Virus record (IMG/VR): IMGVR_UViG_3300028392_000135
Location: 1-39,664 of that record
Length of the DNA: 39,664 nt
Reading direction: 5' to 3' (one strand)
Origin: a virus
In this document: positions 1-39,664 of the stretch, one piece after another
How positions within the stretch are numbered: the first letter of the stretch is position 1
Layout of the letters: each line of letters opens with the position of its first letter
The notes under the pieces: generated by a model
Database searches by the model: none
Seen by the model: the letters and a program-made list of their open reading frames with translations, nothing else
Told to the model about the DNA's origin: nothing
Position numbers and translations under genes: made by a program

Positions 1-117
1 GATGTGGCAGACTTGAAGCGCCGCATCAAACACAACCTTCACCTGTCGCGTGTCTACGCGAAGGAAGCGGCGACCCTCACGAAGCGGCTGGCAGCGTTAG
101 ACAAAGACAACAAATAA
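1..117 (+). CDS. Small charged hypothetical protein (5' end cut by window edge)
   Basis: These are the last 38 codons of a 46-residue protein whose complete copy lies at the other end of the window (39450-39590). The protein is charged and probably alpha-helical, rich in Lys, Arg, Asp and Ala, with no cysteine and no membrane segment. No family is recognised. Its stop codon TAA is fused to the next Shine-Dalgarno (TAAGGAGC), a joint that recurs in this locus. Confidence 0.6.
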   Translation, partial: DVADLKRRIKHNLHLSRVYAKEAATLTKRLAALDKDNK

Positions 118-122
118 GGAGC
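1..122. repeat. Terminal direct repeat, left copy (part 1)
   Basis: These 122 bases are identical to 39474-39595. Together with the second matching block (597-673) they show that the two ends of the window overlap, as expected when a circular or circularly permuted genome is linearised. The identity stops just after the octamer TAAGGAGC, where the right-hand copy jumps to the sequence found at 605. Confidence 0.97.
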
Positions 123-170
123 GATGAAATGTACGAGACAACGCCACCGCCTTCCGGCGGAATGTAAAAC

Positions 171-341
171 ATGAGAAAGCCTTCTTGGGAAATACGCATT
201 GGTCTAGCGATGATGGGCAGCCTTATGCTTGTCGTTGAAGGAATTGTTATTGCCGCTCCGTTTAGCAGCGTGTGGCCCGCGATTATTTCCGCGCCGTTTT
301 GCCTGACAATAGCGTTTCTATATTTCAAAGAAGCCATTTAG
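171..341 (+). CDS. Small two-helix membrane protein in the variable cassette
   Basis: The reading frame encodes 56 residues. A short basic N-terminus (MRKPSWEIR) is followed by a hydrophobic stretch at about residues 10-30 and a second at about 36-53, so an inner-membrane hairpin is likely. There is no strong ribosome-binding site directly upstream; translation may be coupled to a 12-codon frame that starts at 129 behind an AAGGAG. The whole gene is missing from the allele seen at the right end of the window, so it is dispensable. Function unknown. Confidence 0.5.
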   Translation: MRKPSWEIRIGLAMMGSLMLVVEGIVIAAPFSSVWPAIISAPFCLTIAFLYFKEAI

Positions 342-353
342 GGAGCCGGGACG

Positions 354-434
354 ATGCAGGAACTTCTAATCGGAGAGACGACCACAAGATTTAGGAGTGT
401 CCGAAATACGTATACAAACTTCGGACAAAAATAA
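354..434 (+). CDS. Possible 26-residue peptide in the variable cassette
   Basis: A short frame with a GGGAG upstream encodes a hydrophilic peptide rich in Thr and Arg, and its TAA stop is fused to the next AAGGAG. It is supported only by its position between two better small genes and by the stop/Shine-Dalgarno fusion; no family is recognised. It lies inside the 482-bp segment that the other allele lacks. Confidence 0.3.
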   Translation: MQELLIGETTTRFRSVRNTYTNFGQK

Positions 435-443
435 GGAGCGACC

Positions 444-599
444 ATGCGCGCGAATGGGTATTACTGGATACAGTTGGAAGATGACACCAAATGGCAACCC
501 GCCGAGTTCGAGGACGGCGTGTGGTGGGTCATAGGGTCAGGGGATAAGTGGCCGGAACACGAAATTCACGCCAGTTCTAAAATAGAATATTCAAACTAA
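444..599 (+). CDS. Small Trp-rich phage protein in the variable cassette
   Basis: This 51-residue protein has a good AAGGAG ribosome-binding site 6 bases before ATG. The pattern YYW-hydrophobic-Q-L, then WQPAEF and WWVIGSG, resembles small phage proteins of unknown role that contain two tryptophan clusters (DUF551-like layout); this is recognition by pattern, not a firm family assignment. It is acidic, soluble and lacks cysteine. Its TAA stop overlaps the octamer TAAGGAGC that carries the Shine-Dalgarno of the methyltransferase gene. The gene is absent from the shorter allele. Confidence 0.6.
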   Translation: MRANGYYWIQLEDDTKWQPAEFEDGVWWVIGSGDKWPEHEIHASSKIEYSN

Positions 600-673
600 G
601 GAGCCGCCGTGCATCAGTCGCAGTTAGCGCCAGCAGAAAACAAATTCCACCGGGGCAACGGTGAGGATGGAAA
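597..673. repeat. Terminal direct repeat, left copy (part 2)
   Basis: These 77 bases are identical to 39588-39664, the last bases of the window. In the right-hand copy this block follows directly after the 1-122 block, sharing the octamer TAAGGAGC, so the 482 bases between the two octamers are absent there. It includes the ribosome-binding site, the GTG start and the first codons of the methyltransferase gene. Confidence 0.97.
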
Positions 674-1106
674 GCACTATTGGCTGACGCCGAAGGCGCT
701 CTATGACGAACTGGATGCCGAGTTTCATTTCGACTTCGACCCGTGCCCGTATCCCAAGCCTCCGGGCTTCGACGGCCTGACCTGCGAGTGGGGCCAATCG
801 AATTACGTCAACCCGCCCTTTGGACCCATCCCGCCGCCGAGCGGTAAGGGGCGCAAGATCGGCCCGACCGGCTGGATGCGGAAGGCGATCATCGAGCAGG
901 CCAAGGGCAAGCTGGTGGTGCTGGTGTACCCGGTCGATAAGTGGGTCCTGATGATGACGAAGGCTATGGGTATTGCCGAGATCAGGAACCTTGGCGACGT
1001 GCGCTGGTGCGCCATCGAGGACGGATCCACCGGCAATGGCACCGGGCGGCACATCGCCTGTTTTATCCTGCGCCCGAAACCGTCTAACCACGATCTTGTG
1101 AAGTAG
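609..1106 (+). CDS. dam: Phage DNA N6-adenine methyltransferase (Dam type)
   Basis: The 165-residue product matches the phage Dam family (DNA N6-adenine methyltransferase, PF05869 type). It would transfer a methyl group from SAM to adenine N6 and so protect phage DNA from restriction or alter regulation. Visible signs are WLTPKALYDEL near the N-terminus, the FDFDPCP segment at 41-47 typical of the cofactor pocket, and the catalytic NPPF motif at 68-71. The C-terminal half keeps the conserved strand ending in FILRP. Length is normal for this family. The start is GTG, chosen because AAGGAG lies 5 bases upstream. It sits directly downstream of the variable cassette, and the rearranged allele keeps its ribosome-binding site intact. 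The recognition sequence cannot be read from the gene. Confidence 0.9.
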   Translation: MHQSQLAPAENKFHRGNGEDGKHYWLTPKALYDELDAEFHFDFDPCPYPKPPGFDGLTCEWGQSNYVNPPFGPIPPPSGKGRKIGPTGWMRKAIIEQAKGKLVVLVYPVDKWVLMMTKAMGIAEIRNLGDVRWCAIEDGSTGNGTGRHIACFILRPKPSNHDLVK

Positions 1107-1118
1107 AGGAGCAGGGCC

Positions 1119-1286
1119 GTGACCTACGCGGAAATTCTCGCAGAACTTCGGACGTTTGAGACAACGGAGTTTCGCAGCGAGCCGGAACTGAAAGAGCAGT
1201 TGGCGGCACAAACCTATGACGCGGTTGTGGCGTTATTGACAAAGCTTGCCGACAAAGAATTGTCTACGTTTATGGAACAGGATTAA
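1119..1286 (+). CDS. Small helical hypothetical protein
   Basis: This 55-residue frame starts at GTG behind AGAGGAG, 12 bases after the methyltransferase stop, and is probably co-transcribed with it. The product is acidic and strongly helical (repeated E/L/A), with no cysteine or membrane segment. It ends just before the hairpin that separates the rightward genes from the leftward late operon. No family is recognised. Confidence 0.5.
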   Translation: MTYAEILAELRTFETTEFRSEPELKEQLAAQTYDAVVALLTKLADKELSTFMEQD

Positions 1287-1287
1287 G

Positions 1288-1315
1288 GGGCTGGCGTAGC
1301 TACTTAGGCCAGCCC
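1288..1315. terminator. Hairpin at the convergence of early and late transcription
   Basis: GGGCTGGC at 1288-1295 pairs perfectly with GCCAGCCC at 1308-1315 around a 12-base loop. It lies exactly where the rightward genes end and the leftward spanin gene ends, so it could stop transcription from both sides. There is no clear U tract on either strand, and the hairpin includes the last codons of Rz1, so the terminator role is an inference. Confidence 0.5.
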
Positions 1316-1578
1316 GCAACCGTCTGGCGGACAGAAGAAAGCCTAGCGCGGCAATCCTCGCCGGCAACCCGCACCGCTTCGGTAAACTGCGCCAAAGCTA
1401 CATCGGTCAGGATAACGCCTGGGACGGGCTCTGGGCTGCAATTGAGGAAATTGCTTGGCACAACAGGATATACGTTGCGAACCTCAACGACCGTCTGGAT
1501 TACCGGCTTCTCTGGCCCGCAAGCTGTTAACGTAACTTGGAGCGCTAAAATTAGCAGGCACAATGCTTTATGAGGCAC
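1300..1578 (-). CDS. Rz1-like outer-membrane spanin lipoprotein (o-spanin)
   Basis: The 92-residue product begins with a basic and hydrophobic signal peptide ending in the lipobox LTAC (lipidated Cys20). A Pro/Val-rich linker and a short helical tail follow. This is the o-spanin pattern: a lipoprotein in the outer membrane that binds the inner-membrane spanin and fuses the membranes at the end of lysis. The GTG start is preferred because a near-perfect GGAGGTGAT lies upstream, inside the last codons of the HNH gene. Unusually it is not next to, nor nested in, the Rz gene: an HNH-type gene of about 490 bases lies between them. It is the last gene of the late operon. Confidence 0.8.
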   Translation of the reverse strand: MPHKALCLLILALQVTLTACGPEKPVIQTVVEVRNVYPVVPSNFLNCSPEPVPGVILTDVALAQFTEAVRVAGEDCRARLSSVRQTVAGWPK

Positions 1579-2053
1579 GGCGCATCACCTCCGCGAAAGC
1601 GCTAATTTCTATAAAATCTGCAACCGCCCGCAGTTCTACCGGGTCAACACAGTCGCATTTTAATCTGTTAGCCCTGAAAGAAATTACAACTACATTTCCC
1701 CGAACATAGCCTTTAGACGGAACAATTCTGTCTAAACTCGGAGAACTTGATTGGCAGCCCTTAGAATGCCCAAAAACCAGTTTTATTCCTAAAATTGGGC
1801 AGATTTCAGGGACAATTACATCTGAGATATCAAGGTCAAATGGGAGGTTATACTTTTTTGCCCTAAATTTTGCGGATTTTATGGCCGCGCCGCGCCACGC
1901 AATGGGGTCTTTACGAAGCGCTGCATTTCTGCGGCGGCTATCCTGTAGATTTTTTTCGCGGTAAAGAGGGTCGGTTTTATATCTAAATGCCAGATAAAGC
2001 CTGTTTTTCTCGGCCCTTTGTTGGTTTTGCTCCGGGGTCCTTTTTTTTCTCAT
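1568..2053 (-). CDS. HNH/His-Me-finger-like endonuclease inserted between Rz and Rz1
   Basis: The 161-residue protein has a very basic N-terminal half (KKRTPEQNQQRAEKNRLY and later RRRNAA) and a C-terminal block CPILGIKL, then SPSLDRI, GYVRGNVVVIS and RANRLK. That block is shared by phage HNH-type nucleases and their relatives. Such free-standing genes are often homing-type mobile elements that cut phage DNA lacking the insert. The start lies 4 bases after the Rz stop, and its last codons overlap the Rz1 start and carry the Rz1 ribosome-binding site. The local sequence is visibly richer in A and T than its neighbours, which fits recent acquisition. Nuclease activity is inferred. Confidence 0.65.
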   Translation of the reverse strand: MRKKRTPEQNQQRAEKNRLYLAFRYKTDPLYREKNLQDSRRRNAALRKDPIAWRGAAIKSAKFRAKKYNLPFDLDISDVIVPEICPILGIKLVFGHSKGCQSSSPSLDRIVPSKGYVRGNVVVISFRANRLKCDCVDPVELRAVADFIEISAFAEVMRRAS

Positions 2054-2057
2054 GGCA

Positions 2058-2474
2058 TTAGTTCTCTGGATGCGAAGCGCGCAATTTATTTAAATATGAT
2101 AAACTTACTGGACCCAACAACCTAGTGTTTTCCGGCTTTGCCAACCTCAGAATTGTCTGGAGGTCCTTATTTTTGACATCAGCCAAAGCCTGAGTCTCCT
2201 GCAATTCCCTTTGTAGCCTGTCATTAGCCTCTTGGAGGCGGATTTGCTGTTCTAGGGCGTTAGCTGTCGCCTTGGCCGCGTTTGCCGCTGTGGAGGCTGC
2301 GTAGGAGGCGTATTCTTCACGCACCTTGGCAGTTTCCAGCCGCGCCTCTGCAATCGTGCCAGCATCCCAGCGGTGTGCCATATATGCACCACTCAAGCCA
2401 GCGACCAATACCCCGCCAACCATAGCGATAATCTTTAGCTGCGGGACGCCAGGGATCAGATCAATTAGGCTCAT
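2058..2474 (-). CDS. Rz-like inner-membrane spanin (i-spanin)
   Basis: The 138-residue product has an N-terminal membrane anchor at about residues 15-33 and then a long Ala/Glu/Gln-rich coiled coil, the layout of Rz spanins. It would span the periplasm from the inner membrane and join the outer-membrane lipoprotein Rz1. The first ATG in frame (MSLIDLIP) is chosen: the longer frame starts at TTG inside the upstream protease-like gene with no ribosome-binding site. A GAGG lies about 12 bases upstream. The partner Rz1 gene is displaced downstream by an HNH-type gene. Assignment rests on topology and the lysis context. Confidence 0.8.
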   Translation of the reverse strand: MSLIDLIPGVPQLKIIAMVGGVLVAGLSGAYMAHRWDAGTIAEARLETAKVREEYASYAASTAANAAKATANALEQQIRLQEANDRLQRELQETQALADVKNKDLQTILRLAKPENTRLLGPVSLSYLNKLRASHPEN

Positions 2475-2487
2475 GGCGCATAGTACC

Positions 2488-2829
2488 TCAAAATGTCTTT
2501 GGGTCAAAGCAGCCGTGGGCGAGGCATACCCGCCTTGCCATTGCCTGAAAGCTGGCCCCGTGGGTGTCTTTCTTGCCCGTCAAATGCTGCCTGTAATGGA
2601 TCATTTCATGGCACATGACCGATAGCAGGGTGACCGTAGTGCCGGCGCCATTGGCGGATACCCGGATTACCGGACGCCCCTTCTCTATGCCAAAGTCGGC
2701 ATGAATGGCCGGATTGCGTATTATTTTAAACTTGACAACGTGCGCTGGTGGCATTTTCCACGCCTTAAATGGCTCCACAGACCGCAGGAAGGTGTAAGAC
2801 GCCGCCAGCAGATCCGGGGTGAGCTTCAT
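2488..2829 (-). CDS. SprT-like zinc metalloprotease
   Basis: The 113-residue product carries HEMIH at 74-78 and a third histidine at 90 in a DTHG context, which matches the zinc site of SprT-like proteins (HExxH plus a downstream His, then a conserved F in the following helix). SprT/Spartan relatives cut proteins, including proteins crosslinked to DNA; phage members are mostly uncharacterised. It lacks a signal peptide and so acts in the cytoplasm. Its start overlaps the stop of the tiny membrane gene (ATGA), and Rz follows 13 bases later, so it is embedded in the lysis genes. A role in lysis is not shown by the sequence. Confidence 0.75.
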   Translation of the reverse strand: MKLTPDLLAASYTFLRSVEPFKAWKMPPAHVVKFKIIRNPAIHADFGIEKGRPVIRVSANGAGTTVTLLSVMCHEMIHYRQHLTGKKDTHGASFQAMARRVCLAHGCFDPKTF

Positions 2830-2969
2830 TTGAGTGCCCCGATGAAGCCAACATTGGCAATGGCATACCCCGCCCAGACAATGCCCATCCAGGGCTGGCC
2901 CTTGGTAAACTGGTCCGCGGCCACGCCCAGGTACATCAGCGTAACAATTGCCAATAGCCCGCCGCTCAT
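2826..2969 (-). CDS. Tiny two-helix membrane protein in the lysis cluster
   Basis: This 47-residue frame is joined by ATGA overlaps to both neighbours, which is strong evidence that it is translated. It has hydrophobic stretches at about residues 4-18 and 27-45 with a short polar turn between them (DQFTKGQPW). Size and location allow an accessory holin or antiholin role beside the 68-residue holin further upstream, but no family is recognised and the role is open. Confidence 0.6.
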   Translation of the reverse strand: MSGGLLAIVTLMYLGVAADQFTKGQPWMGIVWAGYAIANVGFIGALK

Positions 2970-3184
2970 GGGTAGCGCCTCTGCATGACCCGTGAAATTT
3001 TACGGCTTAGCTCATCTAGATCGTCGTCAAAGTGCTGCGTGGACTTGTCCGACCGCCAGATAAAGACCCCGCACGGCTTGCCGCTCTTAGGGTCAAAGTC
3101 CACCTTGGCGTTAAACTCAGGCGCCCCGTCACGCTTGGCCATGTAGGTGATAATCTCCGCCGGCCATCTGTCTGTCTTAGGCAT
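2966..3184 (-). CDS. Hypothetical protein, 72 residues
   Basis: The frame overlaps the stop of the metallophosphoesterase gene by 8 bases and is joined to the next gene by ATGA, so it belongs to the operon. The protein is basic and soluble, with several Trp and a likely C-terminal helix (DDDLDELSRKISRVMQRR). No membrane segment, cysteine cluster or known motif is seen. Function unknown. Confidence 0.6.
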   Translation of the reverse strand: MPKTDRWPAEIITYMAKRDGAPEFNAKVDFDPKSGKPCGVFIWRSDKSTQHFDDDLDELSRKISRVMQRRYP

Positions 3185-4358
3185 CTAGCATCTCCGGCGT
3201 CACGGTATTACGGGCCACAAGACCGTACTTTATATGGTACGTCATGGCAGTAGCCTCGCGCTCGCTAATCCATCCACCACGGGCGGCGTAGGCGTCACGG
3301 GCAGCCAAAGTCGGGTGCTGCACGACCTTCATGCCAGGATGCTCCTTTTCCTCAGTATGGTGCCTGTGCCCGGCATGGGCGTACCGCTTTTTCGTCAGCC
3401 CCCACATGGCCGGGTATTGCGAGGCAAAAAGCAACGGCAACTGCGCGTTCTTGGACAAATGCCCGTGGTGGAACGCCAGCATCGTTTCCCCATGCTGGTA
3501 GACGTAGTACGGCAACGCGGTGGTATCGACCGTAATGCGGGGCTCTTTCTCGTATAACGCCGCAAACATGTGCCGCAGCCATACGCTGGACGCCATGTCG
3601 TGGTTGCCCTCAGCCATGACCACATGCACAACCTCATGCCGCGCCAGGGCCATGTCTATGATTGTGCGCAGCATCCTTATGGCCGCGCTAACCAGCTTTG
3701 AATAGCGCCCGTCGGCGTCCAGAAGGTGTCCGTGCTGGGGCGTAACCGCGCTTAAAGAGTCATAATGCAGGAAATCGCCAAGCTGGTTTACTATGCCAAT
3801 ATGCGCCATTGGCGTTGACGCTATCATTTGCTCAAAGCAGCCGGTCAACGTGCGTTCCGCTATCTTCAGATCCCAGTCCGCGTCCTGCGTTTCCGTCTTT
3901 GCGGCCAACATACCAGCGTGGTAATCCGTAATCGTATAGACGTTGCAAAGGTCCGCATTTGTGACCAGCGGCTTAGAAAGCGGCGCCAGGCGCGGTATGT
4001 CCTCCGCCATAGCCTCCGCAGCGGCCTTGAACATCTCCGCCTGCCTAGCGGCGTCAACGGCAGATTTCACCCACTGCCCAGCGGGGTTGCCTTCCTTGTC
4101 GTAATAGGTGGATACGCCCTTGACGATATAGCCGTCTGGGACAGGCTTAGTCATGGCATGTTCGGGGCTATAGCCCTGCTTGGCCGCGTGTACCTTCAAC
4201 GCTATCAGGGATCGCCGCACAATGTCGTGCGATACATTTGCTGCCCGCGCCGCTGCTCTTAACCCGCCAGTCTCATTGAGAAGGTCTAGGTATTCCGCCT
4301 GTATAGGCGTGGCCCACTCTCTGAGCCGGGGGTCCATATGCGCCCCCGGTTTGGTCAT
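3177..4358 (-). CDS. Metallophosphoesterase with N-terminal helix-turn-helix
   Basis: The 393-residue product joins two parts. Residues about 12-60 look like a helix-turn-helix (GGLRAAARAANVSHDIVRRSL). Residues about 140-380 form a calcineurin-like phosphoesterase with TDYHAG, LGDFLHYDS, EGNHDM, FHHGH and AGHRHH, which supply the expected Asp, Asn and His ligands of a two-metal site. Such enzymes hydrolyse phosphodiesters or phosphomonoesters; the phage substrate is unknown and could be nucleic acid or a nucleotide signal. The start is set by the ATGA overlap with the upstream gene; a longer frame would run into that gene. It lies between holin-type genes and the spanin region, an unexpected place for a soluble nucleotide enzyme. 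Confidence 0.85.
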   Translation of the reverse strand: MTKPGAHMDPRLREWATPIQAEYLDLLNETGGLRAAARAANVSHDIVRRSLIALKVHAAKQGYSPEHAMTKPVPDGYIVKGVSTYYDKEGNPAGQWVKSAVDAARQAEMFKAAAEAMAEDIPRLAPLSKPLVTNADLCNVYTITDYHAGMLAAKTETQDADWDLKIAERTLTGCFEQMIASTPMAHIGIVNQLGDFLHYDSLSAVTPQHGHLLDADGRYSKLVSAAIRMLRTIIDMALARHEVVHVVMAEGNHDMASSVWLRHMFAALYEKEPRITVDTTALPYYVYQHGETMLAFHHGHLSKNAQLPLLFASQYPAMWGLTKKRYAHAGHRHHTEEKEHPGMKVVQHPTLAARDAYAARGGWISEREATAMTYHIKYGLVARNTVTPEMLDA

Positions 4359-4570
4359 CGATGGAACACCGCATACAGGGCAGCAGCTATGCCACAAATC
4401 CAGCCGATCAACCCGCCAATAAGCAGGACGGCTTGGAAGAAGCCGCCGCCTTGGGCAGCTACCTTTTCCAATGCCTTAAGTGATAGCTTTATTTCGCCAA
4501 CATTGTCCTTGATCTGATGCACTTCGCTCTCAAGAGTGGCAAGCCGCTCTTCATTCGATGGCATGGGCAT
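4355..4570 (-). CDS. XhlA-like coiled-coil membrane protein (holin-associated)
   Basis: The 71-residue product has an N-terminal amphipathic coiled coil (about residues 5-40) and one C-terminal membrane helix (about 44-68). This is the layout of the haemolysin XhlA family, which in some phages works with a holin and endolysin in lysis. It directly follows the holin gene and overlaps the phosphoesterase start by ATGA. The assignment is by architecture and context; it could also be another accessory lysis membrane protein. Confidence 0.6.
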   Translation of the reverse strand: MPMPSNEERLATLESEVHQIKDNVGEIKLSLKALEKVAAQGGGFFQAVLLIGGLIGWICGIAAALYAVFHR

Positions 4571-4571
4571 G

Positions 4572-4778
4572 TCAGCTAGCCGGTTTATTCTGGTCGATTA
4601 ATCGGCCCAGCACAATGCAGCCAATGATTGCGGCGCCAACATAGTGCTGAACATCGTCACTAACCCAGCTTTTTAGCTCAGGCATGGACGCCATAATGAT
4701 CTGCCCAGCGGCGGCAACAACAGCAAGTTGTACAGAAAGCCACTTCCACGCAGCAGTCCAGTTACTAACTAATTTCAT
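4572..4778 (-). CDS. Holin
   Basis: The 68-residue protein begins KLVSNWTAAWKWLSVQ and has two hydrophobic helices (about residues 14-31 and 44-60), with an Asp-rich turn and a short polar tail. This is the pattern of a widespread small phage holin family (DUF7940-like). It would form lesions in the inner membrane and release the endolysin, which has no signal peptide. Its start overlaps the end of the endolysin gene by 14 bases, so the two are translated together. Confidence 0.8.
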   Translation of the reverse strand: MKLVSNWTAAWKWLSVQLAVVAAAGQIIMASMPELKSWVSDDVQHYVGAAIIGCIVLGRLIDQNKPAS

Positions 4779-5193
4779 TGTTTATGCTCCATAGAATGGC
4801 TTCTTTATGACGCCGGTTGGTTAGTCCTGGCTGCACTTTCCCATTGTCGTGGTCCCAGCGAAGCATTTGCGTTGGTATTTTATCAATACCATGCGACAGC
4901 ATCGTTTGCAACGCGCCGGCGCCTAGATTGAACGTAAATGATACAAGCGCCGCAAACTGATTGTCCGTCAGCGGGGCCTTGACAAGCCTTGATACGTCGC
5001 TTTCGGCCGACACCAAATCCTCCTCAAGCCAGTGTTCAGCCTGGGCCGGATTGCAGATGTCGCCCTGCTTGACGCCCTTGGTATGACCGTAGCCTATCGT
5101 CCAAACCTTGCCCGTATCAGCATACGCATGGTCACGGTAGCCCTCACTCTCTTTGATGAGCGCCAAGCCAGCGTGGTTGATGATACGGGCCAT
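4765..5193 (-). CDS. Endolysin, GH24 (T4/P21-type) lysozyme
   Basis: The 142-residue product matches GH24 muramidases, which cut the MurNAc-GlcNAc bonds of peptidoglycan. The catalytic triad spacing is complete: Glu17 in ESEG, Asp26 in YADTG and Thr32 in WTIGYGHT (Glu-9-Asp-6-Thr as in T4 lysozyme). The conserved LTDNQFAALVSFTFNLG segment follows. There is no signal or SAR sequence at the N-terminus, so export needs the holin next door. The start overlaps the fibre stop (TAATG). Confidence 0.92.
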   Translation of the reverse strand: MARIINHAGLALIKESEGYRDHAYADTGKVWTIGYGHTKGVKQGDICNPAQAEHWLEEDLVSAESDVSRLVKAPLTDNQFAALVSFTFNLGAGALQTMLSHGIDKIPTQMLRWDHDNGKVQPGLTNRRHKEAILWSINNEIS

Positions 5194-5891
5194 TACCTTG
5201 CTTCTAACGCTTCAATACGAGCCTTAGCTTCTTTTAGCGCGGCAACAAGCAGCGGAATGACATCAGTAGTACGCAACATCAGGAACCCGTCTGCATCCTC
5301 GTCCACAGCTTGCGGTAGCACTGCCTGAACAGACTGCGCCGACATGAAAGACCTGTCAGCGGCTTCGTCGTCTGTTAGATACCGTCCAGTTCCGGTTTTT
5401 ATCTCCGCAACTTTATTCAACGCATTGACGAACGGCGCAAATGGCGTTTTCTTACGTTCGTCTGAAATAGCCGCCCAAGAGGTCGCGCCAGAAGCAAGGC
5501 GGACACCGTTTGAAGTCGCAACAACGTCAATATAATCGTTGTTACTAATGCCGCGAAACGTGAAATTGCATGTAAAACCAAACTGCGTGTCTGCAAATCC
5601 GGCAATGCCCGTGACAGCGCCGGTCGCCGCAAGCGTCGTGACTGTAGCAGCGCGCCCGTAACTCAGCGCATCGCCAGTCGTCGTGGCCGCAGCGATGCCC
5701 GTCGCCTTGTAGCCGCCGAACGGGATATCGGCCGTAACGGTCGTCTGTCCGTTTTTCGTAATGCAAGTGCTAAGCCCCGTCGCCAGGTCCGCGGTCAGGG
5801 CGTTGAACGCCGTGTCCGTTGCGATGGTGTTGTACACGACGGGCTGGCCCGCCGAATTGCAAGTAAAAGTACCACTCCCATTGAACGACAT
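5193..5891 (-). CDS. Tail fibre or spike protein with S74 chaperone domain
   Basis: The 232-residue protein has a Thr/Ala/Gly-rich, beta-type N-terminal and central region and a C-terminal intramolecular chaperone domain of the endosialidase type (peptidase S74). The domain is recognised by SDERKKTPF with the conserved Ser-Asp pair near residue 145, and by the helical end VIPLLVAALKEAKARIEALE. Such domains help fibres trimerise and then cut themselves off at the serine. The protein is short for a fibre and has no visible receptor-binding or depolymerase domain, so it may be only a distal part or a short tail fibre. A good GGAAAG site precedes the start. Confidence 0.8.
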   Translation of the reverse strand: MSFNGSGTFTCNSAGQPVVYNTIATDTAFNALTADLATGLSTCITKNGQTTVTADIPFGGYKATGIAAATTTGDALSYGRAATVTTLAATGAVTGIAGFADTQFGFTCNFTFRGISNNDYIDVVATSNGVRLASGATSWAAISDERKKTPFAPFVNALNKVAEIKTGTGRYLTDDEAADRSFMSAQSVQAVLPQAVDEDADGFLMLRTTDVIPLLVAALKEAKARIEALEAR

Positions 5892-5914
5892 GTTTACTTT
5901 CCTTTTCCGTTGTA

Positions 5915-5929
5915 AGGCATGTGATGCCT
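5915..5929. other. Short hairpin between ejection and fibre genes
   Basis: AGGCAT and ATGCCT form a perfect 6-bp stem around a 3-base loop in one of the few intergenic gaps of the late operon. There is no U tract. It could be an RNA-processing or attenuation signal that adjusts fibre and lysis expression; this is a guess from position. Confidence 0.3.
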
Positions 5930-5933
5930 CCTA

Positions 5934-7622
5934 TTAATTAGCGAGCGCGGTGGCGCCCTGCGTCGCGAGATAAGGCGCAGACGAAACCGCGACAGGGCCG
6001 TAGTTTTGCAGCCCCTTCATAAGCGCAGCTTGGCGCAAAGCCTTCAGTTTTGTAACGGCTTCTGGGCCGCCGCGAACAAGGGAATTAAGCGCCTCTACAT
6101 TCGCGGTCGTAGCATCGGCAGCGCCCCTCTTGGCCGCCTCGCCAGCCGCAGCCAGCATGTACGGCCCGGCTGGCCCGAGAGCATGACCAATTGTTGATGT
6201 TGCAAGCGCGGTAATAGGACCGCGAACGGCGAACATAGCACCAACTTTCCTAAGTGCGTTGGTGGCGTTATCGCCTTTTGCGACTTGAAGTATAGCGTCC
6301 TGTTCCGCAGGGCTAAACTGCGCCATCTTTTTTTGGTTTACAGCCAAATTGGCAAAACCACGCCGCAAGGCGCCGTCACTACCAGCCTGACTATAATTAG
6401 CCGCGCCGCGAATGTCCGCATTGTCTATGACGGCCTGTATTGTCTGCGCCTTCTTCATGGTTTGCCAGGCGGGGCGGGCCGCCTGTAGCTGCGCCAAGCC
6501 TGGGACTGACGTTGCCCCGGCTGCTGTCCCAACAATGTCCGCTTCCGGGTCTATGTTATCCATGAAGTTTGAAACAACACCCTTGACTTGATTAGCCAGG
6601 CGACCGTCGCTAGTCATAAAATTCTTGCCTGCCTGGACTGCCTGCTTGCGGACAGTCTCAAGTCCCAAAAGCGTAGAGCCCTTGATGGACGGGATTGTTT
6701 GATCTGGTGCAGACATTCCGGGGCCAAAGATACTGTCTATTTCTCCGGCAAGGTCGGGATCAACATGAATATCGTCGCCCTTAGGCAAGGATTTTATTGT
6801 CTTCCAGAGCTTGGCGACAGACGGGTGTAACTGCGGGTCAAATGCCTCACTCGCAAGTTTCTCCCTAACCTGAGTAACCAAGTCCTTTAGCTTCCCTGTG
6901 GCGATTACCGGGTTATTTTCCGGGGTTTTTAATGCGTCGTAATTGGTCGTAGCGATGTCGTGCCAATCCGCTACCGTGGGAGCAACGGCGTCCACCACGT
7001 TAGCAGACTTAACCCCCCGGAGTGCGTTGACAATGCCTGTCGCGCCACGGCTAGCAAGACCAACGCCAGCGCCACCGACAAGACCTCCAATAAGAGGGGC
7101 GATTGTGCTTTTGGGGAATAGCTCATTGGCTGTTTGCGCCCCCACAGCAGGCAACGCAACGGAGAGCGCTCGAGGGATAAGTCCCTCCGGTCCGAGGGCG
7201 GCGCCGCTAGTAAATTGGCCGAGTGTTTTGGCATATCTCTGCCCCATGGTTTGCGGTTGGAAATTCTCGTCTTTTACCGTCCCTGGCGTTAGATACTCTC
7301 CCGGCACAGTCAGGTAATTTCCCTGTTCGTTCTTGAGCGGCTTTGACGTGTCGCGCGTCTTTATGCCAATGGCGCGCATACCGGCGCCCATCAGATCGCC
7401 AATACCGCCAACAAGCTCTGCCCCAGGCGCTGCGCCTTCCTGAACGCCTGTCAGGAAGGCGTTGTTGAACAAGCTTTCCTTTTGCGGCGGGGCTGGTGGC
7501 GGCGATTTCTCTGCCCCACCCGGCGCAAGCCCACGGCTTCTGGCCTCTGCCAAGAGCGCAGTCTGATCTGGCGGGAGCAGCCCACGCTTTTCGGCTTCCA
7601 ACATAAGTGCGAGGTCAGCCAT
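5934..7622 (-). CDS. Putative DNA-ejection (internal virion) protein, 562 residues
   Basis: No sequence family is recognised. The protein begins with a short helical region (MADLALMLEAEKRGL), then an Ala/Gly/Pro-rich part with hydrophobic stretches at about residues 165-190 (PLIGGLVGGAGVGLAS) and near the C-terminus. Helical soluble parts lie between them. Its place, third of three large genes after the gp10-like gene and before the fibre, matches the ejection-protein slot of P22 (gp7, gp20, gp16). Such proteins leave the virion and help DNA cross the envelope. The start overlaps the previous stop (TAATG). Confidence 0.55.
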   Translation of the reverse strand: MADLALMLEAEKRGLLPPDQTALLAEARSRGLAPGGAEKSPPPAPPQKESLFNNAFLTGVQEGAAPGAELVGGIGDLMGAGMRAIGIKTRDTSKPLKNEQGNYLTVPGEYLTPGTVKDENFQPQTMGQRYAKTLGQFTSGAALGPEGLIPRALSVALPAVGAQTANELFPKSTIAPLIGGLVGGAGVGLASRGATGIVNALRGVKSANVVDAVAPTVADWHDIATTNYDALKTPENNPVIATGKLKDLVTQVREKLASEAFDPQLHPSVAKLWKTIKSLPKGDDIHVDPDLAGEIDSIFGPGMSAPDQTIPSIKGSTLLGLETVRKQAVQAGKNFMTSDGRLANQVKGVVSNFMDNIDPEADIVGTAAGATSVPGLAQLQAARPAWQTMKKAQTIQAVIDNADIRGAANYSQAGSDGALRRGFANLAVNQKKMAQFSPAEQDAILQVAKGDNATNALRKVGAMFAVRGPITALATSTIGHALGPAGPYMLAAAGEAAKRGAADATTANVEALNSLVRGGPEAVTKLKALRQAALMKGLQNYGPVAVSSAPYLATQGATALAN

Positions 7623-9361
7623 TACTTAATGTCCAACTGTGCTTTGATTTGCGCGTCTGTGAGGTGCGAGTACGAATTACCAACAGGATTTGTAGGATCA
7701 GCGCCCGGCCCTGGAAGCGGCGGCACATAGCCCATGTTCGGGGCCGCATTCACGCCGCTGTAAGTGCCGCCTGTAGCCCGCCCCAAGGCACTGGATTGGG
7801 CCGAACTGCGCTTACGCATTTCATAGTGCATCTGCCCAAGCACAGCCTGGATGGTGCCAGAATTGTAGCCTTTGAGGATACGCTTTGCAGCTTCATTGCG
7901 GGCAGCGTCGGAAGACGGAGCGCCTGTCGTGGCTCCTGTCATCACGCGAGCATATTCGTTAGAGAACGAGTTAATGCCGTTGACCAAATTGGCCGCATCC
8001 GGATCGTTCGTATGCTGTTTCGCCCACACAGTAAGGTCGTTAATGCCCGTAATGTTTGACGGTCCGGCGGCACCCTTCTGCAGCAAGCCTTGCAAAATAG
8101 CCGCAGCGCCGTTTGCGGTATCCTCGTTGATCTGCGTCTGGATCTGCGTTTTTGCACCAGACGTAGCGGCGGCAGTGCGGGCATGAATGCCGATGCCGGT
8201 ATTCACAACGTCATTCATTGTCAGGCCCATAGTCCCGAGCTTGTTATGAACGGCTTGGAGAACCTGCCCTTGCATGGCCTGATTTCGAGCGTTAGGCGGG
8301 AACTTGCCGCCCGTGGCAATGAAGTAATCTGCCGCAGTACCAACGGCGTCAGGATTTCGTGCTGTAACATCGGCAAGCGCCTGCAACCGGGCAGCAGCAG
8401 TATCGCGCGCTAACTGTACCTTATAAGGCATTTCAGCCTTAGCCTTTAGTGCAGCGCCTTGTGCGTCGTATTCCTGCGGCGATAAGCCAGAAGCCTGCTG
8501 CGCCGCAAATTTCGCCTGCTGCTCAGGATTTAGCTTGGGCGCAGCCGTTACCTGCGGCGTTTGCTTACCAGCCAGTTCTGCGCCGTACTTGTCCAATAAT
8601 GCTGTGTCACCAGTATTCAACGCCGCCTGCAATTGCGGCTTCACAGTATCAGGCGCAGACGCAAGAATGGCCTGATAGCGGGGCAGATTATCCAGATACT
8701 CTTTCTTCTTCTGCTGCACACCGATTAGGCCAGTCTGCTGGTCGATCTTGCCCTGCAGCGTCGTAGGATTGTACGCAGCGTAATACTGAGCCTGCTGGTC
8801 GAGCTTCGCCAGATAAGGCGAGGCAGGCGCGGCGTCAGCCGGGGCCGTGGCGCCAGCCTGCACAGGGGCCGCCTGTGGGGAGAGCATGTACGAGCCAGTT
8901 GGCGTACCTTCGGCATCGACAGGCGGGGCGGCAGACGGAGCCGTGGGCGCGACAGGGCCAGCGGCAGAAGGCGCCTGATCGCCACCCAAGCCAAGCCAGT
9001 TCGCCGCGCGGCTGAATACGCCATGCTGAGACTGCGCGGCAGGAGCCGTAATGGACGCCATAGTGGCGGGGTCTACGTTTGAACCTGCCATCTTAGCCAT
9101 CAGAGCATCCGATAGCTTTGAGTTGCCGTACTGCTGCGCCCGATCTTCTGCCTGCCCGGACAGATACGCGCCGCCAAAGCTATTCAGCCCCTTTGCCAAC
9201 GCAGCCATAGGCGAGATAGGCGCCGAAATACCACCCGACGACGACACCGGCAATTCCTGCTGCCCCATCTGCTGGAGCATTTCCGCGAGCTTCTGCTGCC
9301 GCTGGATTGCAAGCAATTGCGGATCGTAGGACGATGCCGACGTGAGACTAATATCAGCCAT
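7622..9361 (-). CDS. Putative DNA-ejection (internal virion) protein, 579 residues
   Basis: The long product is rich in Ala, Gln, Pro and Gly, with helical Gln-rich segments (QRQQKLAEMLQQMGQQ near the N-terminus) and a Pro/Ala linker near residues 125-180. No enzyme motif or signal peptide is visible. Composition, size and synteny with P22 ejection genes suggest an internal virion protein. It is linked on both sides by TAATG overlaps, so the three large genes are probably translated at matched levels. Confidence 0.55.
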   Translation of the reverse strand: MADISLTSASSYDPQLLAIQRQQKLAEMLQQMGQQELPVSSSGGISAPISPMAALAKGLNSFGGAYLSGQAEDRAQQYGNSKLSDALMAKMAGSNVDPATMASITAPAAQSQHGVFSRAANWLGLGGDQAPSAAGPVAPTAPSAAPPVDAEGTPTGSYMLSPQAAPVQAGATAPADAAPASPYLAKLDQQAQYYAAYNPTTLQGKIDQQTGLIGVQQKKKEYLDNLPRYQAILASAPDTVKPQLQAALNTGDTALLDKYGAELAGKQTPQVTAAPKLNPEQQAKFAAQQASGLSPQEYDAQGAALKAKAEMPYKVQLARDTAAARLQALADVTARNPDAVGTAADYFIATGGKFPPNARNQAMQGQVLQAVHNKLGTMGLTMNDVVNTGIGIHARTAAATSGAKTQIQTQINEDTANGAAAILQGLLQKGAAGPSNITGINDLTVWAKQHTNDPDAANLVNGINSFSNEYARVMTGATTGAPSSDAARNEAAKRILKGYNSGTIQAVLGQMHYEMRKRSSAQSSALGRATGGTYSGVNAAPNMGYVPPLPGPGADPTNPVGNSYSHLTDAQIKAQLDIK

Positions 9362-10455
9362 TACCCGAATAACCCCCTAGCAAAACCGCCTGGCGACAAA
9401 CCGGCACCGGCAAGGCTGCCAAGCCCGCTGTATAAGCCACCGACGCCCTGCATCTGCGAATTGTAAACTGATGTGTTGTAATTGCCCTGCGCTTGCGCCC
9501 CCTGAAACACCGGAGCTGGCGCAGCCTGCGAGCCATTATAGCTCTGGAACTGCGGGTTCTGGATCTGAGAGCCAGACATGAGCGCCGTGATCTGGTTAAG
9601 CGGCTGGTTGTACTGCGCGAGCTGCTGCTGGTACGCCTGCAACGCGGCCTGATTGCCAAACTGCGCCGCACCGAGGCCCTGATTGTACTGCTGCCCAGCC
9701 GCGTTGTTATAAAGCCCCGCAGACGTTGCGCCCTGCCCGTAGTTCTGACCAATGGCCTGATTAGCGAACGCAGCGTTGTTCGCTGCCTGACTGTATCCCT
9801 GCTGGTTGGCGCTCATGTCAACGCCAATGCCTTGTAGCGCCGCCTGGCTGTACAGGTCATTGTTGCTCTGGTCGCGGGTGCGCATGGCATTGTTCCACGC
9901 CTCACTGCCGGACGTGATGCCCTGGTTAGCAAGCTGCTGGTCCTGCGCCGCGTTGTTCTGGTTAATCTGCGGCTGCAGCCGTTGCAGGATAGCCTGCTGC
10001 GCCGTCATGCCAGCGTTGACCGGCATCTTGGCGACGCCCGATGTATCAATGTTGCCAGTGGCCTGCCCGTACTGCCCTGCTGTGGGGCCGTAGTTAAGCG
10101 GCTGCGATCCATTGATTGACGTTTGAAGGCTAGGACCGTTGTAATTAAATGGCGTCCCCAAAACGCCCTGCGCCGTGCTGAGGCCCTGCTGCCCAAGGTC
10201 CGCAAGCCCGTACTGCACACGCTGTTGCGCGTCTAGTGTCCGCTGTGCCTCTGGCGTGAGCGATTGCGTAATGGTCGGCTGGTAATTACCGCCGGGGCCG
10301 GACTGGTCGTAGGTGACGGTCTGGTTGCCGTAGGGGCTGATGACGTTGGGGTTGCCCAGCGACGTGTTGGATACAGCCGTGTCCTTGTTCGCCACGCCCT
10401 GCGCCGTTGCGGCTGCTGCGTAGTCTGGTGCTGGTGGTGCCGCCGGTTTCCCCAC
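9361..10455 (-). CDS. Gln/Asn/Gly-rich virion protein, probably ejection apparatus
   Basis: The 364-residue product has a Pro-rich start (GKPAAPPAPDY) and then a very high content of Gln, Asn, Gly, Ala and Tyr, including a repeated pattern of NQ-A-x-Y-xQ blocks in the second half. This low-complexity composition suits a flexible or amyloid-like virion component. The GTG start is preferred to an upstream TTG because GGAGGAG lies 6 bases before it, and because GTG overlaps the HNH stop (TAGTG). It is the first of three consecutive large genes in the ejection slot. Confidence 0.55.
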   Translation of the reverse strand: MGKPAAPPAPDYAAAATAQGVANKDTAVSNTSLGNPNVISPYGNQTVTYDQSGPGGNYQPTITQSLTPEAQRTLDAQQRVQYGLADLGQQGLSTAQGVLGTPFNYNGPSLQTSINGSQPLNYGPTAGQYGQATGNIDTSGVAKMPVNAGMTAQQAILQRLQPQINQNNAAQDQQLANQGITSGSEAWNNAMRTRDQSNNDLYSQAALQGIGVDMSANQQGYSQAANNAAFANQAIGQNYGQGATSAGLYNNAAGQQYNQGLGAAQFGNQAALQAYQQQLAQYNQPLNQITALMSGSQIQNPQFQSYNGSQAAPAPVFQGAQAQGNYNTSVYNSQMQGVGGLYSGLGSLAGAGLSPGGFARGLFG

Positions 10456-10910
10456 TACACACTCCTCCAATATGTACCGTTGCGTATTTTTCTAGTCGTT
10501 GATGGATCAACACCAAACATGCGAGCTAAAGGCTTGTTAGGCCCTTCATACGCTCGTATGGCGTATATCTCAGCGGTAGTAAATTTTGCTTGCGCATGAT
10601 TTTCGCCCATTGCTTGCCGTTTCTTAGATACCTTGTCCCTGCAATTGTCGTCGTTAGTCCCAAGGAAAAGGTGGTCAGGATTTACACAGGCCGGCGTGTC
10701 GCACTTGTGCAGAACATGCATACCTTCAGGTACGTTGCCGTGCGCAAAGCGCCATGCAAAGCGATGAGCTAACCGCTCTTTCTCCGCATGAGAATACCGG
10801 AAAAACCCATAACCTTTGTGCATTAAATGGCCAGTCCAGAGATGACACCCGCTATTAGGGTCAACCATGACCTTTTCGTAAAACCGCTCTAGCGGGTCGC
10901 GCTTACGCAT
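10455..10910 (-). CDS. HNH endonuclease with C-terminal helix-turn-helix
   Basis: The 151-residue protein shows CHLWTG, then RLAHRFAWRFAHG, HVLHKCDTPACVNPDHLFLG and a following NDDNCRDK, the HNH_3 pattern (His-Me finger with a zinc-binding Cys pair). The last 45 residues (FTTAEIYAIRAYEG to FGVDPSTTRKIRNGTYW) look like a DNA-binding helix-turn-helix used for target recognition. Such free-standing genes are typical homing endonucleases. It sits between the GNAT-like and the Gln-rich virion genes, overlapping the first by 8 bases and the second by TAGTG. Confidence 0.85.
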   Translation of the reverse strand: MRKRDPLERFYEKVMVDPNSGCHLWTGHLMHKGYGFFRYSHAEKERLAHRFAWRFAHGNVPEGMHVLHKCDTPACVNPDHLFLGTNDDNCRDKVSKKRQAMGENHAQAKFTTAEIYAIRAYEGPNKPLARMFGVDPSTTRKIRNGTYWRSV

Positions 10911-11319
10911 AGGCTGCTCCTAAGTATCTGCACTCGTTCTTAGCGAGGCTGTATATGATTATATCACCAGCGGGCGCCGCATCACGAATGCGCGCCTCCT
11001 CCGTAAAACCAAAATGCCTTACGAAATGATTGCTTTTCACATTGTCGCTCTGCACGGGCAAAATCACTTTGTTGACCCCGCATTGCTCGTATGCGTAACG
11101 AAATATCGCTCCGATGAACTTGCGGGTAAGCCGTCCTCGTACCGCCATGTGCGCAACGACGGATCGTTTATTCCAGTTTTCATAGATAACGCCCGCAACG
11201 ATTTCGCCCGTTTCTTTTTGCAAACCAAGAGCGGTTGACGTTTTTTCGCTAAAGCAACCATTTGTCTGTTCCGCAACCCAATTACCAATAATGGGACCGC
11301 ACACAATGTTCGCCATCAT
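10903..11319 (-). CDS. GNAT-like N-acetyltransferase
   Basis: The 138-residue product has a GNAT-like layout: a beta-rich N-terminal half (GLQKETGEIVAGVIYENW), the segment MAVRGRLTRKFIGAIFRYA at the position of the acetyl-CoA loop and helix, and a late V-x-S-D-N-x-K-S-N-x-F-VRHFGF motif typical of the C-terminal GNAT core. Substrate unknown; phage relatives may modify a host protein or a virion component. The start is placed at the ATGATG that overlaps the gp10-like stop; the longer frame would read through that gene. Its slot corresponds to that of small tail genes in P22. Confidence 0.7.
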   Translation of the reverse strand: MMANIVCGPIIGNWVAEQTNGCFSEKTSTALGLQKETGEIVAGVIYENWNKRSVVAHMAVRGRLTRKFIGAIFRYAYEQCGVNKVILPVQSDNVKSNHFVRHFGFTEEARIRDAAPAGDIIIYSLAKNECRYLGAAYA

Positions 11320-12881
11320 ATACCCGCCCAACCGGCTTGGTACACAACGTCTGTAGAAGCCCATTGTATTTCTATGCCGCTGCTGGCGCTTGCAAACTGT
11401 ATGGAGCCGCAATAACCAATGCCCGTGCAGCCCTGCCAATTGTTATTAGGCATGAGCCCATGGCCCCAAGTGCTAATGCCCCAAAGCCCAATGCCCCACT
11501 TTAGGGACGACGTTGGCGTAAAGCTGAGCGGCGTTCCGGTAAATATCGTGTTAAAGTCCACGTTTATGCCAACGCTGACGGTCGGGAAACCAGACGAAAG
11601 CACGGCCGGGCGCAGCCGCGTAAAATACTTTACAATGCCGCGCTGCCCAAAGTAGTTAAACGCCTGTTGGCCGATGGTGTTGATGTTCGTGTTGTTGTCG
11701 GCATATGTCGTGTCAAGCGCCCGTACAACCACGCCATTGCCGCCGTAGTACGGCAAGTCGCCAAACAGATCCCAGCAATTGGCCGGCATACCCGTAAAGT
11801 TGCACCACGACTTGGTAATGGTGTTCATCACATACTGCTGCTGCGATCCAACACTAATTGGCACGTTCAGGATCAGCATGTTGTCGGCCGGGTAGCTAAA
11901 TATCTGCCAGCCCGTGTTTGTGCCGTATGTCGATGACGCCAAGGATATGGCGTTCTGGATCTTGTCAGATAGCGCCACACGCGGGTCCAGGCGGTCGCTT
12001 TGCAGCGCGGCTGACAATGGCAATAGCCCGTCAAGCGTGTTGACAAGCAGATCGCCGCCCCATTTCAAGGTGCAGCGGTTTGTAACTGGGGCGCCAAACT
12101 GCCATACGCCGACCAAGGCCCAGGTGGCCGCGCTGGCCGGGTCCGTGCCGCGGTATATGATGACTTCGCCGTTGTTCGTGATGATAACAAGCATATCATC
12201 TAGCCCAAACCCGGCGTCGGTTGTCCAAACGTCAATGGCAACAACGTAGCCGCCCTTGCGGGCTACCGAACGCAAGTCAATGTATTGTGCCGCGCCGCCA
12301 ATGGATAACGTAGGCAAATACCACAGCTTTAGCGTGTTTTTCTCTGTAAACCAGACGCGGTTCTTAAAGAGCAAAACGTCGTTCAGGCCGGTAGTTGTGA
12401 CGCCCGTAATGGCTGGTGTCGAAGCGCCGTCAATCGGCGTCCAAGTCGTGCCGTCAAATAGCAACGGCTTGTCAAAGCCATTGACGCAGTACATATAATT
12501 GCCGCCAGACGTAGCGACATTGGTGTACTCCCACAGCGCGTTCGTAAGCCCCGTAACTTTAGCCGCGCCAACCGCACCAGCCGTTGTTACATCATAAATG
12601 CTCCTGGCCGTGCCATCTACGGCGTACATCTTCTGTGTGGCGCCGCCATTGTACACAAACAAAGACTGGATCTGGCCAGTCATGCCAGTAGCCCAGTTCG
12701 TGCTGCCGCCGCGAAGGTTAACAGACGTAGGCGTTGGAAACAGGTTGGTTAATGTGACCGCATCCATTTGCTCCATGTTCGCAAGCGCGTCGCGCGCATT
12801 CCAGCCGCCAACTGGCGCCGGTACGCTGTCAACGCTTGTCCGCGTACCTTGGACGGGTTGACTGTAGCGGCGGGGCCTCAT
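11316..12881 (-). CDS. gp10-like packaged-DNA stabilisation / tail hub protein
   Basis: The 521-residue protein starts with PAPVGGWNARDALANM, the conserved opening of phage head-completion proteins that act like P22 gp10. Many short beta repeats follow (YNGGATQKMYAVDG, YCVNGFDKPLLFDG, VWFTEKNTLKLWYLP), consistent with a beta-propeller. In P22 this protein closes the portal channel after packaging and joins the tail machine. Length is close to the P22 protein (about 470). It follows the gp4-like gene, from which it is separated by an HNH gene on the other strand. No strong ribosome-binding site is seen before the ATG. Confidence 0.75.
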   Translation of the reverse strand: MRPRRYSQPVQGTRTSVDSVPAPVGGWNARDALANMEQMDAVTLTNLFPTPTSVNLRGGSTNWATGMTGQIQSLFVYNGGATQKMYAVDGTARSIYDVTTAGAVGAAKVTGLTNALWEYTNVATSGGNYMYCVNGFDKPLLFDGTTWTPIDGASTPAITGVTTTGLNDVLLFKNRVWFTEKNTLKLWYLPTLSIGGAAQYIDLRSVARKGGYVVAIDVWTTDAGFGLDDMLVIITNNGEVIIYRGTDPASAATWALVGVWQFGAPVTNRCTLKWGGDLLVNTLDGLLPLSAALQSDRLDPRVALSDKIQNAISLASSTYGTNTGWQIFSYPADNMLILNVPISVGSQQQYVMNTITKSWCNFTGMPANCWDLFGDLPYYGGNGVVVRALDTTYADNNTNINTIGQQAFNYFGQRGIVKYFTRLRPAVLSSGFPTVSVGINVDFNTIFTGTPLSFTPTSSLKWGIGLWGISTWGHGLMPNNNWQGCTGIGYCGSIQFASASSGIEIQWASTDVVYQAGWAGI

Positions 12882-12913
12882 AGTATGCCCGTAGGGTAGG
12901 TATGGGAGAAACT

Positions 12914-13396
12914 ATGGAAAAATGGCGCGACGTAGTGGGTTTTGAAGGTATTTATGAGGTTTCGGACGGTGGGAACGTCCGGTCTAAACTTAGCGGAAAG
13001 CTCAAGAAATTCACGCTTAACAAAAAGGACGGGCGTATTTTTTTGCTTCTTTGGCGAAACAACAAGCCCAAAAACAGAAAACCGCACACGCTGGTCTTGG
13101 AAGCGTTTGTCGGCAAGCGGCCAAGAGGGAAAGAATGCTGCCATTACGACGGAAATCCGCAGAATAACCGCCTCGAAAATCTTCGCTGGGACACACCAAA
13201 AAACAACCAAGCTGACAGAATACGCCACGGCACGACAAACAGAGGTGAACGTTGCGGCACTGCGAAACTTACTTTGGAGCAGGTCAAAGAAATACGCGAA
13301 GACAACAGATTGCAGCGCGAAATAGCGGTTGACTACGGCGTTCTTCAGAACACCATTAGCCGCATTAAATCTGGAAAACGCTGGGCTTACGACTAG
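12914..13396 (+). CDS. NUMOD4-HNH homing endonuclease, antisense within the late operon
   Basis: The 160-residue protein has the NUMOD4 motif WRDVVGFEGIYEVSDGG and NVRS, followed by a HNH core (LVLEAFVGKRPRGKECCHYD, then GNPQNNRLENLRWDT) and a C-terminal helix-turn-helix (LTLEQVKEIRED to ISRIKSGKRW). This is a typical free-standing homing endonuclease. The ATG at 12914 is favoured because GGGAG lies 5 bases upstream; an ATG 12 bases earlier has no site. It fills the gap between the gp4-like and gp10-like genes and runs against the operon, so late transcription gives antisense RNA and expression needs another promoter. Confidence 0.85.
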   Translation: MEKWRDVVGFEGIYEVSDGGNVRSKLSGKLKKFTLNKKDGRIFLLLWRNNKPKNRKPHTLVLEAFVGKRPRGKECCHYDGNPQNNRLENLRWDTPKNNQADRIRHGTTNRGERCGTAKLTLEQVKEIREDNRLQREIAVDYGVLQNTISRIKSGKRWAYD

Positions 13397-13398
13397 CA

Positions 13399-14307
13399 TT
13401 ACGACACCGGGAAACTATCGGGGATATTGTCGTACCCTATCAATACCGTGCCAGGACGAGGCGCAAACGACAAATTTGCTGCTGACATATTCAAAGATTG
13501 CGCAGCTTCTAATTCATCTTCGTAATTGCGGCGCATGTCTGTGGTATCAAATCCCTTTGCGGAAAAATACTTAAGCTTAGTAAAGTTAACCATCAGCCGG
13601 TCAGGGTAGATGCAAGTGTCTGTATCTACCGTAAAGCTGGTTTTCGCCACTCCGGCCGCGGACGTTGCCCAGCCGTTGCTACGGTATTCAAAGCCCAAGT
13701 TCTCGCTATTGGAGAAGCCTGGCCAGATTTGGAAATAGCTGCCGTACAAGCGCCAACGGACGCGCGGGCCGGTCGAGATGTAGCCGCTAAGTATCCATTC
13801 CCACTGCTGGGCGCTTTCCGGGCCAAGCATTTCCCAATGCTTGCTCTTGTCCCACTGTGTACGCGGGATAATGGCTTCGTAGTCAGACGGCAGCGCGTAC
13901 TGTACCTTCTGGAAGTAGATCGTGCCGCCAGTAACGGCATTGGTCGTGTTGCTGCCAATCGTAACCTGCGTGGCGCTGTCAACGCTGACAATGAACGTGG
14001 AGTTAGGGACGCCAGTGCCAACGACCATATAAGTCGTGTCAAGACCGGCCGTGGACGGGATACCAGTAATCGTCAGCGCATTGCTGGCGTAGGTGCCCGT
14101 GGTGGTCGTGTACGACGTATAAAAATAATACGGCTTTGTTAGCTCGCGCCAAGGAAATTTGCGCAGCAGTTCGTAACCGCAAGCGTTCATCAACGCAAGG
14201 AGTTGGACAGTATCCTGAGATGTACTAGAGGCTACCGCTGTGGGCGATTGTATTCCTAGTTCATTAGCTGCCTGTTGCACCAACTGCAACATCGTCGTCG
14301 TTGACAT
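13399..14307 (-). CDS. Head-tail adaptor, gp4-like, with an inserted beta domain
   Basis: The 302-residue product has a helical N-terminal part (LQLVQQAANELGIQ, then LLALMNACGYELLRKFPWREL) and a C-terminal part with VNFTKLKYFSAKGFDTTDMRRNYEDELEAA. The pattern of helices and synteny with P22 gp4 suggest the ring that binds the portal after packaging. Between residues about 70 and 135 lies a Thr/Gly/Val-rich block that looks like an extra beta domain. The proposed start overlaps the previous gene by 44 bases; ATG at 14292 is an alternative, and neither has a strong ribosome-binding site. Confidence 0.65.
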   Translation of the reverse strand: MSTTTMLQLVQQAANELGIQSPTAVASSTSQDTVQLLALMNACGYELLRKFPWRELTKPYYFYTSYTTTTGTYASNALTITGIPSTAGLDTTYMVVGTGVPNSTFIVSVDSATQVTIGSNTTNAVTGGTIYFQKVQYALPSDYEAIIPRTQWDKSKHWEMLGPESAQQWEWILSGYISTGPRVRWRLYGSYFQIWPGFSNSENLGFEYRSNGWATSAAGVAKTSFTVDTDTCIYPDRLMVNFTKLKYFSAKGFDTTDMRRNYEDELEAAQSLNMSAANLSFAPRPGTVLIGYDNIPDSFPVS

Positions 14308-14845
14308 CGCTATCTACTTTCTTAGGCCGGCCAGGCTTACGCGGAGTAAGCATCGCCTGCAACGCGGCCATCTGTTCCTTCATCTCAACAAGTTCGCGCT
14401 GCGTCTTTGCGTGTTCGTCAGACACAATGTTGGCGTTCTTGCCAACAAGGTAAGCCTGCGCCCGCGTACGCATACCGGCAGCGCCCATGCCAATCTTCTG
14501 CAACTGCTTGTCATTGGCCGTGGCAATCTGTTCAACCGTCTGGAACTTGAGGATTTGCATTTCCTCAAGCTCGTTGCGGGTGAACTCCTCCGGGCGGTCC
14601 ATATGCCAAGTGTTCAGCAGCGTCCCGATAACCTGACCTTCAGCGTTGTCCATCTGATACGCTAGCCAATGACGCGGGAACCGTGCCTTGTCTTCTGAGC
14701 GTACAAACCGATCAATGATGTTCGTCCTGTCGCCCGGCACAACAATGCGAATGAAGGGGACGCCTTCATAGCCCTTGAGTGTGCTTTCGTAGAACGTAAC
14801 GTGCAGTTGATCGTCGCCGTGCTGAATATCGCTGTCGAGAGGCAT
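14264..14845 (-). CDS. Conserved phage protein with C-terminal AT-hook-like motif
   Basis: The 193-residue protein has an N-terminal globular part (HVTFYESTLKGYEGVPFIRI), then two helical regions and a Lys-rich tail with RKPGRPKK, a good match to an AT-hook core (basic residues around GRP). A coiled-coil-like segment (TQRELVEMKEQMAAL) precedes the tail. It is found between head and adaptor genes; a role in holding DNA or as a packaging-linked head protein is possible but unproved. AAGGAG lies 5 bases before the ATG. Confidence 0.6.
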   Translation of the reverse strand: MPLDSDIQHGDDQLHVTFYESTLKGYEGVPFIRIVVPGDRTNIIDRFVRSEDKARFPRHWLAYQMDNAEGQVIGTLLNTWHMDRPEEFTRNELEEMQILKFQTVEQIATANDKQLQKIGMGAAGMRTRAQAYLVGKNANIVSDEHAKTQRELVEMKEQMAALQAMLTPRKPGRPKKVDSDVNDDDVAVGATGS

Positions 14846-14857
14846 GTAGTCTCCTTG

Positions 14858-15241
14858 TTACGTTGCGGTCAGGGCAACAGAGCCGCACCAGTGCGTGGCG
14901 CTGTCGGCAAAGAAAATGGCCGTCTTGGTGTTACCGACCTGAACGCCAGTCGAGCCGGCGACGGCAGAGTTCATGGTGACGCCAGAGGTTTCGTTGGAAT
15001 AAACCTGCAAGGTCTGGCCGCTCAGATTGTAAATCAGGATCATGGCGCCAGCTTCGCACGGCGGCAGCTTCAAGCCAGTCGAAGCGGACGAGGTGGTGAT
15101 AGCGTTGAAAACAGACGAAAGCTGCAAGGCGGTCGCCTGGGTCGAGCCAACGGCAACAAGCGCCGTGCCGGCATCGCCAGCGATGGCAACGGTGGCCAAC
15201 GGCGAATTGCCAGCGGCTAGGATGCGGGATGGGATAGACAT
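14858..15241 (-). CDS. Small beta-rich virion protein (decoration or head fibre type)
   Basis: The 127-residue protein is rich in Ala, Thr, Ser and Val, with a pattern that suggests beta strands (GAMILIYNLSGQTLQVYSNE, then GNTKTAIFFADSATHW). This resembles small phage head proteins that lie near the coat gene. It has a clear AAAGGA site before ATG. The exact role is unknown. Confidence 0.55.
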   Translation of the reverse strand: MSIPSRILAAGNSPLATVAIAGDAGTALVAVGSTQATALQLSSVFNAITTSSASTGLKLPPCEAGAMILIYNLSGQTLQVYSNETSGVTMNSAVAGSTGVQVGNTKTAIFFADSATHWCGSVALTAT

Positions 15242-15254
15242 ATTGTAGTCCTTT

Positions 15255-16043
15255 CTAGGCCGCTAAGGCGGCAATTAGGTTTTGCTGGGTAATGGCCCAA
15301 AGCAAGCCATCGCAATCAAGTGTAATAGTGCAGCCCATATCCATGAGGTCATCACAGAGTTTGGGGAAATTCTGGGCCTGCTTTGTCAAGCAGAGCGTGG
15401 AGATGTACGTCTTTCCGCCGGTTGTGACGGTAACACGTTCGCCAGCAGTAGGCATATGTGCAATTAGTTCCGCCGGGAAAGACGGTACGGCGTAAGCATG
15501 ACTAGCCTCATTTTCATAAGAACTATCATAACCGTAGCAATGGAGCGTCCTGTAACCCATTGAATACGCTAAACACATGCTGGTTAGGCCAACAGTTACG
15601 CCGCCTCCAACCATGCAATAGCTATCATCGTGTTCTGGAATATGCTCTTCAATGCCAGCAACCGCAAAATGCCACAAAACCGGATCCGGGACAGCGGCAA
15701 GGACAGCCGGGTGGCATTGTGATGCCACCAGATACTCCTTAGCCTTACCGATGTACGCCGTCAGAAACTCCTGCGGGTCAAGCAGCACCTGATAATCCGG
15801 GGTGATCCCGTTATCGTTAAGCAGCTTGCACACGCCATTAAGGGCAAATATCTTCTGCCCTATCTCTTGACGGTACTTAATAGCGTCAATTCTGGAACGC
15901 AATGAGGGGCCGCCGGCCACAAGCACGGCGACCCCATCATGCGGGTCAACGCTCTTCGCCCAACGCCGCGTGGAGGCACAATTCTCGCGTACTTGCGAAA
16001 ACAGTTCTTCATCCGGCGTAATGCAAAAAACGTCAATTTCCAT
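15255..16043 (-). CDS. DUF115 / MptE-like enzyme in the head cluster
   Basis: The 262-residue product matches the DUF115 family (6-hydroxymethylpterin diphosphokinase MptE-like; related to motility-associated Maf glycosyltransferases). Visible motifs are VAVLVAGGPSLRSRIDAI, FALNGVCKLLNDNGITPDY, and GGGVTVGLTSMCLAYSMGY followed by LHCYGYDSSYE. These suggest nucleotide or nucleotide-sugar binding. The start is the ATG that overlaps the decoration stop (TAATG), giving MEIDVFCITPDEELF; a longer frame would run through the decoration gene. Its place right behind coat and decoration genes raises the possibility that it modifies virion proteins. Confidence 0.8.
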   Translation of the reverse strand: MEIDVFCITPDEELFSQVRENCASTRRWAKSVDPHDGVAVLVAGGPSLRSRIDAIKYRQEIGQKIFALNGVCKLLNDNGITPDYQVLLDPQEFLTAYIGKAKEYLVASQCHPAVLAAVPDPVLWHFAVAGIEEHIPEHDDSYCMVGGGVTVGLTSMCLAYSMGYRTLHCYGYDSSYENEASHAYAVPSFPAELIAHMPTAGERVTVTTGGKTYISTLCLTKQAQNFPKLCDDLMDMGCTITLDCDGLLWAITQQNLIAALAA

Positions 16044-16597
16044 TAGGTAATGCGTCCCTGCATATGCGGACGGTTGATGACAATGACGCAAGTGGTCGTA
16101 GCAGAAGCCACAGTGCCCGACGCAGACTTGCGCGCGCTCTGAATTTCCTTGCCGGCGCCAGCCGACGAGGAAGCCACGATACGGCCAGTCGAGGACGAAA
16201 TGCCCACGGCCAGATTGCCCGCGATCTGATGGTTGGTCTGCTTCAGAACAACGGCCGAACCGCTGATCTGATACCAACCAAACGTGGTGGCCGTCGTAGC
16301 AGACATGGCAACAGCAACGGGCTGGGCCAAGTTAGCAGTCGAAGGGCACAAAGCAGTCTGGTAGGTGCTGGCATTGTAAGTCACCAAAGAACCGATAGCG
16401 GTGCTGGCAACGCCCAGAAGCAGAACAAATTCGCCTTCGCCGTAAGTCGGGTCGAAAGCACGAATGGTCTGCCCCAAGGTCGCCGGCGGCGTGGGGATGG
16501 TAGTTACGGCGCCAGCGGGCGAGGTGTAGGAAATGCCGCTGTCAACAACGGCAATCGGGAAATAACCCGACTGCGGTTCAACAATAGTATAAGCCAT
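16043..16597 (-). CDS. Putative head decoration protein
   Basis: The 184-residue product directly follows the coat gene. It is Ala/Thr/Ser/Val-rich with beta-like segments (GYFPIAVVDSGISYTSPAG, then GEGEFVLLLGVASTAIGSLV). Proteins of this type and position often bind the outside of the capsid lattice or stabilise it. A GGGAG site lies 9 bases before ATG. The family is not recognised with certainty. Confidence 0.6.
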   Translation of the reverse strand: MAYTIVEPQSGYFPIAVVDSGISYTSPAGAVTTIPTPPATLGQTIRAFDPTYGEGEFVLLLGVASTAIGSLVTYNASTYQTALCPSTANLAQPVAVAMSATTATTFGWYQISGSAVVLKQTNHQIAGNLAVGISSSTGRIVASSSAGAGKEIQSARKSASGTVASATTTCVIVINRPHMQGRIT

Positions 16598-16612
16598 GTG
16601 ATGGTTCTCCCT

Positions 16613-17617
16613 TTAAGCGATGAGGACGCCCTGAAACTGGCCGCCCCCACAGGTGAGGTTGCCGGCCCAGCCGATGAGCTTCACGATAGCGTCCTGGTTG
16701 ACTGCCTGACGTTCTCCGCCAATCGGAACAAAGTTACGATCAGAATGCGGACGGAAGTACAGGTACTTGCTGTTTAGGAAGTACATGCGAGCCGAGGTGG
16801 TCATGCCGATACCGCCGTCTAGCACCACGTCCGAAGCCATACCGGCGCCATAATACTTCAGCGAGGCAAAGCCAGCGCCAGCCATCGACGAACCGGAGTC
16901 CGAAATGCGCTGGATGGACTGCAACGACTGCAAATACAAGCGATAGTAGGTGTTGTCCGCAACGATCAGGTCGGGCTTGTCCGTACCACGGATAAGCTGA
17001 ACGGCCAGCGCGTCCATGTACTGCTGGATATTCGAGGCAGTGACAGCGGAGCCGCCATTGGTCAAACCAGAGTACGAGACAGAACGCCAGAAGGTGCCAA
17101 TGGTGGTCGAACGGTCAATGCCGCCATAGGTGCCAGTGGTCGCAACGTCAGGAACAGCGGCCTGAAGGCCGGTGATGTTCTTGCCGCTGTTGCCAGTGCC
17201 ATCCAGGTAGATGTCGCCGCCGATGCGGTTGGCCAGCTGCGCCTCAGCAACGGACATACGGCCGTCCAGAAGGTCAATAATGGCCGCCTTGCCGCTGTTC
17301 TGGATCATTTCCAGGCCAGAAATCGACACGGCAGACGCATACTGCTGGATACCGAACTGTGCCGCACTGATGGGCGAGTTCTGGGACACGTTCAACACTT
17401 CAAAGCCGCTGTAGCTGTTGGTGTTGTTCGTGGTGGTATCATTATACATGATTTCCTGCAAAATCACGTTACCGCCAGAGAAAGTCTTGACGTTACCGCG
17501 GTCTTTCAGGCGACGGAGCAACGCATTGTTGTTCGTCACGTTATCAGCCAGTTCACCAGTACGACTCTGAATGTTTGTCGCAATGATGTCGCTGATGGAG
17601 CTATTGGCGAAAGCCAT
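16613..17617 (-). CDS. Major capsid (coat) protein
   Basis: The 334-residue protein is assigned as coat from its size, its position directly after the scaffold gene, its strong AAAGGAT site 5 bases before ATG, and its sequence style: a helical N-terminus (SISDIIATNIQSRTGELAD), a long central region, an Asp-rich exchange region (LIVADNTYYRLYLQSLQ) and an ending with PIGGERQAVNQDAIVKLIGW. It would form the icosahedral shell in an HK97-type fold. No accessory insertion domain is evident. Confidence 0.85.
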   Translation of the reverse strand: MAFANSSISDIIATNIQSRTGELADNVTNNNALLRRLKDRGNVKTFSGGNVILQEIMYNDTTTNNTNSYSGFEVLNVSQNSPISAAQFGIQQYASAVSISGLEMIQNSGKAAIIDLLDGRMSVAEAQLANRIGGDIYLDGTGNSGKNITGLQAAVPDVATTGTYGGIDRSTTIGTFWRSVSYSGLTNGGSAVTASNIQQYMDALAVQLIRGTDKPDLIVADNTYYRLYLQSLQSIQRISDSGSSMAGAGFASLKYYGAGMASDVVLDGGIGMTTSARMYFLNSKYLYFRPHSDRNFVPIGGERQAVNQDAIVKLIGWAGNLTCGGGQFQGVLIA

Positions 17618-17636
17618 AGTCTATCCTTTCAGTTCA

Positions 17637-18659
17637 TCAAAAGCGTTCATCTAAGCCCTCGAATTGTTCCGCGAGCCTTGAACGCCTATCTTGCGCTTTG
17701 GTAGTAGTCGCCGCTCCGGGTGTGGAACTTTTAACACTAACCGCTGCCGCCTTAGCTGCCTTCGCAGCCTTGTCAGCGACTGCTACCTTTGCCGATGTAG
17801 TCTGCGCTTGTCGGCGCGACTGCACGGTATTGAATAGCGTGTCGTCGAGGCGTACCGCCTTTTCATAGGCGTCTTCTAGATCCACTGCGAGGCCCTTTTG
17901 TAAAAGGTCAACCATCAGTGGTCGTGCGTCTTCAAAGAATTCCTTATTTGGCGCAAACTTGTTGATTTCTGCCAAAATCTGGTTTTCTTCCGCTGCCTGC
18001 TGGGCCTGCTGAAACGAGTTCAGTTGCCCTCTAAGCTGCGTAATTTCGTTCTGCACCGCATAGTATTCTGGTGCGGCGACAGGCTGCTGCTGCACAGCGG
18101 CGCCGTTAAGGTCGATGCCGTAGTAATGGGCGAGCTTCAGAAACTCCTGCTGTTTCTGTTCCTGGCTGCCATTGCGCAACGTGTGGTCAGTGTTCATCAG
18201 GCCAGCTACGGCCTGCATGGGGTCGATATTCATTCCCCGAATGGTGTTCATGTACGGCTCAATCGTCTGATTGAACCTGTCGGCAACCTCAGCCTTGGTC
18301 TTCAGCGGCTCGACGCCAGCCCGCATCTGCTCTTCGCGCTGGTAGGCATATTCCTGCAGCCGCGGGTCGGCCGACGCCCAGACATCGTGATAATCGCGCT
18401 TCCAGCTATTAGGCGGGCGCTTCCAGACGGGCTCCTCTACGGGGGCGGCTGGCTCTACGGGGGCCGCGGCAGCCTCATTAGAGGCCTCTGGCGCCTTGGC
18501 AACAAACTTGCCGGCCTCGTCCCTGGCTCTGTCAGATTTGGCTTCTACGGGATCCGGGGAGCTTTCTACGGCTTCAGGCGTCTCAATGGCGTCAAGCTGC
18601 TCTGCGAGCATATCGCGGCGGTCTGCCTGTGGGGCGACTTCCTGATCTTCGACGCTCAT
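17637..18659 (-). CDS. Scaffolding protein
   Basis: The 340-residue product is acidic at the N-terminus (SVEDQEVAPQADRRDMLAEQ), then Ala/Pro/Glu-rich and disordered, then helical with Gln-rich parts. It ends with a basic Lys/Ala-rich helix and a charged tail (AQDRRSRLAEQFEGLDERF). This is the typical makeup of P22-like scaffold, which guides coat assembly through its C-terminal helix and leaves before packaging. It lies immediately upstream of the coat gene, and its start overlaps the previous stop by ATGA. Confidence 0.8.
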   Translation of the reverse strand: MSVEDQEVAPQADRRDMLAEQLDAIETPEAVESSPDPVEAKSDRARDEAGKFVAKAPEASNEAAAAPVEPAAPVEEPVWKRPPNSWKRDYHDVWASADPRLQEYAYQREEQMRAGVEPLKTKAEVADRFNQTIEPYMNTIRGMNIDPMQAVAGLMNTDHTLRNGSQEQKQQEFLKLAHYYGIDLNGAAVQQQPVAAPEYYAVQNEITQLRGQLNSFQQAQQAAEENQILAEINKFAPNKEFFEDARPLMVDLLQKGLAVDLEDAYEKAVRLDDTLFNTVQSRRQAQTTSAKVAVADKAAKAAKAAAVSVKSSTPGAATTTKAQDRRSRLAEQFEGLDERF

Positions 18660-19015
18660 CTACGCTCCCTGATGGTCTGTTGAATAATCCGCTGAATATC
18701 GCGGTCCCCAACATCTGCAAGCATTCTATGGAGAGTTTCCTTGCGCGACGGCCCCTTGGGGGCTTCCGGCTTGGACTCCATCTTCTCATTGCCGATTTCT
18801 ATGCAGTTATGGGCGCGTAAATGGTCCCTGTGCTGCTTTCGGCCCGAAATCATTTCGCCAGTGACCATAGACTGGTATGGCTCAATGTCCTTGACGACTT
18901 GGGGACCGGATGCGGTTTCCCGACCCAAATCACCGTCGCGGTAATATACTACCACATCATCTATGTATTCGGCAAGTAACCCCTTGCGGTCGTAAAGTGA
19001 TCGGCTGCGGCTCAT
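18656..19015 (-). CDS. Conserved hypothetical protein before scaffold
   Basis: The 119-residue protein is highly charged. Its N-terminal half (DRKGLLAEYIDDVVVYYRDG, then VKDIEPYQSMVTGEMISGR) is followed by a histidine/arginine motif (KQHRDHLRAHNCIEIGNE) and a helical C-terminus. Similar small proteins lie between portal and scaffold genes in podophages; their function is not known. It has ATGA overlaps on both sides. Confidence 0.6.
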   Translation of the reverse strand: MSRSRSLYDRKGLLAEYIDDVVVYYRDGDLGRETASGPQVVKDIEPYQSMVTGEMISGRKQHRDHLRAHNCIEIGNEKMESKPEAPKGPSRKETLHRMLADVGDRDIQRIIQQTIRERR

Positions 19016-19413
19016 AGCATTAAAATAACATCTTCGTCGTCATTTGCCAAGTATTCGTTCCACAATGCTTGAACTACGTTTAATTGATTTTGCAGGTCTG
19101 CAAAGTCAGTTTTTGTAAACTTGTTGTTTACTTCCAAAGACTTAACTATGGTTTCAGCCACCTCTACAGGTATAATCGGCTTGCCTTCGATTACTTGCTC
19201 AAAGGCCGCGATTACTTGCTGAGTCCTTAGTTCATTCTTTTCCCGGTGCCTTTTGACCAGCCGCCGGGCGCGTTTATCATGTTTCTTGGCGTCGTCGTGG
19301 GTATCGCCAACAAAGATAACGGGGGCTTTGCCTTGTGAAAGGCCGCCCATAAGCAGAAATGGGACCGTACCGCCAGGGCCGATCCCTTCTGTAATAATTG
19401 CCGCGACAGACAT
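19012..19413 (-). CDS. Hypothetical protein, 133 residues, in the head cluster
   Basis: The protein has a hydrophobic N-terminal third (VAAIITEGIGPGGTVPFLLMGG), a basic middle (DDAKKHDKRARRLVKRHREK) and an acidic helical C-terminus. The N-terminal third could be buried or contact a membrane. No family is recognised. TAATG links it to the upstream gene and ATGA to the next. Confidence 0.55.
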   Translation of the reverse strand: MSVAAIITEGIGPGGTVPFLLMGGLSQGKAPVIFVGDTHDDAKKHDKRARRLVKRHREKNELRTQQVIAAFEQVIEGKPIIPVEVAETIVKSLEVNNKFTKTDFADLQNQLNVVQALWNEYLANDDEDVILML

Positions 19414-20399
19414 TAAGTAGCCCGCGTTATCGCGGTAGGCGCCGTGGCGTCGTTAAGAGTAAAAGTTTCCGCAACCGTCGTGCCATCAATTTTGTTTACA
19501 GTCAAAACCGTCCCAGCCACGGCTTTTTCCGCCAGCAATGCCCGTTTTTCAAAATGAATTTGCGCCAATGTCGGCGCGGCGTGCATAATCGCGTAACTTT
19601 CTGTCATTGGCGTGGTCAACACTGCCGTCGTAATTGCTGCGGCAGATGGTGGTATTGAATAACTAACCGCCGCAAGACGGCTAGATACAACAGCGTCCAA
19701 ATTGGCAATTCGCGTATCGCCAAGTGCGGTAAGCCCAGCACCCGCCGCGCCAAGGCGGGCAAAATTGTCGCCGCTCTGTGGCGTGTCACCAGTGTAAGAA
19801 TTTATCTTTAAGCCAATACCCAAAGCCACGCCGTTCATCACTGAAATCCCAACGGATGATGCTTGAGTAAAATCGGCGGCTACCGTGTCGCGCCAGACAC
19901 CCGCCGCTACCGCCGCTGCCGTAAGTTGGTTGGTAACTGTGGTGGCTGTATTTACAAGGTTTACCGTGCCAACAGTGATACCGTCGTTCACCACGTTGGA
20001 CTGCGCAATGCACTCCAGCGTTATCAGATTGGCCTGCGCGCCCACGCTATCAGCCGTCTTGCATGAAATGCGGGTGGTCGTTGCAACGGGAATAAACGGA
20101 TAAATGGGACGGTAAGTAAGCGTTGTGGCGCTGCCCGTTTCGGGCGCAAACAGATATTGGCCTATTATTGTTTCAGAAGCCGCCGCGCCCGTGGCCAGTT
20201 GCAACACTTTATATGTTGCAGCCGATACCGCAGCGGCTTCCACATAGATGCCAGTTATATACAACGCCGCCGCCGTGCTGGCGATAAGCTGCACATAGGC
20301 TGTCGTAAACACGTTGGCCGCGCCAGACGTACAAGATGTACCCGCCGCCGGCGCGGTCGGTATCAAAAAATGTCCTGTACCGGCTGTTTTATTACTCAT
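19413..20399 (-). CDS. Beta-rich structural protein after the portal gene
   Basis: The 328-residue product is dominated by Ala, Thr and Val with beta-like repeats (AALYITGIYVEAAAVSAATY, then TTLTYRPIYPFIPVATTTRI) and a C-terminal part with a beta pattern (LTVNKIDGTTVAETFTLND). Its composition is close to that of the three small proteins between the terminase and portal genes and suggests a virion surface or fibre protein. Its start overlaps the portal stop (ATGA). The exact role is not known. Confidence 0.55.
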   Translation of the reverse strand: MSNKTAGTGHFLIPTAPAAGTSCTSGAANVFTTAYVQLIASTAAALYITGIYVEAAAVSAATYKVLQLATGAAASETIIGQYLFAPETGSATTLTYRPIYPFIPVATTTRISCKTADSVGAQANLITLECIAQSNVVNDGITVGTVNLVNTATTVTNQLTAAAVAAGVWRDTVAADFTQASSVGISVMNGVALGIGLKINSYTGDTPQSGDNFARLGAAGAGLTALGDTRIANLDAVVSSRLAAVSYSIPPSAAAITTAVLTTPMTESYAIMHAAPTLAQIHFEKRALLAEKAVAGTVLTVNKIDGTTVAETFTLNDATAPTAITRAT

Positions 20400-22690
20400 T
20401 CTGCTGTTTCTACGCCGGTCACGCGCCCGTCAGGTCCGCGAACAACACGCTTTGGGGCGTTCATTGTTTGCATTGCCGTGCTGATCTTGTCCATTGCGTC
20501 CGTATGCAACTTGGCAAGGTCCTGGTGCGAAGAAGCGACGCTGTTCAACGTAGTCTGCATGGTTTCGCCAAGCCCCTTGACAACGTTTTCTGTTGCTGCC
20601 TGTTCTGCCTGTTCCGCGGCCGGGTCAACCTCCGGGTGCGCAATCTGGGCGATGACAATACTTGTCGCAGCTTCAAACTGCACTTTCCACTTGTCGTACG
20701 CCTCTTTGAACAACAATTCTTGCGACTTTAGCTCTTTTTCGTGTTCAAACCGTGCCGCGTCCAAAGCGATTGCGTTCTGCCCCTTGATTTGCTCAATTTG
20801 AGCCTCGCCCTGCATTTCAGCCTGCCTGGCTGCCAAGTCGGCTTGCGCCTTGGCCTGCGCAACCTGCATATCCACCTGCCCCTTGGCCTGTGCCTGCGCC
20901 ATATCGGCCTTGGCCTTGATTTCCTCCGGGTGCGGCTGCGGGTTTGCTGCCGCCTGTGCCGCCTTAGCCGTCAACTGCTGCAATGCCTGGTCAATAGTGC
21001 CCTCAATCGTCTTGGCCTGCCTAAACCCGCCAACAGCGTATTTCATCATCGCCATGAGCGCCGGCACCATTTCAGGCGCCTGTTGCCCGGCCGGAACGGC
21101 CTCGCGCATAAAGTTTGCAAAGGCGTTCAGAAACTCCATACGGTCCTGCTTGTTCTGGTTTTCGTCGATCTGCACCAAGCTGTCCGCCGCAACTTCAATG
21201 CGAAACGACTGCAACGGCTTGTTCTTGAGCAATTGTAGCGCCTGGGGGATCATCTGCTGATCCTCTGGGCTCAGTTGCTCCGCAGCGGCATAGGCAAGGA
21301 TAGTCTGCGGCTGATACTTCTGGCAGATGATCTGGGCCTTGATCCGCAGAAGCTCGCTGGCAAACAGCGCCACAGTTTCCTGCATGGACTTTAGACGCAA
21401 CCCGGCATACTGGCCCTTGATCTGCTGCGCCGTAGCAGTCTCAGATGCCGCAGACTGGCCGCGGATAATGTCCGAAATGCCCGTAATCTCGTAAATCTGG
21501 CCCTTGATGTCCTGCCGCGCTTGGTAACACTGCAACAACGCAGTTGCGATGGTGTCCAGCGGCAAAAGGTCGATTGTGCCCTTCAGCCCGCCCTTTTCAG
21601 AAAAAGCGCCCCATTTCTCAACGGGGATCAACGTATTGTTGTCGCCTTCCGTCAGAAGCCGCTGCAACGCTGGCTGGCTGCTGTCGTAAACGCCGCGGAC
21701 GCGCAGGGCCTTAACCAAGCCGTCGATACGGTCAGACAGAATGTCTAGTTCGTTTGCCTGATCCTGATACAGAACAAAATCAGGCACCGGAACAAGGCTA
21801 TCGCTGGTCGTGGTGGCATAAAGCGGCCGCGGGCAAGGGAAGAAGCCCTCAATGTTCAGCGGGTCGTCGCGTTCGTCAATCGTGTCCGGGTAGTTCTTTG
21901 AAAACCAAACAACAACGCCGCGCTCCTTGTCCCATAGCTCGCAGATCTTGGCCTTGTCTTTGGCCTTGTCTAGCTGGCTCTTGTCCAGCTTCTCCGGCCC
22001 GTTGTCCATCGGGATCTTCTTGGCAATGTCCTTGCCAAAACGCTCCGCAACCGCCTCTTTGGTCATATAGACCCAGCGCCAGACGTAGCTAACCTCTTCC
22101 CAGGTGCGCGCCACAGAATGACCGAAGTCGCTCCAATGCACATAGTCAGTGGGCGAACACTCGTAGGCTATTTCTTCTGGGGCTTCTTCTTGGCCGGCGG
22201 TTTGGTCTTCGCTACCTTCGGCTTCAACGTCTTCCGTGACTTGGTAGCCGTCGTCTTCAGCCGGGTCGCCAACTCCGGTTTGCTCTCTGATGTGTGGCTC
22301 ATATCTGACCCAGGATACGCCACGCCCACCAAGGAAACGGTCTTCCACCGAATGCCGCATAGACGACCGAAAATCTGTGTAATGTTCAATTTCATAATCC
22401 AAAGACCTTTCCAACAGCAGAGCCGCGACGCGCCCCACCGGATCATTGTCCACAAAACGCCGCGCAACATCTGCCTTTGGTAGCCGTGCAGCCACCGCGG
22501 GAATTAGTGTTTGAACATTTGACCAAAGAATGTTAAACTTGGCGGTTTCGCTCGCCCCAGACGACCGCCCGTCGTCCCGGTACTTCTTAAGTATCTTGCG
22601 GGTACGCGCGTCCCACTTCTTAAACTCGTTGTCATAAGTCGCAACGGCGTCCAAGTACTTCTCAAGTTCAGGCGTTGCCCGCTCTGCCAT
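20396..22690 (-). CDS. Portal protein, P22 type
   Basis: The 764-residue product matches P22-like portals in length (725 in P22) and layout. The N-terminal helical region (KKWDARTRKILKKYRDDGR) leads into the core, with RSMRHSVEDRFLGGRGVSWV, a DYVHWSDFGHS segment and the long helices of the stem. The C-terminal 150 residues are a strongly Ala/Gln/Lys helical barrel (AKADMAQAQAKGQVDMQ). Twelve copies would form the channel at one capsid vertex for DNA entry and exit and for headful sensing. It is in the usual place between TerL and scaffold. Confidence 0.9.
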   Translation of the reverse strand: MAERATPELEKYLDAVATYDNEFKKWDARTRKILKKYRDDGRSSGASETAKFNILWSNVQTLIPAVAARLPKADVARRFVDNDPVGRVAALLLERSLDYEIEHYTDFRSSMRHSVEDRFLGGRGVSWVRYEPHIREQTGVGDPAEDDGYQVTEDVEAEGSEDQTAGQEEAPEEIAYECSPTDYVHWSDFGHSVARTWEEVSYVWRWVYMTKEAVAERFGKDIAKKIPMDNGPEKLDKSQLDKAKDKAKICELWDKERGVVVWFSKNYPDTIDERDDPLNIEGFFPCPRPLYATTTSDSLVPVPDFVLYQDQANELDILSDRIDGLVKALRVRGVYDSSQPALQRLLTEGDNNTLIPVEKWGAFSEKGGLKGTIDLLPLDTIATALLQCYQARQDIKGQIYEITGISDIIRGQSAASETATAQQIKGQYAGLRLKSMQETVALFASELLRIKAQIICQKYQPQTILAYAAAEQLSPEDQQMIPQALQLLKNKPLQSFRIEVAADSLVQIDENQNKQDRMEFLNAFANFMREAVPAGQQAPEMVPALMAMMKYAVGGFRQAKTIEGTIDQALQQLTAKAAQAAANPQPHPEEIKAKADMAQAQAKGQVDMQVAQAKAQADLAARQAEMQGEAQIEQIKGQNAIALDAARFEHEKELKSQELLFKEAYDKWKVQFEAATSIVIAQIAHPEVDPAAEQAEQAATENVVKGLGETMQTTLNSVASSHQDLAKLHTDAMDKISTAMQTMNAPKRVVRGPDGRVTGVETAE

Positions 22691-22695
22691 ATTAT

Positions 22696-23049
22696 CTACC
22701 TACGCATCGGCATGGTGGGAGGCAGCGGGCGAGAGCCCGCGCCCAGAGGACCGCCCATCGGAGGCGGGCCACCAACTGTGCTGTTGTCCATAGTGGGACC
22801 GCCAGGGGCCATCATACGCGGTGGCTGGGCCGGGCCCATCATAACTGTGCCCTGCACAGTCACGGGCGTCTGCGGCGCTCCCTGCGGGGCCATGCCCTGC
22901 ATTGCGCCTTGTGGCACGCCCCCGGACGACGGGCCTGGGGGCACGCCATCGTCTGGGGGCGGCGCAGCACCGATCTGAGGAGCAACGGGCTGCGAACTGG
23001 GTTGCATCCGTTGCATCACGGACGCAAGAACTCTGGGGTCAATAGCCAC
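22696..23049 (-). CDS. Pro/Gly/Met-rich hypothetical protein before the portal gene
   Basis: The 117-residue product begins with a short helix (AIDPRVLASVMQRMQP) and is then almost wholly Pro, Gly, Met, Ala and Gln, so it should be disordered. The GTG start overlaps the end of the preceding small gene. It may be a flexible assembly factor that binds the portal or terminase; nothing in the sequence proves it. Confidence 0.5.
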   Translation of the reverse strand: MAIDPRVLASVMQRMQPSSQPVAPQIGAAPPPDDGVPPGPSSGGVPQGAMQGMAPQGAPQTPVTVQGTVMMGPAQPPRMMAPGGPTMDNSTVGGPPPMGGPLGAGSRPLPPTMPMRR

Positions 23050-23209
23050 TTTTGTATCCTTTTAAAACCTTGGCCATCTTTGGCCCTTTTTTGATGCCTT
23101 CAGACGCCATTTTGGCAGCCTTAGCCTGCGGAATGCCCTTTTGCTTGGCAATCTCCGGGTCGTGGGCCGCGGCTTCAAAAAGCCTATGCTGCGATGGGGA
23201 CCAAGGCAT
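23039..23209 (-). CDS. Small basic phage protein, 56 residues
   Basis: A frame with AGGAAA 6 bases before ATG encodes WSPSQHRLFEAAAHDPEIA, followed by a Lys/Ala-rich helix with KAAKMASEGIKKGPK. Small phage proteins with this opening occur near portal genes. The pattern is a basic helix-rich peptide that may bind nucleic acid, but no function is established. Its end overlaps the start of the next gene by 11 bases. Confidence 0.6.
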   Translation of the reverse strand: MPWSPSQHRLFEAAAHDPEIAKQKGIPQAKAAKMASEGIKKGPKMAKVLKGYKSGY

Positions 23210-23219
23210 TTGCTATTTC

Positions 23220-23543
23220 CTACGCGCTGAAGATGCCGACGGCCATTACTTCAGAGCCTGCGCCCGTGGTAATCTTCCACGCGCCGTTCTGAGATATGGC
23301 GTTTAATTCAATGTTGTACACGCCAGTGCCGCCACCGGGCGTATTGTACAAAATGGTATGCGTAAGAATGCTGGCGCCAGACCCATCAACAATCTGCACT
23401 TGTGCAGACGCGGCCGTAAAAACCGTAATGACAATGCGATGCAAATAATCACCAATCGCACCAGTCGTGCCAAGCACTTGTGCCGACTGTGACGCCGCAA
23501 CATGCTCGTACTGGTAACGATATGGATTACTTACACCGCTCAT
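23220..23543 (-). CDS. Beta-rich small virion protein
   Basis: The 107-residue product has strand-like segments (YLHRIVITVFTAASAQVQIV, then YNIELNAISQNGAWKITTG) and an ending EVMAVGIFSA, as seen in small jelly-roll-like phage head or fibre proteins. It is one of three consecutive genes of this style between TerL and portal. Function is inferred only from composition and place. Confidence 0.5.
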   Translation of the reverse strand: MSGVSNPYRYQYEHVAASQSAQVLGTTGAIGDYLHRIVITVFTAASAQVQIVDGSGASILTHTILYNTPGGGTGVYNIELNAISQNGAWKITTGAGSEVMAVGIFSA

Positions 23544-23546
23544 TGT

Positions 23547-24005
23547 TTAACGAACCCGCCGCGCGTTGATGAACCCGCAGACACCAAGCGTGCTAACGGC
23601 AAAGAAAATATCGGCAACAAGGAAATACGTTGTGGTGCTGGCGATAGACACACGAGTTCGCGGGAATGAAATCGAACAATTCGTGCCGGCGTTTATCGCA
23701 GGCTGGGCGTAGGTCCGCAACTCCACTGCCGGAAGCGTCGCGGTAGTCGCGCTAATGCCGCCAATTAAAACTGATTGCGTTGTGCCACCAGCCGGAATAG
23801 TTGTGATCGACGCTTCGATGTCCCAATCACCGGCCGTCAGCGAAATAGACGTTACATTTACCTGTGTTGCGCTTGTGGCCGCAACAGCAGAGCCCGACAC
23901 AACCACGCTTTCGATATATTGCCCGACATTGCCGGCCGCGGCGTTGTCGTTGGTCGTTGTGCCCGGCGTTTGACCCGGAACAAAACTGCTACCGCGAATT
24001 GCCAT
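23547..24005 (-). CDS. Beta-rich virion protein with ISLTAGDWDI motif
   Basis: The 152-residue product contains VNVTSISLTAGDWDIEASIT, a motif common in phage surface proteins with a beta-sandwich fold. A Thr/Ala-rich middle follows, then a beta-rich end (TTYFLVADIFFAVSTLGVCG). Such proteins can decorate capsids or form fibres. It has a single base between its start and the preceding gene's stop. Confidence 0.55.
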   Translation of the reverse strand: MAIRGSSFVPGQTPGTTTNDNAAAGNVGQYIESVVVSGSAVAATSATQVNVTSISLTAGDWDIEASITTIPAGGTTQSVLIGGISATTATLPAVELRTYAQPAINAGTNCSISFPRTRVSIASTTTYFLVADIFFAVSTLGVCGFINARRVR

Positions 24006-24006
24006 G

Positions 24007-24333
24007 TTAAGCCCCTTCGCCGCAAGTCACATAGACCGTCGCGGTCGAAGACGCCGTAATGCCAGCAAACGTGTCGTCGCCGGGCGCCTTGCTAAATGTC
24101 TCGACTACGCCAGGGATAAGCGGCATGTCAGAAGTCGTAGCTGTCTGCGCACCGGCGCCCCAACGGCAGAACACAATCTGCGTACCAGCGTTGTACGCGC
24201 GGATAATCTGATGCCCACCAATGTTGGTGCTGCTCTGTACGTCCTTGGCGTCAAACGTAACGCTGCCAGACGAATTGGTGGCGCTTAGGGTCTTGGTTGT
24301 GCCGGTAGACGGTCTAAATACATTCAAGTTCAT
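24007..24333 (-). CDS. Beta-rich small virion protein after TerL
   Basis: The 108-residue product has alternating hydrophobic and Thr/Ser residues (TKTLSATNSSGSVTFDAK, then GGHQIIRAYNAGTQIVFCRW) and ends with STATVYVTCGEGA. This is a beta-sandwich style shared with its two downstream neighbours. The start overlaps the TerL stop by ATGA, so it is co-translated with the packaging motor although it is probably structural. Confidence 0.5.
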   Translation of the reverse strand: MNLNVFRPSTGTTKTLSATNSSGSVTFDAKDVQSSTNIGGHQIIRAYNAGTQIVFCRWGAGAQTATTSDMPLIPGVVETFSKAPGDDTFAGITASSTATVYVTCGEGA

Positions 24334-25667
24334 ACTCTCATCCTTTTTTGTTGACGCTTTGCACCAGCGTACATGTCTTCCAAACTTGCCATATTACCCG
24401 GCCCCACAATCAATGGACGGTCAGGGAATACTCTACGCGCCGGCTGTTCCTCGCGCTGCGCTATCGCCAGCATCCGAAACGCATCTGCGTAATGGCTCGC
24501 GCCATTGTGCTTCGGCGTTGCGCGAAATACCTTGTTGTCCTCGTCAAATTCGCGTTCGTACTGCTTTAGCGCCTCAACACCCTTGCGGCACCTTGCCTTG
24601 TCAAACCAGCAGTTTGGCAGCATCATACGCGCCGCCTGGATGCCGTCCTGCACACTCAGGTTAGGCACAATGGACATATCGCCAATGCCCAAGAACTTCT
24701 CAAGCTGCTCAATCACAGACTTGCCGTTGCTCGCCAGCGTTTTGGCCCGCGCATCGTGCGGCAAGTAATGCTGCCCGTAGTGGTACGGCTTGGACATCAC
24801 AACCTTGGCAATGTCCTCAATGTCCGCGCCAGAAACTGAATAGGCATCAATGACGTGCACTTCGCCGCGCACCATCTGATACCACCAGATAGCCGTGTCG
24901 TCCTTGCGCCCCAGATCCCACGCCGTATAAGTCCGCAAGCTGGGGTCGTAGTTGACCTCCGTAACCTGCCCCTTTTCCTCCAGCTCACGCATTTCCGTGC
25001 CGTAGTACGCACCCAAAATGGCCGCCTCAAACGAGCATTCATACTCTTGCTCGTACTGGTCCTTCGTAATCTGCCGCTTGACCGCATCAAGCTCTTGCTC
25101 CGGCAAGATGCCTGACTTGCTTGCCGGCAGCTTTAGAGTAAACCATTCGTCGCTGCGGGTACTGTCGTCGTACACGTCCCAGAACTGGTTTTTGCCCTTT
25201 GGCGTACCAATAAAGACCGCCCACCCCTGCTTGTCAGACAGTGCAGGGCGTATAACGTGGCCCCAAACGCTAGGCCGGAAATCCCCATACTCGTCCAGCA
25301 AAACGCCGTCAAAGCCCAATCCGCGCATCGCGTCCGCATTATCCGCACCAAACAGCTTGATCTTCGCACCCGTCGTCAACGTCAGTTCAAGCTCCGCCTC
25401 GTTTACCGCCGCCGTAATCGGCTGCGCGTAATACTTCAAGTATGACCAAGCAACGCTCTTAGCCTGGCTGCGGTACGGCGCCACATACCCAAACAACGGA
25501 AATTCAGACCGGCACATCAAAGCCGCGCGGATCAAATCATTGACGGCCGCCACAGTCTTGCCGCCGCGGCGATGCACCACCAAGCAGGCCCAACGCTGCG
25601 TACGGGCATGAAAGGCCCTGAACGCGTCGCGGGGGGTGTAGTCAATGGTGATGCTCTTAACGGCCAT
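24330..25667 (-). CDS. terL: Terminase large subunit
   Basis: The 445-residue product is a packaging ATPase-nuclease. Walker A is RRGGKT at 33-38, Walker B is VLLDE around 122-126, and a coupling motif IGTPKGKN lies near 153-160. The RNase H-like nuclease starts with WDLGRKDD (first catalytic Asp at 251), continues with an acidic site in YLPHDARA and ends with HYADAFRM. The N-terminus is short before Walker A. It binds the portal, pumps DNA into the head and cuts it. The nearby P22-like portal suggests headful packaging, but pac or cos cannot be told from this gene. Confidence 0.95.
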   Translation of the reverse strand: MAVKSITIDYTPRDAFRAFHARTQRWACLVVHRRGGKTVAAVNDLIRAALMCRSEFPLFGYVAPYRSQAKSVAWSYLKYYAQPITAAVNEAELELTLTTGAKIKLFGADNADAMRGLGFDGVLLDEYGDFRPSVWGHVIRPALSDKQGWAVFIGTPKGKNQFWDVYDDSTRSDEWFTLKLPASKSGILPEQELDAVKRQITKDQYEQEYECSFEAAILGAYYGTEMRELEEKGQVTEVNYDPSLRTYTAWDLGRKDDTAIWWYQMVRGEVHVIDAYSVSGADIEDIAKVVMSKPYHYGQHYLPHDARAKTLASNGKSVIEQLEKFLGIGDMSIVPNLSVQDGIQAARMMLPNCWFDKARCRKGVEALKQYEREFDEDNKVFRATPKHNGASHYADAFRMLAIAQREEQPARRVFPDRPLIVGPGNMASLEDMYAGAKRQQKRMRV

Positions 25668-26135
25668 CTAGTTGCCGCCCGGCATAATCAGCGTTCCAGT
25701 AGGCTCGTTGTTCTTAAAATAGTCCGCAATGGCGCGCGGGTCACTAATCTTAAGCTGGTCTGGCGAAACCGCGAAAGACCATGTTTTGTCCGGGTTTTGG
25801 CTCCATTGGCCGCCCGTGCCAAAGTCTTTGCCGCTATATTTGCTTTCATTGCTAAATGTCGGGTGGTTTGGCTTTTTGAACGTATCTGGCAAATGCCCAT
25901 TGTCAGCCGTAGAAAGCCCAGCCAAGTACGCGCCTTGAAGGTCGTAGTTGCGGCCAGTGCGGTCCATGTCTTCAGGCAACGATTGTAGCCAATTTGGATA
26001 CCCACCAGATTTTTCCGCCGGCAACGGCGTGTTTAGCATAGCCGTAAAGTCGGTAGGATCCGGTCGCGCGGTAGGCGCCGGCGCCTGTACCCGCGCCAAC
26101 ACTGCCGCCAACATCTGGGGATCTACTTCTGCCAC
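25668..26135 (-). CDS. Conserved phage protein beside TerL
   Basis: The 155-residue product has a helical N-terminus (EVDPQMLAAVLARVQ), a Pro-rich linker and a compact C-terminal part. That part contains NYDLQGAYLAGLS, GHLPDTFKKPNHPTFSNES and a Trp-rich end (GGQWSQNPDKTWSF). The HLPDTFKKPNHPTFS block is seen in many podophages just before the terminase, function unknown. The GTG start is chosen because it overlaps the upstream TAG (TAGTG) and matches the shared N-terminus; a longer frame would read into the previous gene. Confidence 0.65.
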   Translation of the reverse strand: MAEVDPQMLAAVLARVQAPAPTARPDPTDFTAMLNTPLPAEKSGGYPNWLQSLPEDMDRTGRNYDLQGAYLAGLSTADNGHLPDTFKKPNHPTFSNESKYSGKDFGTGGQWSQNPDKTWSFAVSPDQLKISDPRAIADYFKNNEPTGTLIMPGGN

Positions 26136-26335
26136 TAATTTACCCTGTACTGCCTGAAACCGTGCGCGCGGTCCATGATACGCTCCCATTCACGGTCAGT
26201 CTGAAACGTGCTTTTGTTCTGTACACGCCGGTACGCGCAATTCAACGCGGCCCGGATAGTCTCAATACGCTGCTCTTCAGGCTCGTCCCTCGTCGCCGCC
26301 AGCATCAAACGCATGACGTCGTCCAGGTAACTCAT
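26135..26335 (-). CDS. Small helical hypothetical protein
   Basis: The 66-residue product is charged and helical (YLDDVMRLMLAATRDEPEEQ) with a basic C-terminal half. It is linked by overlapping start and stop codons to its neighbours in the packaging cluster. No family is recognised; it could assist terminase assembly. Confidence 0.55.
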   Translation of the reverse strand: MSYLDDVMRLMLAATRDEPEEQRIETIRAALNCAYRRVQNKSTFQTDREWERIMDRAHGFRQYRVN

Positions 26336-26763
26336 TACTTTGGCGCCACTTGCTTTATGACGCCGCGGTAGCCCATGCCATGCAAATTCTCAATGTCGTA
26401 CGGGCTGTTCTTGATTTTCTTCCGCAACTTGCACACCCACACGTTCACAATGTCAGATGTCGGCTCGTCACGGTGGTCAAAGTACAGCGCGTCAAAAAGC
26501 GCCGACTTCGACAGCAGCCGGCCAGGATTGCTAAACAACGCCTCCGCAAGCCGCGTTTCGTACTTGGACAGCTTGTACTGCGCCATCGCGTCAAAAATGT
26601 CCGCGTTCATGTACGCCCCGCACAACGTATCAATGCGGTGGCTCGCCCGGCCCATAATCTCCCGGCTGATAGCGTCCGGGCGCGCCGCAGTGTGCATCTG
26701 CTTGATAAGCTGGCGGATCTCGTCCAACGCCGAGCGTTCCGGCATGTGCGGCGCTGGGATCAT
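26335..26763 (-). CDS. OmpR-type winged-helix protein beside the terminase genes
   Basis: The 142-residue product carries a C-terminal winged helix of the OmpR/PhoB effector type: LSKYETRLAEALFSNPGRLL, SKSALFDALYF, SDIVNVWVCKLRKKI and the wing HGMGYRGV. There is no receiver domain; the N-terminal half is a helical region. The start is the ATG that overlaps the upstream stop (ATGA). It could be a regulator of late genes that mimics a host cell-cycle regulator of the CtrA type, or the DNA-recognition part of the packaging machine. The fold is well supported; the role is not. Confidence 0.75.
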   Translation of the reverse strand: MIPAPHMPERSALDEIRQLIKQMHTAARPDAISREIMGRASHRIDTLCGAYMNADIFDAMAQYKLSKYETRLAEALFSNPGRLLSKSALFDALYFDHRDEPTSDIVNVWVCKLRKKIKNSPYDIENLHGMGYRGVIKQVAPK

Positions 26764-27074
26764 TTCGCGGCCTTTGGCTTGATGACCTTGTTTAAGGCGC
26801 CGTCCAGCCACTTCACTTCCAGCGTAATCGGGCCCTCGTCCGCGCCAGTGTGTTCGGATCTAGCGAGCTTAGGTACTGAATATTCGACCATATCGGTAAT
26901 CGCCGCAAAGGCAGCCCGCGGGCCGTCCTGGGCCTCAATCGCGTCCAAAAGCGACTGAAGCCGGTCGCTGTTGTTGTCAACAAACTGCGCAATGGCCTCC
27001 CTGGCGTTCTGTGTCGCCTTCGTACTGCGACGCTTCTTCGCCCCGTGAGGCCGCTTCATGCTGCTTGGCTTCAT
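26760..27074 (-). CDS. Putative terminase small subunit
   Basis: The 104-residue product has a very basic N-terminus (MKRPHGAKKRRSTKATQNAR), then a helical middle (AIAQFVDNNSDRLQSLLDAI) and DGPRAAFAAITDMVEYSVPK before an acidic and then basic tail. Small size, helices, a basic DNA-binding end and the position as first late gene before TerL suggest the small terminase, which would recognise the packaging site. The start is uncertain: ATG at 27074 or 27059, neither with a strong ribosome-binding site. It could instead be an unrelated DNA-binding protein. Confidence 0.5.
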   Translation of the reverse strand: MKPSSMKRPHGAKKRRSTKATQNAREAIAQFVDNNSDRLQSLLDAIEAQDGPRAAFAAITDMVEYSVPKLARSEHTGADEGPITLEVKWLDGALNKVIKPKAAK

Positions 27075-27108
27075 TATTTGACCAGTTGTTGCCGGTTGCT
27101 TGGACAAT

Positions 27109-27135
27109 ACTATACCGCTTTGCCCGTTTGCACAA
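27109..27135 (-). promoter_or_regulatory. Candidate leftward promoter for the late operon
   Basis: On the minus strand TATAGT (27109-27114) is a close match to a -10 hexamer, and TTGTGC (27130-27135) is a weak -35 at a short spacing of 15 bases. Transcription would start about 30 bases upstream of the TerS candidate. The short spacing may mean that an activator, perhaps the OmpR-type protein, is needed. Confidence 0.3.
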
Positions 27136-27620
27136 TGCTGCGGAAATAGCAAGGCTTGGTAGGGTAAAAATATTCGTGCGGCCAGCCGGTAGCCATAGAG
27201 CCAGGGGGCCCACCGGGTTCGAGAGGGGGGCGGGGGGTCATGTTTTCACTGTATGCATACAGGGGATATATCTTTTTGCGTGCGGATGCGGATTGCTCAT
27301 AATATAGAATTATACGCGGATGATGATAATAAGCACGCGTTACCAATAGCATAGCGTTTTAGGTTGTAGCGCGGGATGGCAGTAATGCAATGCCTAGTTG
27401 CAACGGTGCCTGTATGCCACGCCGACTACCCAGCTCATGCCAGCCCGCGCCCCTCAATAGCGCGCACCCGTAGCAGCGCGGCCGGCATGGCGCGTCACCC
27501 ATAGGCCGCCGGCCATAGCGTCCCCAGGCGGCTCCAGGCGTGCCTATCAGGGTGCCTTTGGGTGCCTGCTTTCCTCCCGTTCCCCGCCCTCGCTGGCGCC
27601 CGTGCAAAGCCTGTCCCGGC

Positions 27621-27693
27621 TTGTCCCGTGCGGGTACTACGTACCCCCGCACAATCGGGACAATGTGCCAATTGGCGGAACAATTCGGGACAA
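27621..27693. repeat. Three copies of CGGGACAA
   Basis: The octamer CGGGACAA occurs at 27656-27663 and 27686-27693 as direct repeats 30 bases apart (about three helical turns), and once inverted at 27621-27628. The second and third are both preceded by CAAT or CAATT. Such spacing suits binding of a dimeric regulator to one face of DNA. Confidence 0.5.
27623..27661. other. Bulged hairpin in the control region
   Basis: GTCCCGTGCGGGTAC (27623-27637), a 3-base loop and an arm at 27641-27661 can fold into three stacked stems: GGGTAC/GTACCC, GTGC/GCAC and GTCCC/GGGAC, with small bulges between them. There is no U tract after it. It could be a DNA cruciform, an operator or part of a transcript leader. 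Confidence 0.45.
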
Positions 27694-27746
27694 ATTGCAC
27701 AGATTATTCGAAATAACGTAATGTTTTCATTCCATCTCATGTGAAA

Positions 27747-27794
27747 GTATCCAAAATGGACACGATCTCTCACGAAAGTGCCCGTTTTGGATAC
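27747..27794. promoter_or_regulatory. Large inverted repeat, candidate operator
   Basis: GTATCCAAAATGGACAC (27747-27763) and GTGCCCGTTTTGGATAC (27778-27794) are inverted 17-base arms with two mismatches, separated by 14 bases. The length and near-perfect symmetry suggest an operator for a dimer or tetramer, located between the two divergent operons. It is not followed by a U tract, so it is unlikely to be a terminator. Confidence 0.6.
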
Positions 27795-27855
27795 CTCAAA
27801 ATAGAACAAACAGTGACCCCGGCAGTACACACACTCGCACTAGGGTTATTATTCA

Positions 27856-27939
27856 GCTTGCGTTGTAACATCATGTGAACACCAAGCCATCAACGCAAGC
27901 TTGCAACGCAAGCCAAACGATGCAATAACGCTTGCGTTG
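27856..27939. repeat. Four exact copies of GCTTGCGTTG (iteron-like cluster)
   Basis: The 10-mer GCTTGCGTTG occurs at 27856-27865 and 27930-27939 on the plus strand and at 27891-27900 and 27904-27913 on the minus strand, all exact, within 84 bases. The last copy ends 21 bases before the first early gene. The layout, two inner copies flanked by two outer copies in the other direction, is typical of regulator-binding clusters or replication iterons. A protein that binds here would control the first early gene or start replication. Confidence 0.7.
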
Positions 27940-27960
27940 AACCAAAGGAAAGACCGCCCC

Positions 27961-28140
27961 ATGAAAACTGCCCACCTTACCAAAGCCGGCAAAAAAGACC
28001 GCGACGCTGGCTTGAATTACGTTCTGACCATTTGCAACGGTCCAAGCCTCCGCGACGCTCTTTCCGTCGCATATTGCAGCGATAAAGCGTCGGCGCGTCG
28101 CCTGGCTTTTGCTGAAGCCGCGCAACCTTGGAATTTTTAA
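27961..28140 (+). CDS. First early-operon gene, 59-residue hypothetical protein
   Basis: The product is basic and helical (KTAHLTKAGKKDRDAGLNYV, then a C-terminal helix KASARRLAFAEAAQPW). The ATG is chosen behind AAAGGAAAG; a longer frame would read back through the repeat cluster. As the first gene after the repeats it is likely expressed early. No family is recognised. Confidence 0.5.
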   Translation: MKTAHLTKAGKKDRDAGLNYVLTICNGPSLRDALSVAYCSDKASARRLAFAEAAQPWNF

Positions 28141-28161
28141 CCCGCCAAAAGGATAACCGCC

Positions 28162-28359
28162 ATGACCCACAACACAGCCTACGCCCTAACCGCCATTGGC
28201 CTATTCGCGGCCGCCTTTATCTCGATTGACGCTGTACATGTTCTGGAAAGCCAATTCGGCGCGTTCTGCACCCCCGCCCTCGCAAGCGCAGCATTAGCCG
28301 CAATGTGTATGGGATGGGGCGGCTATTGCCTCATTCAGGTGGGCCGCGCCAAGGCGTAG
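28162..28359 (+). CDS. Small two-helix membrane protein, early operon
   Basis: The 65-residue product has two hydrophobic helices (about residues 5-22 and 36-58) and a short basic tail. The ribosome-binding site AAGGAT lies 7 bases before ATG within a leader (GGATAACCGCC) that recurs before other early genes. Early small membrane proteins can serve superinfection exclusion or block host transport; the sequence does not tell which. Confidence 0.6.
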   Translation: MTHNTAYALTAIGLFAAAFISIDAVHVLESQFGAFCTPALASAALAAMCMGWGGYCLIQVGRAKA

Positions 28360-28371
28360 ACTGCACTGGTC

Positions 28372-28394
28372 ACAAGCGGCCCACCCCCGCTTGT
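28372..28394 (+). terminator. Hairpin before the clamp gene (attenuator candidate)
   Basis: ACAAGCGG (28372-28379) pairs perfectly with CCGCTTGT (28387-28394) around a 7-base loop and is followed by a weak T/C tract. It sits in the 84-base gap between the membrane gene and the clamp gene, so it could reduce read-through and set clamp levels. A second small stem (CGTG...CACG) follows it. Confidence 0.45.
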
Positions 28395-28443
28395 TTCCCG
28401 TGCGGCCTAAAGGCACGATAACCGCCAAACAAGGATTAAACCT

Positions 28444-29070
28444 ATGCAAGCTCAAATTGACATTGCCACACTCAAAGCCGTGAACCTTGCGGCTTCTAAC
28501 GAGGAAACGCGCTATTACCTAAAGGGCGTCTTTGTACAGGTGCGCGCCCATACCGTTACTTATGTCGCAACGGACGGGCACAGGCTCTTGCACGCCAAAC
28601 AGGATAGCAGCGAGGAAAACACCCTTTGCGGCGATTGGATTATCCCGCGCGACTGGATCAAGGCGCAAAAGCCGGGAAAGTATGAGACATGCGCCAGCAT
28701 GACGGTAAACGCCGACAATACGCTTTTACAGTTTACGGGCACTATCACGGGCATGACCGCGCATGTTGACGGGAAGTTCCCAGATTATGCGCGCGTGATC
28801 CCGGTCGAATGCAGCGGCGAATTGGCGCAATATGACGGGATGCAGCTTGGAGTCTTTGAAAAGTTCGCCAAGCTAATGAGTATCAGCGCGCCCACGCTGC
28901 ACCATAACGGCGCCGGCCCAGGCGTTCTGGCTTTTGGCGCGCAAGGTATTGTTGGGGTGGTTATGCCTGTTCGTCACCGTGACGCGCAATATGCCAGCGT
29001 GTTAGAATTGTTAACGCCGGCCGAATTGTCCGAAGTCAATGCTGCTATGAGCCTAGAGAAAGCCGCCTAA
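28444..29070 (+). CDS. Two-domain DNA sliding clamp (DnaN-like)
   Basis: The 208-residue product carries the signature of beta-clamp domains: RYYLKGVFVQV, then the conserved VATDGHRLLHAK, IIPRDWI, and a second domain ending with GVVMPVRHRD, equivalent to the C-terminal clamp domain. Bacterial DnaN has three domains and about 366 residues; this one keeps about two, so a ring would need three copies, as in T4 gp45 or PCNA. It would tether a DNA polymerase, and none is encoded in the window. ACAAGGATT precedes the ATG. Confidence 0.75.
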   Translation: MQAQIDIATLKAVNLAASNEETRYYLKGVFVQVRAHTVTYVATDGHRLLHAKQDSSEENTLCGDWIIPRDWIKAQKPGKYETCASMTVNADNTLLQFTGTITGMTAHVDGKFPDYARVIPVECSGELAQYDGMQLGVFEKFAKLMSISAPTLHHNGAGPGVLAFGAQGIVGVVMPVRHRDAQYASVLELLTPAELSEVNAAMSLEKAA

Positions 29071-29160
29071 CGCCTGCAGCCTAAGCCCCCGTCGCACAAA
29101 ATGGCGGGGGCTTATACGGGAAGCATAAAGAGCCCGAAACCTCCAAAAGGAGCCGCCAGA

Positions 29161-29565
29161 ATGAAACGCCATCCTTATAACTGCATTCAAACCCTTCAAG
29201 GCATAGGCATCGCCTACAGAGACGCATTTGACCTCCGGCGGATTAGCATGACGCTAAGCCGCTGGCATGAGGGAGAGTGTGGCGCGGCCGATGGCACTTG
29301 CATCGAGCGGGACGAAGCCACGGGAAAGCCTTTCCGCACCTATGACAATGGCGGCAAATACGGCCGCACTCGCTATGCTATTCCCGACATGGAAGCCGGC
29401 GCCCTGCGCAGGCTTAAAGCGATAATGGGCCGATACCCTACGCTGACAAGCTATGTCCAAGGCGATCCGCGCGGCGCCGCGTTATACATTCTGCGGCCGG
29501 GCGATGTCCCGGAAGGCGAAGACGCCGGATCCTATTACTCGCGCGGCGTGGTGGTGTGCAAATGA
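29161..29565 (+). CDS. Conserved phage protein with SRWHEGECG motif
   Basis: The 134-residue product begins with a helical region and contains LSRWHEGECGAADGTCIERD, then GKPFRTY, a PDMEAGALRRLKAIM helix and YVQGDPRGAALYILRPGDVP. This set of motifs is widely shared among phage proteins of unknown function in early regions; two Cys and His near the N-terminus could bind a metal. The ATG at 29161 is chosen because AAGGAG lies upstream. The next gene starts at its stop (ATGA). Confidence 0.7.
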   Translation: MKRHPYNCIQTLQGIGIAYRDAFDLRRISMTLSRWHEGECGAADGTCIERDEATGKPFRTYDNGGKYGRTRYAIPDMEAGALRRLKAIMGRYPTLTSYVQGDPRGAALYILRPGDVPEGEDAGSYYSRGVVVCK

Positions 29566-29747
29566 GCCTGGACAGGATTAGCGCGGAAGCGCAGCGCCTG
29601 GCGAACAGGGACGGCAAACCTTTTGCGGTATACAATCTCAACCGCATAGGGGCGCCCATGTATGTTATCCGCAGCGCCCCACCGGCGGAACTACCAAAAA
29701 GCCACATCGCCACATTTTACCCGGCGGAAGGCCATACCAATGGATAA
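29562..29747 (+). CDS. Small hypothetical protein, 61 residues
   Basis: The ATGA overlap with the previous gene sets the start. The product is soluble with a helix (SLDRISAEAQRLANRDG) and a beta hairpin (KPFAVYNLNRIGAPMYVIRS). The hairpin pattern is common in small phage proteins; function unknown. Confidence 0.55.
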   Translation: MSLDRISAEAQRLANRDGKPFAVYNLNRIGAPMYVIRSAPPAELPKSHIATFYPAEGHTNG

Positions 29748-29922
29748 CCCCGCCCCAGCCCCCCGCCAGCCCGGCCGTCGCCGACACAAGGCCGCGCCTG
29801 GCGATTGCGTCTATTGCGATGCGGAAGCCGCGGAAGGCAATAATTTCCACCCGCCGCACGATGCAAGCGACTACTGCAAAAGCGGCGGCAAGGACCATTG
29901 TTCTTGCGGGAGCTGCTTCTAA
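29740..29922 (+). CDS. Small Cys-rich, probably zinc-binding protein
   Basis: The 60-residue product has a Pro/Arg-rich basic start (RQPGRRRHK), a CVYC pair, two His near the middle and a dense C-terminal group DYC and HCSCGSCF. Seven cysteines or histidines in suitable spacing suggest one or two zinc sites. It overlaps the previous gene by 8 bases. It could bind nucleic acid or a host protein. Confidence 0.55.
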   Translation: MDNPAPAPRQPGRRRHKAAPGDCVYCDAEAAEGNNFHPPHDASDYCKSGGKDHCSCGSCF

Positions 29923-29944
29923 CCTAACGGAAGGATAACACGCC

Positions 29945-30043
29945 ATGAACCCACACCATCAATTTCACGGATGCATTCCTGCCCTAGCCGCGCTTGCCTT
30001 GTTCTGGGGAATTGTGCTAGCGTTGCTGCTCACGTTCATTTAA
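29945..30043 (+). CDS. Tiny single-helix membrane protein
   Basis: The 32-residue frame is preceded by GGAAGGATAACACGCC, a leader resembling that of other early genes. After a polar start (MNPHHQFHG) nearly all residues form one hydrophobic helix (ALAALALFWGIVLALLLTF). Peptides of this type can be regulators of host membrane enzymes. Function unknown. Confidence 0.5.
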   Translation: MNPHHQFHGCIPALAALALFWGIVLALLLTFI

Positions 30044-30065
30044 CCGCCAAAGAGGAAAACCGCCA

Positions 30066-30242
30066 ATGACAACCAAAACCGCATTCGATGCTGTAAACAA
30101 AGACGCCAAGGTTCATGCCGCAGCCTGGAAGGCCGCGCGCGCTCTTTCTAGAGAACAGGGCAGGTTCTATAGCGTCCACTATGAGCCGACCGGGGAAAAC
30201 GGTTGGGACGCCTTGGGGCGGTTTGTTGTGGTGCCGGCATGA
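30066..30242 (+). CDS. Small hypothetical protein, 58 residues
   Basis: The frame follows an AGAGGAAAACCGCCA leader and ends in an ATGA overlap with the next gene. The product has a helical Ala/Lys-rich first half (HAAAWKAARALSREQG) and a strand-rich second half with several Trp and Tyr. No family is recognised. Confidence 0.55.
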   Translation: MTTKTAFDAVNKDAKVHAAAWKAARALSREQGRFYSVHYEPTGENGWDALGRFVVVPA

Positions 30243-30481
30243 CGGCGGGCTGGCTCTGGAAGCGCGGCGATGTTGTCATTCTAAAATCAGGCGGCCCGCT
30301 AATGACCGTTATGAAATGGGAAGAATACGAGCCGCCAATTGAACCATTTTTGGGGCTCGGCATGACGCAGCATTTCTCGTGGGGCGCGTTGTGCTGCTGG
30401 TTTGATGAGCGCGGCGTGTATCAAGATCGATGGTTCGAGCCTGATTTACTCCGTAGGTACACGCCAGCGGGTGAAGCATGA
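30239..30481 (+). CDS. DUF2158-like (YodC-type) small protein
   Basis: The 80-residue product starts with WKRGDVVILKSGGPLMTV, the DUF2158 signature (GD-V-x-LKSGGP-MTV), and continues with CCWFDERG and a final FEPDLLRRY, which is also the family's end. It is an SH3-like beta barrel of unknown function found in bacteria and phages. The start is the ATG at the stop of the previous gene, and the stop overlaps the next start (ATGA). Confidence 0.75.
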   Translation: MTAGWLWKRGDVVILKSGGPLMTVMKWEEYEPPIEPFLGLGMTQHFSWGALCCWFDERGVYQDRWFEPDLLRRYTPAGEA

Positions 30482-30678
30482 TCCGCGGAATAAGCGGCGT
30501 AACGAACCTCCGCGCTGTGCGGAACAGCGCCCGTTGCCGCTGCGGTAACTGGTTACCGCATGGCGCGTTGGCAAGGTTTGATCTAGTGCGGAACCACGGC
30601 AAGCCCGTCAAGGACTGGTACGATTGCCACTTATGCCGGGCGAAACAGAGAGCTGCGGAAGAGGCGCGCAATGTCTAG
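30478..30678 (+). CDS. Small putative zinc-binding protein
   Basis: The 66-residue product has CRCGNWLPHG in the middle and DCHLCRAKQR near the end, two Cys pairs spaced for one zinc ribbon. The remainder is basic. It overlaps both neighbours. A nucleic-acid-binding role is possible. Confidence 0.55.
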   Translation: MIRGISGVTNLRAVRNSARCRCGNWLPHGALARFDLVRNHGKPVKDWYDCHLCRAKQRAAEEARNV

Positions 30679-31030
30679 GTCTTGCCACCATTGCAACGGA
30701 ACGGGTATCCAAAAGCCGCCAGGGGCGTCAACTCCTGAAAATGTAGAACGCAATGCGGCGGTATGGAAGGACATGCAATTTCGCTGCGAAGCGGTGCAAG
30801 ACATAAACGCCAAGTATGGGATTAAGGGCTGCGGCGGCATATGGGACCGGACGTCTCGCAAGATTGATAAGTTCTTACGCGATGGCCGCCACATAACGGA
30901 ACCCGTTGCGGTAGTTCAAGCCGCGCTTGATGGCGTCATCGTTGAGTTTTTTTTAGACCATAAAGAAATGCGGAATGACATTTTGTTGAAGTACAACGGG
31001 AAAACCACCACACTTAGGAGATACATATGA
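30671..31030 (+). CDS. Hypothetical protein with N-terminal CxxC
   Basis: The 119-residue product starts CHHCNGTGIQ, a half zinc-finger of the DnaJ type. It then has a helical middle with two more cysteines (GIKGCGGIWDRTSRKIDKFL) and a C-terminal segment with alternating charged residues. The overall pattern, Cys-rich start and helical body, is not assigned to a family. It overlaps its neighbours by a few bases. Confidence 0.55.
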   Translation: MSRSCHHCNGTGIQKPPGASTPENVERNAAVWKDMQFRCEAVQDINAKYGIKGCGGIWDRTSRKIDKFLRDGRHITEPVAVVQAALDGVIVEFFLDHKEMRNDILLKYNGKTTTLRRYI

Positions 31031-31212
31031 AATCCCCCTACACCCCCAACCTAAGCGCAGCCGGCAAGACCGCCAAGAACACGGGCGGAACCAGCGACAC
31101 GGACGCCCGCCAGACCGGCAAGCCCATCACGCCGGGCGCGAAGACGCCTGGATCCAAGACAACCCGGCTGGCGCAGGTGCTGCGTCGCAAGGGCCAGCAG
31201 GTGAAGATATGA
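31027..31212 (+). CDS. Small basic disordered protein
   Basis: The 61-residue product is rich in Thr, Lys, Gly and Pro (TGKPITPGAKTPGSKTTR) and ends with a basic segment LRRKGQQVKI, so it is likely disordered and may bind nucleic acid. ATGA overlaps join it to both neighbours. Confidence 0.5.
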   Translation: MKSPYTPNLSAAGKTAKNTGGTSDTDARQTGKPITPGAKTPGSKTTRLAQVLRRKGQQVKI

Positions 31213-31409
31213 TCCACCGCACAACCTACCACCGCGACGAACTACAGGCCGTGCAGTTCATGCTTGGCGCGGAAGAATACGTCAACCACGCCTGGCGCGA
31301 GCGGGCGAAGGCCAGCGTGGCGCCGCCCAAGCCCAGCACCGCTTGGCCATTCAAGCGGCGCGAGTATGACGCCAACAACGTGCTGCCGATAAAGCGGCGG
31401 AAGCCATGA
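31209..31409 (+). CDS. Small basic hypothetical protein
   Basis: The 66-residue product has an N-terminal helix (DELQAVQFMLGAEEYV) and a basic Pro-rich C-terminus ending PIKRRKP. No motif is recognised. It is joined to both neighbours by ATGA overlaps. Confidence 0.5.
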   Translation: MIHRTTYHRDELQAVQFMLGAEEYVNHAWRERAKASVAPPKPSTAWPFKRREYDANNVLPIKRRKP

Positions 31410-31663
31410 GCATAGCATGGGAACAGGCACAACCGCCCACCGTGCGCGAGCTGGCATGGTCAACCGCCACGGAAGCCGAAAGGGCGGACATACCAGCCTT
31501 CACGCGGGCGGTTTATCTGAGGCGCGCTATTATGGCGATTACGGATGAGTGGCTGCGGGAGATGCTGGTGCGGCACAACACGCCGGAAGGTCACAGCCCG
31601 TGCCATTGTTGCAGGGGCATGTTTGACGCCATCAAGGCGGAATATAGGAGGATAGCAACATGA
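31406..31663 (+). CDS. Small helical protein with CHCC motif
   Basis: The 85-residue product is helical (VRELAWSTATEAERADIPAF, then AVYLRRAIMAITDEWLREML) and has a histidine/cysteine cluster HSPCHCCRG near the C-terminus that could bind zinc. It is joined by ATGA to its neighbours. Function unknown. Confidence 0.5.
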   Translation: MSIAWEQAQPPTVRELAWSTATEAERADIPAFTRAVYLRRAIMAITDEWLREMLVRHNTPEGHSPCHCCRGMFDAIKAEYRRIAT

Positions 31664-31722
31664 CAGGCGCCCTCGTACTAGGCTTTATCCTGTTCAGCTT
31701 TCTGCTATGGAGCGGCAAATGA
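31660..31722 (+). CDS. 20-residue membrane peptide
   Basis: A 20-residue frame, almost wholly one hydrophobic helix (ALVLGFILFSFLLW), has ATGA overlaps at both ends and an AGGAGGAT site upstream. The overlaps and the site make translation likely despite the size. Function unknown. Confidence 0.45.
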   Translation: MTGALVLGFILFSFLLWSGK

Positions 31723-31886
31723 GCGAACCCGAACAGCCTTTCAAGCCGCCGCCAGGCATCCCGGCGTTCTCTTCCTGGCGCGCGAAGCGGGCGGTTCACG
31801 GAACGCTAGAGGACGACAGGCTGGAATATGTCATGGAGATGATCCCGGCCATGTCGAAGAAGTACCCGAAACAGGCCAAGCCATGA
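31719..31886 (+). CDS. Small hypothetical protein, 55 residues
   Basis: The product has a Pro-rich start (EPEQPFKPPPGIPAFSSW) followed by a charged helix (DDRLEYVMEMIPAMSKKY). It is joined by ATGA overlaps to both neighbours. No family is recognised. Confidence 0.5.
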   Translation: MSEPEQPFKPPPGIPAFSSWRAKRAVHGTLEDDRLEYVMEMIPAMSKKYPKQAKP

Positions 31887-32131
31887 CGCAAAGCATGAAG
31901 GATAAGGTGGCGCGTGCAATATACGAGGCCACGCGGGTCGGGGATTGCCCACAGCAGGAATACGACTTGCTGACCACGTTCGCCAAGGGCCGGATTGATG
32001 CCTACGCGGAAGCGGCCATAAAGGCCATGCGGGTTCCCACCCAGGCGGTGTGGCTGGCGTACAATCAGGAAGCCACGATAGAAACAAACTGGCAGGCGAT
32101 GATCGACGCGGCCGCAAAGGACACGCCATGA
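31883..32131 (+). CDS. Small helical hypothetical protein, 82 residues
   Basis: The product is helical throughout (KDKVARAIYEATRVGD, then AYAEAAIKAMRVPTQAVWLA and WQAMIDAAAKD). This pattern is frequent among small phage proteins of unknown role that end in a short Ala-rich helix. It is joined by ATGA to both neighbours. Confidence 0.55.
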   Translation: MTQSMKDKVARAIYEATRVGDCPQQEYDLLTTFAKGRIDAYAEAAIKAMRVPTQAVWLAYNQEATIETNWQAMIDAAAKDTP

Positions 32132-32388
32132 ACCCGAAACTCTTTCTATCCACCGTTGACGCCATTGTGCAGCAGCGTGGCGAGCTATACGGAAGCCCGC
32201 GCGACAACATGGAGAACATCGCCAAGCGGTGGTCGCTCACGCTGGGGCACAAGATCACGCCGGCGCAGGTTGTGCTGTGCATGTTGGACGTTAAGATGGC
32301 GCGGTTGAGCCACGGCATCCACGCGGACAGCATACAGGACATCGCCGGCTATGCGGCGGTGCTTAACCAGGTGGCGTATGACGACTAA
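32128..32388 (+). CDS. DUF6378-like conserved phage protein
   Basis: The 86-residue product contains RGELYGSPRDNMENIAKRW, LGHKITPAQVVLCMLDVKMARL and DSIQDIAGYAAVLNQ, the pattern of the DUF6378 family that is common in phage early regions. The fold is helical; the role may relate to nucleotide or replication functions but is not known. The start is the ATG at the stop of the previous gene (ATGA). Confidence 0.75.
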   Translation: MNPKLFLSTVDAIVQQRGELYGSPRDNMENIAKRWSLTLGHKITPAQVVLCMLDVKMARLSHGIHADSIQDIAGYAAVLNQVAYDD

Positions 32389-32563
32389 GAGCAAGCAAGC
32401 CAAGACCGCGGCCGACCGCAAGGCGCATTACGCGGCTATCGGCGCCAAGGGCGGCGCAAAAAGCGGGGCCGCAAAGAACCGCGGCAATGCAGAGCATTAT
32501 CGTAAGCTGAACGCGATGCGCAAGACGCGCGCTGGCGGCAATACGAACACGGAACCGGCCTAG
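32378..32563 (+). CDS. Small Lys/Gly-rich basic protein
   Basis: The 61-residue product is strongly basic with a central AAIGAKGGAKSGAAKNRG, a pattern similar to KGG-type stress proteins and basic DNA-binding peptides. It is likely disordered. The start overlaps the previous gene by 11 bases. It is the last gene before the terminator that separates it from the convergent primase-helicase gene. Confidence 0.5.
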   Translation: MTTKSKQAKTAADRKAHYAAIGAKGGAKSGAAKNRGNAEHYRKLNAMRKTRAGGNTNTEPA

Positions 32564-32583
32564 TATTCCTCGCGCTAGGCTGA

Positions 32584-32634
32584 GTGCGCGCCCTGCCGGT
32601 TTTCCTGGCGGTTTCCTGGCAGGGCGCTGCGCAC
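32584..32634. terminator. Strong convergent (bidirectional) terminator hairpin
   Basis: GTGCGCGCCCTGCC (32584-32597) pairs with an arm at 32618-32634 through a 14-bp stem with a 3-base bulge. The 20-base loop carries T-rich segments. It lies between two converging genes and ends at the stop of the primase-helicase gene, so it likely stops both transcripts. Confidence 0.7.
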
Positions 32635-34586
32635 TACGAGATCCGCCGATACCGGCCGTTGACGAACTCCACCACTGGGCGGTCGCAGTAAATGAATTTC
32701 TGCTCAAACCGCGTCCAGGCTGACCCGCGAGAATTGGGGTTCTGGATGGTGGAGGCGCGCAGCGCGGAAGCGTCAATCTCGCCAACGCCCTCCGGGTTCT
32801 TCTCCATTGCGGTAAACATGGCCTTCTCAAAAGCGGTCTTGCCCAGCCCCTTGCCGTTGCTTGTCAGGGTTTCGTAGACGTCGCAATGCGCGGCGACCAG
32901 CGAGCCAATGGGCTTGCCGGCGGTGGTCTTGCCAAGATCGACCGGGTGCATCTTGAACATCAGGTTCTTCAGCTTCTCGCCGTCCTTCTGCTTGGTGGCG
33001 TCCATGATGCAGTGCAGCGAGTCTGGCGTCGGCTTGGCGATTGACACCATGAAGTCCAAGTTCGCTGTAAGCGCGCTGGAGCCTCTGGGCCGCTCGGTGA
33101 CGGCGTGGCCGGTGTGATGGATGACAATGACCGTGGCATTAAACGCGGCCCTTATGTGCCCGTTCAGGAGCCGCAGATAGTGTGAAATGTCAGACGAGCT
33201 GTTCTCGTCGCCCGCAAAGGTCTGGGCAAGTGTGTCAATAACGACACACTTGGGCTTGTAGGGCAGCTTATGGATAGCGCCGCGGAAGGCTTCGACTTGC
33301 TCTTCCAGCGACAGCAGCAACGGCACGATGCAGATGTTGACGTTGGGACTGTCGCCTATGTTGTGGTACTTGCTCCAGGCGTCTAGGCGCCGGGCTATGC
33401 CGGCCCCGCCTTCTGCGGCCATGTAGACGACTGGGCCTGTGTCTGTGTCCCGGTCCATCCAGCGTTTGCCGTGCGCGATGTGCATTAGCAGATCCAGAGC
33501 GACGAACGACTTGAACGTGCCGCTGGCGCCGAAGGCCATGCCCATAGCGTCGGCCGGGATAAGGTCATCGACCAGCCAGCGAATGTCTTTGGTCAGGTCG
33601 CGGAGCGTGGCTTGGTTGATGAGCAGATCGGTACTGTCTAGCTCTAGCGCCGGCGGGGCATACTTGCGGGCGGCCATTGTCATGCGCGCTATTTCGTCCA
33701 TGCGCGCCGAGTGCCGGGCGAACTGCTCTGGCTCGTCAATCGCGGACGGCATGTTGGCGAGCATGATGCCGCGAAGATGGTTAACCACGGCGCCGGGGTT
33801 CATGCCGCTGGCTACCATTTGCGCCGACAGGCGTAGTAGCGGGTCATGGTAGGAACGATTGCGTGGATCCGGGTCGAATAGCGTCTGGTAAAGCTGCGCC
33901 GTCTCGCCCGTCACGGTCACGCTGTCGCGGAATTGCTCGGCCTTGGAGGCAATGGATAGCTGCGGTATCTCGTTCTTGATGCCGTCAAGGTTAATGCCGA
34001 ACGCGGCCGCGGCGTCCTTTAGCGGGTAAACAATGTCCTCGTCGTCGCAGTCATGGAGGATGCACTGCCAGTCGTTGCGGCTGGCTTTTTTGTTGCGCCC
34101 GTTGGGAAGCCGAACGTAGCGCACCGCATTGACGCCGCTGGCGTCCTGTTTAACCAGCTTGTTCTCGGCCATGCGCTGCATAAGCCGATCAATTAGTGGA
34201 AGGTCTTTGCAGTCCGGGTCGGCCGGGTCTAAAAACATGCCAACCTGGTAGCAGCCCTTGGAAGTCTCCAGCCTGTAGGACTGCCGGCCTTCTAGGTCTT
34301 GCAATACAATATCGTCCGCGACCAGCACGGCCAGGCGGCTGAAGTTGTCTTTGCTACGCCGCTTCTTGCCGTCCTTGTCGTGCGTAAAGACGGCGACGCT
34401 GTAGTAAGTGTTGTCTTCGCTGCTGTTGTCTATGATGCGCTGTTGCGGGGCGGCATGCCAGTATGGTGCGCCTTTCCATGCGCCACCATCGGCGGCGTTG
34501 GGGTCCGCGGAGAACGTGCATACCCAGCCATACTCGTCAAAGAAGTCAGGCCCATAGGCTAACTCTAAAAATCTGCTATTCAGCAC
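32634..34586 (-). CDS. Primase-helicase: RepB-like primase plus RepA-like ATPase
   Basis: The 650-residue product joins an N-terminal region that resembles RepB-type primases (FSRLAVLVADDIVLQD, then YRLETSKGCYQVGMFLD) to a C-terminal RecA-fold helicase of the RepA/AAA_25 type. The helicase has Walker A GASGTFKS at 353-360, Walker B VVIDT with the Asp at about 451, and a VIVIHHTGH motif that matches the sensor region. It would prime and unwind phage DNA, replacing host DnaG and DnaB. It is on the minus strand, 14 bases downstream of a small HTH gene and convergent to the early operon. This type of protein is common in plasmids and temperate phages. Confidence 0.8.
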   Translation of the reverse strand: MLNSRFLELAYGPDFFDEYGWVCTFSADPNAADGGAWKGAPYWHAAPQQRIIDNSSEDNTYYSVAVFTHDKDGKKRRSKDNFSRLAVLVADDIVLQDLEGRQSYRLETSKGCYQVGMFLDPADPDCKDLPLIDRLMQRMAENKLVKQDASGVNAVRYVRLPNGRNKKASRNDWQCILHDCDDEDIVYPLKDAAAAFGINLDGIKNEIPQLSIASKAEQFRDSVTVTGETAQLYQTLFDPDPRNRSYHDPLLRLSAQMVASGMNPGAVVNHLRGIMLANMPSAIDEPEQFARHSARMDEIARMTMAARKYAPPALELDSTDLLINQATLRDLTKDIRWLVDDLIPADAMGMAFGASGTFKSFVALDLLMHIAHGKRWMDRDTDTGPVVYMAAEGGAGIARRLDAWSKYHNIGDSPNVNICIVPLLLSLEEQVEAFRGAIHKLPYKPKCVVIDTLAQTFAGDENSSSDISHYLRLLNGHIRAAFNATVIVIHHTGHAVTERPRGSSALTANLDFMVSIAKPTPDSLHCIMDATKQKDGEKLKNLMFKMHPVDLGKTTAGKPIGSLVAAHCDVYETLTSNGKGLGKTAFEKAMFTAMEKNPEGVGEIDASALRASTIQNPNSRGSAWTRFEQKFIYCDRPVVEFVNGRYRRIS

Positions 34587-34600
34587 GTTGCCCCCAAGGC

Positions 34601-34849
34601 TTATTTGTTATCGTTCAGGCCGGCCAAATCGCTGAGTGAAATGGGGATTTTAAACTGCTTGCAGTGCGCCATCAGCCTGGGCCAATGACGCTGCGGGACA
34701 AGCCCGGAGGTGCCGAACTGCTTCTTGCCCACCAGCCAGCGGCTAACCACGGACGGGCAGACACCACATATGGTAGCCGTCTTGCTGACGCCACCAAGTC
34801 TGGTGACAATGCTGTAAGCTGGCTCACGCCGGCCTTTAATATGGGACAT
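34601..34849 (-). CDS. Small HTH regulator upstream of the primase-helicase gene
   Basis: The 82-residue product has a helix-turn-helix style N-terminal half (SIVTRLGGVSKTATICGV, then CPSVVSRWLVGKK) and ends with PQRHWPRLMAHCKQF, a pattern shared with Cro-like and YdaS-like regulators. It is divergent from the recombination operon and is the first gene of the leftward replication transcript, so it probably represses one or both divergent promoters. A TTCCTC on the plus strand gives a GAGGAA ribosome-binding site. Confidence 0.7.
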   Translation of the reverse strand: MSHIKGRREPAYSIVTRLGGVSKTATICGVCPSVVSRWLVGKKQFGTSGLVPQRHWPRLMAHCKQFKIPISLSDLAGLNDNK

Positions 34850-34884
34850 TGTGTTTCCTCTTGCGTCGAAGCGGCAGACGGTAC

Positions 34885-34915
34885 AGCATAATTATTCCGC
34901 CGCAAGCATATTATT
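34885..34915. promoter_or_regulatory. Two operator-like direct repeats in the divergent promoter region
   Basis: AGCATAATTATT (34885-34896) and AGCATATTATT (34905-34915) are near-identical direct repeats exactly 20 bases apart, two helical turns. They lie in the 135-base gap between the divergent HTH gene and the recombination operon, the usual place for Cro-type operators. The region is AT-rich, unlike its surroundings, as expected of a promoter area. Confidence 0.55.
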
Positions 34916-34929
34916 TCTAAAAAACCATC

Positions 34930-34956
34930 TTGACGCCAAACCAAAATCAATACAGT
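34930..34956 (+). promoter_or_regulatory. Candidate rightward promoter for the recombination operon
   Basis: TTGACG (34930-34935) is a good -35 and TACAGT (34951-34956) is a fair -10 but only 15 bases apart, so the call is weak. The first gene starts 29 bases downstream with GGGGAA as ribosome-binding site. The operator-like repeats lie just upstream. Confidence 0.35.
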
Positions 34957-34984
34957 TTACGCAAACCAACTGGGGAACCCAACG

Positions 34985-35386
34985 ATGCGAACAAACCTGC
35001 CGCCTGATACATTAGAAGAACTGGCCGAGGATTGGCTGATACATAAGCAAGCCGAGAAAGCCGCAAACTTCCGACGCCTTGAAGTGGAAGAGGCCCTGCT
35101 AGGGTTACTGGGCGCCAACGCGGACGAAGGCACATTTAACCGCAAACTGCGTAACGGTCTTAGGATCAAGGCGCGTTATAGCTTGAATTACAAAGGCGAC
35201 TACGAGCTTATCAATCCGCTTGTGCAGGGCTGGGATACGGCCGAACGCCCGTTCAAGACTGTTGTGGACGAGGCCGCGTTAAAGCGTATCCGCAACGATA
35301 GCCCGGAGAGGTGGAAGCGTATCGCCATTGGCGTGACCGTCAAGCCGGCCAAAACCTCCATCACAATTGAAAGCGAAGAAAAATGA
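34985..35386 (+). CDS. Gam/Gp157-like or DUF7173-type protein, first of the recombination operon
   Basis: The 133-residue product has a helical N-terminal region (LPPDTLEELAEDWLIHKQAE, then LEVEEALLGLL) and a C-terminal strand-rich part (LRIKARYSLNYKGDYELINP, ending with TVKPAKTSITIESEEK). The layout resembles small phage proteins that accompany annealing recombinases, but the exact family is uncertain. The start has GGGGAA upstream; the stop overlaps the Sak4 start (ATGA). Confidence 0.55.
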   Translation: MRTNLPPDTLEELAEDWLIHKQAEKAANFRRLEVEEALLGLLGANADEGTFNRKLRNGLRIKARYSLNYKGDYELINPLVQGWDTAERPFKTVVDEAALKRIRNDSPERWKRIAIGVTVKPAKTSITIESEEK

Positions 35387-36114
35387 GCTTTGACCTTAAG
35401 AGCATCCAGAAAAGCACGGCTAGTGCCGCGCCGCGCATTATGCTGTACGGCGTGGAGGGCATCGGCAAGACGACATTTGCCAGCCAGGCGCCGAACCCGG
35501 TCTTTATCCTGACCGAAGACGGGCTTGGTAGCTTGCAGGTAAACCACTTCCCGCTGTGCAAAAGCAGCGACGATGTGATGACCGCCATTGGCAGCCTGTA
35601 CACGGACAAGCATGACTTCCGTACCGTGGTGATCGACAGCTTGGACTGGCTGGAGGCTATCATTCAGAACGAGATTGAAACCAAGTTCGACGCCAAGGAT
35701 CTGGCGTATGGTAAGGGCGCTATCATCGCTGCGCAGAAGTGGCGTGAGGTTCTGGATGGGCTGAACGCGCTGCGCAACGACAAGGGCATGATCGTCATCC
35801 TGCTGGCGCATACGACCATTAAGCGTTTCGACAGTCCCGAAGTCGAGCCGTACGACCGCTACCAGCCGAAGCTGCAAGAGCGCAGCAACGCCGTGGTACG
35901 CGAGTGGGCTGACGCGGTGCTGTTTGCGAACTACAAGACTATTGTGAAAAAAGACGCAGTTGGCTTTAACCAGACCAACAATCGCGGCATCAGCACGGGA
36001 GAGCGGCTGCTTTACACCAGCGAGCGCCCTGCCTACATGGCGAAGAACCGTTACGCCATGCCTGAGACCATCCCGTTTACCTGGGATGACTTTACCAACG
36101 CAATCGGAAACTAA
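35383..36114 (+). CDS. Sak4-like RecA-family recombination ATPase (AAA_24)
   Basis: The 243-residue product has Walker A GVEGIGKTT at 23-31, a DGLGSLQ strand, Walker B TVVIDSLD with Asp85, and VILLAHTTIKRF as the later sensor segment. This is the pattern of phage AAA_24 proteins of the Sak4 group, which act in single-strand annealing and need a phage SSB-like partner. The neighbour DUF669 gene is that partner in other phages. It would act in replication-linked recombination of phage DNA. Confidence 0.85.
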   Translation: MSFDLKSIQKSTASAAPRIMLYGVEGIGKTTFASQAPNPVFILTEDGLGSLQVNHFPLCKSSDDVMTAIGSLYTDKHDFRTVVIDSLDWLEAIIQNEIETKFDAKDLAYGKGAIIAAQKWREVLDGLNALRNDKGMIVILLAHTTIKRFDSPEVEPYDRYQPKLQERSNAVVREWADAVLFANYKTIVKKDAVGFNQTNNRGISTGERLLYTSERPAYMAKNRYAMPETIPFTWDDFTNAIGN

Positions 36115-36125
36115 GGAACCAAACC

Positions 36126-36581
36126 ATGCCTATCATCGACTTTGACGCATCGACCTATGACAAGCCCGTAAGCAGCTTTGAGCCGCTGCCGCCGGGCGAT
36201 TATCTCGCTATTGTCGCCAGCAGCGAGGCCAAGGTAACTAAGTCCGGCACGGGCGAGTATGTAGAGTTTGTGCTGAACATCATGCAGGACCCTTACAAGG
36301 GGCGTAAGATTTGGGAGCGTTTGAACATTCACAACGAGAACAAGGTGGCCGAAGACATCGCCCGCGGCGCCTTGAACGCCATGTCTGACGCTTGCGGCGT
36401 GGCGCTGCTTAAGGACACCAACCAGCTCCACGACATTCCCATGACCATTACCCTGGCGCTGGACCGCAAGGACCCGACCCGCAATTCCGTGCGCGGGTAC
36501 AAGAAGGCCGCCGGGTCCAAGCCCGCAGCGGTCAAGGCGGCATCTTCCGCCGGCGTCGCCAAGCAGCCGTGGCAGCGGTAA
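36126..36581 (+). CDS. DUF669 SSB-like protein
   Basis: The 151-residue product begins with FDASTYDKPVSSFEPLPPGD and YLAIVASSEAKVTKSGTG, followed by YVEFVLNIMQDPYKGRKIWE and the ending RNSVRGYKKA with a basic disordered tail. This is the DUF669 pattern. Members bind single-stranded DNA in an OB-like fold and stimulate Sak4-type annealing. The gene lies directly after the Sak4-like gene, with AAGGAA 7 bases before the ATG. Confidence 0.85.
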   Translation: MPIIDFDASTYDKPVSSFEPLPPGDYLAIVASSEAKVTKSGTGEYVEFVLNIMQDPYKGRKIWERLNIHNENKVAEDIARGALNAMSDACGVALLKDTNQLHDIPMTITLALDRKDPTRNSVRGYKKAAGSKPAAVKAASSAGVAKQPWQR

Positions 36582-36582
36582 A

Positions 36583-37611
36583 ATGGTAGCGATACCCGAA
36601 CCCAGGCAGACGACTGCCAAGGCCATCTACGACGACTACGTTGCCCGCAACGCGGCAGAACCGCCGCGCGAGCACCTTGGCGCGTCCCTGATCGGGCATC
36701 ACTGCGAACGCTACCTGTGGCTTACCTTCCGCTGGGCTGTCACGCCTAGCTTTAGCGGGCAACTGCTACGGCTATTTGAGACAGGCCGGCGGGAGGAGCC
36801 GCGCATTCATGCCGAACTGCGCCGCATTGGCGTGGAACTGCACATTGACAACGACGGCAAGCAGATAGCCTGCCGCGACGCTGGCGGCCATTTTGGCGGG
36901 TCCGTGGACGGCATTGGCAAGGGCTTCCCAGAGGCCCCGAAGGCCTGGGCGGTGCTGGAATGCAAGACCATGAACACCAAGTCCTTTGCCGATACCAAGG
37001 CCAAGGGCGTCAAGGCGTCAAAGCCGCAGCACTACGCGCAGATGCAGACGTATATGAACCTACTGAAGATCGACCGCGCCATGTATATCGCGGTGTGCAA
37101 GGACACGGACGAGCTTTGGTGCGAGTGGGTGCACGAGGACAAGCAGGTTGGCGAGGACATGCTGACCAAGGCTTGCCGCGTACTGGGCGCTAGGACACCA
37201 GCCGCAAAGATCAGCGAAGACCCGGCGAACTGGCAGTGCAAGATGTGCGACGCATGGAAGTTTTGCCACCAGGAAGAGCGGGCGAACAAGAACTGCCGCA
37301 CATGCTGCCATTCCACGCCGGTCGCAGACGGGCGCTGGCATTGCTCGCTGCACGACAAGGGCTTGAGCGCCCGCGAGCAGCAGCTAGGGTGCGAGGGGCA
37401 TTTGTATATCCCCGACATGCTGCCCGGCCTGACACCCGTGGACGGCGACACGAACCATATTGACTATATCGCTAAGGACGGCAGCACGTTCCGCGATGGG
37501 CCACCGGCGAAGGCTACAGGCGGGCGCAAGAGGCGCACAACGGCCGCGCCCAAGGGGCCAGTGCTTGAGCCGTATAGCGACCCGGAGCTTAACGATGAGG
37601 TGCCATTTTGA
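36583..37611 (+). CDS. Cas4/RecB-like PD-(D/E)XK nuclease with iron-sulphur-type cysteines
   Basis: The 342-residue product has the nuclease core with Asp109 (GGSVDGIG), Glu126-Cys-Lys128 (LECKT) and a Gln-rich helix QHYAQMQTYM. Cys41 lies before the core, and Cys219, Cys222 and Cys228 follow it in CKMCDAWKFC, the usual layout of the iron-sulphur cluster in Cas4 and AddB. A second Cys/His group (NCRTCCH, then WHCSLHD and GCEGH) may bind zinc. It probably resects DNA ends for the Sak4 pathway. No CRISPR genes are nearby. Confidence 0.85.
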   Translation: MVAIPEPRQTTAKAIYDDYVARNAAEPPREHLGASLIGHHCERYLWLTFRWAVTPSFSGQLLRLFETGRREEPRIHAELRRIGVELHIDNDGKQIACRDAGGHFGGSVDGIGKGFPEAPKAWAVLECKTMNTKSFADTKAKGVKASKPQHYAQMQTYMNLLKIDRAMYIAVCKDTDELWCEWVHEDKQVGEDMLTKACRVLGARTPAAKISEDPANWQCKMCDAWKFCHQEERANKNCRTCCHSTPVADGRWHCSLHDKGLSAREQQLGCEGHLYIPDMLPGLTPVDGDTNHIDYIAKDGSTFRDGPPAKATGGRKRRTTAAPKGPVLEPYSDPELNDEVPF

Positions 37612-37904
37612 GCAAGACAATCCCAGAGATACGCGCCAGGCTGCATGAGTTGGCGGAGGAGTTTGGCTGCCGCGAATTGCACGAACTGGCTGACGACACA
37701 AAGCGCCGGTTCTTTGGCCGCGTGGCGCGGGCTAAGGCCAAGCGCATCACCGAAGAGATGGTTGCCGAAATACGGCATACGCACAAGACCAGCGGCGGCC
37801 ACCAGCGCGATATAGCCAAGGCGTACGGCATAGACCAAGGCCGCGTGAATGAGATATTGCACGGATACCGCGACGGTACGCCGTTTAAAGTAAAGCGTAT
37901 CTGA
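37608..37904 (+). CDS. HTH protein resembling the tails of HNH endonucleases
   Basis: The 98-residue product ends with RITEEMVAEIRHTHKTSG and QRDIAKAYGIDQGRVNEIL, a helix-turn-helix of the kind used as the C-terminal DNA-binding part of phage HNH endonucleases; the first half is helical. The TTG start overlaps the stop of the nuclease gene (TTGA), with GAGG upstream. It may be an accessory DNA-binding factor or a remnant of an HNH gene. Confidence 0.6.
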   Translation: MSKTIPEIRARLHELAEEFGCRELHELADDTKRRFFGRVARAKAKRITEEMVAEIRHTHKTSGGHQRDIAKAYGIDQGRVNEILHGYRDGTPFKVKRI

Positions 37905-38221
37905 TGGGCGGCCGTCACTCCCGCAACAAAGGCGCCGGCGCAGAGCGTGAGCTGGCTGCATTGCTGTCTGAGGCGCTGGGCGTCGAGATAAAGCGCAAGC
38001 TGGGCCAGGCCCGCGAGGGCGGCGACGACATGCAGGTTGGCAAGTTCCGCATAGAGGCCAAGCGGCATGAAACCCTCGCGGTCATGCAGTGGGTGCGCCA
38101 GATAGAGGCTTGCTGTGCAGAGCATCATGTACCGCTGGTCGCGTTCCGGCAGAGCAACCAGGAATGGCGCTGCGTGATCCGGCTGCGGGATTTGCTGCCG
38201 CTGATTAAGCGGGAGCTTTAG
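37904..38221 (+). CDS. Holliday-junction-resolvase-like PD-(D/E)XK nuclease
   Basis: The 105-residue product has Glu14 (GAGAEREL), the GGDD segment at 39-42 and IEAKR with Glu51 and Lys53, the core of small PD-(D/E)XK resolvases of the Hjc type. It would resolve branched DNA before packaging. It is the last gene of the recombination operon, and its start directly follows the HTH stop. Confidence 0.75.
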   Translation: MGGRHSRNKGAGAERELAALLSEALGVEIKRKLGQAREGGDDMQVGKFRIEAKRHETLAVMQWVRQIEACCAEHHVPLVAFRQSNQEWRCVIRLRDLLPLIKREL

Positions 38222-38237
38222 CGGCCCTTTCTGATGG

Positions 38238-38450
38238 TTACGCGCACCACCGCTGGAAATCTATCCCAGCAGTGCGAGCGGCAATCTCTGCCAAGGCGCG
38301 CGGATCGTCCGCCTGCCCATTGGCAATTGTGTCAATGACGGCATGGTGCAGCGCGTCCTCAACAGAATGGGCGCGTTCATCGTCACCAGACTGTGCGGCC
38401 AGAAGGCACTCCGCGAGCTTCGCTCTGGCCTGTTCGATGTTAATTCTCAT
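38238..38450 (-). CDS. Small helical hypothetical protein, minus strand
   Basis: The 70-residue product is helical (NIEQARAKLAECLLAAQ, then VEDALHHAVIDTIAN) and acidic. It follows another small gene on the same strand and converges with the resolvase gene. No family is recognised; it may belong with the regulator and replication genes. Confidence 0.5.
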   Translation of the reverse strand: MRINIEQARAKLAECLLAAQSGDDERAHSVEDALHHAVIDTIANGQADDPRALAEIAARTAGIDFQRWCA

Positions 38451-38459
38451 GGCTGGCCC

Positions 38460-38720
38460 TTATTGTTGACATTCACAAGTATCGTCGCACTTGACCGGCG
38501 CGCCATTAAATTCGACCCGGCCAAACACTTCTTTTACTGCGTTTCCACGGTTGCAAATAGAACCCCAAACGGCGCTTTTGTATTCCAAAATGTACTCATG
38601 CAGATCGCCGTCCCATGTGTGGCCTTCCGGGGCTACTGCGTGGATAACAAAGCCATCGTCCGAAATCTCGCAACCCGGAAACCTTGCTTCCAAACCTTCT
38701 TTGCAATCCTGAAATCGCAT
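38460..38720 (-). CDS. Small hypothetical protein, divergent from the recombinase
   Basis: The 86-residue product starts at ATG behind GGAGG, 4 codons inside the longest frame. It has alternating strands and acidic segments (FPGCEISDDGFVIHAVAPEG, then DGDLHEYILEYKSAVWG) and a Cys-rich end DDTCECQQ. No family is recognised. It is transcribed away from the recombinase gene and shares its short promoter region. Confidence 0.55.
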   Translation of the reverse strand: MRFQDCKEGLEARFPGCEISDDGFVIHAVAPEGHTWDGDLHEYILEYKSAVWGSICNRGNAVKEVFGRVEFNGAPVKCDDTCECQQ

Positions 38721-38755
38721 CGGTTCCTCCATCTAATAAAAGCATACTAGCATAG

Positions 38756-38785
38756 TTGACAGGCTTTGTCAAATCGGCCTATAAA
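38756..38785 (+). promoter_or_regulatory. Recombinase promoter with overlapping palindrome
   Basis: TTGACA (38756-38761, perfect -35) is followed after 18 bases by TATAAA (38780-38785, near-perfect -10). The -35 is also the left half of an inverted repeat TTGACA-N5-TGTCAA (38756-38772), so a dimeric protein could block the promoter. The last base of the -10 is the A of the first in-frame ATG of the recombinase frame, which is not compatible with that ATG being the start. Confidence 0.55.
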
Positions 38786-39441
38786 TGCCCATGCGCCATT
38801 TGACGAAAACAATAGTCGCCACCGCCGCCCCCAAAGGGGAACTTATTGGCTACGCGCGGGTGTCCACCGCAGATCAGGTCTTGGACCTACAGATTTCCGC
38901 GCTGAAAAAAGCCGGGTGCTTTCACGTTCACGAGGAACCGGCCACGAGTGGCGCGAAGAAAAACCGCCCGGTACTGGACATGGCGATCAAAGACCTGCGC
39001 CCCGGCGATACGCTGGTGGTGTGGCGGCTGGACAGGCTCTCCCGGTCCATAAAAGACCTGTACGAGCGCCTAGCCCAGATTGAGGCGGCTGGGGCCGGGT
39101 TCAAGTCCCTGACCGAAGCCTTTGACTTCACCACAGCCACAGGGCGGCTCGTCCTTGGCATGTTGGCGATCATGGCAGAGTTTGAGCGCCAGCTTACGAT
39201 TGAGCGCACCAAGGCCGGAATGGCCGTCCTGAAAGACAAGGGCCACATGCTGGGCGCACCCAAGAAGCTGGACGCTAAGCTGCGGGCCAAGGGCGCAAAG
39301 ATGCTCAAGGAAAAGGTCCGCAAGAAGATCGGCGGCAAGACTGTCTGGCGTCCGCGCTATACCAAGGCCAAGATTGCTGAGGCGCTAAAGGTCAGCACTG
39401 GCACGGTTTACAATCTTCTAAACGAATTGAACGAAAGATAG
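38785..39441 (+). CDS. Serine recombinase (resolvase/invertase type)
   Basis: The product (218 residues from the first ATG) has a resolvase catalytic domain with YARVSTADQ (Ser27), then VWRLDRLSRS and LTEAFDFTTATGRLVLGMLA, IMAEFERQL and an E-R-T-x-A-G segment, followed by a C-terminal helix-turn-helix (YTKAKIAEALKVSTGTVYNL). It is of small resolvase size, not a large serine integrase. It would resolve multimers or invert a segment. The start is uncertain: two ATG codons have no ribosome-binding site and one overlaps the promoter. TTG at 38800 or a rare ATT at 38845, which has AAAGGGG upstream and puts the conserved IGYARVS near the N-terminus, are alternatives. Confidence 0.8.
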   Translation: MPMRHLTKTIVATAAPKGELIGYARVSTADQVLDLQISALKKAGCFHVHEEPATSGAKKNRPVLDMAIKDLRPGDTLVVWRLDRLSRSIKDLYERLAQIEAAGAGFKSLTEAFDFTTATGRLVLGMLAIMAEFERQLTIERTKAGMAVLKDKGHMLGAPKKLDAKLRAKGAKMLKEKVRKKIGGKTVWRPRYTKAKIAEALKVSTGTVYNLLNELNER

Positions 39442-39449
39442 GAGCGACG

Positions 39450-39590
39450 ATGGACATAGAAGCAAAGGACGATGATGTGGCAGACTTGAAGCGCCGCATC
39501 AAACACAACCTTCACCTGTCGCGTGTCTACGCGAAGGAAGCGGCGACCCTCACGAAGCGGCTGGCAGCGTTAGACAAAGACAACAAATAA
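39450..39590 (+). CDS. Small charged protein, complete copy
   Basis: The 46-residue frame is the complete version of the gene cut at the left edge. ATAGGAGCGACG precedes its ATG and is similar to the leaders of the cassette genes. The product is acidic at the start (MDIEAKDDDVADLKRRIK) and basic and helical afterwards. In this copy its stop is fused to the octamer TAAGGAGC and the methyltransferase gene follows directly, without the 482-bp cassette. Confidence 0.6.
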   Translation: MDIEAKDDDVADLKRRIKHNLHLSRVYAKEAATLTKRLAALDKDNK

Positions 39591-39595
39591 GGAGC
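39474..39595. repeat. Terminal direct repeat, right copy (part 1)
   Basis: Identical to 1-122 and part of the 191-base end overlap that closes the genome. It ends at TAAGGAGC, after which the sequence matches 605 onward rather than 123 onward. Confidence 0.97.
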
Positions 39596-39664
39596 CGCCG
39601 TGCATCAGTCGCAGTTAGCGCCAGCAGAAAACAAATTCCACCGGGGCAACGGTGAGGATGGAAA
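39588..39664. repeat. Terminal direct repeat, right copy (part 2), with truncated methyltransferase start
   Basis: Identical to 597-673. It contains the ribosome-binding site, the GTG start and about 21 codons of the methyltransferase gene, cut by the window edge. It shows that the shorter allele keeps this gene in frame and with its own Shine-Dalgarno. Confidence 0.97.

Follow-up and report, generated by a model that had tools for sequence, protein, structure and literature searches.

It has long been asked how phages gain and lose genes one by one while the closely packed genes on either side stay intact. The usual answers are random breakage followed by selection, and special border sequences. 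According to the passages on mosaicism in PMC2327257 and the references given there, it is established that mosaic borders lie at gene borders, that illegitimate or short-homology recombination is involved and that short sequences can be shared at the borders. The lambdoid phages, for instance, carry short conserved sequences at their module borders (Clark et al. 2001, as cited in PMC2327257). The locus described here is similar, since short shared sequences at gene borders are the exchange points. However, the shared sequence is an 8-bp translation signal itself and not a family-wide linker. RecET recombines repeats of 5–13 bp at low frequency (as cited in PMC2327257). As in such short-repeat deletions, the repeat here flanks the lost segment and one copy stays. 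In contrast, our repeat is a merged stop codon and Shine-Dalgarno (SD) sequence, the product is translationally intact, and the event is a natural one and not a laboratory observation.

Small-gene blocks with comparable behaviour have also been described. Cyanophage S-PM2 lost an ORFan region of 9.5 kb with 33 ORFs, for which mispackaging was proposed in the passages on the loss (PMC4503421). There too, small orphan genes disappear as a block, the rest is kept and both forms coexist; those same passages report no stop/SD joint, which is the difference from our locus. The promoter-early stem-loop (PeSL) cassettes of T4-type phages, as discussed in the same paper (PMC4503421), likewise involve the shuffling of small accessory genes, with regulatory elements as the repeated sequences, whereas the repeat here is a translation signal. 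An assignment to PeSL was rejected because promoter-like and terminator-like sites in our segment stayed at chance level in a generic sigma-70 scan. The start-associated sequences (SAS) of cluster K mycobacteriophages, with the 13-bp consensus GGGATAGGAGCCC (PMC3203893), resemble our boxes in being an AGGAG repeat in front of non-structural genes that sometimes includes the upstream stop codon. However, SAS mostly occupy gaps of more than 50 bp and our boxes lie in gaps of a few bases; the SAS were rejected, as GGGATAGGAGCCC gave 0 matches with up to 2 mismatches allowed. Integron gene cassettes were rejected as well, because the octamers have no inverted repeat (no attC-like site) and the nearby recombinase is a serine recombinase. 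The locus illustrates known phage mosaicism cleanly in a natural case, and what sets it apart is that a translation signal serves as the recombining repeat. SD boxes acting as mosaic microhomology were not found described in the literature searched, whose coverage is thin for subscription papers. Here both forms were caught together, identical but for the block and with the joint known to the base.

Genome setting and the small-gene array

The window is the whole 39,664-bp IMG/VR virus contig IMGVR_UViG_3300028392_000135. Its leftward gene block encodes the terminase large subunit, the portal and the major head protein. The top GenBank matches of the terminase are phages of 35–41 kb, many with aquatic hosts, and Rhodoferax phage P26218 is among the best of them at 44% protein identity. 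At the DNA level, no GenBank phage came near window positions 1–25000. A palindrome, CTGTATGCATACAG, lies at 27240–27271 as part of an imperfect inverted repeat of 23 nt, close to where the leftward and rightward gene blocks adjoin, and is possibly an operator. A replication and recombination set with a Sak4-like annealing protein, an SSB and a Cas4-domain exonuclease is encoded side by side. The features of this set and of the array are as follows.

35383–36114, + strand: Sak4-like single-strand annealing protein (phrog_124, E 8e-47)
36126–36581, + strand: single-strand DNA-binding protein, SSB (phrog_6015, E 4e-35)
36583–37611, + strand: Cas4-domain exonuclease (phrog_1990, E 2.5e-98)
38785–39441, + strand: serine recombinase (resolvase/invertase type), a mobile single-gene block with a TAGGAGC box at its end
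39450–39590, + strand: 46-aa small gene upstream of the cassette, its 3' part repeated at 1–117
39588–39595, + strand: TAAGGAGC box of the short allele, joining the 46-aa gene straight to the methyltransferase
39596–39664, + strand: methyltransferase start in the short allele, identical to 605–673
115–122, + strand: TAAGGAGC box at the left end of the variable segment
123–604, + strand: 482-bp presence/absence segment, absent at 39588–39664 and in L004/L091
129–167, + strand: 12-aa ORF, weak gene candidate, 7 nt past the GGAG of the left box
171–341, + strand: 56-aa hydrophobic protein (Kyte-Doolittle 19-residue maximum 2.17)
354–434, + strand: 26-aa ORF, weak gene candidate, after a merged TAGGGAGC box at 339–346
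432–439, + strand: internal TAAGGAGC box, with 13 bp (AAATAAGGAGCGA) in common with the left box
444–599, + strand: 51-aa Trp-rich protein, no family match
597–604, + strand: TAAGGAGC box at the right end of the variable segment
609–1106, + strand: Dam-like DNA methyltransferase (phrog_111; Pfam Dam sub-threshold)
1119–1286, + strand: 55-aa gene with a merged TAGAGGAGC box in front (1104–1112)

The segment holds up to four short ORFs (12, 56, 26 and 51 aa). The 56-aa protein probably has one or two membrane helices. The 51-aa protein is predicted, with modest confidence, to be mostly beta, and its model (pLDDT 69) gave no fold match. Searches of Pfam, PHROGs, GenBank phages and IMG/VR returned no convincing relatives of the cassette proteins, and Rfam returned no structured-RNA match.

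The exact joint and the two alleles

The two ends of the contig overlap exactly, with 1–122 equal to 39474–39595 and 605–673 equal to 39596–39664. The left end then continues into the 482-bp segment. At the right end the 46-aa gene runs directly into the methyltransferase (39588–39664), just as the original prediction had described. Since the identity ends at the octamer on either side, the shared direct repeat at the two segment ends is exactly 8 bp. The short joint keeps a single copy of it and lacks exactly 123–604 (482 bp). The octamer TAAGGAGC had been predicted at 115–122 and 597–604, with a similar joint inside the segment at 432. All of these were found, together with a fourth copy (39588–39595), and there are no others on either strand. 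Four copies compare with a shuffle mean of 0.83, and 0 of 100 shuffles reached four.

All four copies are a merged stop codon and SD sequence. The TAA terminates the 46-aa gene, the GGAG is the SD of the following gene, and the methyltransferase starts with GTG at 609, 4 nt after GGAGC. Both flanking genes are intact and read identically in the long and short alleles. The claim that removal of 123–604 would spare the neighbours was thus borne out, with stop codon, SD and GTG spacing all retained. Another merged box, TAGGAGC at 39439–39445, precedes the 46-aa gene, and six successive joints of the array are merged stop/SD boxes where 0.29 would be expected. TAAGGAG is complementary to the end of 16S rRNA. 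Therefore, a merged stop/SD box is expected to recur from translation alone. The TAAGGAGC box is best explained by translation, with recombination as a by-product.

Both alleles, long with 123–604 and short without it, were confirmed as real in independent contigs. The short joint is internal to IMGVR_UViG_3300027777_000659, a 6,046-bp contig from another dataset, which matches the window over 5,013 bp (joint and left side) and 1,113 bp (joint and right side). Only the base directly before the octamer is mismatched, and there the alleles differ by definition. Aside from the segment, the alleles show no difference in the stretches compared. The long joint was found in contigs 3300027708_001097 and 3300027741_000742, which close the circle: they cover the stretch from the recombinase gene to 39595 and continue into the segment up to window positions 213 and 132, respectively. 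Another contig, 3300010885_006358 (L129; 13,235 bp, 99.99% identical), starts exactly at window position 597. This is the first base common to both alleles, and so the place where a de Bruijn fork is expected if both are present.

An assembly or library artefact, such as a chimeric read or an amplification jump at the 8 bp, might be suspected from the position of the two alleles at the contig ends. It is very improbable, because a distinct contig, from a different dataset, has the short joint in its interior with kilobases to either side and because a further contig begins exactly at the fork. The doubt whether only one allele is real, raised by the original prediction itself, is answered in this way. 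Its suggestion that two variants shared the sample is likely to be right, since both alleles are present in the window's own assembly and 3300010885_006358 starts at the octamer. As a side observation, the left octamer ends at base 122 of the window, and a node of 122 bases is what an assembly graph forking there would give at k = 123, a setting used for JGI assemblies.

Origin of the short allele

The short allele was probably produced by one recent deletion between the 8-bp TAAGGAGC direct repeats, which left one copy behind. That the event was recent follows from the alleles having no other differences in the compared stretches. The direction (loss and not gain), the single event and the machinery are what we infer. 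The phage population has two alleles of the small-gene array between the serine-recombinase gene and the methyltransferase. In the proposed course of events, the repeat arose because UAAGGAG unites a stop codon and an SD sequence in a tightly packed operon. Since the repeat is the stop/SD signal, such a deletion would drop whole genes without altering the stop codon, ribosome-binding site or spacing of the genes on either side. The use of a repeat was assessed against all 73,920 pairs of breakpoints that take out 100 bp or more while sparing the upstream stop codon and the downstream GGAGC. Microhomology of at least 8 bp was present in 31 of them (0.04%), so the use of the repeat is unlikely to be due to chance. 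The longest repeat of the array, 13 bp at 115/432, is not the one that was used.

The deletion might have occurred by replication slippage or through annealing by the Sak4/SSB/exonuclease set of the phage; simple slippage would give the same product as annealing. The Sak4 protein of phage HK620 anneals single strands and is stimulated by SSB (PMC5928155). Sak4 and SSB may be plausible helpers of the deletion here, judging from gene content.

Loss is the most likely direction and gain is less likely, because deletion takes one step and is simpler than the insertion of a fitting block. No outgroup carrying the locus was found, as flank pattern searches of IMG/VR matched only this phage, and parsimony therefore does not separate the two. 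The neighbouring exonuclease has its next relatives at about 64% protein identity or less, apart from the phage's own contig. If the short allele were ancestral, the 482-bp block would have been inserted at the TAAGGAGC box, either from a circular form carrying a single box or through a pair of exchanges at boxes. This unlikely course finds some favour in the composition of the segment, whose GC content of 48.8% is below the 56.2% of the window (only 3.4% of 482-bp windows fall lower), and in its genes being without relatives, which is typical of newly acquired phage genes. However, the adjacent small genes are likewise AT-richer than the genome (52.5% GC for the 46-aa gene and 49.4% for the 55-aa gene), and a donor with fitting boxes would be required, of which none was found. 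Allele replacement is less probable still. In that case homologous recombination with a sister phage already lacking the segment would have brought in an older octamer joint. Long and short forms do circulate in closely identical phages, but the flanks are base-identical in both alleles, leaving no trace of a second genome, and the replacement would only shift the origin of the joint to an earlier time.

The serine recombinase gene adjoins the segment with only the 46-aa gene intervening, which brings to mind a site-specific deletion at sites containing TAAGGAGC. Serine recombinases require a crossover site that has inverted half-sites and a length of about 28 bp. Beyond the two octamers, identity over the 20-nt flanks amounts to 7/20 and 4/20 positions, which is about chance, and no inverted repeat with at least 9 of 14 pairs surrounds any octamer. 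Furthermore, the gene is present in unrelated phages without the octamer array. A resolvase-mediated deletion is hardly credible and was rejected, as an extended crossover site is absent beyond the octamers.

The recombinase gene attracted attention as a single-gene mobile block in its own right, with 86–88% DNA identity between otherwise dissimilar phages. The block of L094 (5986–6637) matches that of L095 (5962–6613) at 86% over 652 bp, and the two have nothing else in common at the DNA level in the stretches compared. Their shared block extends exactly to the end of the TAGGAGC box that follows the recombinase stop codon. The block of L097 (5816–6596) matches that of L098 (5817–6596) at 88% over 781 bp. 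Its right edge lies 3 nt beyond a TAGGGAGC box and its left edge at about the GGAGC of a divergent gene; otherwise, these two phages share only short pieces of 70–80% identity, in other places and in opposite orientation. The genes after the recombinase, behind TAGGAGC or TAGGGAGC boxes, are entirely different in every case. Downstream of the recombinase in seven such phages, 18 merged stop/SD boxes were counted against about 2 expected. A scan of genome contigs returned a single distant resolvase.

Gene joints in other phages

The original prediction viewed the array as one in which any unit can be lost or gained by recombination at identical boxes. In part this agrees with the comparison of related loci, where differing gene contents are bounded by similar stop/SD boxes. 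Within this phage, however, only one of the three possible box deletions was seen: IMG/VR held the long and the 115/597 arrangements, and neither the 115/432 nor the 432/597 deletion. Beyond this phage, the octamer is not a common site. Among 78 relatives of the methyltransferase, TAAGGAGC was at the start joint in none, and a stop/SD-merged joint of any kind in 13. The gene upstream belonged to 58 families among the 67 found. The absence of the octamer from these joints and the variety of upstream families show that it is not an attachment site travelling with the genes, and a conserved attachment site beside the methyltransferase was rejected.

Seven gene-sized one-sided indels were found in other phages, all at gene joints. 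They come from the available locus pairs of about 88% identity or more, a set that is small, diverged and read by eye with no formal null. Five lie at SD/start boxes (two in L108/L112, and one each in L112/L123, L114/L116 and L188/L189), the L019/L025 indel is next to the methyltransferase at an ATGA where start and stop overlap, and the L189/L190 indel lies at a stop codon only, without clear microhomology. SD and/or start signals are thus involved in six of the seven. A preference for gene joints would also be expected if selection did no more than keep the neighbouring genes intact.

It is conceivable, though doubtful, that stop/SD/start boxes are the usual microhomology for the loss, gain and exchange of accessory genes in compact phages. 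If true, every gene joint would become a crossover point that repairs itself, as a result of selection for ribosome binding, and the position of mosaic borders at gene borders would be explained without a dedicated site. Should this be a general rule, much of the mosaicism at phage gene borders would be accounted for by translation signals alone.

The L019/L025 indel (L019:5466–5474 against L025:3988–4289) concerns a single gene of about 100 aa directly behind the methyltransferase, which one of the two phages has and the other lacks; the phages are about 93–96% identical. The L188/L189 indel (L188:6045–6365 against L189:6627–6646) is one gene long and lies between near-identical AGGAGGC(T/G)GCATGA SD/start boxes. 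As a separate observation, two direct repeats of 185 bp, 98% identical, flank the methyltransferase gene in L008 (4642–4826 and 5818–6002; also in L010 and L011). They carry terminal inverted repeats of 24–27 bp and resemble a pair of miniature inverted-repeat elements.
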